A stretch of DNA of 64,000 nt from Stutzerimonas azotifigens (GTDB taxonomy: Bacteria; Pseudomonadota; Gammaproteobacteria; Pseudomonadales; Pseudomonadaceae), in NCBI RefSeq assembly GCF_013522725.1, contig NZ_JAAMRF010000007.1, positions 124,001 to 188,000 on the forward strand, given 5' to 3'. Every line of letters begins with the position of its first letter. The stretch's first letter is position 1. This document shows, piece by piece, positions 1-64,000 of this stretch. A program made the translations under genes and the position numbers. Below the pieces are notes generated by a model, which was not told where the DNA came from, did no database searches, and was given only the letters and a program-made list of their open reading frames with translations.

Positions 1-77
1 CAATCATCCTGGTATACACCGCTTGGAGCTACTACGTGTTCCGCGGCAAGGTAACGGCCGATGACGGTTATCACTGA
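1..77 (+). CDS. cydB: Cytochrome bd-type quinol oxidase subunit II, 3' end only
   Basis: Partial gene cut by the window edge; the frame starts at base 3 and the stop is TGA at 75-77. The 24 visible residues end in a membrane-helix tail (IILVYTAWSYYVFRGKV) followed by a short polar end, which is typical of the C-terminus of CydB/CioB. This subunit pairs with CydA in the inner membrane to oxidise quinol and reduce oxygen. The DUF2474 gene immediately downstream supports the call, because that family sits next to bd-type (often cyanide-insensitive) oxidases. The bd or CIO subtype cannot be settled from this fragment. Confidence 0.75.
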   Translation, partial: IILVYTAWSYYVFRGKVTADDGYH

Positions 78-101
78 CCGCCAGACCAAGGAGGTCTCGC
101 C

Positions 102-260
102 GTGGACATGAAGCCCGACGACAAGGGTTCGCAGGAGCAGAAGCCGTTGTGGCAGCGCATGGCCTGGCTGGTGGGGCTTTGGGGCGCCAGCGTGCTGGCC
201 CTCGGTGCGGTGGCGTATGTCATCCGTCTGTTCATGTCTGCTGCGGGTCTGACGAGCTAA
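102..260 (+). CDS. DUF2474 small membrane protein of the bd oxidase operon
   Basis: A 52-residue protein starting with GTG at 102; AAGGAGGT at 88-95 is well spaced for that codon and too far from the in-frame ATG at 108. It has a charged N-terminus (KPDDKGSQEQK), then WQRMAWLVGLWGASVLAL leading into one membrane helix at about residues 20-46. The W-x(n)-W-A-S-V-L-A-L pattern and the position 24 bases after cydB match DUF2474, short proteins encoded beside cytochrome bd/CIO oxidases. By analogy with CydX it may stabilise the oxidase complex; that role is inferred. Confidence 0.75.
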   Translation: MDMKPDDKGSQEQKPLWQRMAWLVGLWGASVLALGAVAYVIRLFMSAAGLTS

Positions 261-300
261 CCGGCTCAGTATTGCTTCCAGTCCTGCCGCATCTGGGCGG

Positions 301-339
301 GCGCGTAAGGCGCATCTAAATCCTGCGCGCCTTACGCGC
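301..339. repeat. 13-bp perfect inverted repeat between converging genes
   Basis: Arms GCGCGTAAGGCGC (301-313) and GCGCCTTACGCGC (327-339) are perfect complements around a 13-base AT-richer loop. The element lies between the stop of the DUF2474 gene and the 3' end of the AraC gene on the other strand, so it could end transcription from both sides. Neither strand has a long T-run after the stem, so a REP-like or processing element is also possible. Confidence 0.6.
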
Positions 340-347
340 TGCCAGCG

Positions 348-1385
348 CTATCCCGCCTGCCGTTGCGCACGACGGAACTCGCCTGGCGTCTGCCCGCTCC
401 AGCGTTTGAACGCACGCTGGAAAGCCTCGGCGGAGGCGAAACCCAGCAGCCAGGCGATTTCGCCGAATGCCGCTTCGGTGTCGCGAATGTAGGCCATCGC
501 CAGGTCGCGCCGGGTGTCGTTGAGGATGGTCCGGTAGCTGGTGCCTTCCTCTGCGAGCTTGCGGCGCAGCGTCCAGGTCGGCGTCTGCAGGCGTTGAGCA
601 ATCTGTTGCAAGTCCGGTTCCTGGCCCTTGAGCAAGGGGCCGAGAATCTGCGTGATGCGCTCGCGCAGGCTGCGTGTCCGCGTGCGCTGCTCAAGTTCCG
701 CCTCGCAGAGCTCCAGCAGGTGGCGCCAGGTGCCTGGACAGTGCTCAGGATTGCGCAGCGCCAGAACCGGCTGGTCCAGGCGCAGCGCGTTGTCGGCGGC
801 ACCGAAGGTCACCGTCGGGCCGAAGAGCGGCTCGTAGCGCGGCGCATACGAAGGCGCCGGGAATTCGATGTGTACCGCCACTGGGGTTAGCGCATGGCCG
901 GCGACTGCGCCGAGCTGGGTGATCCAGCTGGCCAGCACGGTGTCGACCACGAAGCGGTTATAGGCGTTGTAGGGGCTGATCGAATAGAAGCGCAGCCAGG
1001 CGCCGCGGGCGTCTTCCTCGAAACGGGAATGGCCGCGGTAGTTGGACGCATAGAGCGGCTCGAAGCGCGTCAGGGCGCGTGCCGCCTCGCGTACCGTTGG
1101 CGCCTGGGCAGCGGTGACGCCGGCCAGGCCCATGTGGCTGGCCTTGCGCAGTCGACCCATTTCCAGCCCCAGCGCCGGGTCGTCGGCGAGCTGCATGGCC
1201 GCATGGCCCAGGCGCATGTAGCGGGGAATCGACAGCTGCGCGCGTGGGTCGGCCAGGCGCGCCGCGTCCAGGCCGTAGCTTTCCAGCAGCGGAACGGCAT
1301 CGATGCCCTGTTTTCGCAGTGCGGCGCTGAGGCTGTGCACGAAGCCGACCGAGAGATCGCCGAGCCTGACCCGGGCAGCGGTCAT
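348..1385 (-). CDS. AraC family transcriptional regulator (arabinose-binding-like N-domain)
   Basis: 345 residues, the usual length for the AraC subgroup with a long N-terminal ligand domain (about residues 15-210) and a C-terminal AraC/XylS DNA-binding domain (about 240-340). The second helix-turn-helix is clear: FGEIAWLLGFASAEAFQRAF followed by RWSGQTPGEFRR, the family signature. The first helix-turn-helix is in DLQQIAQRLQTPTWTLRRKL. The start overlaps the stop of the upstream nitrilase-fold gene by 4 bases (1382-1385), so the two are probably co-transcribed and the regulator may respond to that enzyme's substrate or product. The ligand is unknown; relatives include OruR/ArgR-like and fatty-acid-sensing regulators. 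Confidence 0.88.
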   Translation of the reverse strand: MTAARVRLGDLSVGFVHSLSAALRKQGIDAVPLLESYGLDAARLADPRAQLSIPRYMRLGHAAMQLADDPALGLEMGRLRKASHMGLAGVTAAQAPTVREAARALTRFEPLYASNYRGHSRFEEDARGAWLRFYSISPYNAYNRFVVDTVLASWITQLGAVAGHALTPVAVHIEFPAPSYAPRYEPLFGPTVTFGAADNALRLDQPVLALRNPEHCPGTWRHLLELCEAELEQRTRTRSLRERITQILGPLLKGQEPDLQQIAQRLQTPTWTLRRKLAEEGTSYRTILNDTRRDLAMAYIRDTEAAFGEIAWLLGFASAEAFQRAFKRWSGQTPGEFRRAQRQAG

Positions 1386-2386
1386 GAGCGTTCGGGCAGC
1401 CAGCGATTGGTCAGGCGCACCGGCATCTGGTGATTATGCGCGGCCGCTCTGCGCGGCGAGCCCAGCAGATTCCAGGGCAGGCCGAGGGTGGCCACCGCCA
1501 CCTGCGGCAGCTCCTGTGGCAGTGGATGGGCGCCGTGCCCGCATGTCTCGATCACTACCGCTCCGGGGATCGCCAAAACCTCGGTGCGTTCGTCGACGCC
1601 TGCGTAGGCATCGCAGCCGAGGGCCACCTGGAGCCGCCCGGCCGGCGTGTCGACCGGGGCCGGCTGGGCCTGGTCCGAGGCATCGCTGTAGCGCCGTTCA
1701 TAACGGCTGACCGAGCGCTTGTGCCATAGGCCATCGAGCGGCTGGCCGCTGGGGTCGAATACCAGGCTGACCTGGCGTAACGGGCCGTCACCGACCGATA
1801 GCCGCCGGTTTTCCAGTCGGGGCTCGGGCAGCACAACCGAACCAGCGACCAGTGTCACGCCGAACTCTGCCGCCAGCTGGCCGAAGATGCTCTGGTAGGC
1901 CTCGGCCATCTGGGAGGCCTTCATTCGCAGCACGGCATCGGTACGCCGATCGTCACCCTCGTTAGCGAGCAGGGCGCCGAGGTAGTGAAACGGGTTGCTC
2001 ATGGCCATCAGCTGCATCGCGTCGCGCAGGGTTCTGGCTTGTTGCACCTCGGCTTTTTCGCCTAGGGCGAACAAGCCGGTGCCGACGTGTTCGGGCAGCA
2101 CTACGACGGTTTGCGGGCCGAGCATACCGGCTTGGCGGGCCTGCTCCAGATAGGTGGCGAATTTCAGATGCAGCCGCTCGCGGCTCTGGTAGTCGGCGGG
2201 CATCAGGTGCGTCTCGACACCGAGCAGGTTGGGGCCGGCGTTCGGCTCGCCCTCGCTGATGATGGGCAGCAGACGCAGGTCCGACAGCAGCGGGCCGCTG
2301 TCGCGGTCGCGCGTCCATTGCAGGTAGAGCACCAGCGCGGCAATGGACAGCAGAGCGATGAGGGCGAGTCTGAGAAGTCGACGCAT
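1382..2386 (-). CDS. Membrane-anchored carbon-nitrogen hydrolase (nitrilase superfamily)
   Basis: 334 residues from ATG at 2386; a TTG at 2398 is a possible alternative, and neither has a strong ribosome-binding site. An N-terminal helix (about residues 4-25, LRLALIALLSIAALVLYL) predicts a signal anchor with a periplasmic enzyme. The nitrilase-fold catalytic triad can be located: Glu99 (VVVLPEHVGTG), Lys223 (LWHKRSV) and Cys258 (ALGCDAY). The Cys motif GCDAY departs from the usual ICYD/E-type context. The superfamily cleaves or transfers on amide or nitrile C-N bonds, as in apolipoprotein N-acyltransferase and amidases. A candidate promoter lies at 2417-2445. Substrate unknown. Confidence 0.78.
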   Translation of the reverse strand: MRRLLRLALIALLSIAALVLYLQWTRDRDSGPLLSDLRLLPIISEGEPNAGPNLLGVETHLMPADYQSRERLHLKFATYLEQARQAGMLGPQTVVVLPEHVGTGLFALGEKAEVQQARTLRDAMQLMAMSNPFHYLGALLANEGDDRRTDAVLRMKASQMAEAYQSIFGQLAAEFGVTLVAGSVVLPEPRLENRRLSVGDGPLRQVSLVFDPSGQPLDGLWHKRSVSRYERRYSDASDQAQPAPVDTPAGRLQVALGCDAYAGVDERTEVLAIPGAVVIETCGHGAHPLPQELPQVAVATLGLPWNLLGSPRRAAAHNHQMPVRLTNRWLPERS

Positions 2387-2416
2387 GGAAGGCAACAAGG
2401 GCGGAAGGTGGCGCTC

Positions 2417-2445
2417 AGCCTAGGACGGCCACGCGAAAAAGCCAA
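2417..2445 (-). promoter_or_regulatory. Candidate sigma70 promoter for the nitrilase-araC unit
   Basis: Read on the minus strand: -35 TTGGCT (2445-2440), 17-base spacer, -10 TAGGCT (2422-2417). Transcription would begin near 2410, leaving a very short leader before the ATG at 2386. The match is moderate: four of six bases at -35 and three of six at -10. Confidence 0.4.
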
Positions 2446-2560
2446 GTCGCGCTGTGCAAATTGGTCATTAAGTTGTGTGTTTCGATCATTGAGCCGGCGG
2501 CTACGGCTGACTATCGTTCGGCCATTACCGACCGCAGCCCCATGAGGTGCGGCAGCCTGA

Positions 2561-4603
<2,043 letters not shown>

Positions 4604-4607
4604 TCCG

Positions 4608-4633
4608 AGGCCCCGCATCAGCGGGGCCTTTTT
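4608..4633 (+). terminator. Rho-independent terminator after fadH
   Basis: AGGCCCCGC (4608-4616), loop ATCA, GCGGGGCCT (4621-4629), then a run of T. A 9-bp perfect GC-rich stem placed 5 bases after the fadH stop and before the next RBS. Confidence 0.85.
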
Positions 4634-4651
4634 CATCCGGAGGTGTGTTCC

Positions 4652-5068
4652 ATGTCCGCACTGATACTGCAAACCCCGGCGGCCGCCAGCCTCGACCACT
4701 GGCACCGGATGGTCGCCGCACGCGACCTCTCGTCCCTGCCGGTCCTGCTCGCCGACGATGCGGTGTTCCGCTCGCCGATGGCGTTCAAACCCTACGAGGG
4801 GGCGAGGGCGGTCAACCTGATCCTGAATACGGTGCTGGGCGTCTTCGAGGACTTTCGCTACCACCGGCAACTCGCCTGCGCCGATGGGCGGAACGTGGTG
4901 CTCGAGTTCAGCGCCAGGGTCGGTACGCGAACGCTCAAGGGCGTCGACATGATCGCGTTCGACGAGGCGGGGAAGATCTGTGAGTTCGAGGTGATGATCC
5001 GTCCCATGAGCGCGCTGCAGGCGCTCGGCGACGAGATGGGCAAGCGTCTGGCTGCCCTCGGAACCTGA
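4652..5068 (+). CDS. NTF2/SnoaL-like fold protein
   Basis: 138 residues. ATG 4652 is preferred because GGAGG at 4639-4643 is 8 bases upstream; the longer frame from GTG 4643 would start inside that RBS. The pattern HWHRMVAARDLSSLPVLLADDAVFRSPM near the N-terminus, then VFEDFRYHRQL and VVLEFSARVGTRTLKGVDMIAFDEAGKI, is the alpha-helix plus curved beta-sheet arrangement of the NTF2-like superfamily (SnoaL/ketosteroid-isomerase type). Such proteins bind small hydrophobic ligands or act as cyclases and isomerases. Its own substrate cannot be named. An 18-bp palindrome begins right after its stop. Confidence 0.7.
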   Translation: MSALILQTPAAASLDHWHRMVAARDLSSLPVLLADDAVFRSPMAFKPYEGARAVNLILNTVLGVFEDFRYHRQLACADGRNVVLEFSARVGTRTLKGVDMIAFDEAGKICEFEVMIRPMSALQALGDEMGKRLAALGT

Positions 5069-5086
5069 ATGATTTGACCAAATCAT
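5069..5086. promoter_or_regulatory. 18-bp perfect palindrome, possible operator
   Basis: ATGATTTG (5069-5076), AC, CAAATCAT (5079-5086). Perfect two-fold symmetry with a 2-base centre is more typical of a dimeric repressor site than of a terminator. It lies directly after the NTF2-like gene and about 190 bases before the coiled-coil gene. The regulator is unknown. Confidence 0.45.
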
Positions 5087-5276
5087 CACAGTTTTTCCGC
5101 TCCGTGCGTCGATCCGTCAGGCGGCGCCCAGGTCACTGCCAACCCAGTCACATTGCCCCGTCGAGGTTTTCCCCTAGACTTGCGCAACAATGAGATAGCG
5201 TGGTTTTTGCAGGTACTATGCCATCTTCTGAAAAGCGCTGGCCCGGCGATGTTCGGGCCACAGAGGAAATCCGAGC

Positions 5277-6638
5277 ATGCAGAACAAACCGCAGATAGCC
5301 GAAGCCGTGCTGTTCTTTGGTGAGCATGGCATCTGCAAGGAAATGCTCTTTCCCGAATTCGAAGCCCTGCTGGACGGCGTGGTGAACATGCCCGAGTTCG
5401 CCGATCAGCAGATGCGCGTTGCTTACGTTCTCATCAACCCTCGGCTGCTGATTCGCGGCGTGGTGTTCTTTTATCTCGATTTCAACGACGACGGATCCGC
5501 CGACAGCGGCTGGAACATCCCGCTGCGCCATCTGGCCGAGCGTGCCGGACGTGGTCCAGATCTCGGCGCCGGGCCGATCCGCCTGGCTTGTCGCAGCCAA
5601 TGCCCGGTGGCGTGGCATCAGATGCACTTGTGGGATCCCAGCCTTGCACCGGGTAAAAACGATCTGGTGCTGTTGCGCGACCAGATCAAGCGCAATCAGA
5701 TGGGCCTGCTGGTCGACGACGAAATGCCCACCAGCGTGCCGGCCGAACGCCTGCAGATGGCTGCCGAAGATCGCTGGGTTCAGGCCGATCCGGCCCAGGA
5801 CGAAGCGGCGAAACAGGCCGAGAAGCTCGAGCAGGAACACCGCCTCAAGACCGCCCAGCTGATCAAGCAACAGCGTCTGCGGATCGCCAGCCTCAGCCAG
5901 CAGCGTGAGGACGAGATCGCCCAGCTCAGGCAGGCAAGCGAGGCGCAGCAGAACCAACTGCGCGAAGAGCTGCGTCAGCTACAGCAGAAACTGCGCCAGC
6001 AGGAAGATCTCAACGCCAGCCTCAAGACCCAGCTGGCCACCCAGGCGGAGAGCTTCCAGAAGGCGCGCGAAGAGATGAGCGAGCAGGTGCGCACGCTCGA
6101 GCGCCACGGGCGTGCCGAAGTCGACGTCGCCCGGGCGCAGTTCGAACGCGAAGTGGAGGCACGGGTGGCGGCGGCTGTGGTGGAATACAAGGAGCAGGTT
6201 GCCATTCGCGATGTCGAGCTGTCCTACCGCAACGAGCTGGACACCGCCCTGGAAGAGGAAATCGACAGGCTCAAGCGCGAACGCGAGGAGCTGGTGCGCC
6301 AGGGCAGCGACAACATCCTCGAGCGGCTTTCGCGCCTGGGCGTGGTGTTCGTCGTCTACCACCCCGGTGCCGGCCACTTAACGATCGCCTTGCAGGACAT
6401 TGCCCGCTACCAGGAAAACCCGATGGCCTACGCGGCCTCCAAGTGCTTTGTCTCCGAAGAGCAATATCGCCAGTGGCTCAAGCACTACCAGGACCCGGCA
6501 TGCGAGGCGAGTCTGTCCAGCGGCGAGCGCTGCGCCATCCCGCTGGATCGGGTGGACACGCCAGCGCGCTTCATCGTCAACGAATCCAATTGTTGCTCGC
6601 GGCACAAGTCCGAGCATCGTTTGCGCACCGGTAGCTGA
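5277..6638 (+). CDS. Coiled-coil protein of unknown function
   Basis: 453 residues, RBS GAGGAAA at 5263-5269. Three regions are visible: a globular N-domain (about 1-165, with FFGEHGICKEMLFPEFEALL), a long Gln/Glu/Arg-rich coiled coil (about 175-360, many heptads such as QQREDEIAQLRQ), and a compact C-domain (about 360-445) ending in NESNCCSRHK with a vicinal Cys pair. Relatives in Pseudomonas are sometimes labelled chromosome-partitioning ParA, but no Walker A motif or other ATPase signature is present, so I do not adopt that name. It overlaps the next gene by one base (TGATG), implying translational coupling. Confidence 0.75.
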   Translation: MQNKPQIAEAVLFFGEHGICKEMLFPEFEALLDGVVNMPEFADQQMRVAYVLINPRLLIRGVVFFYLDFNDDGSADSGWNIPLRHLAERAGRGPDLGAGPIRLACRSQCPVAWHQMHLWDPSLAPGKNDLVLLRDQIKRNQMGLLVDDEMPTSVPAERLQMAAEDRWVQADPAQDEAAKQAEKLEQEHRLKTAQLIKQQRLRIASLSQQREDEIAQLRQASEAQQNQLREELRQLQQKLRQQEDLNASLKTQLATQAESFQKAREEMSEQVRTLERHGRAEVDVARAQFEREVEARVAAAVVEYKEQVAIRDVELSYRNELDTALEEEIDRLKREREELVRQGSDNILERLSRLGVVFVVYHPGAGHLTIALQDIARYQENPMAYAASKCFVSEEQYRQWLKHYQDPACEASLSSGERCAIPLDRVDTPARFIVNESNCCSRHKSEHRLRTGS

Positions 6639-7579
6639 TGCTCGAAGCGCTGGTGCTGGAACCCGGCTGGGCGCCGCTGCAGAGGCTCGACCTTGATTGG
6701 GCTCGGCGCGCGGGAGTCGAGCTCGCTGTATTGCGCCTCGATCTGGTCGACCCGCAGCTGTCCGGCAACAAATGGTTCAAGCTATCGCACCATTTGCGGG
6801 CCGCCGCGGCCTCGGGCGCTTCAGGGCTGCTCAGCCTCGGCGGTGCCCATTCCAACCATCTGCATGCACTGGCGGCCGCCGGGTGCCGCTTCGGCTACGC
6901 CACGGTCGGCCTGTTGCGCGGGCACCCTGTCGAAACGCCTACAGTGGCCGACCTGCGCCGCTTCGGCATGGAATTGCACTGGCTTGGCTACGATGGCTAC
7001 CGTCAACGCCATCGCCCCGACTTCTGGGCGCCCTGGCTCGAGCGTCATCCTGGTCATTACCCGATCCCCGAGGGCGGCGGAGGGCTTGCCGGTGCGCTGG
7101 GCTGCGCAGGGATGGTCGAGCAGGTGCGTGGCCAGTTGGGCGAGGTGGGCTTCGGCGAATACGACGGCTGGTGGCTCGCTGCGGGAACGGGTACCACCTT
7201 GGCCGGGCTGGCTATCGCCGAAGCCGGGCAGCGCGCGGTGTATGGTGCGCTGGCGGGGCCGCCTTCGCATCGGGTCGCCGCTGAAATCGACTCGCTGCTC
7301 GCGCAGGCCGGCCAGGCGTCGCACCCCTATCGGTTGGTCGACGCCAGCCGCGACGGCTTCGGCCGTTTCGACGAGACCCTGGCGCGCTTTCTTTTCGAGA
7401 CCGAACGCGACTCGGGATTGCCGCTGGAGCCGGTCTATACCGCCAAGGCTCTGCTGGCGTTGCGTACTTTTCTGCAAGAAGGCGGGCTGGAGCGCGGCAC
7501 ACGGCTGGTATTCGTTCATACCGGCGGCCTGCAGGGGCGCCGTGCGGCTGAAGCCGAATTGCGTAGGCTGGGTACCTGA
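6638..7579 (+). CDS. PLP-dependent ACC deaminase / D-cysteine desulfhydrase family enzyme
   Basis: 313 residues, typical of the family. The PLP-lysine motif is LSGNKWFKL (K45), and the substrate/cofactor loop SLGGAHSNH follows at about 66-75, corresponding to GGIQSNQ in ACC deaminase. AAGTGTTLAG at about residues 185-194 fits the phosphate-binding glycine loop. Fold-type II enzymes of this family remove amine or sulfhydryl groups from small amino acids (ACC, D-cysteine). Several catalytic-loop residues differ from true ACC deaminase, so D-cysteine desulfhydrase-like activity is as likely. It is the middle gene of a three-gene unit and starts inside the preceding stop codon. Confidence 0.82.
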   Translation: MLEALVLEPGWAPLQRLDLDWARRAGVELAVLRLDLVDPQLSGNKWFKLSHHLRAAAASGASGLLSLGGAHSNHLHALAAAGCRFGYATVGLLRGHPVETPTVADLRRFGMELHWLGYDGYRQRHRPDFWAPWLERHPGHYPIPEGGGGLAGALGCAGMVEQVRGQLGEVGFGEYDGWWLAAGTGTTLAGLAIAEAGQRAVYGALAGPPSHRVAAEIDSLLAQAGQASHPYRLVDASRDGFGRFDETLARFLFETERDSGLPLEPVYTAKALLALRTFLQEGGLERGTRLVFVHTGGLQGRRAAEAELRRLGT

Positions 7580-7600
7580 GATGTACGCTGGAAAGCCCGA

Positions 7601-8710
7601 ATGAAAAAGCCGCTACACCCCGACCAACTGCGTAGCCTGGTGCCGCTCAATGCATTGTCGCGGCGTCAGCTGCGCGAGCTGCAGGGCCAGCTGACGCCAC
7701 GGCCGCTGCTGGCCGGTGAGCTCCTGTTCGGTGTCCAGGACAGCACCGCGACGCTGTTCTTCCTGCTCTCTGGCGAGCTTCTGTTGCATGGCGGTGACGG
7801 CCAGGAGCGGTGTTTGGTGGCCGGTACCGCGGCGAGCTGCTATTCCATCGGCCCCGGCCCACGCTGGCAACGGGCGCATGCGTTGTCGGACTGCAGCGTG
7901 CTGGCCATCGACAGTGCCCAACTCGACCGCCTGCTGACCTGGCGCCAGACCTATCAGGACCTGCTCGTGCAGTTGTCGCTCGAAGGTCATTCGCCGGAGT
8001 GGCTGGAGCAGTTGCTTGAAAATCCGCTGTTCGCCAAGGTGCCGCCGGCCAACGTGCGGTGCATGTTCGACCGTCTGGAAAGCCTCGAGGTAGCTGTCGG
8101 GCAAACGCTGATCCAGCAGGGCGATGTCGGTGATTGCTGTTACTTCCTCAAGGCCGGCCGGGTCGAAGTCATCCAGGAAGCCGGGAGCGGCCGGCAGGTC
8201 GTCGCCGAGCTCGAAGTCGGCGCCTGTTTCGGTGAAGAGGCGCTGCTCGTCGACCGCCCGCGCAATGCGACGGTGACTATGCTCGAAGACGGTTGCGTGC
8301 TGCGCCTGGCCCGTGCCGATTTTCACGCACTGCTAGAGGCTCCGGTGGTCGCCGACGTGTCCCTGGCCGAGGCGGCACGCCTGCTCGTCTCGGGCGCCCA
8401 GTGGCTGGACGTTCGCCTGCAGGACGAATACGAGCGTGGGCACGCGTTGCATGCGTTGCACATGCCGCTGGACCTGCTGCGGCTCAAGGCACGCCTGCTC
8501 GATCACGCGCGCACCTATCTGTGCTACTGCGACAGCGGAAAGCGCAGCGCCAGCGCGGTGTTCCTGCTGACTCAGCTGGGTTTCAGTGCCTTCGTGCTGC
8601 GCGACGGGGTCGATGGCTTGCCGGCAGTCCAGCACGATGCGCTGCTGTGCCAGAGCGGCTCCGGTTACCTTGCCCGATCGGGCGGGCGCATCGAGCGCAG
8701 CAGCCGCTAG
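7601..8710 (+). CDS. Cyclic nucleotide-binding domains fused to rhodanese
   Basis: 369 residues. The N-terminus (about 20-125) resembles a degenerate cNMP-binding beta-roll; a second, better one lies at about 143-245 and contains the phosphate-binding cassette FGEEALLVDRPRNATV (210-225) with the expected Glu and Arg. Residues 252-340 are a rhodanese/sulfurtransferase domain, with active-site Cys310 in YCDSGKRS. The layout suggests a soluble sensor in which a nucleotide controls a sulfur-handling or persulfide-binding site; this is inference. It follows the PLP enzyme by 21 bases and ends tail-to-tail with the DUF1853 gene, sharing CTAG at 8707-8710. Confidence 0.82.
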   Translation: MKKPLHPDQLRSLVPLNALSRRQLRELQGQLTPRPLLAGELLFGVQDSTATLFFLLSGELLLHGGDGQERCLVAGTAASCYSIGPGPRWQRAHALSDCSVLAIDSAQLDRLLTWRQTYQDLLVQLSLEGHSPEWLEQLLENPLFAKVPPANVRCMFDRLESLEVAVGQTLIQQGDVGDCCYFLKAGRVEVIQEAGSGRQVVAELEVGACFGEEALLVDRPRNATVTMLEDGCVLRLARADFHALLEAPVVADVSLAEAARLLVSGAQWLDVRLQDEYERGHALHALHMPLDLLRLKARLLDHARTYLCYCDSGKRSASAVFLLTQLGFSAFVLRDGVDGLPAVQHDALLCQSGSGYLARSGGRIERSSR

Positions 8711-9627
8711 CCAGCGGTATCGGTGGCGGGCCAGCGATCCGGTACCACGAACACTCGTTGTGCCTCTTCCCAGACGTTACCGTTGCTCTGCAGACGCGCC
8801 ATCAGTCGTGCGGGCGAATGTTCGTCTAGCTTGGGGCGGAGCGTGTCGTCCAAGTCAAAATCCAGCTCCAGCCGGGCCGGAGCGAGCCACTCCTGGCGAG
8901 GCAGCATCTGCCAACGGTATTCGCCTGCCAGTGCCGGCCAGTCACGCTGGCGTACCCAGATCCCTCGCAGGTGCAGCGGATTTGCGCCGGCCGGTGGCAA
9001 GCAACCGCTTGGCCAGGGTTCAAACAGATAGCCGCCGAGCCAGAGGGCCGGTTGGATGGTGCTGCTGGTGAGCTCGGCGAGCGCGGCTTTCGCCTGCTCG
9101 TGCATGCTCAGATTCAGCTGATGGCGCAGCAAATGGTCCAGCTTGAGGTCCAGCCGATCATGGCCACCGGGGCCGATCCAGTGATGGGGTGCGCCGTCGC
9201 CGCCCCCGCCATTGCCCAGGTAGAACTTCACCGCCAATTCGAGGTGATGCACACCCTCCGGATCGCGTATTAACAGGTCCAGTTCACCGAGCGTGTTGCC
9301 GCCTTCGCGGATCGGCAGGTTGGCGACGATCAGGTCGATGTCCGGCGCGTGGGTCAGGGCATACTGCCAGAGACGCTCGTAATACAGTCCCAGGCGCCGG
9401 TTGCTGCGTTGGGCGAGCCATCGTTGCAGGCCCTCGGCAGCTGCGTCCTGATGCATCAGCCAGTCTGCGAGCAGATCGGGCTGGCTGTACCAGCGGCTGC
9501 CCGAGAGCGGGTGACGCAGCGTCGCCGAGGCCTCCAGCAATGGCGGCGAAAGGATCGCCCAGGCCAGGTCGCGCACCTGGGGGTGCCTGAGCGTTCGCAT
9601 GAGGTCGGCGTACAGGGCGGTTGTCAT
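8707..9627 (-). CDS. DUF1853 protein with PD-(D/E)XK nuclease-like motif
   Basis: 306 residues starting at ATG 9627; the frame stays open further upstream only as antisense of nadK. The DUF1853 signature is clear: RRLGLYYERLWQYAL (about 77-91), then GELDLLIRD and HHLELAVKFYLG (about 114-138). The spacing of Glu84, Asp117, Glu130 and Lys134 resembles a PD-(D/E)XK nuclease core, in which an early helix Glu and a GE-x-D...E-x(n)-K hairpin form the metal site. No function is established for this family as far as I know. It converges with the cNMP/rhodanese gene and diverges from nadK, with 87 bases between starts. Confidence 0.78.
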   Translation of the reverse strand: MTTALYADLMRTLRHPQVRDLAWAILSPPLLEASATLRHPLSGSRWYSQPDLLADWLMHQDAAAEGLQRWLAQRSNRRLGLYYERLWQYALTHAPDIDLIVANLPIREGGNTLGELDLLIRDPEGVHHLELAVKFYLGNGGGGDGAPHHWIGPGGHDRLDLKLDHLLRHQLNLSMHEQAKAALAELTSSTIQPALWLGGYLFEPWPSGCLPPAGANPLHLRGIWVRQRDWPALAGEYRWQMLPRQEWLAPARLELDFDLDDTLRPKLDEHSPARLMARLQSNGNVWEEAQRVFVVPDRWPATDTAG

Positions 9628-9651
9628 CAGGCAAGCATAGTCGACCCTGGT

Positions 9652-9680
9652 TTGCCGCTGCCGTGGCCTTCGCCCATAAT
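9652..9680 (+). promoter_or_regulatory. Candidate sigma70 promoter of nadK
   Basis: -35 TTGCCG (9652-9657), 17-base spacer, -10 CATAAT (9675-9680). Four of six and five of six bases match consensus. A start near 9687 gives a leader of about 28 bases containing the GGGAG ribosome-binding site of nadK. Confidence 0.55.
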
Positions 9681-9714
9681 CGGGCAGACCCGCCTCTGCC
9701 CTCTCGGGAGTTCT

Positions 9715-10602
9715 ATGGAGCAGTTTCGCAACATCGGCATCATCGGACGTCTGGGCAGTTCCCAGGTCCTCGACACCATTCGCAGGCTCAAGCGATTCCT
9801 GGTTGACCGCCATCTTCACGTCATTCTCGAAGAGTCCATCGCCGAGGTGTTGCCCGGACACGGCATGCAGACCTCGTCTCGGCAGCGGCTGGGTGAATCC
9901 TGCGATCTGGTGATCGTGGTCGGCGGCGACGGCAGCCTGCTCGGCGCGGCGCGGGTCATGGCGCGGCACCGGGTGCCGGTACTGGGCATCAACCGGGGCA
10001 GTCTTGGCTTTCTCACCGACATCCGTCCGGACGAGCTCGAAGAGAAGGTCGCAGAAGTGTTGGCCGGGCAGTACACGCTGGAGAACCGCTTCCTGCTCGA
10101 AGCCCAGGCGCGGCGCTTCGACGAGGCGATAGGAGAGGGCGACGCGCTCAACGACGTAGTGTTGCATCCCGGCAAGTCGACTCGGATGATCGAGTTCGAG
10201 CTCTATATCGACGGCCATTTCGTCTGCAGCCAGAAGGCCGACGGGCTGATCATCGCCACGCCGACTGGCTCCACCGCCTATGCGCTGTCGGCGGGTGGGC
10301 CGATCATGCATCCCAAGCTCGATGCGATCGTCATCGTGCCGATGTATCCCCACACGCTATCCAGCCGGCCGATCGTCGTCGACGGCAACAGCGAGTTGAA
10401 AATCGTTGTCTCACCCAATATGCAGATCTATCCGCAGGTTTCCTGTGACGGCCAGAACCACTTCACCTGTGCACCTGGCGACACGGTGACCGTACGCAAG
10501 AAGCCGCAGAAGCTGCACCTGATCCATCCCCTGGACCACAACTATTACGAGGTTTGCCGCACCAAGCTCGGCTGGGGCAGCCGCCTCGGCGGAGGAGACT
10601 GA
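9715..10602 (+). CDS. nadK: NAD kinase
   Basis: 295 residues, as in other Pseudomonas NAD kinases; ATG 9715 has GGGAG six bases upstream. The hallmark GGDGSLL motif is at 70-76 (VVVGGDGSLLGAAR), followed by GINRGSLGFLTD, ALNDVVLH and the NAD-binding segment DGLIIATPTGSTAYALSAGG. The enzyme phosphorylates NAD to NADP in the cytoplasm and is essential in most bacteria. Its stop codon overlaps the start of the metallophosphatase by one base. The pair, followed closely by the rhomboid gene, reads as one transcription unit. Confidence 0.96.
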   Translation: MEQFRNIGIIGRLGSSQVLDTIRRLKRFLVDRHLHVILEESIAEVLPGHGMQTSSRQRLGESCDLVIVVGGDGSLLGAARVMARHRVPVLGINRGSLGFLTDIRPDELEEKVAEVLAGQYTLENRFLLEAQARRFDEAIGEGDALNDVVLHPGKSTRMIEFELYIDGHFVCSQKADGLIIATPTGSTAYALSAGGPIMHPKLDAIVIVPMYPHTLSSRPIVVDGNSELKIVVSPNMQIYPQVSCDGQNHFTCAPGDTVTVRKKPQKLHLIHPLDHNYYEVCRTKLGWGSRLGGGD

Positions 10603-11570
10603 TGCGGCTCGACCCCGGGCGCAGTTACGACCTGATCGGCGATGTTCACGGCTGTGCCCGCACGCTGGTCCGGCTGCTCGACAGCCTGGGCTATAGCCAG
10701 CAGGGTGGCGTTTGGCGACATCCACGGCGGCAGGTCATCTTTCTTGGCGACATCATCGACCGCGGCCCGCGCATACGCGAGGCGCTGCACCTGGTGCACG
10801 ACATGGTCGAAGCCGGGCAGGCCTACTGCATCATGGGTAACCACGAATTCAACGCGCTGGGCTGGGACATGCCGGCGCCACCGGAAAGCGGCAAGCAGTT
10901 CGTGCGCGAGCACAGCCCTCGCTACGCCCGGCTGCTGCAGGAAACCTTCAGCCAGTTCGAGGCGCACCCGCAGGAATGGCAAGCCTTTCGCGAGTGGTTC
11001 TACCAGTTGCCTCTCTACCTCGATGGCGAGCGCTTCCGGGTCGTACACGCCTGCTGGGACAAGGACGTGATCGCCCGGCTGCGCGAGCGTCTGGACCAGG
11101 GACGCCTGGACCCGGAGTTCCTGCGGGAGGCGGCAATCGACGGCAGCTTCGCCTGCAGCGCGCTGGATCGCCTGTTGCGGGGCACCGACATGCCCCTGCC
11201 CAACGGTATCCGGCTGACCTCTGACGAGGGCTTCACTCGCGCCTCGTTCCGCACCAAGTTCTGGGAAGAGAATCCACGTACCTACGGCGACATCGTGTTC
11301 CAGCCCGATGCGCTGCCCGAGCATGCGGCGTGTCTGCCGCTGACCGACAGCCAGAAGAGCCGGTTGTTTCTCTATGGGCCTGACGAGCCGCTGTTGTTCG
11401 TCGGTCATTACTGGCGCAGCGGTCACCCGAGGCCGATTCGTGCCAATCTCGCCTGCCTGGATTACAGCGCGGTGAAATACGGCAAGCTGGTCGCCTATCG
11501 GCTGGACCAGGAGACGCGCCTGGATTCGGCGAAATTCGTCTGGGTCGAGGTCGAACGACCCGAGCATTGA
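10602..11570 (+). CDS. Calcineurin-like (PPP/ApaH-type) metallophosphatase
   Basis: 322 residues from ATG 10602. Metal-binding motifs of the PPP family are all present: D-x-H at IGDVHG (D14, H16), GDIIDRGP (D50, D53) and GNHE (N80-E82). Further His residues (VVHACWD near 144 and VGHYWRS near 280) complete a two-metal site. Relatives include symmetric Ap4A hydrolase, bacterial PrpA-like phosphatases and PNKP-type phosphatases. Translational coupling to nadK suggests a nucleotide-related substrate such as a dinucleoside polyphosphate, but this is not shown. Confidence 0.85.
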   Translation: MRLDPGRSYDLIGDVHGCARTLVRLLDSLGYSQQGGVWRHPRRQVIFLGDIIDRGPRIREALHLVHDMVEAGQAYCIMGNHEFNALGWDMPAPPESGKQFVREHSPRYARLLQETFSQFEAHPQEWQAFREWFYQLPLYLDGERFRVVHACWDKDVIARLRERLDQGRLDPEFLREAAIDGSFACSALDRLLRGTDMPLPNGIRLTSDEGFTRASFRTKFWEENPRTYGDIVFQPDALPEHAACLPLTDSQKSRLFLYGPDEPLLFVGHYWRSGHPRPIRANLACLDYSAVKYGKLVAYRLDQETRLDSAKFVWVEVERPEH

Positions 11571-11579
11571 GGTGATTGC

Positions 11580-12443
11580 GTGGAAGTATTGCGGGTACCG
11601 GTATCCCAGGATCTGAGCGGCTTCGTCGCCATGCTGCGACGAATGCAGTTGCCGTTCCGGGTTTCGGAGGAGGCCGGCGAGCAAGTGCTGCGTGCACCTG
11701 CGGAGCTTGCAGAGCACCTGCGAAAGCTGTACGCAGAATTCCCCGACGGCAACGCACCGCTCGATGCCATGCCTGCGCCGCCAGCGCCGCGTATCGCGAT
11801 GTTCGCCACGCCGTTGCGCAGCGTGCCGTTCACGGCACTGGTGTTGCTGGCGACACTGGTCATCGCGTTGATCACCCATGTCGGCGAGAACTTCGAGACG
11901 ATCCGCTGGTTCAGCTTCACCGACTTTCGCATTCAGGGCGACTACGCCTATTTCGCCAGCCTTGAGCAGTCGCTGGACGCCGGCCAGTGGTGGCGCCTGT
12001 TCACGCCCATGTTCATCCATTTCGGTTGGCTGCACCTGGCGATGAACAGCCTCTGGTACTGGGAGCTGGGGCGACGCATCGAGACGCGCCAGGGCGTGTT
12101 CGCGCTGCTGGGCCTGACGCTGCTCTACTCGCTGGTGTCCAACTTCGCCCAGTACGCCTATGGCGGAACGGGCATCTTCGGTGGGCTATCCGGCGTGCTT
12201 TACGGCTTGCTGGGGCATTGCTGGTTGTATCAGAAGCTCGCCCCCGGCGAAGCTTACCGTCTGCCATCCGGCGTGGTGGTGCTGATGCTCGCCTGGCTGG
12301 TGATCTGCCTGACAGGCGTGATCGAAGTGGTGAGCTTCGGGGCGCTGGCAATCGCCAATTCCGCGCACGTTGGCGGCCTGGTGGCCGGATGCCTGACCGG
12401 GGTGTGCGGTGGAATGCTGGCGCGCTCGCGCCACGCTAGATAG
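11580..12443 (+). CDS. Rhomboid family intramembrane serine protease (GlpG type)
   Basis: 287 residues with a GTG start at 11580, nine bases after the preceding stop and within GAGGTGATT, which supplies a Shine-Dalgarno. Residues 1-75 form a soluble N-domain like that of GlpG. Six membrane helices follow from about residue 82. Catalytic features are intact: HLAMN (oxyanion His152/Asn156), GGLSGVLYG with Ser204, and ANSAHVGG with His263. It cleaves membrane-protein substrates within the bilayer. The natural substrate is unknown; the gene ends the nadK unit. Confidence 0.88.
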   Translation: MEVLRVPVSQDLSGFVAMLRRMQLPFRVSEEAGEQVLRAPAELAEHLRKLYAEFPDGNAPLDAMPAPPAPRIAMFATPLRSVPFTALVLLATLVIALITHVGENFETIRWFSFTDFRIQGDYAYFASLEQSLDAGQWWRLFTPMFIHFGWLHLAMNSLWYWELGRRIETRQGVFALLGLTLLYSLVSNFAQYAYGGTGIFGGLSGVLYGLLGHCWLYQKLAPGEAYRLPSGVVVLMLAWLVICLTGVIEVVSFGALAIANSAHVGGLVAGCLTGVCGGMLARSRHAR

Positions 12444-12507
12444 CACTGCTGTTGCACCGCATAGAGAGGCCGTTGGGACGCGCCTCCCACAAGCTCGGCC
12501 AGCCCGG

Positions 12508-12528
12508 TAGAATGGTCGTTCGTTCTAC
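12508..12528 (+). promoter_or_regulatory. Candidate -10 box and small hairpin before the DUF1315 gene
   Basis: TAGAAT at 12508-12513 is a good -10 element, but no clear -35 is seen. GTAGAA (12507-12512) and TTCTAC (12523-12528) form an inverted repeat overlapping it. GGAG at 12531 serves as the RBS for ATG 12541. Confidence 0.35.
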
Positions 12529-12540
12529 TGGGAGCCGGCC

Positions 12541-12807
12541 ATGTCGTCATTCAACGAAGCCATCGAAAACATCACCCCCGAGATTTACGAGAACCTCAAG
12601 CTGGCCGTGGAGCTCGGCAAATGGGGTGATGGTCGCAAGCTGACCACCGAGCAGAAGGAGCTGTGTCTGCAGGCGATGATCACCTGGGAGATGCAGAATC
12701 TGCCCGAAGAGCAGCGCACCGGCTACATGGGCGCTCAGCAGTGCAGCTCCAAGTCCGAGCCGATTCCCAATCTTCTGTTCACCTCCGGTTCGGAAACCCG
12801 TCACTGA
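12541..12807 (+). CDS. DUF1315 family protein (YeaC-like)
   Basis: 88 residues. The sequence ITPEIYENLKLAVELGKWGDG, then LTTEQKELCLQAMITWE and ERTGYMG-like QRTGYMGA, is the DUF1315 pattern found in E. coli YeaC. It is a small soluble protein with no known activity. It is translationally coupled to the DUF2797 gene: its TGA (12805-12807) overlaps the next ATG at 12807. The pairing recurs in pseudomonads as I recall, which suggests a joint role. Confidence 0.85.
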   Translation: MSSFNEAIENITPEIYENLKLAVELGKWGDGRKLTTEQKELCLQAMITWEMQNLPEEQRTGYMGAQQCSSKSEPIPNLLFTSGSETRH

Positions 12808-13634
12808 TGCTCGAACTCGGACGTGGTGCGCTCAACAAGATGTCCGTCCAGCTGGGCGCCCCGGTCGACTACGCGTTTCGCCTGGACGACCAACTGGTTC
12901 CGGTCAATCCGCTGATCGGCAAGACGGTTCGCCTGCAGTACCTGGGAGCCATTCACTGCAGCCATTGCGGTCGCAAGACCAACAAGAGCTTCAGCCAGGG
13001 CTATTGCTATCCCTGCTTCAAGAAACTTCCGCAGTGCGACATCTGCATCGTCAGCCCCGAGCGCTGCCACCATGAGCTGGGCACCTGTCGCGATGCCGAC
13101 TGGGGGCAGCAGTTCTGCATGACTGACCATGTCGTCTACCTGGCCAACTCCTCGGGCGTGAAGGTTGGCATCACCCGGGCCACCCAGTTGCCGACCCGCT
13201 GGCTCGACCAGGGCGCCAGCCAGGCGCTGCCCATCCTGCGCGTTGCGACGCGCCAGCAGTCGGGCCTGGTGGAAGACCTGCTGCGCAGCCAGGTCGCCGA
13301 TCGCACCAACTGGCGCGCCTTGCTCAAGGGAGATGCCGAGCCCATCGACCTGCTGGAAATCCGTGAGACGTTGTTCGATCGCTGCGCCGAAGGCCTTTTG
13401 GCCCTGCAGCAGCGCTTCGGCCTGCAGGCGGTGCAGCCGCTGGCGGACGCCGAGGTGGTGGAGATGCGCTACCCGGTGGAGCGCTACCCGACCAAGATCG
13501 TCAGCTTCGATCTGGACAAGACGCCCGTAGTGGAGGGCACGCTGATGGGAATCAAGGGTCAGTATTTGATCTTCGATACGGGCGTGATCAATGTTCGCAA
13601 GTACACGGCCTACCTGTTGGCCGTACACGCCTGA
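12807..13634 (+). CDS. DUF2797 protein: Cys-rich zinc domain plus GIY-YIG-like segment
   Basis: 275 residues from ATG 12807. Residues 50-95 carry four Cys pairs or near pairs (C51/C54, C67/C70, C77/C80, C87/C94), a probable double zinc site. Residues 108-156 then read HVVYLANSSGVKVGITR, RWLDQGA and VEDLL. This resembles the Y...Y-x-G-I-T, Arg and Glu spacing of GIY-YIG/T5orf172 nuclease folds, with Y111, G121-I122, R131 and E156 as candidate catalytic positions. The family function is not established. The C-terminal third (about 190-275) looks beta-rich and could bind nucleic acid. Confidence 0.8.
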   Translation: MLELGRGALNKMSVQLGAPVDYAFRLDDQLVPVNPLIGKTVRLQYLGAIHCSHCGRKTNKSFSQGYCYPCFKKLPQCDICIVSPERCHHELGTCRDADWGQQFCMTDHVVYLANSSGVKVGITRATQLPTRWLDQGASQALPILRVATRQQSGLVEDLLRSQVADRTNWRALLKGDAEPIDLLEIRETLFDRCAEGLLALQQRFGLQAVQPLADAEVVEMRYPVERYPTKIVSFDLDKTPVVEGTLMGIKGQYLIFDTGVINVRKYTAYLLAVHA

Positions 13635-13710
13635 GCCCCGACTAGACTGAAATCAAACCCAACGCGCTGCCCCTCGATTCGGCGCAGCGCCTGAACAAGG
13701 GCCACATGCC

Positions 13711-16380
13711 ATGCGCACCGACCAACCGAAAGTCATCCACCTCAAGGACTATCAGGCCCCTGATTACCTGATCGACGAGACCCACCTGACCTTCGAACTG
13801 CACGAGGATCACACGCTGGTTCATGCGCAGCTGGTGATGCGCCGCAACCCGGACCTATCCTCCAGCGCAGGCGGCAACCTCCCGCCGCTGGTGCTCGACG
13901 GCCAGCAGCTGGAGCTCCTGAGCGTGGCGCTGGACGACACGGCGCTGCAGGCCGGCGACTACCAGCTAGATGCCGATCACCTGACGCTGCAGCCCAAGGC
14001 CGAGCGGTTCGTCATCGACAGCACGGTGCGCATTCATCCTGAAACCAATACGGCACTCGAAGGGCTCTACAAGTCCGGCAAGATGTTCTGCACCCAGTGC
14101 GAGGCCGAGGGATTCCGCAAGATCACCTACTACCTCGACCGTCCCGACGTGATGAGCAAATTCACCACCACGGTGAGTGCCGAACAGCATCGCTATCCGG
14201 TGCTGCTGTCCAACGGCAACCCAATCGCCACCGGTAGCGACGAAGAGGGTCGTCATTGGGCTACCTGGGAGGATCCGTTCAAGAAACCGGCGTACCTGTT
14301 CGCCCTGGTGGCGGGTGACCTGTGGTGCGTCGAGGACAGCTTCACCACCATGACCGAGCGCGAGGTCGCGCTGCGCATCTACGTCGAGCCGGAAAATATC
14401 GACCAGGTCCAACACGCGATGGATAGCCTGAAGCGTTCGATGCGCTGGGACGAAGAGGTCTACGGCCGCGAATACGATCTGGACATTTTCATGATCGTCG
14501 CCGTGAACGATTTCAACATGGGCGCGATGGAGAACAAGGGCCTCAACATCTTCAACTCCAGTGCCGTTCTGGCGAAGGCCGAAACCGCCACGGACGCCGC
14601 GCACCAGCGTGTCGAGGCGATTGTCGCCCATGAATATTTCCACAACTGGTCGGGTAACCGGGTGACCTGCCGCGACTGGTTCCAGTTGTCGCTCAAGGAA
14701 GGCTTCACGGTACTGCGCGACTCGCAGTTCAGCGCCGACATGAATTCCCCGACGGTCAAGCGCATTGAAGACGTGGCCTACCTGCGCACCCATCAATTTG
14801 CTGAAGATGCCGGTCCGATGGCGCACTCGGTGCGCCCGGAATCCTTCATCGAGATCTCCAACTTCTACACCCTGACCGTCTACGAAAAGGGTGCTGAAGT
14901 GGTGCGCATGATCCAGACGCTGGTCGGTGCGGAAAACTTCCGCAAGGGCACCGATCTGTATTTCGAGCGCCACGATGGCCAGGCGGTGACCGTCGATGAC
15001 TTCGTCAAGGCGATGGAGGATGCGTCGGGTGTCGACCTGACCCAGTTCAAGCGTTGGTACAGCCAGGCCGGCACGCCACGTCTACAGGTGAGCGAGGCGT
15101 TCGACGAGGCGGCAGGTCGCTACAGTCTGACTTTCCGCCAGAGCTGTCCGCCGACACCCGGGCAGAGCGAGAAACTGCCGTTCGTGATACCGGTGGCCCT
15201 GGGGCTGCTGGGTTCCGACGGCGCGGATCTGCCGCTGCGCCTGGAAGGCGAAGACCAAGCCACCGCTGGTACCCGGGTGCTCGCCATCACCGAAGCCGAG
15301 CAGACCTTCACTTTCGTCGATTTACCGAAGAAGCCGCTGCCTTCGCTGCTGCGTGGCTTTTCTGCGCCCGTCAAGCTGGACTTCCCCTACAGCCGCGACC
15401 AGTTGATGTTCCTCATGCAGAACGATACGGACGGATTTAACCGCTGGGAGGCGGGGCAGCAGCTGTCGGTGCAGGTGCTGCGCGATTTGATCGGCCAACG
15501 GCAGCGCGGCGAGACGCTGGCAATGGACGATCGTCTGACCCACGCACTGCGTACACTGCTCGAAGACGACTCGCTGGACCAGGCGATGGTCGCCGAGATG
15601 CTCTCGCTACCCAGCGAGGCCTATCTCACCGAGATCAGCGAGGTGGCGGACGTCGATGCCATTCATCAGGCCCGCGAGCATGCGCGTAGGGCCATCGCCC
15701 AAGCGCTGTTCGAGCCGCTCTGGCAGCGTTACCAGACCAACCGCGAGATTTCGCGGCGCACGCCCTACGTCGCCCAGGCCGAGCACTTCGCCCGTCGTGC
15801 GTTGCAGAACATCGCGTTGTCCTACCTGATGCTCAGCGAGCGCGACGCCGTCTTGCAGGCTTGCCTTGAGCAGTTCGAGCACTGCGACAACATGACCGAG
15901 CGCCTGAACGCACTGGCGGTGTTGGTCAATTCGTCGTTCGAGGCCGAGCGGACCAAAGCACTGGAAACCTTTGCCGAGCACTTCAAGGACCACGCGCTCG
16001 TCATGGATCAATGGTTCAGCGTGCAGGCCGGTAGCCCGCTTCCTGGTGGCCTGGAGCGCGTCCGGACATTGATGGAGCACCCGGCGTTCACCCTGAAGAA
16101 CCCGAACAAGGTTCGCGCGTTGATCGGCGCTTTCGCGAATCAGAACCTGGTGAATTTCCATCGTGCCGACGGGGCCGGTTATCGCTTCCTGGCCGAGCAG
16201 ATCATCACGCTCAACGCGCTCAATCCGCAGATCGCGTCGCGGCTACTGGCACCCCTCACGCGCTGGCGCAAGTACGACAGCGCGCGCCAGGCGCTGATGA
16301 AGGGCGAGCTGGAACGCATCCTGGCGTCCGGCGAACTCTCCAGCGACGTTTACGAAGTGGTCAGCAAGAGCCTGGCCTGA
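13711..16380 (+). CDS. pepN: Aminopeptidase N (M1 zinc metallopeptidase)
   Basis: 889 residues, close to the 870-885 of the family. The exopeptidase motif GAMEN is at 271-275. The zinc motif HEYFH (307-311) is followed by SGNRVTCRDWFQLSLKEG, with the third zinc ligand Glu330. Residues 1-190 are the beta-saddle N-domain, 190-440 the thermolysin-like catalytic domain, and 545-889 the helical C-domain. It removes N-terminal residues from peptides in the cytoplasm. A possible TAGACT -10 box lies about 65 bases upstream. The gene appears monocistronic. Confidence 0.96.
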   Translation: MRTDQPKVIHLKDYQAPDYLIDETHLTFELHEDHTLVHAQLVMRRNPDLSSSAGGNLPPLVLDGQQLELLSVALDDTALQAGDYQLDADHLTLQPKAERFVIDSTVRIHPETNTALEGLYKSGKMFCTQCEAEGFRKITYYLDRPDVMSKFTTTVSAEQHRYPVLLSNGNPIATGSDEEGRHWATWEDPFKKPAYLFALVAGDLWCVEDSFTTMTEREVALRIYVEPENIDQVQHAMDSLKRSMRWDEEVYGREYDLDIFMIVAVNDFNMGAMENKGLNIFNSSAVLAKAETATDAAHQRVEAIVAHEYFHNWSGNRVTCRDWFQLSLKEGFTVLRDSQFSADMNSPTVKRIEDVAYLRTHQFAEDAGPMAHSVRPESFIEISNFYTLTVYEKGAEVVRMIQTLVGAENFRKGTDLYFERHDGQAVTVDDFVKAMEDASGVDLTQFKRWYSQAGTPRLQVSEAFDEAAGRYSLTFRQSCPPTPGQSEKLPFVIPVALGLLGSDGADLPLRLEGEDQATAGTRVLAITEAEQTFTFVDLPKKPLPSLLRGFSAPVKLDFPYSRDQLMFLMQNDTDGFNRWEAGQQLSVQVLRDLIGQRQRGETLAMDDRLTHALRTLLEDDSLDQAMVAEMLSLPSEAYLTEISEVADVDAIHQAREHARRAIAQALFEPLWQRYQTNREISRRTPYVAQAEHFARRALQNIALSYLMLSERDAVLQACLEQFEHCDNMTERLNALAVLVNSSFEAERTKALETFAEHFKDHALVMDQWFSVQAGSPLPGGLERVRTLMEHPAFTLKNPNKVRALIGAFANQNLVNFHRADGAGYRFLAEQIITLNALNPQIASRLLAPLTRWRKYDSARQALMKGELERILASGELSSDVYEVVSKSLA

Positions 16381-16523
16381 ATGCGCGGGGCCGGCCATCC
16401 CGGTGGTCGGCCCGATGCCCCAGGCCAGAGCCTTTCGGCGCTTTCGAAGCGCGTCCGCATAACCCCCGCTGATCGCCCGCCAATCACAGGGGCGCGCTTT
16501 AACAAAACATAACGTCCGCTCGA

Positions 16524-16553
16524 TTGCAGCCCCTTTCCAAAGCTGGCTAGGAT
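16524..16553 (+). promoter_or_regulatory. Candidate promoter of the YCF48-MMPL pair
   Basis: -35 TTGCAG (16524-16529), 18-base spacer, -10 TAGGAT (16548-16553). AAGGGGG just upstream of ATG 16608 gives the RBS. The rest of the 227-base gap after pepN holds only a GC-rich imperfect hairpin at 16388-16413, without a T-run. Confidence 0.4.
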
Positions 16554-16607
16554 GGCCGAGCCTTCCGAAACGGCAGGCCCTACCTATAAGAATAAAGGGG
16601 GTTTTGT

Positions 16608-17699
16608 ATGAGTGAGCCCGTTCTGTGGCGCACCCAGTCCGGCCGCGCGGTGGACGCTTCCCACCCGCTGGCGCTCCGTTTCCATACTCCGCTGTCATGC
16701 GTGTTCACGCTATGTGCCGTGTTCTCGCTTTTGCTGGCGCCGACGTTGCCCGCACAGGCGCAGAACGCCTCCGATCCCCAGGTTCGCTATTCGATCGAGT
16801 CCACCCGCGCGGCAAACAGCCTTCTGCTGGACATCACCCGCGTCGGCCAACGACTGGTGGCGGCCGGTGATCGCGGCCACGTTCTCTATTCCGACGATGA
16901 CGGCAAGAGCTGGCAGCAGGCCAAGGTGCCCACCCGGCAGATGCTGACTGCCCTGTATTTCGTCGACGACAAGAAGGGCTGGGCGGTCGGCCACGACGCG
17001 CTGATCCTGGCTACCGAGGACGGCGGTCAGACCTGGACGCGGCAGTACGAAGAGCGCGAGCGCGAGGCGCCACTGCTGGATGTCTGGTTCGAGAACGAAC
17101 AGCATGGTCTGGCCGTTGGCGCCTATGGCGCGCTGCTTGAAACCCTCGATGGCGGTGCGAGCTGGGAAGACATCAGCGACCGCATGGACAACGAGGACTC
17201 CTACCACCTCAACGCGATTACCCATATCGAAGGCTCCGGCCTGTTCGTGGTTGGCGAGATGGGCAGCATGTTCCGCTCGCCGGACATGGGCGAGACCTGG
17301 GAGACGGTCGACTCCCCTTATCAAGGTTCCTTCTTCGGCGTGGTCGGCGGCTCCGAGCCTGGCGTCGTGGTGGCCTTCGGCCTGCGTGGCCACCTGTTTC
17401 ATTCGGTCGATTTCGGCGACAGCTGGGAGCAGGTTTCCGTCGCTGACGGTGGGCATGGGCTGGAGGCCGGTCTGGCCGATGGCAACCTGCTCCCAGACGG
17501 GCGAATGGTCATCGTCGGGCACGCTGGCGCGGTGCTCAGCAGCAGCGATCAAGGCCGAACCTTTACGCTCTATAGCCGGCCCGACCGGCGTTCCCTGGCC
17601 GGCGTCACAGCGACGGCCGATGGCAATCTGATCCTGGTGGGGCAGGGCGGTGTACACACCGTCTCGCCAACGGGCGCTGATTTGGCCCAACAACAATAA
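16608..17699 (+). CDS. Exported YCF48/BNR-type beta-propeller protein
   Basis: 363 residues with a long n-region and a signal peptide hydrophobic core (about 32-45, FTLCAVFSLLLAP), then a probable cleavage after AQAQ near 52. The mature part has repeated sheets of the YCF48/HCF136 and BNR type: YSDDDGKSWQQ, ATEDGGQTWTR, ETLDGGASWED, RSPDMGETWET, HSVDFGDSWEQ, SSSDQGRTF. Plant and cyanobacterial members help assemble photosystem II, but in Pseudomonas members occur beside MMPL exporters. It ends 18 bases before the MMPL gene, so a periplasmic partner or cargo-binding role for that exporter is a reasonable inference. Confidence 0.85.
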   Translation: MSEPVLWRTQSGRAVDASHPLALRFHTPLSCVFTLCAVFSLLLAPTLPAQAQNASDPQVRYSIESTRAANSLLLDITRVGQRLVAAGDRGHVLYSDDDGKSWQQAKVPTRQMLTALYFVDDKKGWAVGHDALILATEDGGQTWTRQYEEREREAPLLDVWFENEQHGLAVGAYGALLETLDGGASWEDISDRMDNEDSYHLNAITHIEGSGLFVVGEMGSMFRSPDMGETWETVDSPYQGSFFGVVGGSEPGVVVAFGLRGHLFHSVDFGDSWEQVSVADGGHGLEAGLADGNLLPDGRMVIVGHAGAVLSSSDQGRTFTLYSRPDRRSLAGVTATADGNLILVGQGGVHTVSPTGADLAQQQ

Positions 17700-17717
17700 G
17701 AGCCGGGAGTCGTTCGC

Positions 17718-20090
17718 ATGAACAAGCATCAACAGAAACCGGCGTCGTTCCTTGAGCGCCTGATTTTCAACAACCGGCCGGCGGTAATCCTGATCTGCCT
17801 GCTGGTCAGCGTGCTCCTGTTCTATCAGGCCGCGCAGGTCCGCCCGGAAACCAGCTTCGAGAAGATGATTCCGCTGGGGCATCCGTATATCCAGAACATG
17901 CTCAAGCACCAGAACGATCTGGCCAACATGGGCAACACGGTGCGCATCTCCGTGGAGGCGGTGGAGGGCGACATCTTCTCCAAGGAGTACATGGAGACGC
18001 TGCGTCAGATCCATGACGAGATCTTCTACATTCATGGCGTCGACCGTTCCAACATGAAGTCGCTGTGGAGTCCCAGCGTGCGCTGGACGGAGGTGACCGA
18101 GGAGGGCTTCGCCGGCGGTGAAGTGATTCCGCAGACCTACAACGGCTCGCCCGAGAGCCTCGACGACCTGCGCGACAATATCCTCAAGTCCGGCCAGATC
18201 GGTCGTCTGGTGGCGAACAACTTCAAGTCCACCATCATCGACGTGCCGCTCCTGGAGTCCTATCCCGATCCGGAAGACCAGGGCCGCCAGATTCGTCTGG
18301 ACTACCAGCAGTTTTCCCATGAGCTCGAGGAGAAGATCCGCGAGAAGTACCAGCAGCAGAACCCGAATGTGAAGGTGCACATCATCGGCTTCGCCAAGAA
18401 AGTCGGCGACCTGATCGATGGGCTGGTCGGCGTCGCGCTGTTCTTCATCGTCGCGATCGCCGTCACCTTCTTCCTCCTGCTGTGGTTCACCCGTTGCCTG
18501 CGCAGCACCATTGCCGTGTTGGTCACCACGCTGATCGCCGTGGTCTGGCAGCTCGGGTTGCTGCACACGATCGGTTTCGGACTCGATCCCTATTCGATGC
18601 TGGTGCCCTTCCTGGTCTTCGCCATCGGCATTTCTCACGGGGTGCAGAAAATCAACGGCATCGCCATGGCGTCCGGCGAGGAGAGCAATCCGCTCACCGC
18701 GGCGCGCATGGCCTTCCGCCAGTTGTTCATTCCGGGGATGGTGGCGCTGCTGTCCGACGCGGTCGGCTTCGTCACCCTGCTGCTGATCGACATCGGCGTC
18801 ATTCGCGAACTGGCCATCGCCGCCTCGATGGGCGTAGCGGTGATCATCCTCACTAACCTGATCCTGCTGCCGGTGACCATTTCCTACCTGGGCATCAGCA
18901 AACGGGCCGTCCGGCAGAGCCGGGAAGACGCCGAGCGCGAGCATCCGTTCTGGCGGGCGCTGTCCAAATTTGCCAGCCCGACCGTGGCACCGGTCTCGGT
19001 GACGATCGCCGTGCTCGCGCTGGCCGGCGGGCTTTGGTACGGGCAGAACCTGAAGATCGGCGACCTCGATCAGGGCGCCCCGGAGCTGCATCCGGACTCG
19101 CGCTACAACCTGGACAACGACTTCGTCATCCGCAACTACTCGACCAGCTCCGATGTGCTGGTGGTCATGGTGCGCACCGCGCCGGAAGGCTGCTCGAGTT
19201 ACGACACCCTGTCGGCAATGGACGAGCTGATGTGGAAGATGCAGAACACCGCAGGTGTGCAGTCGACGGTGTCGATGGTCACGGTCGCGCGGCAGGGCAT
19301 CAAGGGCATGAACGAGGGCAGCCTCAAGTGGGAGACGCTGTCGCGTAATACCCACGTGCTCAACAGCTCGATCGCGCGCGCCGAGGGGATGTACAACACC
19401 GATTGCTCGCTGGCGCCGGTGATGGTGTTCCTCAATGACCACAAGGCCGAAACCCTGCAGCACGTCGTCGACGCGGCGCGTGAGTTCGCCGAGCAGAACA
19501 ACCGCGAAGGCCTGGAGTTCGTCCTGGCGGCCGGTAACGCGGGTATCGAGGCGGCGACCAACGAAGTCATCGCCGCCTCGGAAACAACCATGCTGCTGGC
19601 GGTGTACGCGGCAGTGAGCATCATGTGTCTGCTGACCTTCCGTTCCCTGGCCGCGACGCTCTGCATCGTGTTGCCGCTGGTGCTGACTTCGGTGCTGGGC
19701 AACGCGCTGATGGCGTTCATGGGCATCGGCGTCAAGGTGGCGACGTTGCCGGTCATCGCGCTGGGCGTGGGCATCGGTATCGACTACGGCATCTATATCT
19801 ACACGCGTCTGGAGAGTTTCCTGCGCCAGGGTCTGCCGCTGCAGGAGGCCTATTACGAGACGCTCAAGTCCACCGGCAAGGCAGTGCTGTTCACCGGCGT
19901 ATGCCTGGCCATCGGCGTGGTGACCTGGGTGTTCTCGGCCATCAAGTTCCAGGCGGACATGGGGTTGATGCTGACCTTCATGTTCCTCTGGAACATGATC
20001 GGTGCGATCTGGCTGCTGCCGGCGCTGGCGCGCTTCCTGATCAAGCCGCAGAAGCTGGCCGGCAAGACCGGAGAGTCCATCACGGGTTGA
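17718..20090 (+). CDS. RND superfamily exporter, MMPL type
   Basis: 790 residues with two homologous halves. Each half has one helix, a large periplasmic loop (about 45-235 and 435-610), then five helices. In the second half GVGIGIDYGIYIYTRLE carries the Asp-Tyr pair typical of proton-relay positions in RND/MMPL pumps. The matching site of the first half reads AIGISHGVQK and lacks Asp. Members move lipids, hopanoids or other hydrophobic molecules across the inner membrane. The substrate is unknown. Co-transcribed with the upstream YCF48-like protein and closed by the terminator at 20112-20140. Confidence 0.87.
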   Translation: MNKHQQKPASFLERLIFNNRPAVILICLLVSVLLFYQAAQVRPETSFEKMIPLGHPYIQNMLKHQNDLANMGNTVRISVEAVEGDIFSKEYMETLRQIHDEIFYIHGVDRSNMKSLWSPSVRWTEVTEEGFAGGEVIPQTYNGSPESLDDLRDNILKSGQIGRLVANNFKSTIIDVPLLESYPDPEDQGRQIRLDYQQFSHELEEKIREKYQQQNPNVKVHIIGFAKKVGDLIDGLVGVALFFIVAIAVTFFLLLWFTRCLRSTIAVLVTTLIAVVWQLGLLHTIGFGLDPYSMLVPFLVFAIGISHGVQKINGIAMASGEESNPLTAARMAFRQLFIPGMVALLSDAVGFVTLLLIDIGVIRELAIAASMGVAVIILTNLILLPVTISYLGISKRAVRQSREDAEREHPFWRALSKFASPTVAPVSVTIAVLALAGGLWYGQNLKIGDLDQGAPELHPDSRYNLDNDFVIRNYSTSSDVLVVMVRTAPEGCSSYDTLSAMDELMWKMQNTAGVQSTVSMVTVARQGIKGMNEGSLKWETLSRNTHVLNSSIARAEGMYNTDCSLAPVMVFLNDHKAETLQHVVDAAREFAEQNNREGLEFVLAAGNAGIEAATNEVIAASETTMLLAVYAAVSIMCLLTFRSLAATLCIVLPLVLTSVLGNALMAFMGIGVKVATLPVIALGVGIGIDYGIYIYTRLESFLRQGLPLQEAYYETLKSTGKAVLFTGVCLAIGVVTWVFSAIKFQADMGLMLTFMFLWNMIGAIWLLPALARFLIKPQKLAGKTGESITG

Positions 20091-20111
20091 GCGAGGCTGC
20101 TGACCCCAGCG

Positions 20112-20140
20112 ACCGCGGCCTAATGGCCGCGGTTTTTTTT
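20112..20140 (+). terminator. Rho-independent terminator after the MMPL gene
   Basis: ACCGCGGCC (20112-20120), loop TAAT, GGCCGCGGT (20125-20133), followed by eight T (20133-20140). A strong classical terminator. A second small palindrome, GCCCGC-TT-GCGGGC, follows at 20142-20155. Confidence 0.93.
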
Positions 20141-20243
20141 GGCCCGCTTGCGGGCTGGGTAGAAGGCTGTGATCAGGCCGGTGTGCACCGGTGCAGGATC
20201 ATCGGAAGGACCAGGTCGCCGGATTTGGAATGCAGCCGCGCCG

Positions 20244-21875
20244 TCAGCGTGGATACAGCGGTGGCAATGCCTGCTGCTCCTGTTCGCCTGCGCTGGCGCC
20301 GAGCGGTGGTAAGGCCTGGATTGCTTGCCACAGGGCTTTCCCTTGCCATTGCTGGCCGGTTTCGCTGTAGAGCGCACCGTTGAGCCCGTCCAGCGCATCG
20401 GATAGCGGTACGAAGCGAGCGGCCATGTCGGCTAGGGTTTCCGGTTGCTGGCGCGCCCAGGCGTCGAGGGCCTGGCGCGTGGCCTGCGAGTCGTTTGCAA
20501 GGCAGGCGCGTCTCAGGTCGTCGAGCAGGCTGCGCGGGCTGGGCCCCGCCGGTGCGCTGCGCTGCACCGCGGGCTGCTGGCGGGCGCGCCACCAGAGGCC
20601 GAAGCCGATCAGGCTACTGCAGGCGAGCAGGGCGGTACTCAGTTGCCATGGCCAGAGCAATGGCTGTTCCGCCAGCGGTTGGGGCTCGACCGGTTGTGCC
20701 GGCGGCTGGCGTAATTCGGGATTATCGGCGACCTGGATCTGCCGGCTCGGCAGTTCGATACGTTCGAGGCGATCCTCTTCGGTGTTCCACCAGACCAGCT
20801 CGTAGCCTGGCACCTCGATCGCACCGGACTGGCTCGGTACCAGTGCCTCGCGCTGTTCCCGGCTGCCGGTCAGGCCGGTCGGCGTGACTTCATTAGCCAG
20901 TTTGGGCTGGTCCGGGTAGCGCCGAACGCCACCGGGAACCGGCGGGGTGACGACCGGAAGCTGATTGCCGGAGAGCCCTTCGGCACGGATCAGCAGGCTG
21001 CGGGTCAGTGAGTCTCCGATTTTTGCGTTCTCCGGCTCCGGGGTCCAGGCTTCGACCAGGCTCAGGCTGCGGGCTGGCAGCCAGGGCGCATCGGCAGGAT
21101 ATTCAGCGGGCTTTGGGCGGACCGTCAGCGGAATCGAGGGCGACTTGACCTGGGTGGCTCGTCCGGGGCGGGCGCCGAACAACGAATGGCCATCGCTTGC
21201 AGCCGCCACGGTGGTGGCACTGAACAGCTGTGAAGGCACGGTCAGCTCGCCGCTTTTCTGCGGAAACAGGGCGTAGCGCACCTCGATCACGCCGTGGCGC
21301 ACGCCATTGATGTTCTTTTCGTACGTGCGGGGGTCACCGAGGCGCTCGACCAGTGCATCATCCATTTGCAGGGGTGAAAGGGTGCTGTCGTCATACAGCG
21401 AAACCGAGTGATAGATGCGCAGGGTGAGAATCGCCTGGGCCTGCACATAGACGCTGTCCTGATCCAGACTGGCGTCGATGAATACCGGGGCGAGCTGGGC
21501 AACCTCGTCGATCGGGGCAGCTTCCATTACCCGCAAGGTAACCGGTTCGCTGCGGGCATCGCCCAGGCTCAGCGGCGGCACGACGACGTAGCCGGTCTGC
21601 CGCGGCTGCAGTGTGACCAGCCAGCGGGTGACGGCGCGGGTTTCGCCATGCACGGTGGACAGCTGGTTGACCTGGCGCGTCGCCACGACCTCGAACAGCT
21701 CGTTGAGTGGCTCCAGGTCCGGTTTGCCGAACAGGGTGCGATCCTGTACCTCAAGGCTCAGCTCGACAGTCTCGCCCAAGGTCAGCTGGTTGCGGTCGAT
21801 GCTGGCGATCAGCGAAGCCGCGCTGGCCTGCGAGCTCAGCAGGCTCATGAGTAGAAAGACCATCAGACGGGTCAT
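20244..21875 (-). CDS. batD: BatD-like exported/membrane protein
   Basis: 543 residues: signal peptide (LMVFLLMSLLSSQASA, cleavage near 19), a periplasmic beta-sandwich region opening with IDRNQLTLGETVELSLEVQ (the usual BatD start), a transmembrane helix near 420-440 (LSTALLACSSLIGFGLWW), and a cytoplasmic tail. BatD is the periplasmic component of the Bat (Bacteroides aerotolerance) set; its biochemical role is not settled. It is the last gene of the moxR-bat operon and overlaps batB/C by 4 bases. The tail is followed by no obvious terminator on this strand. Confidence 0.85.
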   Translation of the reverse strand: MTRLMVFLLMSLLSSQASAASLIASIDRNQLTLGETVELSLEVQDRTLFGKPDLEPLNELFEVVATRQVNQLSTVHGETRAVTRWLVTLQPRQTGYVVVPPLSLGDARSEPVTLRVMEAAPIDEVAQLAPVFIDASLDQDSVYVQAQAILTLRIYHSVSLYDDSTLSPLQMDDALVERLGDPRTYEKNINGVRHGVIEVRYALFPQKSGELTVPSQLFSATTVAAASDGHSLFGARPGRATQVKSPSIPLTVRPKPAEYPADAPWLPARSLSLVEAWTPEPENAKIGDSLTRSLLIRAEGLSGNQLPVVTPPVPGGVRRYPDQPKLANEVTPTGLTGSREQREALVPSQSGAIEVPGYELVWWNTEEDRLERIELPSRQIQVADNPELRQPPAQPVEPQPLAEQPLLWPWQLSTALLACSSLIGFGLWWRARQQPAVQRSAPAGPSPRSLLDDLRRACLANDSQATRQALDAWARQQPETLADMAARFVPLSDALDGLNGALYSETGQQWQGKALWQAIQALPPLGASAGEQEQQALPPLYPR

Positions 21876-23602
21876 GGACGGGTTCCCTGGCGCATACGTT
21901 GTTCGTAAAGGAATTTGCGGCGCAGCAGCTCGCCCGGGTCATCGGGAATCTGCCGCAGCCATTGTTCTGTAGCCTGTCGGGTTTCCGCGTTGCCTGGCAC
22001 ATCCTCCGCGCTCGTCGCGTTGCTCGACCCGGCCTGGTCGCGGGCGTCGGCACCAGCCTTCTGCTCCGGGGTAGCGTCGGAGGGCTGGGCGGGATCGCCA
22101 GGCTGGCCGGCTTCGAGGCTCGGGGCGGCGCTGTCCTGGCTGCCTCCGCTTGGTGCCGGAGCGTTCTGCGCCGCTTTTTCGGGCTCGCTGTCGGTTTCGT
22201 CGGCCTGGTCCGATTGCTGCTTCTGGGCAGCCTGCTGCGCCTTGTGCTGACGCAGCAGTTCTTCGACCAATGCCTTGTTCTGTTGTGCCTGGGGCAGATC
22301 CGGCTGGCGCTCCAGGGCCTGGTCGTAGGCCTCGATGGCCGCTTCGAGGGCATCGCTGCGGGCCAGTGCGTTACCCCGGTTGTAGTGGTCGGCGGCGCTA
22401 TCGCCCAGGGCGAAGCGCTCGATCGCGGACGCGTAATCACCGGCCAGGTAATGAGCCAGGGCCTGCCGGCGAGGGTCGGAAAAACGCTGGGCGGCTTCGG
22501 CCGGTCGCTGTTGTTCGAGCAGGCGCTGACCCTGCTGGTCTGGACGCAGCCAGAGATCGCTCCATTCGAAGGCCTGGGCGGGTGCGGGGTTGAACAGGAT
22601 CAACGGCAGGCAGAACAGCCAACCGCGCCGTCCTCCCAGGGCGACAAGCAACAACAGCGGCAACAGCAGCCAGTAGCCTTGGTCCGACCACGCGCTCAGC
22701 CGCGTGTTTTCGATCTGTCTTTCCAGGCTTCCGCCCATTTCGAGGAGGCCGAGCGCGGCAAGGTCGGCATCGTCGATGCGGGCCTGTTGGTAGCGCCCAC
22801 CGAGGCTGGTGGCGAACTGCCGAAGACCATGATTGTCCAGCCGTGGCACCAGGATCGAACCCTGGGCATCCTTGAGAAAGCTGCCGTCGTCCTGGGCAAT
22901 CGGCGCGCCTTCTTCGGTGCCTACGCCGAGAACTGCAAGCCGGGTGTCCTTGCCGTCGAGACGGGCGGCGATGGCCATACGTTCGCTGGCATCCAGTCGG
23001 CTGCCGATCAGCAGCAGCCGCCCCTGCGACTGCGCGCCCTGCTCCAGCAGCTCGAGGCCTCGCTCGACAGCAAGGTCGGCGCGGTGGCCCGATTCGGGCA
23101 TCAGCGATGGCTGCAGCGCCCCGAGGAGGTTGCGGGTCGTCGCCAGATCATCTGACAACGGCACCAGCGTATGGGCGCTTCCAGCGAACACCACCACCGC
23201 GGTCTGGGTGCCGCGACGGGCTTCCAGCAGGTCGAGCAGTTTGCGCTTGGCCTGTTCCAGCCGGCTGGGAGGCACGTCGGTCGCGAGCATCTCGGGGCTG
23301 ACTTCGAGCAGTACCACCAACGGGTCGGCGCGTTTTAGGGTCGGTTGCTCGAGCAACTGCCAGCTCGGCCCGAGCAAGGCGAGCACGGCGAGCAGCCAGG
23401 CTGCGCCCAACAGTACCCAAGGCAGACGGCTGTCATGCAGGCGGCCCTGGGTCAGCAGCGGGGCGTGGAAGCGTTCGGGCAGTAGTCGCTGCCAACGGCC
23501 TACTCGCCGCTGGCGCAGGCATAGCCGCCAGAGCACCCAGCCCAGTAGCGGCAGGATCAACAACCAGCCGGGGCGCAGCAGGTGAGGCAGCAGATCGCTC
23601 AT
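21872..23602 (-). CDS. batB: BatB/BatC fusion: VWA domain plus TPR region
   Basis: 576 residues from ATG 23602. Layout: two N-terminal helices (about 12-30 and 60-80), a VWA domain (about 93-300), a helix pair near 325-355, a TPR region (about 395-465, with HYNRGNALARSDALEAAIEAYDQAL), and a Gln/Ala/Pro/Ser-rich disordered tail with a short C-terminal motif. In other bacteria BatB and BatC are separate proteins; here they are fused, as usual in Pseudomonas. The MIDAS loop is altered: LEVSPEML (E100) replaces D-x-S-x-S, so metal binding is doubtful. Confidence 0.85.
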   Translation of the reverse strand: MSDLLPHLLRPGWLLILPLLGWVLWRLCLRQRRVGRWQRLLPERFHAPLLTQGRLHDSRLPWVLLGAAWLLAVLALLGPSWQLLEQPTLKRADPLVVLLEVSPEMLATDVPPSRLEQAKRKLLDLLEARRGTQTAVVVFAGSAHTLVPLSDDLATTRNLLGALQPSLMPESGHRADLAVERGLELLEQGAQSQGRLLLIGSRLDASERMAIAARLDGKDTRLAVLGVGTEEGAPIAQDDGSFLKDAQGSILVPRLDNHGLRQFATSLGGRYQQARIDDADLAALGLLEMGGSLERQIENTRLSAWSDQGYWLLLPLLLLVALGGRRGWLFCLPLILFNPAPAQAFEWSDLWLRPDQQGQRLLEQQRPAEAAQRFSDPRRQALAHYLAGDYASAIERFALGDSAADHYNRGNALARSDALEAAIEAYDQALERQPDLPQAQQNKALVEELLRQHKAQQAAQKQQSDQADETDSEPEKAAQNAPAPSGGSQDSAAPSLEAGQPGDPAQPSDATPEQKAGADARDQAGSSNATSAEDVPGNAETRQATEQWLRQIPDDPGELLRRKFLYEQRMRQGTRP

Positions 23603-24615
23603 CGCGACCACCTGCGTGCGAGCGCGGCCTGTAGCGGTACATACCAGAGCCTGGCGATCACCAGTAGCAGGCTGATCAGCAGTGCGGCGGCCAACGGCCA
23701 ACTGTACAGCTCGTCGGCCAGGCGCGCCTGGGTCGGCTGTTGCGCTGCTGGGTCGATCCGGTCGAGGGTTTGGCCGATGTCCCGCAATTCTTCGCTGGAG
23801 CGGGCTCGGAAGTATTCGCCGCCGGTGCGCTCGGCGATCAGGCGCAGCGTCGGCTCGTCGAGGTCCAGGCTCGGGCTGAAGCCGAAGCGGCCCAGTGCGC
23901 CGTCGTTCTGCGGATCGGCGCCGATGCCGATGGCGTGGATCTTGACGTGCTCCTCGGCGGCCAGACGTGCCGCCACCAGCGGTTCGATCTCGCCGCCGTT
24001 GTTGGCCCCGTCGGTGATCAGGATGAGCACTCGGCTGTCGGCCGGCCTTTCGCGCAGGCGCTTCACCGCGAGGCCGATGGCGTCGCCGATGGCGGTGGTG
24101 TTACCGGCGATTCCTACCATCGACTCTTCCAGCCAGGTGCGCACGGTACGCCGGTCGAAGGTCAGCGGGGCCTGCAGATACGCCCTGCTGCCGAACAGGA
24201 TCAAGCCGACCCGATCCCCGCGACGCCCTTCGATGAACTCGCCGAACAGCTGCTTGACCAGCTCCAGGCGGGTGATGTCTTCGTTCTGCCAACGCATGTC
24301 GGGGTAGTCCATAGAGCCCGACACGTCCACGGCGATCAGCAGGTCGCGGCCGGTGGTGGCTTGGGGCAGGGGTTCTCCGAGCCACTGGGGACGCGCGGCG
24401 GCGAACAGCAGCAACAGCCACAGGGTGAGGTAAGGCAGTTGCTGTATCAGCGGGGGCAGGGCGATGCGGGCACGCTGGCCGGAGAGCTGCTCGAGTTCGT
24501 CGATGAAACTCACCTTGAGCGCCGCCTCGCCGCTGTCGGCACGCGGCAACAGGCGGCGCATCAGCCAAGGCAGCGGCGCCAGCACGAAGACCCATGGCCA
24601 GGCGAGTTCAAACAT
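23599..24615 (-). CDS. batA: BatA-like VWA membrane protein
   Basis: 338 residues. N-terminal helices at about 5-22 and 58-76, a VWA domain from about 90 to 290, and a C-terminal helix near 308-328. The metal-ion-dependent adhesion site is intact: DVSGSMD (D97, S99, S101), the Thr loop GNTTAIGDAI and LITDGANNGG. BatA is held in the inner membrane with its VWA domain exposed and is thought to work with BatB and MoxR ATPase. Start overlaps the DUF4381 stop by 8 bases; its stop overlaps batB/C by 4. Confidence 0.9.
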   Translation of the reverse strand: MFELAWPWVFVLAPLPWLMRRLLPRADSGEAALKVSFIDELEQLSGQRARIALPPLIQQLPYLTLWLLLLFAAARPQWLGEPLPQATTGRDLLIAVDVSGSMDYPDMRWQNEDITRLELVKQLFGEFIEGRRGDRVGLILFGSRAYLQAPLTFDRRTVRTWLEESMVGIAGNTTAIGDAIGLAVKRLRERPADSRVLILITDGANNGGEIEPLVAARLAAEEHVKIHAIGIGADPQNDGALGRFGFSPSLDLDEPTLRLIAERTGGEYFRARSSEELRDIGQTLDRIDPAAQQPTQARLADELYSWPLAAALLISLLLVIARLWYVPLQAALARRWSR

Positions 24616-25111
24616 GTTTGCGAATCCAGATTTCGACGGCCTGGTTCAAGCCATCTATCGCCTTGTTTTCCATTCGGCATTCGGCGCGGTAGGGACCATC
24701 GACCAGCACCATCCAGCGGGTCAGCCCGGCGGCCGGGCAACGGTTGTCGAGAAAGGCGAGCCAGGCGCGGCCGCTCATGGTATGCGGGTGCGCCTGGGGG
24801 TACTGGGCGCGACAGAGCCGCTTGAGCAGGGCGTTGAGCTGTTGCAGCCACTGGCTGGCGGATGCGCCATCGTAGGGGCGGCTCAGGCGGGCAAGTTCCT
24901 CCAGCGCCGCCATTCGCTGCGGCGCCAGTGCCGGCGCCGGCGCCGCGCGCTGAACGGGCCGGCGAAGCGAGAAGAGGCGATGCCGGTAGCGCCACGAAAA
25001 GCCAATACCGAGCAGGATCAGCAGTGCAAGCAGCCACCAGCCAGGCGCGGGCGGCCACCAGGGCACGGGAGGCGGCTGGATTGGCGGTGCCAGCTGTTCG
25101 AGCGGATTCAT
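24608..25111 (-). CDS. DUF4381 membrane protein of the bat operon
   Basis: 167 residues from ATG 25111. It begins with a Pro-rich segment (LAPPIQPPPVPWWPPAPGWW) directly followed by a single helix (about 26-42) and a basic cytoplasmic domain with RMAALEELARL and LNALLKRLCRAQYP, the DUF4381 signature. The family is almost always found between DUF58 and BatA genes. It overlaps DUF58 by 4 bases and BatA by 8, so it is an integral part of the operon. Role unknown; a scaffold for the VWA proteins is a guess. Confidence 0.85.
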   Translation of the reverse strand: MNPLEQLAPPIQPPPVPWWPPAPGWWLLALLILLGIGFSWRYRHRLFSLRRPVQRAAPAPALAPQRMAALEELARLSRPYDGASASQWLQQLNALLKRLCRAQYPQAHPHTMSGRAWLAFLDNRCPAAGLTRWMVLVDGPYRAECRMENKAIDGLNQAVEIWIRKHV

Positions 25112-26082
25112 TGACTGTTGCCCCTGGTCCGTACGCTGAGGTGCTCGCGTAACTGGTCGACCAGTTCGGCGGATGTGCTCAGAGGCAGCAGCGGCACGCA
25201 GAGTCGTTTTGCCAGGCGCTGCCAGCGCGCCGTACGGGCTTCGCCGAGGCCTCGGTAGCGCTGGCGCAGCTCGGCGTCGTTGCTGTCGAGTTCCAGTCGC
25301 GTGCCCCGGCTTGCGAACCTCAGCAGGCCGGCAGCGGGCAGGGCATGATCCAGCGGATCGGACAGCGGCAGCAGAAGCAGATCGATATGGCGCGCCAGCA
25401 GGCTGAGTTGCTGCTCGGCGGCATCGTTCAGCGAACGCTCGTCGCACAGGACCACAACCAGGCTACCCGGTCTCAACACTTCACGGGCACGACGAAGCGC
25501 CATGCCGAAGGCCTCGGGGTTGGGCTCGATATCGCAGTCGAGGCGCTGATTGGCGCGTGCCAGTCGATCGAGCAGCTGCAGCAGGCTCTGCTTGCGCCGT
25601 CGCGGTCTGACCTCGTGGTGCTCGTCGCAGCCGAATACCAGGCCGCCGACGCGATCGTTGTGGCTCAGGGCGGCCCAGGCGATGAGCGCTGCGGCCTTGG
25701 CCGCGAGTACCGACTTGAAGGCGAGCCCGGTGCCGAAGAACAGCGCGTGGCTCTGCTCGACGAGAATATAGATCGGCCGTTCGCGCTCCTCGTGAAAGAG
25801 CTTGGTATGGGGCTCCTGGGTGCGCGCGGTGACGCGCCAGTCGATGGTGCGGACGTCATCGCCGGGTTGATAGACCCGTACCTGGTCGAAATCCACACCA
25901 CGACCACGCAGCTTGGAATGGTGCAGGCCCACCAGCGGGCTGCGCCGGTGCGGCAGCGAGAACAGGGGCACCTCGCGAACGCGGTGGCGGATGTCGATGA
26001 GCTCGGCCAGGGTCACATGAATGCCGTCGGCCGTGCTCGCCCCTTCGGCGCCCTGCATGCCGTTGGCGGCAGCCTGTTGCAT
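25108..26082 (-). CDS. DUF58 domain protein of the MoxR-bat operon
   Basis: 324 residues from ATG 26082, which overlaps the moxR stop by one base (TGATG). The central DUF58 motif is present: GRGVDFDQVRVYQPGDDVRTIDWRVTART, then HTKLFHEERERPIYILVEQS. The second half is a divergent VWA-like fold. DUF58 proteins accompany MoxR ATPases throughout bacteria and may be their substrates or adaptors. No membrane segment or signal peptide is apparent, so it is likely cytoplasmic. Confidence 0.88.
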   Translation of the reverse strand: MQQAAANGMQGAEGASTADGIHVTLAELIDIRHRVREVPLFSLPHRRSPLVGLHHSKLRGRGVDFDQVRVYQPGDDVRTIDWRVTARTQEPHTKLFHEERERPIYILVEQSHALFFGTGLAFKSVLAAKAAALIAWAALSHNDRVGGLVFGCDEHHEVRPRRRKQSLLQLLDRLARANQRLDCDIEPNPEAFGMALRRAREVLRPGSLVVVLCDERSLNDAAEQQLSLLARHIDLLLLPLSDPLDHALPAAGLLRFASRGTRLELDSNDAELRQRYRGLGEARTARWQRLAKRLCVPLLPLSTSAELVDQLREHLSVRTRGNSQ

Positions 26083-27041
26083 CAGGCCACCGCCACCACG
26101 TCGAGGATGCGCTGGATGACCCTGTCCTGGTCGATACCTGCCGCCTCGGCTTCGAACGAGAGGATCAGACGATGGCGCAACACGTCGAAGGCCATCGCCT
26201 GGATGTCTTCCGGGCTGACAAAGTCGCGCCCGGCGAGCCACGCATGGGCGCGTGCGCAACGGTCCAGCGAGATGGAGCCGCGCGGGCTGGCGCCATAGGC
26301 GATCCACTCGGCCAGCTCCGCGTCGAACTTGGCCGGGGTACGCGTGGCCATGACCAGTTGGACCAGGTATTCCTCCACCGCATCGGCCATATAAAGGCCG
26401 AGAATCTCCTTGCGCGCCGCAAAGATCGACTGCTGGCTCACGCGATGTTCCGGCGCGGCTTCGCCATTGATGGCCTCGCCGCGTGCCTGCTGGAGGATGC
26501 GGCGCTCCACAGAAGCGTCGGGAAAGCCGAGCTTCACGTGCAGTAGAAAACGGTCGAGCTGGGCCTCGGGCAACGGGTAGGTGCCTTCCTGCTCGATCGG
26601 ATTCTGCGTGGCCATCACCAGAAACAGTGGAGAGAGGTCGTAGGTGCTCCGTCCGACGCTGACCTGGCGCTCGGCCATGGCTTCGAGCAGGGCCGACTGA
26701 ACCTTGGCCGGCGCGCGGTTGATCTCGTCGGCCAGTACCAGATTATGGAAGATCGGCCCCTGCTGGAACACGAAGCTGCCGGTCTCGGGGCGGTAGATCT
26801 CGGTACCGGTGATGTCGGCAGGCAGCAGGTCCGGGGTGAACTGGATGCGGTGGAATTCAGCCTCGAGCCCTTCGGCAAGCTCCTTGATGGCACGTGTCTT
26901 GGCCAGGCCGGGGGCGCCTTCGACGAGCATGTGGCCGTCGGCGAGCAGGGCGATGAGCAGGCGTTCGATGAGCCGTTCCTGGCCGAGGATCTGGGTGGAG
27001 AGAAATTGTCGCAGCGAGACGATCGCTTCACGGTGGTCCAT
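26082..27041 (-). CDS. MoxR family AAA+ ATPase (first of two in the window)
   Basis: 319 residues from ATG 27041 (GGAAG upstream). Walker A GAPGLAKT is at 42-49, Walker B LVLADE at 101-106, sensor 1 in ATQNP near 148-152, and a C-terminal lid. The motif DLLPADITGTEIY is diagnostic of the MoxR group. MoxR proteins are chaperone-like ATPases that act with VWA proteins, for example on metal insertion, cell-envelope stress and oxygen tolerance. It heads the six-gene bat operon; its promoter should lie in the divergent gap with gdhB, but I could not find a convincing box. Confidence 0.93.
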   Translation of the reverse strand: MDHREAIVSLRQFLSTQILGQERLIERLLIALLADGHMLVEGAPGLAKTRAIKELAEGLEAEFHRIQFTPDLLPADITGTEIYRPETGSFVFQQGPIFHNLVLADEINRAPAKVQSALLEAMAERQVSVGRSTYDLSPLFLVMATQNPIEQEGTYPLPEAQLDRFLLHVKLGFPDASVERRILQQARGEAINGEAAPEHRVSQQSIFAARKEILGLYMADAVEEYLVQLVMATRTPAKFDAELAEWIAYGASPRGSISLDRCARAHAWLAGRDFVSPEDIQAMAFDVLRHRLILSFEAEAAGIDQDRVIQRILDVVAVA

Positions 27042-27271
27042 CGTTTCGTCACTTCCAAAGGGGCTACGGGCATTAGGCGGTGCGCTGACGCGGCGGGGCG
27101 GTTGACGCTGCGGTCGGGCGCCCGGTCGTGCGATTCCAGGCAACGTAAAAAGGCGTGAAAAAGAGTGTCACTTTACTGCATCTGCCGCCGTCTAGACTAA
27201 CGTGGAACCATCGTCCTGTGGGGTCAGTCACTACCGGGGACCTCTTTCACCAAGCCAAACGGAGTTGATCA
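27042..27271. other. Divergent intergenic region between moxR and gdhB
   Basis: 230 bases that must hold both promoters. For gdhB a TAGACT box (27193-27198) with TTTACT 15 bases upstream is possible but poor, since the spacer is short. A GTCTAGAC palindrome overlaps it. No terminator or RNA gene is seen. GGAG at 27261-27264 is the gdhB RBS. Confidence 0.5.
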
Positions 27272-30200
27272 ATGGCGTTCTTTACAGCGGCCAGCAAAGC
27301 CGACTTTCAGCACCAACTGCAAGCGGCACTGGCGCAGCATGTAGGTGAGGAGCTACTGCCACAAGTAGGGCTCTTCGCCGAACAGTTCTTCGGTATCACT
27401 TCCCTCTCTGAACTCACCGAGCGCCGCATGACCGACCTGGTCGGATCGACCCTGGCGACCTGGCGACTGCTCGAGCGCTTCGACCCGGCGACCCCCGAAG
27501 TCAGCGTCTTCAACCCCGACTACGAGAAGCACGGCTGGCAATCTACCCACACGGTGGTCGAGGTCCTGCATCCGGACATGCCGTTTCTGGTCGACTCCGT
27601 ACGTATGGAGTTGACCCGTCGCGGGTTCAGCATCCACACCCTGCAGAACAGCGTGCTGAAGGTGCGCCGCGATGGCGAAGGCGTTCTCCAGGAAGTCATA
27701 CCCAAGGGCGCCGATAGCACCGGTTGTCATGCCGAGTCGGTCATTTTTATCGAGATCGACCGCTGCGCCGGTGCCGCCGCGCTGCGCGAACTGGAGCAGG
27801 CGCTGCTCAGCGTGCTGGCCGATGTCCGTCTCGCCGTAGGCGATTTCGCCGCCATGAAGGCCAAGGCCGCGGAGCTGCAGCAGCAGGTGGACGCCAGTTC
27901 GCTGCAGGTGGAGGGCGTAGAGCTGGCCGAGATCAAGGCGTTCCTCGACTGGCTGGTGGACAACAACTTTACCTTCCTCGGTTATGAGGAGTTCACCGTC
28001 GAGCCCCGCGAAGACGGCGGGCGCCTGGTCTATGACGAAGGCTCGCTGCTGGGGCTGTCCAAGCGTCTTCGCACAGGCCTGGCCGAGACCGACCTGCATA
28101 TCGAACCAAAGGCGGTAGCGTACCTGAACGAGCCGCTGCTGCTGTCGTTCGCCAAGGCGGCCATCCCCAGCCGAGTGCATCGTCCGGCCTATCCCGACTT
28201 CGTCTCGATCCGGCAGATGGACGAGCAGGGGCGGGTGGTCAGGGAATGCCGCTTCATGGGCCTGTTCACCTCGGCGGTCTATACCCAGAGCGTGCGTCAC
28301 ATTCCCTATATAAGGCGTAAGGTCGAGGTCATCGTGCGTCGTGCCGGCTTCGATCACTCGGCTCACCTGGCCAAGGAGCTGGCCCAGGTGCTCGAAGTGC
28401 TTCCGCGCGATGAACTGTTCCAGACGCCGATCGACGAGCTGTTCGATACCGCCATCGCCATCGTGCAGATCCAGGAGCGCAACAAGCTGCGGCTGTTCCT
28501 GCGCACCGATCCCTATGGGCGCTTCTGCTACTGCCTGGTCTATGTGCCGCGTTTCAGCTACTCCACCGAAACGCGCCTGCGTATCCAGCAGGTCCTGATG
28601 GACCGGCTCAAGGCGAGCGACTGCGAGTTCTGGACCTATTTCTCCGAGTCAGTGCTGACGCGGGTGCAGTTCATCCTGCGCATCGACCCCTCGCAGCCGC
28701 TCAACATCGATACCGCGCGGCTGGAGCAGGAAGTCATCCAGGCCTGCCGTACCTGGCAGGACGAGTACACCAGCCTGGTTGTCGAGCGGTTCGGCGAAGC
28801 CCAGGGCACCATGCTGCTGGCCGACTTTCCGAAGGGCTTCCCGGCCGGCTACCAGGAGCGCTTCACGCCCAACTCCGCTGCCGTCGACATGCAGCACGTG
28901 CTCAGCCTGAGCGATGAGCGCCCCCTGGTGATGAGCTTCTACCAGCCGATTACGGCGGTGGAAGATCGCCTGCACTGCAAGATCTACCGCATCGACAACC
29001 CGCTGGCGCTGTCGGACATGCTGCCGATCTTGGAAAACCTCGGGCTGCGCGTGCTCGGCGAATTCCCGTACCGGCTGCGTCACCGTAACGGTCGCGAGTA
29101 CTGGATTCACGATTTCGCCTTCACCTATGCCGAAGGGCTCGAGATCGACCTGCTGGAAATCAACGAGCCGCTGCAGGATGCCTTCATCAACATCAGCAAC
29201 GGGCTGGCCGAGAACGACGGGTTCAACCGGCTGATCCTGAGTGCTGGCCTGACTTGGCGCGAAGTGGCGCTGCTGCGAGCCTATGCGCGCTACCTCAAGC
29301 AGATCCGCATTGGCTTCGACCTGGGCTACATCGCCAGCGCGTTGCTCAATCACACCACGGTCACCCGAGAGCTGGTGCGGCTGTTCAAGATGCGCTTCTA
29401 CTTGGCACGCAAGCTCGGCGAGGGCGATCTGGCAGACAAGCAGCAGCGCCTCGAACAGGCCATTCTGACCGCGCTCGACGATGTCGCCGTGCTCAACGAG
29501 GACCGCATCCTGCGCCGATACCTGGCGTTGATCAAAGCCACGCTGCGCACCAATTTCTATCAGCCGGATGTCGACGGCAAAGGCAAGAGCTACATCAGCT
29601 TCAAGTTCGATCCACGTGCGATTCCGGAAATGCCGCGGCCAGCACCGAAGTTCGAAATCTTCGTCTACTCGCCTCGGGTCGAAGGCGTGCATCTGCGTGG
29701 CGGCAAGGTCGCACGCGGTGGTCTGCGCTGGTCCGATCGAGAGGAGGACTACCGCACCGAAGTGCTGGGCCTGGTCAAGGCGCAGCAGGTCAAGAACGCC
29801 GTCATCGTTCCCGGTGGAGCCAAGGGCGGATTCGTTCCGCGTCGCCTGCCGACAACTGGCTCGCGGGATGAAATTCAGGCCGAGGCCATCGCCTGCTATC
29901 GCATCTTCATCAGCGGGCTATTGGACATCACCGACAACCTCAAGGAGGGGGTCGTGGTGCCGCCGGCCAACGTGCTGCGTTATGACGAGGACGACCCCTA
30001 TCTGGTCGTCGCTGCGGACAAGGGTACTGCCACGTTTTCCGACATCGCCAACGGCATTGCCGCCGAATACGACTTCTGGCTTGGCGACGCCTTCGCTTCC
30101 GGCGGTTCGGCCGGTTACGACCACAAGAAGATGGGCATCACCGCCAAGGGTGCCTGGGTCTCGGTGCAGCGGCATTTCCGCGAGCGCGGCATCAACGTAC

Positions 30201-32122
30201 AGACCGACCCGGTGACGGTAATTGGAATCGGCGACATGGCGGGCGACGTGTTCGGCAACGGCATGCTGTTGTCCAGCACGCTGCAGCTGGTCGCTGCGTT
30301 CAACCACTTGCACATCTTCATCGATCCGAATCCGGACGCTGCGCGCAGCTTTCTGGAGCGTCAACGCTTGTTCGACCTGCCGCGTTCGTCGTGGACCGAT
30401 TATGACGCCACGCTGATCTCCGCAGGCGGCGGTGTCTTCTCGCGGTCTGCCAAGAGCATCGCGATCACGCCGCAGATGAAGGAGCGCTTCGAGATCAGTG
30501 CCGATCAGCTGACCCCCACCGAGCTGCTCAATGCGCTGCTCAAGGCGCCGGTCGACCTGCTCTGGAACGGCGGCATCGGCACCTACGTCAAGAGCAGCGA
30601 AGAAACCCACGCCGACGTCGGCGACAAGGCCAACGATGCGCTGCGCGTCAACGGCAGCGAATTGCGCGCCAAGGTGGTGGGCGAGGGCGGCAACCTCGGC
30701 ATGACTCAGTTGGGCCGCGTCGAGTACGGTTTGCACGGCGGTGCCAGCAACACCGACTTCATCGACAACGCCGGTGGGGTCAATTGCTCCGACCATGAGG
30801 TGAACATCAAGATCCTCCTCAACGAAGTGGTCAGCGCGGGCGATATGACCGAGAAACAGCGCAACCAGCTGCTGGTGGAGATGACCGATTCGGTTGCCGA
30901 ACTGGTCATCCACGACAACTACAAGCAGACCCAGGCGCTGTCCCAGGCCGAACACCACGCGCATGAGCGGGCCGGTGAGTACAAGCGGCTCATTGCAGCG
31001 CTGGAAGCCGACGGTTTGCTTGACCGTAACCTGGAGTTCCTGCCGTCGGACGAGGCGCTGGATGAGCGGGCGGCGCAAGGTCAGGGGCTGACGCGTGCCG
31101 AGCTGTCGGTACTGATTTCCTACAGCAAGATCGACCTGAAAAACGCGCTGCTCAAGTCCAGCGTGCCAGACGATGCCTATTTCGCTCGCGAGATGGAAAC
31201 GGCGTTCCCGCCGCTTCTGGCCGAACGCTTCGGCGAGGCCATGTACCGCCATCGCCTCAAGCGCGAAATCGTCGCTACGCAGATCGCCAACGATCTGGTG
31301 AACAACATGGGCGTCACGTTCGCCCATCGTCTGAAGTCCGCTACCGGTATGAGCCAGGCGGCTGTGGCCAGCGCCTATATCGTCGTGCGCGACGTGTTCC
31401 GCCTGCCGCATTGGTGGCAGCAGATCGAGGCGCTCGACCATCAGGTGCCTGCGCAGCTGCAGCTCACGCTGATGAACGAGCTGACGCGGCTGGGGCGGCG
31501 TGCCACACGCTGGTTCCTGCGCAATCGCCGCGACGAGCTCGATGCCGCACGCGACGTGCAGCACTTCGGCCCTCGGGTCGAGGCGCTGTCGATGCGCCTG
31601 GACGAACTGCTCGAAGGTCCACCCCACGAGCTGTGGCAGGCGCGCTATGGTCAGTACGTCGAAGCGGGTGTGCCGGAGGAACTGGCGCGTATGGTCGCAG
31701 GCACCAGTCACCTTTACACACTGTTGCCGATCATCGAGGCGGCCGAGGTCACCGGCGAAACCCTGGAGAATGTCGCGTCGGCCTATTTCTCGGTGGGCGG
31801 TGCGCTCGAGCTGTCCTGGTACATGCACCAGCTGACCAATCTGCCGGTACGCAACAACTGGCAGGCGCTGGCGCGCGAGGGCTTCCGTGACGACTTGGAC
31901 AATCAGCAGCGCAGCATTACCGTCTCGGTATTGCGCATGCCGGATGGTCCCGAGGAGTTCGATGCCCGCGTGGCGCTGTGGCTCGAGCAGCGTCCGGCGC
32001 TGGTCGACCGCTGGAGGGCGATCCTCGGAGAGCTGCGCAGCTCGGGCGATGTCGACTACGCGATGTACGTGGTCGCCAGCCGCGAACTGCAAGATCTGGC
32101 GCAAAGCGGTAGCCGTATCTAG
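27272..32122 (+). CDS. gdhB: NAD-specific glutamate dehydrogenase, large (180 kDa) class
   Basis: 1616 residues, matching the roughly 1620 of the Pseudomonas GdhB/L-GDH family. N-terminal ACT-like regulatory modules occupy the first 700 or so residues. The catalytic Glu/Leu/Phe/Val-DH domain includes GGLRWSDREEDYRTEVLGL and KNAVIVPGGAKGGF (about 815-855, substrate and catalytic Lys). The NAD Rossmann motif GIGDMAGDVFGNGML lies near 985. It converts glutamate to 2-oxoglutarate plus ammonia, mainly for growth on amino acids, feeding the TCA genes that follow. Monocistronic, with a terminator at 32138-32168. Confidence 0.96.
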   Translation: MAFFTAASKADFQHQLQAALAQHVGEELLPQVGLFAEQFFGITSLSELTERRMTDLVGSTLATWRLLERFDPATPEVSVFNPDYEKHGWQSTHTVVEVLHPDMPFLVDSVRMELTRRGFSIHTLQNSVLKVRRDGEGVLQEVIPKGADSTGCHAESVIFIEIDRCAGAAALRELEQALLSVLADVRLAVGDFAAMKAKAAELQQQVDASSLQVEGVELAEIKAFLDWLVDNNFTFLGYEEFTVEPREDGGRLVYDEGSLLGLSKRLRTGLAETDLHIEPKAVAYLNEPLLLSFAKAAIPSRVHRPAYPDFVSIRQMDEQGRVVRECRFMGLFTSAVYTQSVRHIPYIRRKVEVIVRRAGFDHSAHLAKELAQVLEVLPRDELFQTPIDELFDTAIAIVQIQERNKLRLFLRTDPYGRFCYCLVYVPRFSYSTETRLRIQQVLMDRLKASDCEFWTYFSESVLTRVQFILRIDPSQPLNIDTARLEQEVIQACRTWQDEYTSLVVERFGEAQGTMLLADFPKGFPAGYQERFTPNSAAVDMQHVLSLSDERPLVMSFYQPITAVEDRLHCKIYRIDNPLALSDMLPILENLGLRVLGEFPYRLRHRNGREYWIHDFAFTYAEGLEIDLLEINEPLQDAFINISNGLAENDGFNRLILSAGLTWREVALLRAYARYLKQIRIGFDLGYIASALLNHTTVTRELVRLFKMRFYLARKLGEGDLADKQQRLEQAILTALDDVAVLNEDRILRRYLALIKATLRTNFYQPDVDGKGKSYISFKFDPRAIPEMPRPAPKFEIFVYSPRVEGVHLRGGKVARGGLRWSDREEDYRTEVLGLVKAQQVKNAVIVPGGAKGGFVPRRLPTTGSRDEIQAEAIACYRIFISGLLDITDNLKEGVVVPPANVLRYDEDDPYLVVAADKGTATFSDIANGIAAEYDFWLGDAFASGGSAGYDHKKMGITAKGAWVSVQRHFRERGINVQTDPVTVIGIGDMAGDVFGNGMLLSSTLQLVAAFNHLHIFIDPNPDAARSFLERQRLFDLPRSSWTDYDATLISAGGGVFSRSAKSIAITPQMKERFEISADQLTPTELLNALLKAPVDLLWNGGIGTYVKSSEETHADVGDKANDALRVNGSELRAKVVGEGGNLGMTQLGRVEYGLHGGASNTDFIDNAGGVNCSDHEVNIKILLNEVVSAGDMTEKQRNQLLVEMTDSVAELVIHDNYKQTQALSQAEHHAHERAGEYKRLIAALEADGLLDRNLEFLPSDEALDERAAQGQGLTRAELSVLISYSKIDLKNALLKSSVPDDAYFAREMETAFPPLLAERFGEAMYRHRLKREIVATQIANDLVNNMGVTFAHRLKSATGMSQAAVASAYIVVRDVFRLPHWWQQIEALDHQVPAQLQLTLMNELTRLGRRATRWFLRNRRDELDAARDVQHFGPRVEALSMRLDELLEGPPHELWQARYGQYVEAGVPEELARMVAGTSHLYTLLPIIEAAEVTGETLENVASAYFSVGGALELSWYMHQLTNLPVRNNWQALAREGFRDDLDNQQRSITVSVLRMPDGPEEFDARVALWLEQRPALVDRWRAILGELRSSGDVDYAMYVVASRELQDLAQSGSRI

Positions 32123-32137
32123 CGGTCGGCTGTGAAG

Positions 32138-32168
32138 AAAAAGCCCCGCTTCGGCGGGGCTTTCTTTT
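32138..32168 (+). terminator. Rho-independent terminator after gdhB
   Basis: AAGCCCCGC (32141-32149), loop TTCG, GCGGGGCTT (32154-32162), with an A-run before and TTTCTTTT after. The UUCG tetraloop makes it very stable. Confidence 0.92.
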
Positions 32169-32287
32169 ATGCGTTGGAAGATGCCCGCACCGCAACGAGG
32201 TTCGCGTGCCATGCAGGCTCGGCATTCGATGAGCGTGGCTACGACGGCTGGCGGAACCTGGGAGCATTTCGCCAGGCTCTGAAAATG

Positions 32288-32318
32288 CGAACGCCCGATG
32301 CAATGCATCGGGCGTTCG
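32288..32318 (-). terminator. Terminator-like hairpin after gltA
   Basis: A 14-bp perfect stem: CGAACGCCCGATGC (32288-32301), 3-base loop, GCATCGGGCGTTCG (32305-32318). Read on the minus strand it is followed by CATTTTC, a short U-rich stretch, which fits termination of gltA 45 bases after its stop. The 119 bases between it and the gdhB terminator show nothing else. Confidence 0.75.
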
Positions 32319-32362
32319 AGGAAGCAACCTGGAAAGCTGTAACCCTCCCAGGCGGGCGAGGC

Positions 32363-33634
32363 TTAGCGTGGCATGTCGCGCTGAGGGTGCCCGGTGTAGA
32401 GCTGGCGAGGACGGCCGATCTTGTAAGGGCCGGAGAGCATTTCCTTCCAGTGGGAGATCCAGCCCACGGTGCGTGCCAGGGCGAAGATCACGGTGAACAT
32501 GCTGGTCGGAATGCCGATCGCCTTGAGGATGATGCCCGAATAGAAGTCGACGTTCGGATAGAGATTGCGCTCGACGAAATAGGGGTCGTTGCGCGCGATT
32601 TCCTCAAGCTTCATCGCCAGTTCCAGCTGGGGATCGTTGATGCCCAGCTCCGCCAGGACCTCGTCGCAGGTCTGCTTCATGACCTTGGCGCGCGGGTCGA
32701 AGTTCTTGTAGACGCGGTGACCGAAGCCCATGAGCTTGAAGGGGTCGTCCTTGTCCTTGGCCTTGGCCACGAACTTCTCGATGTTCGAGACGTCGCCGAT
32801 CTCGTCGAGCATGGTCAGCACGGCTTCGTTGGCCCCGCCGTGGGCAGGGCCCCAGAGCGCGGCGATGCCGGCCGCGATGCAGGCGAACGGGTTGGCACCC
32901 GACGAGCCGGCCAGGCGGACGGTGGATGTCGAGGCGTTCTGCTCATGGTCGGCATGGAGGATGAAGATCCGGTCCATCGCCTTGGCCAGCGTCGGGCTGA
33001 TCGGTTTGATCTCGCACGGCGTGTTGAACATCATGTGCAGGAAGTTTTCCGCGTAGTTCAGGTCGTTACGCGGATACATCATCGGCTGACCCATGGAGTA
33101 CTTGTACGTCATGGCGGCGATGGTCGGCATCTTGGCGATCAGGCGCATCGCGGAAACTTCACGGTGCTGCGGATTATTGATGTCGAGCGAGTCGTGATAG
33201 AAGGCCGACAGCGCACCGATCACGCCGCACATGATGGCCATTGGATGTGCATCGCGACGGAAGCCGTTGAAGAAGGTCTTCAGTTGCTCATGAACCATGG
33301 TGTGGTTCTTGATGGTGCTGACAAAGGCGGCTTTTTCTTCTGCGCTGGGAAGTTCGCCATTGAGCAGCAGGTAGCAGGTCTCGAGATAGTCGGACTTCTC
33401 GGCGAGCTGCTCGATGGGGTAGCCGCGATGGAGGAGCACGCCCTTGTCACCATCAATATAGGTGATCTTGGACTCGCAAGAGGCGGTCGACATGAAGCCT
33501 GGATCGAAGGTGAACTGACCCGTGGAGGTCAGGCCTCGAACGTCGATTACATCAGGCCCTACGGTGCCGGATAAAACGGGCAGTTCGACGGGGGCTGCGC
33601 CCTCGATGATCAACTGCGCTTTTTTGTCAGCCAT
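32363..33634 (-). CDS. gltA: Citrate synthase (type II, hexameric class)
   Basis: 423 residues, the length of Gram-negative NADH-sensitive citrate synthases. The N-terminal beta domain opens with [19 protein letters not shown]. Active-site His residues are in [12 protein letters not shown] and [10 protein letters not shown], and the catalytic Asp in [13 protein letters not shown]. The enzyme condenses acetyl-CoA and oxaloacetate, the entry step of the TCA cycle. AGGAGG lies six to seven bases before ATG 33634. It is divergent from sdhC and served by the strong promoter at 33694-33721. Confidence 0.96.
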
Positions 33635-33691
33635 GTATGGCCTCCTGTCTTATGCTTGGAATCATCAGAAACCCCCCACGCAGGGCCCGCA

Positions 33692-33728
33692 TCACTATAG
33701 TGAGATAAATCTCAAAGTCAATTTGAGA
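33692..33728. repeat. Three overlapping palindromes over the gltA promoter
   Basis: TCACTATAGTGA (33692-33703) is a perfect 12-bp palindrome. TGAGA-TAAA-TCTCA (33701-33714) shares bases with it. TCTCAAA-GTCAA-TTTGAGA (33710-33728) shares bases with the second. Together they cover the -10, spacer and -35 of the gltA promoter, the expected place for repressor binding. Confidence 0.6.
33694..33721 (-). promoter_or_regulatory. Sigma70 promoter of gltA
   Basis: On the minus strand: -35 TTGACT (33721-33716), 16-base spacer, -10 TATAGT (33699-33694), each five of six to consensus. Predicted start near 33686. Confidence 0.8.
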
Positions 33729-33835
33729 GAAGCCTCTGCGCAGACGGCTTCATGGCGCCCTTTTTGTGTCTGTAGTCAGCTGTTTACGACATTTATATAG
33801 GCGCTGCAATGAGCGTTTGGTGGCACTTCACCACA

Positions 33836-33864
33836 TTGTCATTAGCCACCTAACTGTTTATACT
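33836..33864 (+). promoter_or_regulatory. Sigma70 promoter of sdhCDAB
   Basis: -35 TTGTCA (33836-33841), 17-base spacer, -10 TATACT (33859-33864), five of six bases matching at each box and ideal spacing. Predicted start near 33871, leaving a long leader of about 115 bases before sdhC. Confidence 0.8.
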
Positions 33865-33984
33865 CGGCGACCGACCGGCAGGGGCCTTGCCAGCCGATAA
33901 CTGCAGGTTGTCACTCGTGGGTAGCGGGCACATTCCAGTGCTCATCCCAACAACTTTGCCCTGCGTCTTTTGGGGCTCTCAAGT

Positions 33985-34371
33985 GTGAAAAACGCCGTGA
34001 AAAGCCAAAGACCTGTAAACCTCGATCTTAGGACTATCAAACTCCCCATCACTGCCTACACGTCGATTCTTCATCGTGTATCCGGTGTGATCCTGTTCCT
34101 TGGTATCGCCATACTGCTGCTTGCGCTGGACACCTCCCTGTCTTCCGAGGAAGGCTTCGGGCGCGTTCAGGATTACCTTGCCAGTCCGCTTGCCAAACTT
34201 GTGATCTGGGGACTTCTGTCCGCACTGTTGTACCACCTGGTGGCGGGCATCCGTCATCTGATCATGGACACTGGCCATGGCGAGACGCTGCAGGGCGGCA
34301 AGCTGGGCTCGAAAATTGTTCTCGCCGTTTCCGCGGTGCTGATCGTTCTGGCGGGAGTGTGGATATGGTAA
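33985..34371 (+). CDS. sdhC: Succinate dehydrogenase cytochrome b556 subunit
   Basis: 128 residues from GTG 33985, giving MKNAVKSQRPVNLDLRTIKL, the length and start pattern of Pseudomonas SdhC; a TTG at 33970 in the same frame is less likely. Three membrane helices are visible. Ser27 and Arg31 (SILHRVSG) match the E. coli quinone-site residues, and His84 (LLYHLVAG) matches the heme b ligand. With SdhD it anchors SdhAB in the inner membrane and passes electrons to ubiquinone. First gene of sdhCDAB-sucAB-lpd-sucCD. Confidence 0.92.
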   Translation: MKNAVKSQRPVNLDLRTIKLPITAYTSILHRVSGVILFLGIAILLLALDTSLSSEEGFGRVQDYLASPLAKLVIWGLLSALLYHLVAGIRHLIMDTGHGETLQGGKLGSKIVLAVSAVLIVLAGVWIW

Positions 34372-34733
34372 CCAACGTCACCAACCTGTCGCGTTCGGGC
34401 CTCTATGATTGGATGGCTCAGCGCGTTTCGGCAGTGGTTCTTGCGGCTTATTTCCTGTTTCTTCTCGGATACCTCGTTTCTCACCCGGGCCTCGGTTATG
34501 CGGAATGGCATGCGCTGTTTTCGACTAACTGGATGCGCATCTTCAGCTTGCTGGCGCTTGTTTCTCTGAGCGTGCACTCGTGGGTCGGTATGTGGACCAT
34601 CTCCACCGACTACCTGACCACGATGGCCATCGGCAAGTGGGCGACCGGTGTGCGTTTTCTGTTCCAGGCAGTATGTGGCATCGCGATGTTCACATTCTTC
34701 GTCTGGGGCGTGCAGATTCTCTGGGGTATCTGA
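34365..34733 (+). CDS. sdhD: Succinate dehydrogenase membrane anchor subunit
   Basis: 122 residues from ATG 34365, overlapping the sdhC stop by 7 bases with GGGAG at 34353-34357; GTG 34359 in frame is a less likely start. Three helices. His71 (SVHSWVG), Asp82 and Tyr83 (STDYL) coincide with the heme-ligand and quinone-site positions of E. coli SdhD. It completes the membrane heme b/ubiquinone site of complex II together with SdhC. Confidence 0.92.
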   Translation: MVTNVTNLSRSGLYDWMAQRVSAVVLAAYFLFLLGYLVSHPGLGYAEWHALFSTNWMRIFSLLALVSLSVHSWVGMWTISTDYLTTMAIGKWATGVRFLFQAVCGIAMFTFFVWGVQILWGI

Positions 34734-34736
34734 TTC

Positions 34737-36509
34737 ATGGCTAATATTCGTACGCTTTCCTTCGACGCCATCATCGTGGGCGGCGGCGGTGCCGGTATGC
34801 GCGCAGCATTGCAGCTTGCCCAGTCCGGCCACAAGACCGCCGTAGTAACTAAGGTTTTCCCGACTCGCTCGCACACTGTTTCTGCGCAGGGCGGCATCAC
34901 CTGCGCCATCGCCTCGGCCGATCCGAACGATGATTGGCGCTGGCACATGTATGACACCGTCAAAGGTTCCGATTACATCGGTGACCAGGACGCCATCGAG
35001 TACATGTGTTCCGTCGGCCCCGAAGCTGTCTTCGAGCTCGAGCACATGGGTCTGCCGTTCTCCCGTACCGAGCAGGGTCGTATCTATCAGCGTCCGTTCG
35101 GCGGTCAGTCCAAGGACTTCGGCAAGGGCGGTCAGGCTGCCCGTACCTGCGCCGCAGCCGACCGTACCGGCCACGCGCTGCTGCACACCCTTTATCAGGG
35201 GAACCTCAAAGCCGGTACGTCGTTCCTCAATGAATGGTATGCCGTGGACCTGGTGAAGAACCAGGACGGCGCTATCGTCGGTATCATCGCCATCTGCATC
35301 GAGAATGGCGAAACCGTCTACATTCGCTCCAAGGCCACCGTGCTGGCCACGGGTGGCGCGGGCCGCATCTATGCGTCGACCACCAATGCGCTGATCAATA
35401 CCGGTGACGGTGTCGGCATGGCGCTGCGTGCAGGCGTGCCGGTGCAGGACATCGAAATGTGGCAGTTCCACCCGACCGGTATCGCCGGGGCGGGGGTTCT
35501 CGTCACCGAAGGCTGCCGCGGCGAGGGTGGCTACCTGATCAACAAGCACGGCGAACGCTTCATGGAGCGTTACGCGCCGAACGCCAAGGACCTGGCCGGC
35601 CGCGACGTGGTCGCGCGCTCAATGGTCAAGGAAATCATCGCTGGCAACGGCTGTGGTCCGGATGGCGACCATGTGATGCTCAAACTCGACCACCTGGGCG
35701 AGGAAGTGCTTCATAGCCGTCTGCCAGGCATCTGCGAGCTGTCCAAGACATTCGCTCATGTGGATCCGGTGACCGCTCCGGTTCCTGTGGTTCCGACCTG
35801 CCACTACATGATGGGTGGCGTCGCCACCAATATCCATGGTCAGGCAATCACCCAGGACGCCAGCGGCAACGATGCCATCATCGAAGGCCTGTTCGCAGTC
35901 GGCGAAGTCGCCTGCGTGTCGGTGCACGGGGCCAACCGCCTGGGCGGCAACTCGCTGCTCGACCTGGTGGTTTTCGGTCGCGCTGCCGGTCTGCACCTGG
36001 AAAAGGCGCTGAAGGAAGGCATCGAGTACCGTGGCGCCAGCGAGACCGATCTGGATGTCGCGCTCAATCGCCTGGCTTCGCTCAACGAGCGCAGCACCGG
36101 CGAAGACGTTGCGCCGCTGCGCAAGGAACTGCAGAGCTGCATGCAGAACTACTTCGGTGTGTTCCGCACTGGCGAGTACATGCAGAAAGGTATCTCCCAG
36201 CTCGACGATCTGCGTCAGCGCATCAGCAACGTGAAAATTGCCGACAAGAGCCAATCCTTCAATACCGCGCGTATCGAAGCACTGGAACTCCAGAACCTTC
36301 TGGAAGTCGCAGAGGCTACCGCCATCGCTGCGGAAAATCGCAAAGAGTCCCGCGGTGCCCATGCGCGTGAAGACTTCGAAGAGCGTGATGATGAAAACTG
36401 GCTGTGCCACACCCTCTATTTCCCGGGTGAGAAGCGCGTAGCCAAGCGTGCCGTGAACTTCGCTCCGAAGACCGTTCCGGCATTCGAGCCCAAGGTTCGG
36501 ACTTATTAA
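34737..36509 (+). CDS. sdhA: Succinate dehydrogenase flavoprotein subunit
   Basis: 590 residues, as in E. coli (588). The FAD-binding motif [11 protein letters not shown] is at about 14-24, and the covalent FAD-binding His46 lies in [11 protein letters not shown]. Catalytic-site segments [13 protein letters not shown] and [11 protein letters not shown], and the His/Arg residues in [10 protein letters not shown] and [13 protein letters not shown], are intact. The enzyme oxidises succinate to fumarate and passes electrons to SdhB. It begins 3 bases after sdhD and relies on a weak RBS (GGGGT), suggesting coupling to upstream translation. Confidence 0.97.
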
Positions 36510-36520
36510 GGGTGGCCGAT

Positions 36521-37225
36521 ATGTTGAAAGTTAGCGTTTATCGCTACAACCCGGATCAGGACGAAAAACCGTTCATGCAGGACTTCCAGGTCAATACCGA
36601 CGGTAAAGACGTGATGGTTCTGGATGTGCTGGCGCTCATCAAGGAGCAAGATCAGGGTTTCTCCTACCGTCGTTCCTGCCGTGAAGGTGTCTGCGGTTCC
36701 GACGGCATGAACATCAACGGTAAGAACGCGCTGGCTTGTATCACGCCGCTGTCGGCAGTGGTCAAGGGCGACCGGCTGGTGGTTCGTCCCCTGCCTGGGC
36801 TGCCTGTCATCCGCGACCTGGTCGTGGATATGGGCATCTTCTACAAGCAGTATGAAAAAGTTCGTCCGTATCTGATGAACGATACCCCGGCTCCTGCTAT
36901 CGAACGACTGCAAACGCCGGAAGATCGCGAGAAGCTGGATGGCCTGTACGAGTGCATCCTGTGCGCATGCTGCTCCACCAGCTGCCCTTCGTTCTGGTGG
37001 AACCCCGACAAGTTCCTCGGCCCGGCGGCCCTGCTTCAGGCTTACCGCTTCCTGGCGGATAGCCGCGACACCCGCACCGAAGAGCGTCTGGCGTCGATGG
37101 ACGATCCGTTCAGTGTCTTCCGCTGCCGCGGAATCATGAACTGCGTCAGCGTTTGTCCGAAAGGGTTGAACCCGACCAAGGCCATTGGTCACGTGCGCAA
37201 CATGCTGCTGCAAAGCGGTACTTGA
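36521..37225 (+). CDS. sdhB: Succinate dehydrogenase iron-sulfur subunit
   Basis: 234 residues from ATG 36521; the in-frame GTG 36512 would add three residues and is less favoured. The [2Fe-2S] ligands are C53, C58, Asp61 and C73 (SCREGVCGSDG...C), the same Cys/Asp pattern as E. coli. C145, C148, C151 and C155 (CILCACCSTSC) and the later CRGIMNCVSVCPKG supply the [4Fe-4S] and [3Fe-4S] clusters. It relays electrons from FAD to the membrane quinone. A 282-base structured gap separates it from sucA. Confidence 0.97.
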   Translation: MLKVSVYRYNPDQDEKPFMQDFQVNTDGKDVMVLDVLALIKEQDQGFSYRRSCREGVCGSDGMNINGKNALACITPLSAVVKGDRLVVRPLPGLPVIRDLVVDMGIFYKQYEKVRPYLMNDTPAPAIERLQTPEDREKLDGLYECILCACCSTSCPSFWWNPDKFLGPAALLQAYRFLADSRDTRTEERLASMDDPFSVFRCRGIMNCVSVCPKGLNPTKAIGHVRNMLLQSGT

Positions 37226-37507
37226 TAACATCTCCGGTCGCCGTGGCGAGTCTTGCCGCGGCAGCCACCAGGGGGTGGATGTAACACCTGCGGCGCCGAT
37301 GTCCTCGGCGCCGTAGTTTTAGCCGGAAACCGGGCTCAAAAAGCTCGGGATTCGCCTTGAAATCGATGACCAGCAGGGGCATCCGGGCTGGTACCCGGAC
37401 TATCTGCGGGGCCCGTAGTGGCTTGGTCGAGTCGCTGCCTCAGCACTCAGGCAAGTCATGCTGCGGTTTCCACGCCGGTGGTGTCCCCTTATAGAGGGTG
37501 ACCAAGC
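37226..37507 (+). ncRNA. Candidate structured leader upstream of sucA (sucA-II-like)
   Basis: 282 bases between sdhB and sucA. Hairpins visible: CCACC/GGTGG (37265-37277); CGGCGCCGA-TGTCC-TCGGCGCCG (37291-37313) followed by TAGTTTTA, which looks like an attenuator or weak terminator; and TCCGGG-CTGGTA-CCCGGA (37382-37399), which competes with ACCAG...CTGGT (37369-37392). A conserved RNA motif named sucA-II is known from this position in pseudomonads. I place the gap there by context only; the covariance match was not tested. Confidence 0.4.
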
Positions 37508-40339
37508 ATGCAAGAAAGCGTAATGCAGCGCATGTGGAACAGTGCCCACCTATCCGGTGGAAACGCTGCCTATGTGGAAGAGCTTTATGAGCTCTACCTG
37601 CACGATCCCAACGCTGTGCCAGAGGAATGGCGCACCTACTTCCAGAAGCTTCCCACCGATGGTGGCGCCGCGACCGACGTGTCGCATTCGACCATTCGCG
37701 ATCATTTCGTCCTGCTGGCCAAAAACCGCAACCGTGCCCAGCCGATATCGGCAGGCAGCGTCAGCAGCGAGCACGAGAAGAAACAGGTCGAAGTGCTGCG
37801 ATTGATCCATGCCTATCGTCTGCGTGGTCATCAGGCAGCCCAACTTGATCCTCTAGGCCTCGCCCAGCGTCCCGTTCCCGCCGATCTGTCGATCAATCAT
37901 TACGCCCTCACCGACGCGGATCTCGACACGGTATTCCGTACCGGTGATCTGGCCCTCGGCAAGGACGAAGCGACCCTGCGTGAAATTCACCAGGCGTTGA
38001 AGGAAACCTATTGCTCGACCATCGGTGCGGAATTCACCCACATCGTCGATTCCGAGCAGCGCAGCTGGTTCCAGCAGCGTCTCGAAAGCGTGCGCGGTCG
38101 CCCATCCTTTTCCGGTGAAGCGAAGAGCCATCTGCTTGAGCGTCTGACCGCCGCGGAAGGTCTGGAAAAGTATCTGGGCACCAAGTACCCGGGTACCAAG
38201 CGATTCGGCCTGGAAGGCGGCGAAAGCTTGATTCCGCTGCTCGATGAAGTCATCCAGCGCTCCGGTTCCTACGGCACCAAGGAAATCGTCATTGGCATGG
38301 CCCACCGTGGCCGCCTGAACGTTCTGGTCAATACCTTCGGCAAGAACCCGCGCGATCTGTTCGATGAGTTCGAAGGCAAGAAGGTCGAAGGCCTGAGCTC
38401 CGGTGACGTCAAATATCACCAGGGTTTCTCCTCCAATGTCATGACCGCTGGTGGCGAAGTGCACCTGGCGCTGGCATTCAACCCGTCCCACCTGGAGATC
38501 GTTTCTCCGGTGGTCGAAGGGTCTGTTCGAGCTCGCCAGGATCGCCGTACCGATGCGATCGGCGACAAGGTACTGCCTGTCACCATTCACGGCGATGCGG
38601 CCGTGGCCGGGCAGGGCGTGGTGATGGAAACCTTCCAGATGTCGCAGACCCGTGCGTATCGCACAGGTGGCACCATCCGGATTGTGATCAACAACCAGGT
38701 CGGCTTCACCACCAACAAGCAGGAAGATGCGCGTTCGACTGAATACGCAACCGACGTCGCGAAGATGATTCAGGCGCCGATCCTGCACGTTAACGGTGAT
38801 GATCCGGAAGCCGTGCTGTTCGTCACTCAGCTGGCGGTCGACTACCGCATGCAGTTCAAGCGCGACGTGGTCATCGATCTGATGTGCTATCGCCGTCGTG
38901 GTCACAACGAGGCCGACGAGCCCAGCGGTACCCAGCCCCTGATGTATCAGAAGATCACCAAACAGCGCACCACCCGTGAGCTGTATGCCGATGCGCTGAT
39001 CCAGAGCAGCGTGCTCGATGCAAGCCAGGTCCAGGCCAAGGTCGATGAGTATCGCGATGCGCTGGACAACGGTCTGCACGTGGTCAAGAGCCTGGTCAAG
39101 GAGCCCAACAAGGAACTGTTCGTCGATTGGCGTCCCTACCTCGGGCATGCCTGGACTGCGCGCCACGACACCCGTTTCGATCTGAAAACGCTGCAGGACC
39201 TGTCAGGCAAGTTGCTGGAGACGCCAGAAAGCTTCGTCGTTCAGCGTCAGGTCTCCAAGATTCTTGAAGACCGCCAGAAGATGGGCGCCGGTGCGCTGCC
39301 GATCAACTGGGGCTACGCCGAGACCATGGCCTACGCAACTCTGTTGTTCGAAGGCCATCCCGTGCGTATCACAGGTCAGGACGTTGGCCGCGGCACCTTC
39401 TCGCACCGCCACGCGGCGCTGCACAACCAGAAGGACGGCAGCACCTACATCCCGCTACAGCATCTCTATGAAGGGCAGCCACGCTTCGACCTGTACGACT
39501 CCTTCCTTTCCGAAGAGGCGGTACTGGCGTTCGAGTACGGCTACGCCACCACCATGCCTAACGCGCTGGTGATCTGGGAAGCGCAGTTCGGCGACTTCGC
39601 CAACGGTGCCCAGGTGGTGATCGACCAGTTCATCACCAGCGGCGAGCACAAGTGGGGCCGCCTGTGCGGTCTGACCATGCTGTTGCCGCATGGCTATGAA
39701 GGGCAGGGGCCGGAGCACTCGTCCGCACGTCTGGAGCGCTACCTGCAGCTGTGCGCCGAGCACAACATTCAGGTTTGCGTGCCGACCACCCCGGCGCAGG
39801 TCTACCACATGCTCCGTCGTCAGGTGATCCGTCCGCTGCGCAAGCCGCTGGTCGCGTTGACGCCCAAGTCGTTGCTGCGCCACAAGCTGGCGACCTCGAC
39901 GCTCGAAGACCTCACCGAAGGCTCGTTCCAGACGGTGATCCCGGAAATCGACTCGCTCGATCCGGCGAAGGTCGAACGCTTGATCCTGTGCAGTGGCAAG
40001 GTCTACTACGATCTGCTGGACAAGCGTCGCAACGAGGGGCGTGAAGACATCGCCATTGTGCGCATCGAGCAGCTGTATCCGTTCCCGGAAGACGATCTGG
40101 CCGAGGTGCTCGCGCCTTACCAGAACCTCAAGCACATCGTCTGGTGCCAGGAAGAGCCGATGAACCAGGGCGCCTGGTACTGCAGCCAGCATCACATGCG
40201 GCGCGTGGCGACGGCGTTCAAGCAGGAGCTGTTCCTCGAGTACGCCGGGCGCGATGCGTCTGCCTCGCCTGCCGTCGGTTATGCCTCAAAGCATGCCGAG
40301 CAGCAGGAGAAGTTGCTGCAGGACGCGTTCACCGTTTAA
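37508..40339 (+). CDS. sucA: 2-oxoglutarate dehydrogenase E1 component
   Basis: 943 residues, standard for the family. The N-terminal segment [23 protein letters not shown], the [10 protein letters not shown] loop and the thiamine diphosphate/Mg segment [12 protein letters not shown]...[17 protein letters not shown] are present. The C-terminal half carries the transketolase-like pyrimidine domain ([14 protein letters not shown]). E1 decarboxylates 2-oxoglutarate and passes the succinyl group to the lipoyl arm of SucB. RBS GAGGGTG at 37494-37500. An alternative start ATG 37523 exists but the longer N-terminus is the conserved one. Confidence 0.97.
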
Positions 40340-40349
40340 ACCTTCGTGC

Positions 40350-40375
40350 GCGGGGCTGCGATGGCGCGGCCCCGC
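40350..40375 (+). repeat. Intercistronic hairpin between sucA and sucB
   Basis: GCGGGGCTGCG (40350-40360), loop ATGG, CGCGGCCCCGC (40365-40375): an 11-bp stem with one T-G wobble. No T-run follows, so it is more likely an RNA stability or processing element than a terminator. Confidence 0.55.
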
Positions 40376-40406
40376 TGTAGAAACCGAATTAATAGGACTC
40401 CTGATA

Positions 40407-41639
40407 ATGGCTATCGAGATCAAAGCCCCTTCCTTTCCAGAGTCGGTCGCCGACGGTACCGTTGCCACCTGGCACAAGAAGCCGGGCGAGGCCGTCAAGC
40501 GTGACGAGCTGATCGTCGACATCGAAACCGACAAGGTCGTGATGGAAGTGCTGGCCGAGGCCGACGGTGTACTGGCTGAAATCGTCAAGAACGAAGGCGA
40601 TACGGTTCTCAGCGGCGAACTGCTGGGCAAGCTGAACGAAGGTGCAACTGCCGCGGCGACCCCTGCCGCTGCGGCAACTGCTGCAGCGCCGGCGTCCGCG
40701 CCCGCTCAGGCTTCCGCTGCCGCCGAATCGGCTGACGATCAGATCCTCGCTCCCGCCGCTCGCAAGCTCGCCGAAGAAAACGGCATCGATCCGAACAGCG
40801 TTCAAGGCACCGGCAAAGGTGGTCGCGTCACCAAGGAAGACGTGGTTGCCGCCATCGAAGCCAAGAAGAACGCACCGGCCGCTGCCGCGAAGCCTTCCGC
40901 TCCGGCTGCCAGTGCACCTATTTTCGCTGCCGGTGATCGCGTCGAGAAGCGCGTGCCGATGACTCGCCTGCGTGCCAAGGTGGCCGAGCGTCTGGTCGAA
41001 GCCCAATCCTCGATGGCGATGTTGACCACGTTCAACGAGGTCAACATGAAGCCGATCATGGACCTGCGTTCCAAGTACAAGGACCTGTTCGAGAAGAAGC
41101 ACAACGGCGTGCGTCTTGGCTTCATGTCCTTCTTCGTGAAAGCGGCAACCGAAGCGCTGAAGCGCCAGCCGGGCGTCAACGCGTCGATCGACGGTAGCGA
41201 CATCGTCTACCACGGCTACCAGGACATCGGCGTTGCCGTTTCCAGCGATCGTGGTCTGGTAGTACCGGTGCTGCGCAACGCCGAGCACATGAGCCTGGCA
41301 GAAATCGAAGGCGGGATTTCCGACTTCGGCAAGAAGGCCAAAGCCGGTAAGCTGACCATGGAAGACATGACCGGCGGGACCTTCACCATCTCCAACGGTG
41401 GTGTGTTCGGTTCGCTGCTGTCGACACCGATCGTCAACCCGCCGCAAACCGCCATTCTGGGTATGCACAAGATTCAGGAGCGCCCGATGGCCGTCAACGG
41501 TCAGGTCGTCATCCTGCCGATGATGTACCTCGCGCTGTCCTACGACCACCGCCTGATCGACGGTAAAGAAGCCGTGACATTCCTGGTGACCATGAAGGAC
41601 CTGCTGGAAGACCCGGCTCGTCTGCTGCTGGACATCTAA
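40407..41639 (+). CDS. sucB: Dihydrolipoyllysine-residue succinyltransferase (E2 of 2-oxoglutarate dehydrogenase)
   Basis: 410 residues from ATG 40407, where the conserved [14 protein letters not shown] start lies. Domains in order: lipoyl domain (1-77, lipoyl Lys43 in ETDKVVME), an Ala/Pro-rich hinge, an E3-binding domain (about 111-150, [19 protein letters not shown]), a second Ala-rich hinge, and the catalytic acyltransferase domain (about 180-410). Its C-terminus has [13 protein letters not shown] with the catalytic His and Asp. It forms the 24-subunit core of the complex and transfers the succinyl group to CoA. Confidence 0.97.
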
Positions 41640-41652
41640 CGCGCAGCCGCGC

Positions 41653-41696
41653 GCTGCAAGTCGCAGGCTGACCTCGGACAGCCATCGGCTTGCAGC
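41653..41696 (+). repeat. REP-like long hairpin between sucB and lpd
   Basis: GCTGCAAGTCG (41653-41663) pairs with CGGCTTGCAGC (41686-41696). After a 2x2 internal loop, GGCTG (41666-41670) pairs with CAGCC (41679-41683) around an 8-base loop. The 44-base imperfect hairpin fits REP-type intergenic elements that limit 3' exonuclease decay. Only one copy was noticed in this window. Confidence 0.6.
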
Positions 41697-41720
41697 CCAA
41701 CGCTTTCAGCTTGAGCTTAG

Positions 41721-43169
<1,449 letters not shown>

Positions 43170-43318
43170 AACAATAAGAAACCATGGACGGCGGCCCGTC
43201 GTGCTTTCGCGAGCACCGCGGAATGCCGTCGGACTGTCACTTGGGTGCAGTCACAAGGTGGCGCGGCATGTAGTGCAGCGCCGAAATGCGCGATACCAAA
43301 CGAAGACGGTAGATAAGC
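43170..43318 (+). ncRNA. Candidate structured leader upstream of sucC (sucC-motif-like)
   Basis: 149-base gap between lpd and sucC. Hairpins visible: GTGCT...AGCAC (43201-43216); GACTG(T)CAC-TTGG-GTGCAGTC (43232-43252, with a bulged T); and GGCGC...GCGCC, which brackets the end of the gap. The sucC RNA motif, described in Pseudomonas, lies in exactly this context. Assignment rests on position plus visible pairing; a covariance search is the deciding test. Confidence 0.4.
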
Positions 43319-44485
43319 ATGAATCTTCACGAATATCAGGGTAAGCAGCTGTTCGCTGAATACGGCCTGCCTGTTTCCAAAGGCTTCGCCGTGGATACTC
43401 CCGACGAAGCAGCTGCGGCCTGCGACAAGATTGGCGGCAGCGAGTGGGTCGTCAAGGCCCAGGTCCACGCGGGTGGCCGCGGCAAAGCCGGCGGTGTGAA
43501 GCTGGTCAAGAGCCGCGAGGACGCCAAGGCCTTCGCCGCCAACTGGCTCGGCAAGCGCCTGGTGACCTACCAGACCGACGCCAATGGTCAGCCGGTCAGC
43601 AAGATCCTCGTCGAGTCCTGCACCGACATCGACAAGGAGCTGTACCTCGGCGCCGTCGTTGATCGCTCCAGCCGTCGCATCGTGTTCATGGCTTCCACCG
43701 AAGGTGGCGTGGACATCGAGAAAGTGGCCCACGATACCCCCGAGAAGATTCTCAAGGCGACCATCGACCCGCTGGTCGGCGCTCAGCCTTTCCAAGGCCG
43801 CGAGCTGGCCTTCCAGCTGGGCCTCAAGGGCGACCAGATCAAGCAGTTCACCCAGATCTTCGTCGGTCTGGCCAAGCTGTTCCAGGACTACGACCTGGCG
43901 CTGCTGGAAGTGAACCCGCTGGTCATCAAGAAAGACGGCAACCTGCACTGCCTGGACGCCAAGATCAACATCGACGGCAACGCCATGTACCGCCAGCCCA
44001 AGCTGCGCGAAATGCATGACCCGTCCCAGGACGACCCGCGCGAAGCGCACGCTGCCAAGTTCGAACTGAACTACGTGGCGCTCGAAGGCAACATCGGCTG
44101 CATGGTCAACGGTGCCGGTCTGGCCATGGGCACCATGGACATCGTCAACCTGCACGGCGGCAAGCCAGCCAACTTCCTGGACGTTGGCGGCGGCGCCACC
44201 AAGGAGCGCGTGACCGAAGCCTTCAAGATCATTCTGTCCGACAGCAACGTCGCGGCCGTCCTGGTCAACATCTTCGGCGGCATCGTCCGCTGCGACATGA
44301 TTGCCGAAGGCATCATCGGCGCGGTCAAAGAAGTCGGTGTGAAGATTCCGGTTGTCGTCCGTCTGGAAGGTAACAACGCTGAGCTGGGCGCCAAGGTGCT
44401 CGCTGAAAGCGGTCTGAACATCATCGCGGCAACCAGCCTGACCGACGCTGCTCAGCAGGTCGTCAAGGCCGCGGAGGGTAAGTAA
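43319..44485 (+). CDS. sucC: Succinyl-CoA synthetase beta subunit
   Basis: 388 residues, same as E. coli. The N-terminal ATP-grasp domain starts [22 protein letters not shown] and includes [18 protein letters not shown]; the C-terminal domain has [30 protein letters not shown] and [16 protein letters not shown]. With SucD it makes succinate and CoA from succinyl-CoA while forming ATP or GTP, the substrate-level phosphorylation step of the cycle. Its stop overlaps the sucD start by one base, ensuring balanced synthesis. Confidence 0.97.
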
Positions 44486-45372
44486 TGAGCGTCCTGATCA
44501 ATAAAGACACCAAAGTCATCTGCCAGGGTTTCACTGGTTCGCAGGGTACCTTCCACTCCGAACAGGCGATCGCCTACGGCACCCAGATGGTTGGCGGCGT
44601 GACCCCCGGCAAGGGCGGCACTACCCACCTCGGCCTGCCGGTGTTCAACACCGTCAAGGAAGCCGTAGAAGCCACTGGCGCCGACGCTTCGGTCATCTAC
44701 GTTCCGGCTCCGTTCTGCAAGGACTCGATTCTGGAAGCGGCATTCGGCGGCATCAAGCTGATCGTCTGCATCACCGAAGGCATTCCGACCATCGACATGC
44801 TTGAAGCCAAGGTCAAGTGCGACGAGCTGGGCGTGCGTCTGATTGGGCCGAACTGCCCGGGCGTGATCACTCCCGGCGAGTGCAAGATCGGCATCATGCC
44901 CGGTCACATTCACCTGCCAGGCAAGGTCGGTATCGTGTCGCGTTCCGGCACCCTGACCTATGAAGCCGTGAAGCAGACCACCGACGCCGGCTTCGGCCAG
45001 TCGACCTGCGTCGGTATCGGTGGCGACCCGATCCCGGGCTCCAACTTCATCGATATCCTGAAGCTGTTCCAGGAAGATCCGAAGACCGAGGCGATCGTGA
45101 TGATCGGCGAGATCGGCGGCTCTGCCGAGGAAGAAGCGGCAGCCTACATCAAGGCCAACGTGACCAAGCCGGTGGTGTCCTACATCGCAGGCGTGACCGC
45201 TCCGGCGGGCAAGCGCATGGGCCATGCCGGTGCGATCATCTCCGGCGGCAAGGGCACTGCGGACGAGAAGTTCGCCGCCCTGCAGGACGCCGGTGTGAAG
45301 ACCGTGCGTTCTCTGGCCGACATCGGCAAGGCCCTGGCCGAGCTGACTGGTTGGGAAATCAAGAAAGCCTGA
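44485..45372 (+). CDS. sucD: Succinyl-CoA synthetase alpha subunit
   Basis: 295 residues. The CoA-binding Rossmann domain includes [17 protein letters not shown] (13-29). The active-site His247 in [13 protein letters not shown] is the residue phosphorylated during catalysis (His246 in E. coli). [14 protein letters not shown] near 177-190 completes the active-site loop. It is the last gene of the sdh-suc cluster, closed by a very strong terminator 17 bases after the stop. Confidence 0.97.
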
Positions 45373-45389
45373 GGTTAGGCTTTCTGTTA

Positions 45390-45420
45390 CAGAGGCCACC
45401 TTCGGGTGGCCTCTGTTTTT
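45390..45420 (+). terminator. Rho-independent terminator of the sdh-suc cluster
   Basis: CAGAGGCCACC (45390-45400), loop TTCG, GGTGGCCTCTG (45405-45415), TTTTT (45416-45420). Perfect 11-bp stem with a UUCG loop. Confidence 0.95.
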
Positions 45421-45597
45421 GTGTCACCGATGAACCCGCAGGCCGGCGCCTCATTTGCGTGCCAAGCTCTGTAATGGTCGACGCACCTCACCCTGGTGCC
45501 CGGCAGGCTCGATGATTCTGCCCACGAAGCAGATGACGTTTCCCTTACCCGTTCGGGAAACCCGCATTCACGTCTTTTTCGTTCGGTATTACTTTTG

Positions 45598-46905
45598 ATG
45601 ACTCGTTTGAAAAGTTTCGACCTGCTAGCGCTTGGCTTCATGACCTTCGCGTTGTTTCTCGGCGCGGGCAATATCATCTTTCCTCCCAGTGCCGGCCTGG
45701 CCGCCGGCGATCACCTGTGGCGCGCGGCGCTGGGATTTCTGCTGACCGGTGTCGGTCTGCCGTTGCTGACCGTGGTCGCTCTGGCGCGGGTCGGCGGCGG
45801 CATGGACAGGCTCACCGCGCCGCTTGGCAAAGTTGCCGGCGCGCTGTTGGCCGTCGCGGTCTATCTCGCCATCGGGCCATTGTTCGCCACGCCGCGAACG
45901 GCCGTGGTGGCGTTCGAGATGGGGATTGCGCCCTTCAGTGGCGGCTCGGCCGGCTCGCTGCTGCTATTCAGTGTGCTTTATTTCGCCGCAGTGCTCTTCC
46001 TTACGCTGAACCCTGGCCAGTTGGTCAACCGTATCGGTAAATTCATTACGCCAATATTGCTTGCCGCGCTCATTGTGCTCGGCGGCGCGGCCCTGTTCGC
46101 ACCGGCAGGGGAGATTGGCGAGACCGCTGCGGGATACCGCAACACGCCCATGCTCAAAGGTTTTCTGGAAGGCTACCTGACCATGGATACGCTGGGCGCC
46201 CTGGTCTTCGGCATCGTGATTGCCACCGCCATTCGCGATCGGGGCGTCATCGAGCCGCGGCTGGTGACCCGCTATTCGATGGCCGCCGGGGTGATCGCTG
46301 CCATTGGGCTGTCGCTGGTCTATCTGACGTTGTTCTATCTTGGCGCCACCAGCCATGGCATCGCTGGCGAAGCGCAGAACGGCGGGCAGATCCTGACGGC
46401 ATACGTTCAGCACACCTTCGGTACACCCGGTAGCCTGCTGCTGGCACTGGTGATCACGCTGGCCTGTCTGACCACTGCGGTCGGCCTGATTACTGCCTGT
46501 GGCGAGTTCTTCAGCCAGCTGTTGCCGGTCTCTTACCGGGCGGTGGTCATCGTCTTCGCGCTGTTCAGTCTGGCGGTGGCGAACCAGGGCTTGACCCAGC
46601 TGATCAGCGTTTCGGTTCCGGTATTGGTCGGCCTCTACCCGTTGGCGATCGTACTGGTAGGGCTGAGCCTGCTGGACCGGTTCTGGCTATCGCAGTCGCG
46701 GGTGTTCGTCCCGGTAATGGCGGTCACGCTGGTGTTCGGTGTCGTCGATGGCCTGGCTGCCGCGGGCTTTTCCTCGGCCATTCCGGCCGTTTTCACGCAG
46801 CTGCCGCTGGCCGAACAGAGTATGGGCTGGCTGGTGCCCGTGTTGGTGACCTTGGTGCTGACGGTGATTGTCGACCGATTGGTGGGCATGAGGCGAGCGG
46901 CCTGA
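45598..46905 (+). CDS. brnQ: Branched-chain amino acid:cation symporter (BrnQ/BraB family)
   Basis: 435 residues with about twelve membrane helices, as in the LIVCS family (BrnQ, BraB, BraZ). The opening LLALGFMTFALFLGAGNIIFPP and the segment GPLFATPRTAVVAFE near 96-110 are family hallmarks. It imports leucine, isoleucine and valine with Na+ or H+. The chosen ATG 45598 lacks a good Shine-Dalgarno, but the upstream frame (from 45496) has no family similarity. A hairpin TTTCCC...GGGAAA sits just before the gene at about 45541-45563. By position next to sucD it corresponds to braB of P. aeruginosa, from memory of that gene order. Confidence 0.9.
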   Translation: MTRLKSFDLLALGFMTFALFLGAGNIIFPPSAGLAAGDHLWRAALGFLLTGVGLPLLTVVALARVGGGMDRLTAPLGKVAGALLAVAVYLAIGPLFATPRTAVVAFEMGIAPFSGGSAGSLLLFSVLYFAAVLFLTLNPGQLVNRIGKFITPILLAALIVLGGAALFAPAGEIGETAAGYRNTPMLKGFLEGYLTMDTLGALVFGIVIATAIRDRGVIEPRLVTRYSMAAGVIAAIGLSLVYLTLFYLGATSHGIAGEAQNGGQILTAYVQHTFGTPGSLLLALVITLACLTTAVGLITACGEFFSQLLPVSYRAVVIVFALFSLAVANQGLTQLISVSVPVLVGLYPLAIVLVGLSLLDRFWLSQSRVFVPVMAVTLVFGVVDGLAAAGFSSAIPAVFTQLPLAEQSMGWLVPVLVTLVLTVIVDRLVGMRRAA

Positions 46906-46914
46906 TTCTTGAGG

Positions 46915-46938
46915 CCGAATGCCTAACCCGGCATTCGG
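46915..46938 (+). terminator. Hairpin after brnQ, possible terminator
   Basis: CCGAATGCC (46915-46923), six-base loop, GGCATTCGG (46930-46938). A 9-bp perfect stem ten bases after the brnQ stop, but without a T-run, so termination efficiency is uncertain. Confidence 0.5.
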
Positions 46939-46996
46939 TCAGTCACGGAGCGGCGGCGAGGCGCCGCTTCGGTCAGCGCTAAGGTGCTGCGCTGGC

Positions 46997-47002
46997 TATA
47001 AT
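46997..47002 (+). promoter_or_regulatory. Consensus -10 box before the DUF599 gene
   Basis: TATAAT at 46997-47002 matches the sigma70 -10 exactly; no good -35 is seen at the right distance. It lies 33 bases before ATG 47035. Confidence 0.45.
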
Positions 47003-47034
47003 CAGCCCGTCGAATAAGGCCTGCCACAGTTGTC

Positions 47035-47784
47035 ATGTCGAATTACGCTTACGCAATACCTCATCTGATCGCGGTTTGCTGGTTCATTCTTTGCTGGGTC
47101 GGATACAGCCGCTATGCCAGTTGGCGGGCACGAGACACTGCCTGCCTTGCCAGTGTGCTGCATCTGTACCGCGAGGACTGGATGCGCCGCATGCTGTTGC
47201 GCGACAACCGCATCGCCGACGCCAATGTGATCGGCAACCTGGAGCGCAACGCGTCGTTCTTCGCTTCCAGCACGCTGATCATCCTCGCCGGTGTGCTGAC
47301 CGTTCTTGGCGCATCCGACCGCGCGGTCTCGTTGCTTGCCGATCTGCCCTTCGCGCAGCCGGTCAGTCGTGGCGTATCGGAGCTCAAGCTGCTCGCGCTG
47401 GCGGTAGTGTTCGTCTATGCGTTTTTCACGTTCAGTTGGTGTATGCGGCAGTACAACTTTGCTGCGGTGCTGGTCGGCTCGGCACCGATGGTGGGCGAGC
47501 GCAATGTGTCGGATCAGGAGCGCCGTGCGTTTTCCGAGCGCACGGCGCGCGTCATTTCGATGGCGGCCAACCAGTTCAACTATGGGCTGCGCGCCTACTA
47601 TTTCGGCATGGCGGTGCTCGGCTGGTTCGTCAACCCATGGTTTTTCATGGTCGTTACAGCCGGGGTGGTGCTGATCCTGTACCGGCGCGAGTTCCATTCC
47701 GACGTACTCGAGGTCATGGTGTTCACCCAGGCGCCGATAGCCGAGGCGCCGAAAGCCGGCCCCGGTGGAGACGCCACGCCATGA
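47035..47784 (+). CDS. DUF599 membrane protein
   Basis: 249 residues with four membrane helices (about 8-25, 72-92, 115-138 and 185-220). Family features include NVIGNLERNASFFASSTLIILAG, FAFF-like VYAFFTFSWCMRQYNFAAVLVGS and the stretch YYFGMAVLGWFVNPWFFM. DUF599 proteins are widespread in proteobacteria and plants and have no assigned function. The stop overlaps the start of the first thioesterase by 4 bases (ATGA), so the three genes 47035-48721 form one unit. Confidence 0.85.
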   Translation: MSNYAYAIPHLIAVCWFILCWVGYSRYASWRARDTACLASVLHLYREDWMRRMLLRDNRIADANVIGNLERNASFFASSTLIILAGVLTVLGASDRAVSLLADLPFAQPVSRGVSELKLLALAVVFVYAFFTFSWCMRQYNFAAVLVGSAPMVGERNVSDQERRAFSERTARVISMAANQFNYGLRAYYFGMAVLGWFVNPWFFMVVTAGVVLILYRREFHSDVLEVMVFTQAPIAEAPKAGPGGDATP

Positions 47785-48278
47785 TGCCTCCCTCATTCGA
47801 GCCCGCGATGAGCGATAACCCGATCTTCGAACGCACCCAGCGCTTTCTTTCTCTGCTCAAGCACTGCCAGGTGCTCGGGCTGCGTGTCGAACACGCGGAC
47901 GAAAAGGGGCTGACGCTGCGTCTGCCCTACAGCGAGTGGATCATTGGCAACCCACAGACACGCGGCATCCATGGCGGCGCTATCACTACGCTGATGGATA
48001 CGACCTGCGGCATCTCCACCGCCTGCGTACTGCCTGAGTTCGAGATCTGCCCGACACTGGACCTGCGCATCGACTACATGCACCCGGCCGAACCGGACCA
48101 TGACGTGTTTGGCTTTGCCGAGTGTTATCGCGTCACGCCCACGGTGATCTTCACCCGAGGCGTCGCCTACCAGCGCGACATCAACGAGCCGATCGCCCAT
48201 GTAGTCGGCGCGTTCATGCGCATGGGTAAGGCGGTTTCGTTGCCCGGCATGGAGAAGGACAGGGGGTCTGCGGCATGA
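47781..48278 (+). CDS. PaaI-type hotdog-fold thioesterase (first of two)
   Basis: 165 residues from ATG 47781 (overlapping ATGA with DUF599, GGTGGAG upstream); ATG 47808 is a possible shorter start. The hotdog motif TRGIHGGAITTLMDTTCG contains the HGG-x-I...D catalytic pattern, followed by CPTLDLRIDYMHPAE. Such enzymes hydrolyse acyl- or aryl-CoA thioesters in the cytoplasm. It overlaps the second thioesterase gene by 4 bases, pointing to a tandem duplication or a heteromeric enzyme. Confidence 0.88.
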   Translation: MMPPSFEPAMSDNPIFERTQRFLSLLKHCQVLGLRVEHADEKGLTLRLPYSEWIIGNPQTRGIHGGAITTLMDTTCGISTACVLPEFEICPTLDLRIDYMHPAEPDHDVFGFAECYRVTPTVIFTRGVAYQRDINEPIAHVVGAFMRMGKAVSLPGMEKDRGSAA

Positions 48279-48721
48279 GCGGAGTCCGTCTGGATGAGCT
48301 GGTCCGCCGAGCCCACGAGAGCAACGACTACGACGGCTTGATCAGCATGGTGCCCTATGCGCAGCTGATTGGGATCGAGTGCCTGCGCCTGGGTGATGAC
48401 ATGGTATTCCGTCTGCCGCAGAGCGAAGACAACATCGGCAATCCGGTGCTTCCGGCCTTGCACGGCGGCGTGATCGCCGGGTTCATGGAGCATGCCGCGC
48501 TGTTGCACCTGCTGATGTTCATGGGCTCGCCACATTTGCCCAAAATCATCGACTTCTCGATAGATTACCTTCGAGCGGGTCATTATCGTGACACCTTCGC
48601 TGCCTGCCAGGTCTGGCGCCAGGGACGTCGAGTCGCCAACGTCGCCATCACCGCCTGGCAGACCACCCAGGCCGAGCCCATCGCAACCGCCCGCTGCCAC
48701 TTCAAGGTCGACGAACCCTGA
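48275..48721 (+). CDS. PaaI-type hotdog-fold thioesterase (second of two)
   Basis: 148 residues. It carries the corresponding hotdog helix PALHGGVIAGFMEHAALLHL, where the Asp of the first copy is replaced by Glu (HGG...ME), then KIIDFSIDYLRAGHYRDTFA. Overall similarity to the preceding gene is limited, so the copies are old paralogues. Coupled by an ATGA overlap. Acyl-CoA preference cannot be read from sequence. Confidence 0.85.
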   Translation: MSGVRLDELVRRAHESNDYDGLISMVPYAQLIGIECLRLGDDMVFRLPQSEDNIGNPVLPALHGGVIAGFMEHAALLHLLMFMGSPHLPKIIDFSIDYLRAGHYRDTFAACQVWRQGRRVANVAITAWQTTQAEPIATARCHFKVDEP

Positions 48722-48789
48722 GGCGCTGCCGGATGACGTGACGGGACAGGCCGTCAGCGTTTCATCCCAGATGGCTTCAAGGATTGTGA

Positions 48790-50046
48790 ATGGACGCGTT
48801 GTTGATACTCGGCGGCTTGCTGCTGATGCTTGCGGGGTTCGTCTGGCTGGTCAGCCGGGCGTTCGGTACCAGCCTGCTATGGGGCGTTGGTAGCCTCGTT
48901 CCGCCGATTACCCTGGCCTACATGTTCTGCCACTGGCACACCGCGCGGCGCGCCGTGATTCTTGCGGTGCTGGGCGTGATTCCCTTGATTGTTGGCCTCT
49001 CGCTGCTGGCCAGCCATGACAGCGAGCGCCTCGAAGCCATCCTGAGTCTGAGCTGGCTGAACCCCGAAGCGCGCACCAAGCCCGAACTCGACATCATGGT
49101 GCGCGGCGAACTCTCAGGTCGGCCCTTCGTACCGCAGCTGGGCGAATTTTCCGGCAATACCCTGGTGCTGCGCGAGGGCAAGGATTTCTTTGCTAGCCAG
49201 GAAGTCAGTATCCGCTTCCCTCAGCCGGTCGGCGAAGGACCGCTGCGGCTGGACGTACTGCCCGGCGATGCCGGACCGCTACCCGAAATCGCCATCAACT
49301 GGCTAAGGCCCGATCAGGAGCTGCCGGAGGCGCGGCGAGTCGCTCGTGGCTACACGCTGCACCTTGATTTGGCGCCAGTCCCTCCGAACAAGCTGGTCGG
49401 CGATTTCCACCTGGTGCTGCCGCCTCAGTACCAGACGAGCCTCAGCGGCAAGGTCGAGATCTATCGCAACCAGTTGCGCTATCGCGACGGAGTAGTCGAT
49501 CGCCGGCACGACTCGACCGACACCCTGCGCCATGTGATTCAGGATTACCTCCAGCGCCGCTTCGCTACCCGTGAAGTCGCCCTCGAGCCGCTGGCATCGG
49601 TTGCGCTGCCGGCTACCGAGCTGACGCTGGAGGTCAAGGCCACTATTGCCGAAAAGCCCGAAGCGCTCAGCCTGGCGTTGACCAAAGGCTCTTTGGGTTG
49701 GGCGGTTGAGGGAGACGACTATCCGCCGCTCGCCCAATCGGTAGTGGCCGAGGCCAAGCCTGTCGTGCGCGAAACGCCAGTGCCTGTCGAGAAACCTGTC
49801 ACGCCGACGGTCGATCGCGATCGGCGCAAGGGTTTCTCCCTCGAAGCCCTGCTGGCCAAGCCCGACCGTTACCGCCATCTGCTGGTGCGTGCGCATACCG
49901 AGCGTGGCGGCGTCGCCGATGGCCGCTTCAAGGGCTTGGACAGCAGCGGCAACCTGCTCATCCGTCGTGTACTCAACGGCCCGGGGGAGGCTTTCTATAA
50001 TCTGGCACCGAGTGAGATCGTCATGCTCGAGCTGATGGAACCCTGA
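48790..50046 (+). CDS. Unknown membrane protein with periplasmic beta domain
   Basis: 418 residues not assigned to a named family. Three N-terminal helices (about 3-22, 30-46 and 56-76) are followed by an extracytoplasmic-looking domain of about 340 residues rich in beta strands and Pro. It includes two similar strands-and-charge blocks (VRGELSGRPFVPQLGEFSGNTL and LVGDFHLVLPPQYQTSLSG) and a linker with VRETPVPVEKPVTPTVDRDRRKG. The C-terminal 80 residues (FSLEALLAKPDRYRHLLVRAHTERGG) are well ordered. It stands alone between the thioesterases and htpG, with a terminator hairpin after it. Confidence 0.7.
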   Translation: MDALLILGGLLLMLAGFVWLVSRAFGTSLLWGVGSLVPPITLAYMFCHWHTARRAVILAVLGVIPLIVGLSLLASHDSERLEAILSLSWLNPEARTKPELDIMVRGELSGRPFVPQLGEFSGNTLVLREGKDFFASQEVSIRFPQPVGEGPLRLDVLPGDAGPLPEIAINWLRPDQELPEARRVARGYTLHLDLAPVPPNKLVGDFHLVLPPQYQTSLSGKVEIYRNQLRYRDGVVDRRHDSTDTLRHVIQDYLQRRFATREVALEPLASVALPATELTLEVKATIAEKPEALSLALTKGSLGWAVEGDDYPPLAQSVVAEAKPVVRETPVPVEKPVTPTVDRDRRKGFSLEALLAKPDRYRHLLVRAHTERGGVADGRFKGLDSSGNLLIRRVLNGPGEAFYNLAPSEIVMLELMEP

Positions 50047-50111
50047 CGTTTGGCCGCGAATTGCGCGGATCCGAGGCGAACTCCAGGATCTAGACGTCAT
50101 TGCCATTAGAC

Positions 50112-50140
50112 CGAGGCCGTCCATTGGGGCGGCCTCGTCG
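50112..50140 (+). terminator. Terminator-like hairpin after the unknown membrane protein
   Basis: CGAGGCCGTCC (50112-50122), loop ATTG, GGGCGGCCTCG (50127-50137) with one wobble, then TCGTTTC. Stem strong, T-run weak. It separates the gene from the htpG promoter only 10 bases later. Confidence 0.65.
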
Positions 50141-50149
50141 TTTCTCAGA

Positions 50150-50177
50150 CTTGAAATGGCGCGCTACGCCCCCATCT
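50150..50177 (+). promoter_or_regulatory. Sigma32 (RpoH) heat-shock promoter of htpG
   Basis: -35 CTTGAAA (50150-50156), 13-base spacer, -10 CCCCATCT (50170-50177). This is a full match to the E. coli sigma32 consensus CTTGAAA / CCCCATNT. Predicted start near 50185, about 50 bases before ATG 50235. Confidence 0.88.
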
Positions 50178-50234
50178 GCCTGAACATCGCCGCAACCGCG
50201 GTACATGCCATTGATTAATCGGAGTTCGATGACC

Positions 50235-52148
50235 ATGAGTGTGGAAACTCAAAAAGAAACCCTGGGCTTCCAGACCGAGGTGAAGCAGCTGCTGCACCTG
50301 ATGATCCATTCGCTGTATTCGAACAAGGAGATCTTCCTGCGTGAGCTGATCTCCAACGCATCGGATGCCGCCGACAAGCTGCGTTTCGAAGCGCTGGCCA
50401 AGCCCGAGCTGCTCGAGGGTGGTGGCGAGCTGAAGATCCGGGTCAGCTTCGACAAGGAAGCCAGGACCGTGACTCTCGAGGACAACGGCATCGGCATGAG
50501 CCGCGAGGATGTGATTACCCACCTGGGTACCATCGCCAAGTCCGGCACCGCCGATTTCATGAAAAACCTCACCGGCGACCAGAAGAAGGATTCGCACCTG
50601 ATCGGTCAGTTCGGTGTGGGCTTCTATTCCGCCTTCATCGTTGCCGATCAGGTCGATGTCTTCACTCGCCGCGCAGGTGCTCCGGCAAGCGAGGGTGTGC
50701 ACTGGTCATCGAAGGGCGAGGGTGACTTCGAAGTCGCCAACGTCGAGAAGGCCGACCGCGGAACGCGTATCGTGCTGCATCTGAAGTCCGGCGACGAAGA
50801 GTTCGCCGATGGCTGGCGCCTTCGCAACGTGATCAAGAAATACTCTGACCACATCGCGCTGCCGATCGAGCTGCCCAAAGAACGCTACGGCGAGGACAAG
50901 GACGAAGAGCAGGCGAGCGCAGAGCCCGAGTGGGAAACCGTCAACCGCGCCAGCGCGCTGTGGACCCGTTCGCGCAGCGAGGTCAAGGACGAGGAATACC
51001 AGGAATTCTACAAGCACGTTGCCCATGACTTCGAAAACCCACTGACCTGGAGCCACAACAAGGTCGAAGGCAAGCTCGAGTACACCTCGCTGCTCTACGT
51101 GCCGGGCCGTGCGCCATTCGACCTCTATCAGCGCGAAGCGCCCAAGGGCTTGAAGCTGTACGTGCAGCGCGTATTCATCATGGATCAGGCCGACGAGTTC
51201 CTGCCGCTGTACCTGCGCTTCATCAAGGGTGTTGTCGATTCCAACGATCTGTCGCTCAACGTTTCGCGCGAGATTCTGCAGAAGGATCCGGTCATCGATT
51301 CGATGAAGTCGGCGTTGACCAAGCGTGTCCTGGACATGCTGGAAAAACTCGCCAAGGACAAGCCCGAAGAATACAAGGCGTTCTGGAAGGCGTTCGGGCA
51401 GGTGCTCAAGGAAGGTCCCGCCGAGGACTTCGCCAACAAGGAGAAGATCGCCGGGTTGCTGCGCTTCGCCTCGACCAGCACCGACGCTGGCGAGCAGGCC
51501 GTCGCGCTGGCCGATTACGTCGGCCGCATGAAGGAAGGCCAGGACAAGATCTACTACCTCACCGGCGAGTCCTATGCTCAGGTCAAGAACAGCCCGCACC
51601 TGGAAGTCTTCCGCAAGAAAGGCATCGAGGTCCTGCTGCTGACCGACCGCATCGATGAGTGGCTGATGAGCTACCTGACCGAGTTCGACGGCAAGCAGTT
51701 CGTCGACGTCGCCCGCGGCGACCTGGACCTGGGCACGCTGGATTCGGAAGAAGACAAGAAGGCTCAGGAAGAGATCGCCAAATCCAAAGCAGGGTTGGTC
51801 GAGCGCCTGAAGGAAGCGCTGGGCGATCAGGTGGCCGAGGTGCGGGTTTCGCATCGTCTGACCGATTCGCCGGCGATTCTTGCCATCGGCGAGCAGGATC
51901 TGGGTCTGCAGATGCGTCAGATTCTCGAGGCGAGCGGGCAGAAGGTGCCTGAGTCCAAGCCCATCTTCGAGTTCAATCCGGGCCATCCCTTGATAGAACG
52001 GCTCGATGCAGAGGCTGACGAAGACCGCTTCGGTGAGCTTTCGCACATCCTCTTCGATCAGGCCGCACTGGCGGCAGGCGACAGCCTGAAGGACCCGGCG
52101 GCATACGTGCAACGGCTGAACAAGCTGCTGGTCGAGCTTTCGAAGTAA
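50235..52148 (+). CDS. htpG: Molecular chaperone HtpG (Hsp90)
   Basis: 637 residues from ATG 50235, chosen because GGAG at 50221-50224 is correctly spaced and [20 protein letters not shown] is the usual start. The GHKL ATPase domain has [25 protein letters not shown] and [11 protein letters not shown]. Middle and dimerisation domains follow ([23 protein letters not shown]). Hsp90 chaperone in the cytoplasm for late-stage protein folding. It is monocistronic, driven by the sigma32 promoter at 50150-50177, and closed by the hairpin at 52167-52189. Confidence 0.97.
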
Positions 52149-52166
52149 TCTCGAGTAGCAATGAAG

Positions 52167-52189
52167 AAGCCCGTTTCGACGGGCTTTTT
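52167..52189 (+). terminator. Rho-independent terminator of htpG
   Basis: AAGCCCGT (52167-52174), loop TTCG, ACGGGCTT (52179-52186), TTT. Perfect 8-bp stem with a UUCG loop. Confidence 0.9.
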
Positions 52190-52244
52190 CATGCCTGCGC
52201 GGCTATGGTTACAGCCACTTTTCAACCGCTGGAAGGATACCGTC

Positions 52245-53030
52245 ATGAACAAGAAAACCCTGCTGCCCCTGGCTTTTGCCGGTCTGGTTGGGCTCGCCGA
52301 AGCCGGGGTTGTAATGAAGCCGGTGGAATACGAAATCGATGGCGAAACCTTCGAGGGGCTGCTGGTGTACGACGACAACGTCACTACGCCGCGGCCGGGC
52401 CTGATGATGGTGCCGAGCTGGCTTGGCATCAATGAGAACACGGCCAAGAAGGCTGCACGTGCGGCGAGCGACAAATACGTGGTCTTTGTGGCGGACATGT
52501 ATGGCAAGGCGACGCGGCCTTCCGGGCCGGATGAGGCCAAGGTGGTTACCGCCGCGCTGCGTGCCGACCGGCCGCTGATGCGCAAGCGCGCGCAGGCCGC
52601 GGTGGATGCATTGCAGAAACAGCAAGGCGAGGTGGCATTGGATACCGATCGACTCGGTGCCATCGGCTTCTGCTTTGGCGGCGGCACGGTGCTGGAACTG
52701 GCGCGTTCGGGCGCGCCGCTCAAGGGCTTCGTGTCCTTCCACGGCAACCTCGATACCCCCAACCCGGACGATGCGAAGAACATCAAGGCGCCGGTGCTGG
52801 TGCTGCACGGTGCCGATGATCCGGCGGTGCCGCAGGAGCAGGTGGACGGTTTCGTCGCTGAGATGAAGGCCGCCAAGGCCGACTGGCAGCTGGTCAGCTA
52901 TGGCGGCGCGGTGCATTCGTTCACCAGTCCCGTGGCCAATGTGCCGGGGCGCAACGAATACCATCCGGTGGTCGCGGCGCGTGCCTTCAAGGCGATGGAC
53001 GATCTGTTCGCGGAAGTGTTCGTCAGGTGA
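52245..53030 (+). CDS. Exported dienelactone hydrolase family protein
   Basis: 261 residues from ATG 52245 with GGAAGGA at 52231-52237; the longer frame would run through the htpG terminator. A short signal peptide (LLPLAFAGLVGLAEA, cleavage near 20) suggests export. The alpha/beta-hydrolase catalytic triad of dienelactone hydrolases is visible: Cys143 (GFCFGGG), Asp192 (HGADDPAVP) and His224 (GAVHSF). True dienelactone hydrolases are cytoplasmic, so this periplasmic subgroup may act on other esters. It ends with a 13-bp hairpin. Confidence 0.85.
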   Translation: MNKKTLLPLAFAGLVGLAEAGVVMKPVEYEIDGETFEGLLVYDDNVTTPRPGLMMVPSWLGINENTAKKAARAASDKYVVFVADMYGKATRPSGPDEAKVVTAALRADRPLMRKRAQAAVDALQKQQGEVALDTDRLGAIGFCFGGGTVLELARSGAPLKGFVSFHGNLDTPNPDDAKNIKAPVLVLHGADDPAVPQEQVDGFVAEMKAAKADWQLVSYGGAVHSFTSPVANVPGRNEYHPVVAARAFKAMDDLFAEVFVR

Positions 53031-53032
53031 CC

Positions 53033-53062
53033 GGAAGGCCTCGCTGCCGAGCGAGGCCTTCC
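53033..53062 (+). terminator. Hairpin terminator after the dienelactone hydrolase gene
   Basis: GGAAGGCCTCGCT (53033-53045), loop GCCG, AGCGAGGCCTTCC (53050-53062). A 13-bp perfect stem directly after the stop; the flanks are only mildly A/T-rich. Confidence 0.8.
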
Positions 53063-53210
53063 TTCGGTCAGCGCTCGGCCAGCCCCGTGTTGGAACGGTC
53101 TGGTTCTGCCATCGAGATGTTTTGTCACGACTCAATGGGCCAGGGAGGGCCGCCTGATGAACCGCTGCGTTCGAGGGCAGGTCTATGCTGGGTCATACAA
53201 GGAGCCCGTT

Positions 53211-54236
53211 TTGGCCAGCATTCGTTTCGCAACATCCGTCATCCTCACGCTCGCGTTCAGCCTGAACGTCCAGGCTCGCGAGTACCGCTACAGTGACGCA
53301 CATCTGCATTACGTGAATTTCTTCCAGGAAAGCGCCGGCATGCCCGAACTGCTCGAGGCGATGGATGCGGCTGGCATCGATCACGTAATGATCTCAGGCA
53401 TTCCGGTCGCCAAGAAGTGGCACGAGAACGAGCCCAAGCGCCCGCGCTATTACGCCGGCGACGATGCCGGCGCCTACTGGTACAGCGCGACGGACGTGTT
53501 CGTCGCCGCTGCGGTCAAGAAGCTGCCAGCCGAACAGCGCAAACGCTTCCATCCGTTCCTGTCAGGCTTCAATCCGACCGACAAGAATGCCGATGCGCAT
53601 ATCCGCCGGATGCTGGAGCTCGATCCTGGGCTCTGGCAGGGGCTCGGAGAAGTCTTCACCCGCCACGACGACCTTACGGCGCTGACCTACGGCGACACGC
53701 CGAGGGCCAATAACGAAGCACTGACCCGCGTCTACCACCTGGCCGCCGAGTACGACCTGCCGGTGATGATCCACTCCAACATCACCTCCAAGCGTGAGCG
53801 CAATCCGCTGTATCTTCAGGAGCTCGAGGAGCCGTTGCGCAATCATCCGCACGTGCGCTTCATATGGGCACATGCCGGCACGAGCATGGAGCTGCATCGC
53901 CATCAGGAGAAGCTCGACTTTCTCCTCGATACGGTGAGCCGCATGTTGGGCGACTATCCCAATCTCTACATCGACCTCTCGTGGACCGTGCTGCGACCTT
54001 ATCTGCTGGGCGAGGAGGGCACGCCGGATCCGGAGTGGGTCGAACTGGTCAAGCGCTTCCCCGACCGGTTCATGCTCGGCTCCGACGTGGTGGGGCAGTT
54101 CGGTAGTCTGGGCGAGTACATGAAAGGGTTCGATGGGTTTCTGGACGCGCTGCCCGAGGACGTTGCGATGCAGGTGGCGAGGGACAATTTCCTGAACGTC
54201 CTGCCGCGCACCGCACGGCAAGCCGCCGGCCGCTGA
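53211..54236 (+). CDS. Exported amidohydrolase-family protein (TIM-barrel metal hydrolase)
   Basis: 341 residues if TTG 53211 is the start; AAGGAG at 53199-53204 sits 6 bases before it, and the product then begins with a clean signal peptide (MASIRFATSVILTLAFSLNVQA, cut here to its positions 1-22). ATG 53157 in frame would add 18 residues with no RBS. Metal-binding features of the amidohydrolase-2 type are visible: SDAHLHY (H31, H33), VMIHSNI, IWAHAGTS and LGSDVVG. Members include decarboxylases and lactonases; substrate unknown. Confidence 0.75.
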   Translation: MASIRFATSVILTLAFSLNVQAREYRYSDAHLHYVNFFQESAGMPELLEAMDAAGIDHVMISGIPVAKKWHENEPKRPRYYAGDDAGAYWYSATDVFVAAAVKKLPAEQRKRFHPFLSGFNPTDKNADAHIRRMLELDPGLWQGLGEVFTRHDDLTALTYGDTPRANNEALTRVYHLAAEYDLPVMIHSNITSKRERNPLYLQELEEPLRNHPHVRFIWAHAGTSMELHRHQEKLDFLLDTVSRMLGDYPNLYIDLSWTVLRPYLLGEEGTPDPEWVELVKRFPDRFMLGSDVVGQFGSLGEYMKGFDGFLDALPEDVAMQVARDNFLNVLPRTARQAAGR

Positions 54237-54295
54237 AGTCATCGCGCTGTCACCTTGGGCTCGTAGGCTCGCGCTACCGACCCAAGGAACCTGAC

Positions 54296-54769
54296 ATGGC
54301 ATTGCGTACCTCTTTCTTCACGGCCGCCGCGCTGGCCCTGGCGCTTTCGAGCGGACTTGCCCTGGGCGAGGTCACGCTCGAGGGGCCGATCGAGTTTGGC
54401 GTGTTCGAAAGCCAGCACCGTGACCCCCAGCCGGGCGAGCGGGTTATCAGCCGCAGCGATCAACGTATTCAGCCAGGAAGCCAGGTGCCGGCTAAGCTCG
54501 GCACCAAGTTCGGTATGCGCTACCGGCTCTCCGGAAAGCGTACCGACGACATGCCGCTGACGCTGTTGTACCTGACGCCCGGTGTCGTCACGCCCGATGG
54601 CAAGCGCCATGACAAATTCGAGGTACAGCAAAAGCTGGTGCCGGAGGCGCCTGTCGACGTCATGGCGTTCGAGTTCTCCGAGTCCCATGAAGTAGTGCCC
54701 GGCCAATGGTATTTCATGGTGTTCCACGGGGATCGAAAGCTGGCTGAGCAGCGCTTCGACGTTCGCTGA
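54296..54769 (+). CDS. DUF3859 exported protein
   Basis: 157 residues with a signal peptide (about 1-24, FFTAAALALALSSGLALG). The mature part reads VTLEGPIEFGVFES, RIQPGSQVPAKLGTKFGMRYRLSG and VPGQWYFMVFHGDRKLAEQRFDV, the DUF3859 pattern: a small beta-sandwich of unknown function found in Pseudomonas and relatives. It follows the amidohydrolase by 59 bases and is convergent with the VWA gene; the 114-base gap between them shows nothing notable. Confidence 0.82.
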   Translation: MALRTSFFTAAALALALSSGLALGEVTLEGPIEFGVFESQHRDPQPGERVISRSDQRIQPGSQVPAKLGTKFGMRYRLSGKRTDDMPLTLLYLTPGVVTPDGKRHDKFEVQQKLVPEAPVDVMAFEFSESHEVVPGQWYFMVFHGDRKLAEQRFDVR

Positions 54770-54883
54770 TCGCCTGCGGGGAGCCATCAACCTCCGGGTG
54801 CGGAGCAGTTCGCTGCGGTGCGTCAGGCGCTGTTCAGCCTGGCCTTGAGGCTCGGCCAGTTGGGCGGTGCTTCGGTCCGATGT

Positions 54884-56065
54884 TCAGCCGCGGGCGAGAA
54901 AACGCATCCCGTCCTCGAGACCGTTGAGCGTCAACGGATACATCCGGTCTTCCACGAGCTCGCGGATGATGCTAGTGGACGAGGTATAGCCCCAGGTGTC
55001 CTTCGGGTACGGGTTGATCCAGATGAGCTTCTTGTACTTTTCCATGAAGCGCTGCATCCAGACGTAGCCCGCTTCTTCGTTCCAGTGCTCGACGCTGCCG
55101 CCGGGCTGGGTGATCTCATAGGGCGCCATGGCGGCATCGCCAACGAACACCACTTTGTAGTCCGGCCCGTACTTGTGCAGCAGATCGAAGGTCGAGGTGC
55201 GCTCGGAGGTACGGCGGAAGTTGTTCTTCCAGACCGATTCGTAGATGAAGTTGTGGAAGTAGAAATATTCGAGGTGCTTGAACTCGGTCTTGCAGGCCGA
55301 GAACAGTTCCTCGCAGATCTTCACATGGGCATCCATCGAGCCGCCGATGTCGAACAGCAACAGCAGCTTGACCGCATTGCGCCGCTCCGGGCGCATCTGG
55401 ATGTTCAGCAGCCCGGCGTCACGGGCGGTGTGGTCGATGGTGCCGTCGATGTCCAGCTCTTCCGCAGCGCCCTGCCGGGCGAACTTGCGCAGGCGGCGCA
55501 GAGCGATCTTGATGTTGCGGGTGCCGAGCTCGACGTTGTCGTCCAGGTTCTTGTATTCACGCTGGTCCCAGACCTTGACCGCCTTGCCCTGGCGCTTTCC
55601 GGCATTACCTACGCGGATGCCTTCGGGGTTGTAGCCGCCCGAGCCGAAGGGGCTGGTGCCGCCGGTGCCGATCCATTTGTTGCCGCCGGCGTGCTTTTCC
55701 TTCTGTTCCTCGAGGCGCTTCTTGAATTCCTCGATGAGCTTGTCCAGGCCGCCGAGTGACTGGATCTGGGCGCGTTCCTCGTCGGTCAGGTTGCGCTCGA
55801 ATTCCTTGCGCAGCCATTCTTCGGGAATCAGTGCTTCGAGGTATTTGTCGAGGTTTTCCAGCCCCTGGAAATAGGCGCCGAAGGCCCGGTCGAATTTGTC
55901 GAAGTGACGCTCGTCCTTGACCAGCACGGTGCGGGCGAGAAAGTAGAATTCGTCCATGTCGGCGAAGACTACGCGCGCTTCGAGCGCGTTGATCAGGTCG
56001 AGCAGTTCGCGGACCGACACCGGGACCTTGGCGGCGCGCATTTCATTGAACAGGCCAAGCAGCAT
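54884..56065 (-). CDS. VWA protein of the CoxE-like group, MoxR partner
   Basis: 393 residues. N-terminal helical region (1-150) beginning NEMRAAKVPVSVRELLDLINAL, a Lys/Glu-rich helix near 110-125, then a VWA domain (about 225-390). The metal site is of the CoxE type: LLFDIGGSMDAH has D-x-G-x-S instead of D-x-S-x-S, with VFVGDAAMAPYE as the third loop. Such proteins pair with MoxR ATPases, as in CoxD/CoxE maturation of CO dehydrogenase. Here the pair is split by the GFA-fold gene. Cytoplasmic; target unknown. Confidence 0.87.
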   Translation of the reverse strand: MLLGLFNEMRAAKVPVSVRELLDLINALEARVVFADMDEFYFLARTVLVKDERHFDKFDRAFGAYFQGLENLDKYLEALIPEEWLRKEFERNLTDEERAQIQSLGGLDKLIEEFKKRLEEQKEKHAGGNKWIGTGGTSPFGSGGYNPEGIRVGNAGKRQGKAVKVWDQREYKNLDDNVELGTRNIKIALRRLRKFARQGAAEELDIDGTIDHTARDAGLLNIQMRPERRNAVKLLLLFDIGGSMDAHVKICEELFSACKTEFKHLEYFYFHNFIYESVWKNNFRRTSERTSTFDLLHKYGPDYKVVFVGDAAMAPYEITQPGGSVEHWNEEAGYVWMQRFMEKYKKLIWINPYPKDTWGYTSSTSIIRELVEDRMYPLTLNGLEDGMRFLARG

Positions 56066-56111
56066 GTAAAACCTCGGGCGTGACGGAGTGCGTCAGGCAA
56101 AAGAAGGCGCG

Positions 56112-56504
56112 TCAGCTGCCTTCGGCATGTTGGGGCAGGTCGTCCTGGATCTCGTACCAGGGAGCCTTGGAGCCGACGTAGATGTGGCTCTGCGGTACCA
56201 CGGGCAGCTCCGAATCCATTGTGCCGGCCGCCACGCCGATGGAGTGATCGCGATTGTCGACGAACTGCAGGTTGGCCCCGCAGTGACGGCAGAACGTCCG
56301 GGTGACGTGCTCGGACGAGTGATACACGCCGAGCTGGTCCTTGCCCTTGGTCAGATGGAAGTGTTCCAGCGGTACGGTGGCGTAGGTACCGAACGCCGCG
56401 CCATGGGCCTTGCGGCACATGCTGCAATGGCAGTGGGTAAGCGCCTCGATGGGCGCATCGATGCGGTACGCGACCGCTCCGCACAGACAGCTACCGGTAT
56501 GCAT
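56112..56504 (-). CDS. GFA-fold (CENP-V/GFA) zinc protein
   Basis: 130 residues, usual family size. Zinc ligands match the GFA pattern: C6 and C8 (GSCLCG), C25, C27 and C30 (CHCSMC), and C72 and C75 (FCRHCG). The family was named after glutathione-dependent formaldehyde-activating enzyme, but many members lack that activity and the name should not be taken as function. It sits between the second moxR and the VWA gene on the same strand, with gaps of 42 and 46 bases, so it is probably co-transcribed. Confidence 0.88.
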   Translation of the reverse strand: MHTGSCLCGAVAYRIDAPIEALTHCHCSMCRKAHGAAFGTYATVPLEHFHLTKGKDQLGVYHSSEHVTRTFCRHCGANLQFVDNRDHSIGVAAGTMDSELPVVPQSHIYVGSKAPWYEIQDDLPQHAEGS

Positions 56505-56546
56505 GACTCTTCCTCCGTTTACTGAACAGGGGAGACGTGTCTGGCT

Positions 56547-57392
56547 TCAGCGGCTGCTGCGGCGGCTCATGAAGGCCAGCCGTTCCAGCAGCTGCACGTC
56601 CTGTTCGTTCTTCACCAGCGCGCCGGCCAGCGGCGGAATCGCCTTGGTCGGATCGCGCTCGCGCAGAACGGCCTCGCCGATGTCGTCGGCCATCAACAGC
56701 TTGAGCCAGTCGACCAGCTCGGAGGTCGACGGCTTTTTCTTCAACCCAGGCACCTTGCGGACGTCGAAGAAGATATCCAGCGCCTCGGCCACCAGCGACT
56801 GCTTGATGCCGGGATAGTGCACGTCGACGATCTTCTGCAGCGTCTGGCGATCCGGGAAGGCGATGTAATGGAAGAAGCAGCGGCGCAGGAAGGCGTCCGG
56901 CAACTCCTTCTCGTTGTTGGAGGTGATGATGATGATCGGGCGCTGCGTGGCCTTGATGGTCTCGTTCGTCTCGTAGACGTAGAACTCCATCTTGTCGAGT
57001 TCCTGCAGCAGGTCGTTGGGAAACTCGATGTCGGCCTTGTCGATCTCGTCGATCAGCAGGATCACCCGCTCCTCGGCCTCGAAGGCCTCCCAGAGCTTGC
57101 CCTTCTTGATGTAGTTGCGCACGTCGTGGACTTTATCGACGCCGAGCTGGGAATCGCGCAGACGGCTCACCGCATCGTATTCATACAGGCCCTGGTGCGC
57201 CTTGGTGGTCGATTTGATGTGCCAGGTGATCAGCTTGGCACCGAAGGATTCGGCCAGCTGTTCGGCGAGCATGGTCTTGCCGGTGCCCGGTTCGCCCTTG
57301 ACCAGCAATGGCCGTTGCAGGGTGATCGCGGCGTTGACCGCCAGTTTCAGATCGTCGGTGGCGACGTAGGATTGAGTACCTTCGAACTTCAT
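56547..57392 (-). CDS. MoxR family AAA+ ATPase (second, CoxD-like)
   Basis: 281 residues from ATG 57392 (AAGGA upstream). Walker A GEPGTGKT at 33-40, Walker B ILLIDE at 111-116, then TSNNEKELPDAFLRRC with the sensor and arginine finger. WHIKSTTKAHQGLYEYDAVSRLRD is characteristic of the subgroup whose partner is a CoxE-type VWA protein. It differs clearly from the MoxR of the bat operon. A strong promoter lies at 57451-57479. Confidence 0.92.
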   Translation of the reverse strand: MKFEGTQSYVATDDLKLAVNAAITLQRPLLVKGEPGTGKTMLAEQLAESFGAKLITWHIKSTTKAHQGLYEYDAVSRLRDSQLGVDKVHDVRNYIKKGKLWEAFEAEERVILLIDEIDKADIEFPNDLLQELDKMEFYVYETNETIKATQRPIIIITSNNEKELPDAFLRRCFFHYIAFPDRQTLQKIVDVHYPGIKQSLVAEALDIFFDVRKVPGLKKKPSTSELVDWLKLLMADDIGEAVLRERDPTKAIPPLAGALVKNEQDVQLLERLAFMSRRSSR

Positions 57393-57450
57393 CGGGGTTC
57401 CTTGGGACAGGTGGCCCGGCATGAGCGGGCGAGCGAGCTTGAGTAGCGCG

Positions 57451-57479
57451 ACTATAGCCCGACGGTCACCGGCTGTGAA
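57451..57479 (-). promoter_or_regulatory. Sigma70 promoter of the second moxR operon
   Basis: On the minus strand: -35 TTCACA (57479-57474), 17-base spacer, -10 TATAGT (57456-57451), five of six bases at each box. Start near 57444, leader of about 50 bases. Confidence 0.7.
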
Positions 57480-57490
57480 CGAAGCGCCGT

Positions 57491-57507
57491 CATTCAGTCA
57501 CTGAATG
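57491..57507. promoter_or_regulatory. 17-bp palindrome upstream of the second moxR promoter
   Basis: CATTCAGT (57491-57498), C, ACTGAATG (57500-57507). Perfect arms of 8 bases, located 11 bases above the -35 box, the typical place for an activator or upstream operator. Confidence 0.45.
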
Positions 57508-57539
57508 ATCGGGCCGGGTGCTGGTTGGTGCTTCGCAGC

Positions 57540-58613
57540 TCATTCGTCTTCACCGAGAGCCCGTTCGAAGCGCGGCGCGAAGGCTTCGACAAAGGCGTTG
57601 CGCAGTATCGCGAAGAAGGCCTGCAAAGGGCTCACATCGGTGTCCGCAATGTTGCCGGACACTTCGATACGCGTGGCGAACTGGTCCTTTTCCTGGTTCT
57701 GCAGGACATTCTGCCCGCCGCCCACCACGGCTTCCCAGAGCCCTCGCAAAAAGCCCTCGTCGTCGTTCTTCACGTCCTGTTCCCAATCGAACACGTCGAC
57801 GTTGTGCAACAGCGGCTTGATGTAGCCGTCGAGCTGGCTATTGCGCGCTTCCACCTCGACCACCAGATCGCCGGTGCCGCCCTTGAAGTCGAAGCGGCCG
57901 TAGGCGGAGGCGAAGTCGTTGAGGCGGGTCAGGTCGGTCCCGGTCACGCGCAGGCGGAAATCGAAGTCTTCCATGCGCACCAGCGGGTCGAAATAGGCTT
58001 CCACTTCCATTGGCGCGTGGTCGAGAAAGCGCGCAGTGCCTTTGAGGCTCGCGTCGCGGCTGCCTTCGGTATCACGTTCGTTGGTGAGGTTGTTGATGGT
58101 CAGGTTGACCTGGTCGGCATAGAGGTTGACCTGCGGGTCCGAGCTGAAATTGCGAAACGCCAGGGTGCCGTTCTCGATCTGCACCTCGTCGAGGCGAACG
58201 AGCAGCAGCTCCTGCAACGTGTCGCGCCAGTCGACGCCTTCGCCGGTCTGCTTCTCCGATTCGCTTTCGCTGTCGACGAAATTGAGCTCCGGCTCCTGCA
58301 GGCGAACCACCGCGACGATCGCACGTTCTTCCCACAGCGCGCGCCAGCTGACCGCAAGATCGATCACCGGGACACGCAGGAGCGGCACCTGCACCGAGTC
58401 GTCGGCCTTGCTGATCACCAGGTCGTTTATCTGGTAGGCGCCTCGCCACCAGGCCAGGTCGACATCTTCGACGTGACCGCGGTAATCACCCATATCCGCC
58501 ATCTTGTCGTTGAGCAGGTTACGTACCAGATAGGGCAGCGCCAGGTGCAACGCCAGCAGGAGGAAGGCGATGACCAACAGGGCGATGAGCGGGATGCGCA
58601 CTGAGTTCTTCAT
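57540..58613 (-). CDS. AsmA-like / DUF748 inner-membrane anchored protein
   Basis: 357 residues from ATG 58613. One N-terminal helix (about 7-30, LIALLVIAFLLLALHLALPYL) is followed by a periplasmic beta-rich region. AsmA/DUF748 features include VEDVDLAWWRGAYQINDLVISKAD, RFLDHAPMEVEAYFDPL and VEVEARNSQLDGYIKPLL. AsmA-type proteins form groove-like beta structures and are implicated in phospholipid transport to the outer membrane. This member is short compared with AsmA or YhdP. The RBS is weak. It precedes the second moxR operon, separated by a palindrome and promoter. Confidence 0.8.
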   Translation of the reverse strand: MKNSVRIPLIALLVIAFLLLALHLALPYLVRNLLNDKMADMGDYRGHVEDVDLAWWRGAYQINDLVISKADDSVQVPLLRVPVIDLAVSWRALWEERAIVAVVRLQEPELNFVDSESESEKQTGEGVDWRDTLQELLLVRLDEVQIENGTLAFRNFSSDPQVNLYADQVNLTINNLTNERDTEGSRDASLKGTARFLDHAPMEVEAYFDPLVRMEDFDFRLRVTGTDLTRLNDFASAYGRFDFKGGTGDLVVEVEARNSQLDGYIKPLLHNVDVFDWEQDVKNDDEGFLRGLWEAVVGGGQNVLQNQEKDQFATRIEVSGNIADTDVSPLQAFFAILRNAFVEAFAPRFERALGEDE

Positions 58614-58653
58614 GTCTAGAAAGACTGCTGCTCGCGCCCGGGGTTCAGCGATT

Positions 58654-58682
58654 TTGACGCCCGTTGTGGCACGACATAGGCT
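58654..58682 (+). promoter_or_regulatory. Candidate promoter of cysK
   Basis: -35 TTGACG (58654-58659), 17-base spacer, -10 TAGGCT (58677-58682). Excellent -35, modest -10. Start near 58689; RBS GAGGGA at 58703-58708. Confidence 0.55.
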
Positions 58683-58715
58683 TGCCTCTTTGGCATCGAT
58701 CGAGGGACAGCCGCC

Positions 58716-59690
58716 ATGAGTCGCATCTTCGTAGACAACGCGCAGGCCATTGGCAACACGCCGCTGGTTATGATCAACCGTCTCGGCCCCAAGGGCGTGA
58801 CCTTGCTGGCCAAGATCGAAGGCCGTAATCCGGCGCATTCGGTCAAATGCCGGATCGGCGCGAGCATGGTGTGGGACGCCGAGGAATCCGGACGGCTCAA
58901 GCCGGGCATGACGCTGGTCGAGCCCACCTCCGGCAATACCGGGATCGGTCTTGCATTCGTCGCGGCGGCGCGTGGTTACAAGTTGATACTAACCATGCCC
59001 GCTTCGATGAGCCTGGAGCGGCGCAAGGTGCTCAAGGCGCTCGGCGCCGAACTGGTACTGACCGAGCCTGCGAAGGGCATGAAGGGCGCCATCGAGAAGG
59101 CCAGCGAGATCGCGGCTTCGGACCCCGACCGCTACTTCATGCCGCAGCAGTTCGAGAATCCGGCCAACCCGGCGATCCACGAGAAGACCACCGGTCCGGA
59201 AATCTGGAATGACACCGAGGGGGCGATCGACGTGCTGGTTTCCGGTGTCGGCACGGGCGGAACGATCACGGGTATTTCCCGCTACATCAAGCGCACCCAG
59301 GGTAAGCGGATTCTGTCCGTGGCGGTGGAGCCGGTGAGCTCACCGGTGATCAGCCAGACTCTGGCAGGGCAGGAGGTCAAGCCAAGCCCGCACAAGATTC
59401 AGGGCATCGGCGCAGGCTTCGTGCCGAAGAACCTCGATCTGTCGATGGTCGATCGGGTCGAACAGGTGACCGACGAAGAATCCAAGGCGATGGCGCTGCG
59501 CCTGATGCGCGAGGAGGGGATTCTCTGCGGTATCTCCTCCGGCGCGGCGATGGCGGTGGCGGTGCGTCTGGCCGAGCATCCTGAGATGAAGGGCAAGAAC
59601 ATCGTAGTCATCCTGCCGGACTCTGGTGAGCGCTACCTGTCCAGCATGCTGTTCGCCGACCTGTTCACCGAGCAGGAACTGGTGCAGTGA
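58716..59690 (+). CDS. cysK: Cysteine synthase A (O-acetylserine sulfhydrylase)
   Basis: 324 residues, matching Pseudomonas CysK. PLP Lys44 in [11 protein letters not shown], substrate loop [13 protein letters not shown] (about 69-81), phosphate-binding [10 protein letters not shown] (about 177-186) and Ser in CGISSGAAM. It makes cysteine from O-acetylserine and sulfide in the cytoplasm. The loop reads HSVKCRIG, the CysK form, rather than the CysM form. It is followed by a 12-bp terminator and appears monocistronic. Confidence 0.96.
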
Positions 59691-59698
59691 TCGCCGCT

Positions 59699-59726
59699 GA
59701 AAGGCCGGTGCACCCACCGGCCTTTC
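59699..59726 (+). terminator. Rho-independent-type terminator after cysK
   Basis: GAAAGGCCGGTG (59699-59710), loop CACC, CACCGGCCTTTC (59715-59726). A 12-bp perfect stem whose outer part is A-rich on one side and T-rich on the other, so it could work in both directions. Confidence 0.88.
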
Positions 59727-59767
59727 ACGCTAGATTTTCGGTTCACGCTATTTCAAGACGCGTCTAC

Positions 59768-59917
59768 ATGGGCTTGCCGATGCTGCTGGGCATGGCGCTG
59801 ATCGCGCGCGGGCTGGTGATCGTGTTCAGCAGGCCGCCGCGCCAGTCGCTCAGGCCGAACAAGGGTGGCGCTTGCTGCCGAGGCGCCGTGCTTTCAAAGC
59901 GCCGGGTCACTGGCTAA
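59768..59917 (+). CDS. Doubtful 49-residue hydrophobic reading frame
   Basis: In the 261-base gap between cysK and aceK, ATG 59768 opens a frame with one possible membrane helix ([18 protein letters not shown]) followed by a basic tail ending KRRVTG. There is no recognisable ribosome-binding site and no family I know. It may be a small membrane peptide, the remnant of a larger gene, or chance. The rest of the gap holds the cysK terminator and the start of aceK. Confidence 0.2.
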
Positions 59918-59951
59918 GCTCGGCGTACCTTGCCTTCGGAGACGCACCGAC

Positions 59952-61676
59952 ATGGCGCAGCAGTGGCCCGCGGCCGATATCGCCCAGCAGATCCTTCTCG
60001 GCTTTGACGATTACCGCGACGCGTTTCGGCGTATCACCGAAGGCGCAAGGGCTCGCTTCGAACAGGCCCAATGGCTGGAGGCCCAGCGCGCCTCGGCAGC
60101 CCGTATCAGTCTCTATGAAGAAAAGGTGAGCGAAGTCGGCACCCGATTGCTGGAGCATTTCGACCGGCCGTCGTTGTTGCAGGTCGAGCAGTGGTCGCAG
60201 GTGAAAACCGCCTACATCGAGCTGATCGATCCGCGCCTGGACGATGAGCTGGCCGAGACCTGGTACAACTCGATCTTCTGCAAGCTGTTCAGCCACGACT
60301 GCATCAGCGACCGCACCATGTTCATCCAGACCACCCGCCCGGCCATCCGCGCCGAAGAGCGGGTAGCGCAGACGCGCATCTATCGCCCCCACGGTGACCT
60401 GACCGGGGTGTTGAGGCAGATCCTCGGCGACTACGCCTTCGAGGTGCCTTACGGGGATCTGGACAGCGACCTCGCACGGCTGAGCGCGCAGTTGCAGAAC
60501 TGCCTGCCGGACTGGGTCTGCAAAGACCCGGAACTCAGCATCGAGCTGTTCTGCTCGGTGCTCTACCGCAACAAGGGCGCTTATCTCGTTGGCCGCATCA
60601 ATACCCGCGATGAGCAATGGCCGCTGGTCATACCGCTGCTGCACCGCGAAGGCCAGGGCATCGTCGCCGATGGGCTGATCACCGACGAGGCGGAAGTCTC
60701 CATCATCTTTTCGTTCACCCGTTCCTATTTCATGGTCGAGGTGGCGGTCCCGGCGGAATTCGTCGGCTTTCTCAAGCGCATCCTGCCCGGCAAGCACATC
60801 GCCGAACTCTACACCTCGATCGGCTTCTACAAGCACGGCAAGTCCGAGTTCTACCGCGCCTTGATCGACCATCTGGCGAGCACCGACGATCGCTTCGTCA
60901 TGGCGCCGGGCGTGCGCGGGATGGTGATGAGCGTATTCACGCTGCCCGGCTTCAATACCGTGTTCAAGATCATCAAGGACCGTTTCTCGCCCATCAAGAC
61001 GGTCAACCACGCGGCGGTCATCGAAAAGTACCGGTTGGTCAAGCACGTCGATCGCGTCGGGCGCATGGCCGATACCCAGGAGTTCGCCGACTTCCGCTTC
61101 CCGAAGGACAAGTTCGAGGCCGAGTGCCTGGCCGAGCTGCTGGAAGTCGCCCCCTCGACGGTCCAGGTGCAGGGCGAGACGGTATTGATACGCCACTGCT
61201 GGACCGAACGGCGCATGACGCCGCTCAACCTGTATGTCGAGAGCGGCAGCGAGCAGCAAGTCAAACAAGCGCTGGAAGACTATGGTCTGGCAATCAAGCA
61301 GTTGGCGGCGGCGAACATCTTTCCCGGCGATATGCTGCTGAAGAATTTCGGCGTGACCCGTCACGGGCGCGTGGTGTTCTACGATTACGACGAGATCTGC
61401 TTTCTCACCGAGGTCAATTTCCGCCGTATCCCCGAGGCCCGTTATCCGGAAGACGAGATGGCGTCCGAGCCCTGGTATTCGGTGGGGCCCAACGATGTCT
61501 TTCCCGAAGAGTTTCCCCGGTTCCTGTTCGCCGACATAGCCCAGCGCCGGTTGTTCGCCAGCCTGCATGGCGACCTCTATGACGCCGACTACTGGAAAGG
61601 GCTGCAGAGCGCCATCCGCGAGGGGAAGGTGATCGATGTCTTCCCCTACCGGCGCCACGCCCACGATCATCCATGA
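59952..61676 (+). CDS. aceK: Isocitrate dehydrogenase kinase/phosphatase
   Basis: 574 residues from ATG 59952, as in E. coli (578). The AceK regulatory domain comes first ([21 protein letters not shown] near 110-135), and the kinase/phosphatase domain starts at about 320 with [18 protein letters not shown], the atypical ATP-binding loop, then [22 protein letters not shown] with catalytic Asp residues. It inactivates isocitrate dehydrogenase by phosphorylation on acetate or fatty acids and reverses this, steering carbon to the glyoxylate shunt. Unlike in enterobacteria, it is not linked to aceBA here. Confidence 0.96.
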
Positions 61677-61791
61677 GCGCCGAGAAGTGGCGGGTTCGCT
61701 CCATGCCCTGACACGAAAGGACATACTCCCGGCTCCCGCTCGCGCCGCTGTGACTGTCCGGGGCTAAACCTCATCGGCCGACCGCTGTCCA

Positions 61792-61819
61792 TTGCCTGGC
61801 TCGCGTTCGGCAGTAATCT
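61792..61819 (+). promoter_or_regulatory. Candidate promoter of the TonB-dependent receptor
   Basis: -35 TTGCCT (61792-61797), 16-base spacer, -10 TAATCT (61814-61819). No AT-rich Fur-box-like sequence is visible in this gap, which argues against classical iron control. Confidence 0.4.
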
Positions 61820-61848
61820 GCAGAGCGCACTCGACTCAACGCGCAGGG

Positions 61849-63888
61849 ATGGACCACGTGAATCACAACAAACATCGGGCCAAAGCGCTGCTCGCGCTAT
61901 TTTCCACCGGTATCGCCGGTGCCTCGCTGGCGGCAGAGCCGACCGAACTCGAAGCGCTGACGATCACAGCGCCGCGCACCGAAGCCAGCTGGCTGCAGAC
62001 CCCTGCGGCCGTCGGTGTGGTGGAAGCCAATCAGGCGCTCGGCGAGCAGAACCTCACCCTCGACCGAATGCTGGCGCCGATCCCCGGCGTGTTTACCCAG
62101 GATCGCTACAACGTCGCTCAAGGCATGCGGCTTTCGATCCGCGGATTCGGCGCGCGGGCGAACTTCGGCGTGCGTGGCGTGCGAGTACTGGTCGATGGCG
62201 TGCCGCTGACCATGCCCGATGGTCAGACCGAACTCGACGGCCTGGATTTCGGCCTGGTGGAACGCATCGAGGTGATCCGCGGCCCGGCTTCTACCCTGTA
62301 CGGCAACTCGGCCGGTGGTGTGGTGTTGATCCAGACTCGCGAGCCGTCCGCCGAGCCCTACAGTCTGGTGGACGTCACGGGCGGTGAGCTCGGCTACCGC
62401 CGTGTTCGGCTGGAAACCGGTGGCACGAGCGGCAACGTGGGTGGGCTGCTCGCGTTCAACTCGACCCAGCTCGACGGCTATCGCAGCCAGAATCGCGCCG
62501 AGACCAACACTCTGACCGGCAAGGTGAACTGGTACGCCGATTCGGGGCGGCTGGGGCTGAACTTCAACGCCATCGATAACCGGGCCGAGGATCCGGGTGG
62601 CTTGACCGCCGCAGAGGTACGCAGCAATCGCGACGGCGCAGCGCCGAACAACCTGGCCTATGACAGTGACGAGGAAATCCGCCAGCAACGCTTGTCGCTG
62701 GTCTGGGACGGCGTCGGTGTGGGCGATGACGAGTATCAATTACGCAGTTACGTCGGTCAGCGCGAGTTCGGCAACAGCCTGGCCTTCACCAACGGTGGCC
62801 AGACCAGTTTCGAGCGGCGTTTCGCCGGGGTCGGCGGGCAATACACCCACCGCGCCGACTGGCTGGGCGTCGGCCATCGCCTGACCGGCGGCTTCGAGCT
62901 CGAGGCCCAGCGCGACGACCGCAGCCGTCACAACAACCTGTTCGGTACGCGCGGCGCACGGACGCTGTACCAGGACGAAAAGGCCGACAGCGCCGGTCTG
63001 TTCCTCGAGGACGAGATTGCCCTGAGCGAGCGCTGGCAGGCCAATCTGGGGGTGCGCTACGACCGGGTGCGGTTGGCGGTCGATGACAAGTTTCTTGGTG
63101 ATGGCGACCAATCCGGTTCGCGCACCCTCGACGACTGGAACTACAGCACCGGGCTGAGCTATCGGCTCGACCCGCATCACCACCTCTATGGCCGGGTGGC
63201 GACCTCCTTCGAAACGCCGACGGTCAACGAGCTGGCCAACCCTGCGGGCGGCGGCTTCAACCCCAGCCTCGGACCGGCTCAGGCGCTGAATCGCGAGATT
63301 GGCCTGAAAGGTGAGTGGCCGACGCTGCGTTATGAGGTCGCGATCTTCAGCATGAAGCTCGACGAGGAGCTGGTGTCCTATTCGCTGCCCGGGCAGAGCG
63401 GACGCAATTACTACCGCAACGCGGGGACATCTCGGCGTGATGGCCTGGAGCTGAGCGTCGACTGGCAGGTCGACGACGCGTGGCGACTCACCGCGGCCTA
63501 CACCTACAGCGATTTCGAATTCCGCCGTTACCAGGCCGGCACGGCGAATTTCGACGGCAACGTCGTCGCCGGCATTCCCCGCCAGACGCTGTTCACCGAA
63601 CTCGCCTACGAGCAGGACGACTGGTTCGCACGGGTCAACTTCAACGCCTTCGACCGCTTCTACGCCAACGACGCCAACACCGAGCGCGTCGCCGGTTATG
63701 CACTGGTCAACGCCCGCATCGGTACCCGCTGGCGCGTGGGTGGGCAGGTGCTCGAGCCTTATCTGGGCCTCGATAATCTGTTCGATCGGGACTATTTCGA
63801 CAACGTACGAATCAACGACGCGAATGGGCGCTATTACGAGCCGGGCCCGGGACGCACGCTCTACGCAGGATTGCGCGCAACTTTCTGA
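61849..63888 (+). CDS. TonB-dependent outer-membrane receptor, YncD/PqqU-like
   Basis: 679 residues from ATG 61849; GTG 61858, three codons later and well spaced from AGGGATGG, may be the true start. Signal peptide about 10-30, then a TonB-box-like stretch (ELEALTITAPR), a plug domain (about 45-160, MLAPIPGVFTQDRYNVAQGM, LSIRGFGARANFGVRGVR, VDGVPLTMPDGQ, EVIRGPASTLYGNSAGGV) and a 22-strand barrel ending in RTLYAGLRATF with terminal Phe. The plug, FNAIDNRAEDPGGLT, SFETPTVNELAN and NDANGRYYEPGPGR closely recall E. coli YncD, reported as the PQQ importer PqqU. Ligand assignment is inference. Confidence 0.87.
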   Translation: MDHVNHNKHRAKALLALFSTGIAGASLAAEPTELEALTITAPRTEASWLQTPAAVGVVEANQALGEQNLTLDRMLAPIPGVFTQDRYNVAQGMRLSIRGFGARANFGVRGVRVLVDGVPLTMPDGQTELDGLDFGLVERIEVIRGPASTLYGNSAGGVVLIQTREPSAEPYSLVDVTGGELGYRRVRLETGGTSGNVGGLLAFNSTQLDGYRSQNRAETNTLTGKVNWYADSGRLGLNFNAIDNRAEDPGGLTAAEVRSNRDGAAPNNLAYDSDEEIRQQRLSLVWDGVGVGDDEYQLRSYVGQREFGNSLAFTNGGQTSFERRFAGVGGQYTHRADWLGVGHRLTGGFELEAQRDDRSRHNNLFGTRGARTLYQDEKADSAGLFLEDEIALSERWQANLGVRYDRVRLAVDDKFLGDGDQSGSRTLDDWNYSTGLSYRLDPHHHLYGRVATSFETPTVNELANPAGGGFNPSLGPAQALNREIGLKGEWPTLRYEVAIFSMKLDEELVSYSLPGQSGRNYYRNAGTSRRDGLELSVDWQVDDAWRLTAAYTYSDFEFRRYQAGTANFDGNVVAGIPRQTLFTELAYEQDDWFARVNFNAFDRFYANDANTERVAGYALVNARIGTRWRVGGQVLEPYLGLDNLFDRDYFDNVRINDANGRYYEPGPGRTLYAGLRATF

Positions 63889-64000
63889 AGCCGATCAACC
63901 AGACGGTTCAGTGCTATCGCAACGGCGCGTTGATCCTGAGCATGCTGGGTGGAGACGCTGCGAGCGGGGTGGGCATACGCAGCGGTGTGCTGCTGGCGGC
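63889..64000. other. Window end: possible 3' end of a minus-strand gene
   Basis: 112 bases after the receptor. On the minus strand a frame is open from the window edge to TAG at 63914-63916 and would end in SPPSMLRINAPLR. A plus-strand frame is also open here. Too short to recognise. Confidence 0.2.

Follow-up and report, generated by a model that had tools for sequence, protein, structure and literature searches.

The sucA-II RNA (Rfam RF01758) was described by Weinberg et al. (2010, PMC2864571) in Pseudomonadales as a probable RNA and probable cis-regulator, with a question mark ('?') entered for riboswitch. This agrees with the first-pass annotation of the locus studied here, according to which the ligand of sucA-II is not established; since no ligand is known, membership of sucA-II among riboswitches is not established either. 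Our literature search found no sucA-II paper after that of Weinberg et al., and no functional study, ligand or mechanism. Another family, the sucA RNA (Rfam; Burkholderiales and relatives), is also a leader of sucA and has been reported in Burkholderia (PMC6321483). Translational riboswitches in which the 3′ strand of P1 is an anti-Shine-Dalgarno strand would work much as proposed below for sucA-II, with one strand choosing either the P1 stem or the ribosome site.

Analysis was carried out on a 64,000-nucleotide stretch of Stutzerimonas azotifigens DNA, hereafter referred to as the window, whose numbering is used throughout. The sdhB gene, identified by NCBIfam, occupies positions 36512-37225. 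The presumed regulated gene, sucA, coding for 2-oxoglutarate dehydrogenase E1, follows at 37508..40339 on the forward strand (NCBIfam NF006914, 1399 bits; TIGR00239, 1297 bits). As sdhB has its stop at 37225 and sucA has its ATG start codon at 37508, the gap is 37226-37507, just as first annotated. Its description as structured also stood: the predicted fold of 37226-37540 has an energy of −148.6 kcal/mol (z = −4.28) that none of 100 dinucleotide shuffles equalled, and for 37288-37510 (z = −3.73) none of 200 shuffles did.

The gap had been proposed to hold a candidate sucA-II leader, and a search of the window with the Rfam sucA-II covariance model bore this out. The match covers 37288..37504 on the forward strand and the full length of the model (positions 1-217 of 217), with a cmscan score of 144.3 bits (E 8e-33), twice the gathering score of 70. 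The element stands directly 5′ of sucA, and its conserved P1/P2 fold shows compensatory changes. This is an ordinary sucA-II RNA, with gene and bacterial group identical to those published and nothing essential that differs. Since both the family and its location were known already, it is not a discovery; the RNA family, the gene and the bacterial range were all published in 2010, which makes the finding itself ordinary. New here are a model in which P1 competes with a hairpin over the Shine-Dalgarno sequence, and evidence against an alternative pairing proposed earlier. The only Rfam matches in the window were sucA-II and the sucC RNA (RF01759); the Burkholderiales sucA RNA was without a match among those listed. 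For the 5′ part, CcsR1 and tfoR were considered and rejected, their scores (20.5 and 16.7 bits) being far under the gathering scores.

RF01758 was present in 377 of 398 sampled genomes of the window's family, taken to be Pseudomonadaceae from the published range of the RNA, in 17 of 19 genera, and in 54 of the 56 genomes of the window's genus, where the two misses are genomes 71-73% complete. In a sample of 244 genomes of the order, no match fell outside the family. A core covariance model (R1), built from an alignment that included divergent relatives, was searched over the order and the class. Over the order it again gave no match outside the family, and over the class it gave one weak match (20.4 bits) in a neighbourhood without sucA, which we took as chance. 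By RNA or SucA search 203 leaders were fetched, and all 203 have the order sdhB, leader, sucA in the same orientation, with a median gap of 252 nt. Leaders of genus g116 are divergent and score about 50-71 bits, under or near the Rfam threshold. In genus g117 leaders score 27-51 bits or are unmatched by RF01758, so that the Rfam model misses most of the genus; in its unmatched leaders L099-L102 and L198-L202, P1 (AGGGAUA pairing with UAUCUCU) and P2 are nevertheless visible. In genus g123 the gap between sdhB and sucA seems to be of another kind. Leaders L105 and L106 of this genus carry an AT-rich terminator-like hairpin directly 3′ of sdhB (AATGCCTCTTATAATAAGAGGCATTTTTTT in L106) and match the core model weakly, at 15-20 bits.

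The features of the element all lie on the forward strand. In an alignment of 71 leaders at most 90% alike (A1), the covarying helices were P1 (AGGGGCA with UGUCCCCU) and P2 (CCGGG with CCCGG). The 5′ strand of P1, at 37375..37381, is itself Shine-Dalgarno-like, and its 3′ strand, at 37482..37489, has U37484 bulged; in leaders L082 and L090 an inserted A gives this otherwise bulged U a partner. Four of the seven P1 pairs are changed on both sides, for example G-C to A-U at 37378/37486 and C-G to U-A at 37380/37483, while on the tree no single P1 pair has enough co-changes to reach significance (p 0.06-1). P2, at 37382..37399, is a hairpin in which UCCGGG and CCCGGA enclose the loop CUGGUA; 98.6% of cells are paired and three of five counted pairs are changed on both sides. 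Taking P1 and P2 together (12 pairs), 95.8% of cells are standard, compared with 42-74% for slid versions, and seven pairs are changed on both sides versus 2.6 in shuffles (0/500). The P3 arm with its variable extension (37400..37481) comes from the fold; at its base 96% of pairs are standard, and every change there is one-sided. A second hairpin within the Rfam model (37324..37354) is found in both the fold and the Rfam consensus structure. A background-corrected covariation ranking of the whole alignment is dominated by misaligned divergent sequences and serves as a rough guide only. In it, one column pair of a possible GCAG/CUGC pseudoknot, which would link P3 to the conserved segment 5′ of P1, ranked 23 of 10,931, but the neighbouring pair was broken 10 times and the pseudoknot was rejected.

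The sequence UCCCCU (37484-37489), within the 3′ strand of P1, is also complementary to the sucA Shine-Dalgarno sequence GAGGG at 37494..37498. Partition functions predicted the resulting Shine-Dalgarno hairpin with a probability above 0.5 in 62 of the 71 diverse leaders, P2 as formed in 58 and P1 above 0.5 in 6; a mostly unpaired Shine-Dalgarno sequence was predicted in none of the 71. Forcing P1 to form had a computed median cost of 4.6 kcal/mol (IQR 3.2-6.5; 7.1 in the window). It left the Shine-Dalgarno sequence more exposed in 53 of 70 leaders, a gain that is partly built in, because P1 and the Shine-Dalgarno hairpin share a strand. These energy models leave out tertiary contacts, protein binding and co-transcriptional folding. 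Among the 25 scorable predicted starts of the window, local pairing of the Shine-Dalgarno sequence is strongest at sucA (0.96, the next being 0.73). Local pairing exceeded 0.7 in 7 of 12 representatives, and with shuffled upstream sequence it exceeded 0.5 in 14% of trials. The tree test gave the Shine-Dalgarno hairpin no compensatory changes of its own, since both its sides hardly vary. The P1 3′ strand has to pair with a 5′ strand rich in G; its ability to pair with the Shine-Dalgarno sequence, G-rich too, may partly be a by-product of this.

Within the window's genus, a CUCC strand always goes with an AAGG Shine-Dalgarno sequence (34 of 38 leaders) and CCCC with GAGGG (4 of 38). The window and three other leaders keep GGGGC/CCCC/GAGGG, the form common outside the genus. 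Most of the genus (L006, L041-L068 and others) has GGAGC/CUCC/GAAGG, all three parts having changed together, and three leaders are intermediate, with GGGGC facing CUCC through a G-U pair. The change of both P1 strands and the Shine-Dalgarno sequence was concerted, though it may have been a single event.

We favour, with modest confidence, the view that sucA-II is a cis-acting 5′ leader of sucA that controls the start of translation through competition between P1 and the Shine-Dalgarno hairpin. In this model, pairing of UCCCCU with GAGGG would form a small hairpin and block the ribosome (OFF). If UCCCCU paired instead with AGGGGCA, the putative anti-anti-Shine-Dalgarno strand, P1 would become the closing helix of a three-way junction whose other arms are P2 and P3; since the 3′ strand of P1 is the anti-Shine-Dalgarno strand, this would free the ribosome site (ON). 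Unaided, the RNA is predicted to rest in the OFF hairpin; both this ground state and the energy gap are computed quantities. Were the P1 junction stabilised by some signal, for instance a metabolite or a protein, translation of sucA would be switched on independently of sdhCDAB, with which it presumably shares a transcript. We infer the direction of switching, the putative ligand and co-transcription with sdh; a decoupling of sucA from sdh expression is plausible. A helix kept by evolution and disfavoured by predicted energy, whose competitor masks the ribosome site, is what one would expect of a translational ON switch. Almost all Pseudomonas relatives retain the element ahead of the gene for a branch-point enzyme of central carbon and nitrogen metabolism, and the model makes it directly testable with simple mutants.

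The competition thus placed between P1 and the Shine-Dalgarno-hiding hairpin is the likely one for sucA-II on the computed folds, and it was absent from the first-pass annotation, which had the P2 pairing UCCGGG/CCCGGA alternate with ACCAG/CUGGU. Both pairings are present in the window and, as nested hairpins, exclude each other: the segment ACCAGC just 5′ of P1 (37369..37374) is conserved, and its ACCAG can pair with CUGGU of the P2 loop (37388-37392), a hairpin found in the minimum free-energy fold of 37288-37510. The first pairing is conserved with compensatory changes, as described above, whereas relatives do not preserve the second. Its covariation score did exceed those of all shuffles and slid versions, with 78.9% of cells paired; two measures robust to relatedness, however, were ordinary against shuffles (120/500 and 162/500), and on a sucA gene tree of 166 leaders the pair was broken 48 times and kept 20 times. 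The ACCAG hairpin also has a probability above 0.5 in just 4 of 71 relatives, and several have the CUGGU loop replaced, once by UUCG. With ordinary robust measures and breaks that outnumber kept changes, ACCAG/CUGGU is unsupported as a conserved alternative across the 71 and 166 leaders scored, and a switch built on it is very improbable. Another reading starts from the 5′ hairpin at 37288..37316, the element affecting the stability or processing of the transcript between sdhB and sucA, either by protecting the 3′ end of sdhCDAB mRNA or by partial termination, and the remainder being a passive leader. The fold gives this hairpin a stem of 12 pairs (strands CUGCGGCGCCGA and UCGGCGCCGUAG) and not the 9 bp first annotated, so that TAG belongs to the stem and the tail is UUUUA. 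A hairpin of at least 8 bp is kept in 145 of 166 distinct leaders despite its changing sequence (116 distinct stems), and in the window UUUU follows it. There is, however, no conserved U-tract, 14 of the 145 hairpin-bearing leaders having five or more T among the eight bases that follow, and a consensus scan found no terminator and no sigma-70 promoter; the hairpin is not a clear intrinsic terminator. As a role in processing would also leave the covarying, conserved P1 and P2 beside the start codon unexplained, we regard this reading as unlikely.

If translation is controlled through P1, as we favour, the signal may be of either kind. A metabolite linked to 2-oxoglutarate or succinyl-CoA metabolism could stabilise the P1-P2-P3 junction, pull UCCCCU off the Shine-Dalgarno sequence and raise SucA relative to Sdh, which would make sucA-II a translational ON riboswitch; we put this forward tentatively and think it rather less than probable. 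The main rival to a metabolite signal is a protein partner. Here sucA-II would be a structured translation leader that senses no metabolite and is bound either by a subunit of the 2-oxoglutarate dehydrogenase complex, in autoregulation, or by a global regulator (for example RsmA or Hfq/Crc). Restriction to one bacterial family and one gene is commoner for protein-binding and autoregulatory leaders than for metabolite riboswitches, and many relatives have an A-rich region 5′ of P1. The conserved core, however, in which the long-range P1 pairing closes a junction of several helices, goes beyond a simple protein site in complexity, and we consider a protein-bound leader possible, if doubtful.

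In genome G354 (L203/L204), sucA appeared as two overlapping pieces (222-943 and 1-240) with no single frame, and therefore contains a frameshift or a sequencing error. The sucC RNA of the window, at 43250-43317, precedes sucC and scores 59.1 bits (gathering score 50); it differs from sucA-II in family and gene, and gives the TCA gene cluster a second orphan Rfam leader RNA.
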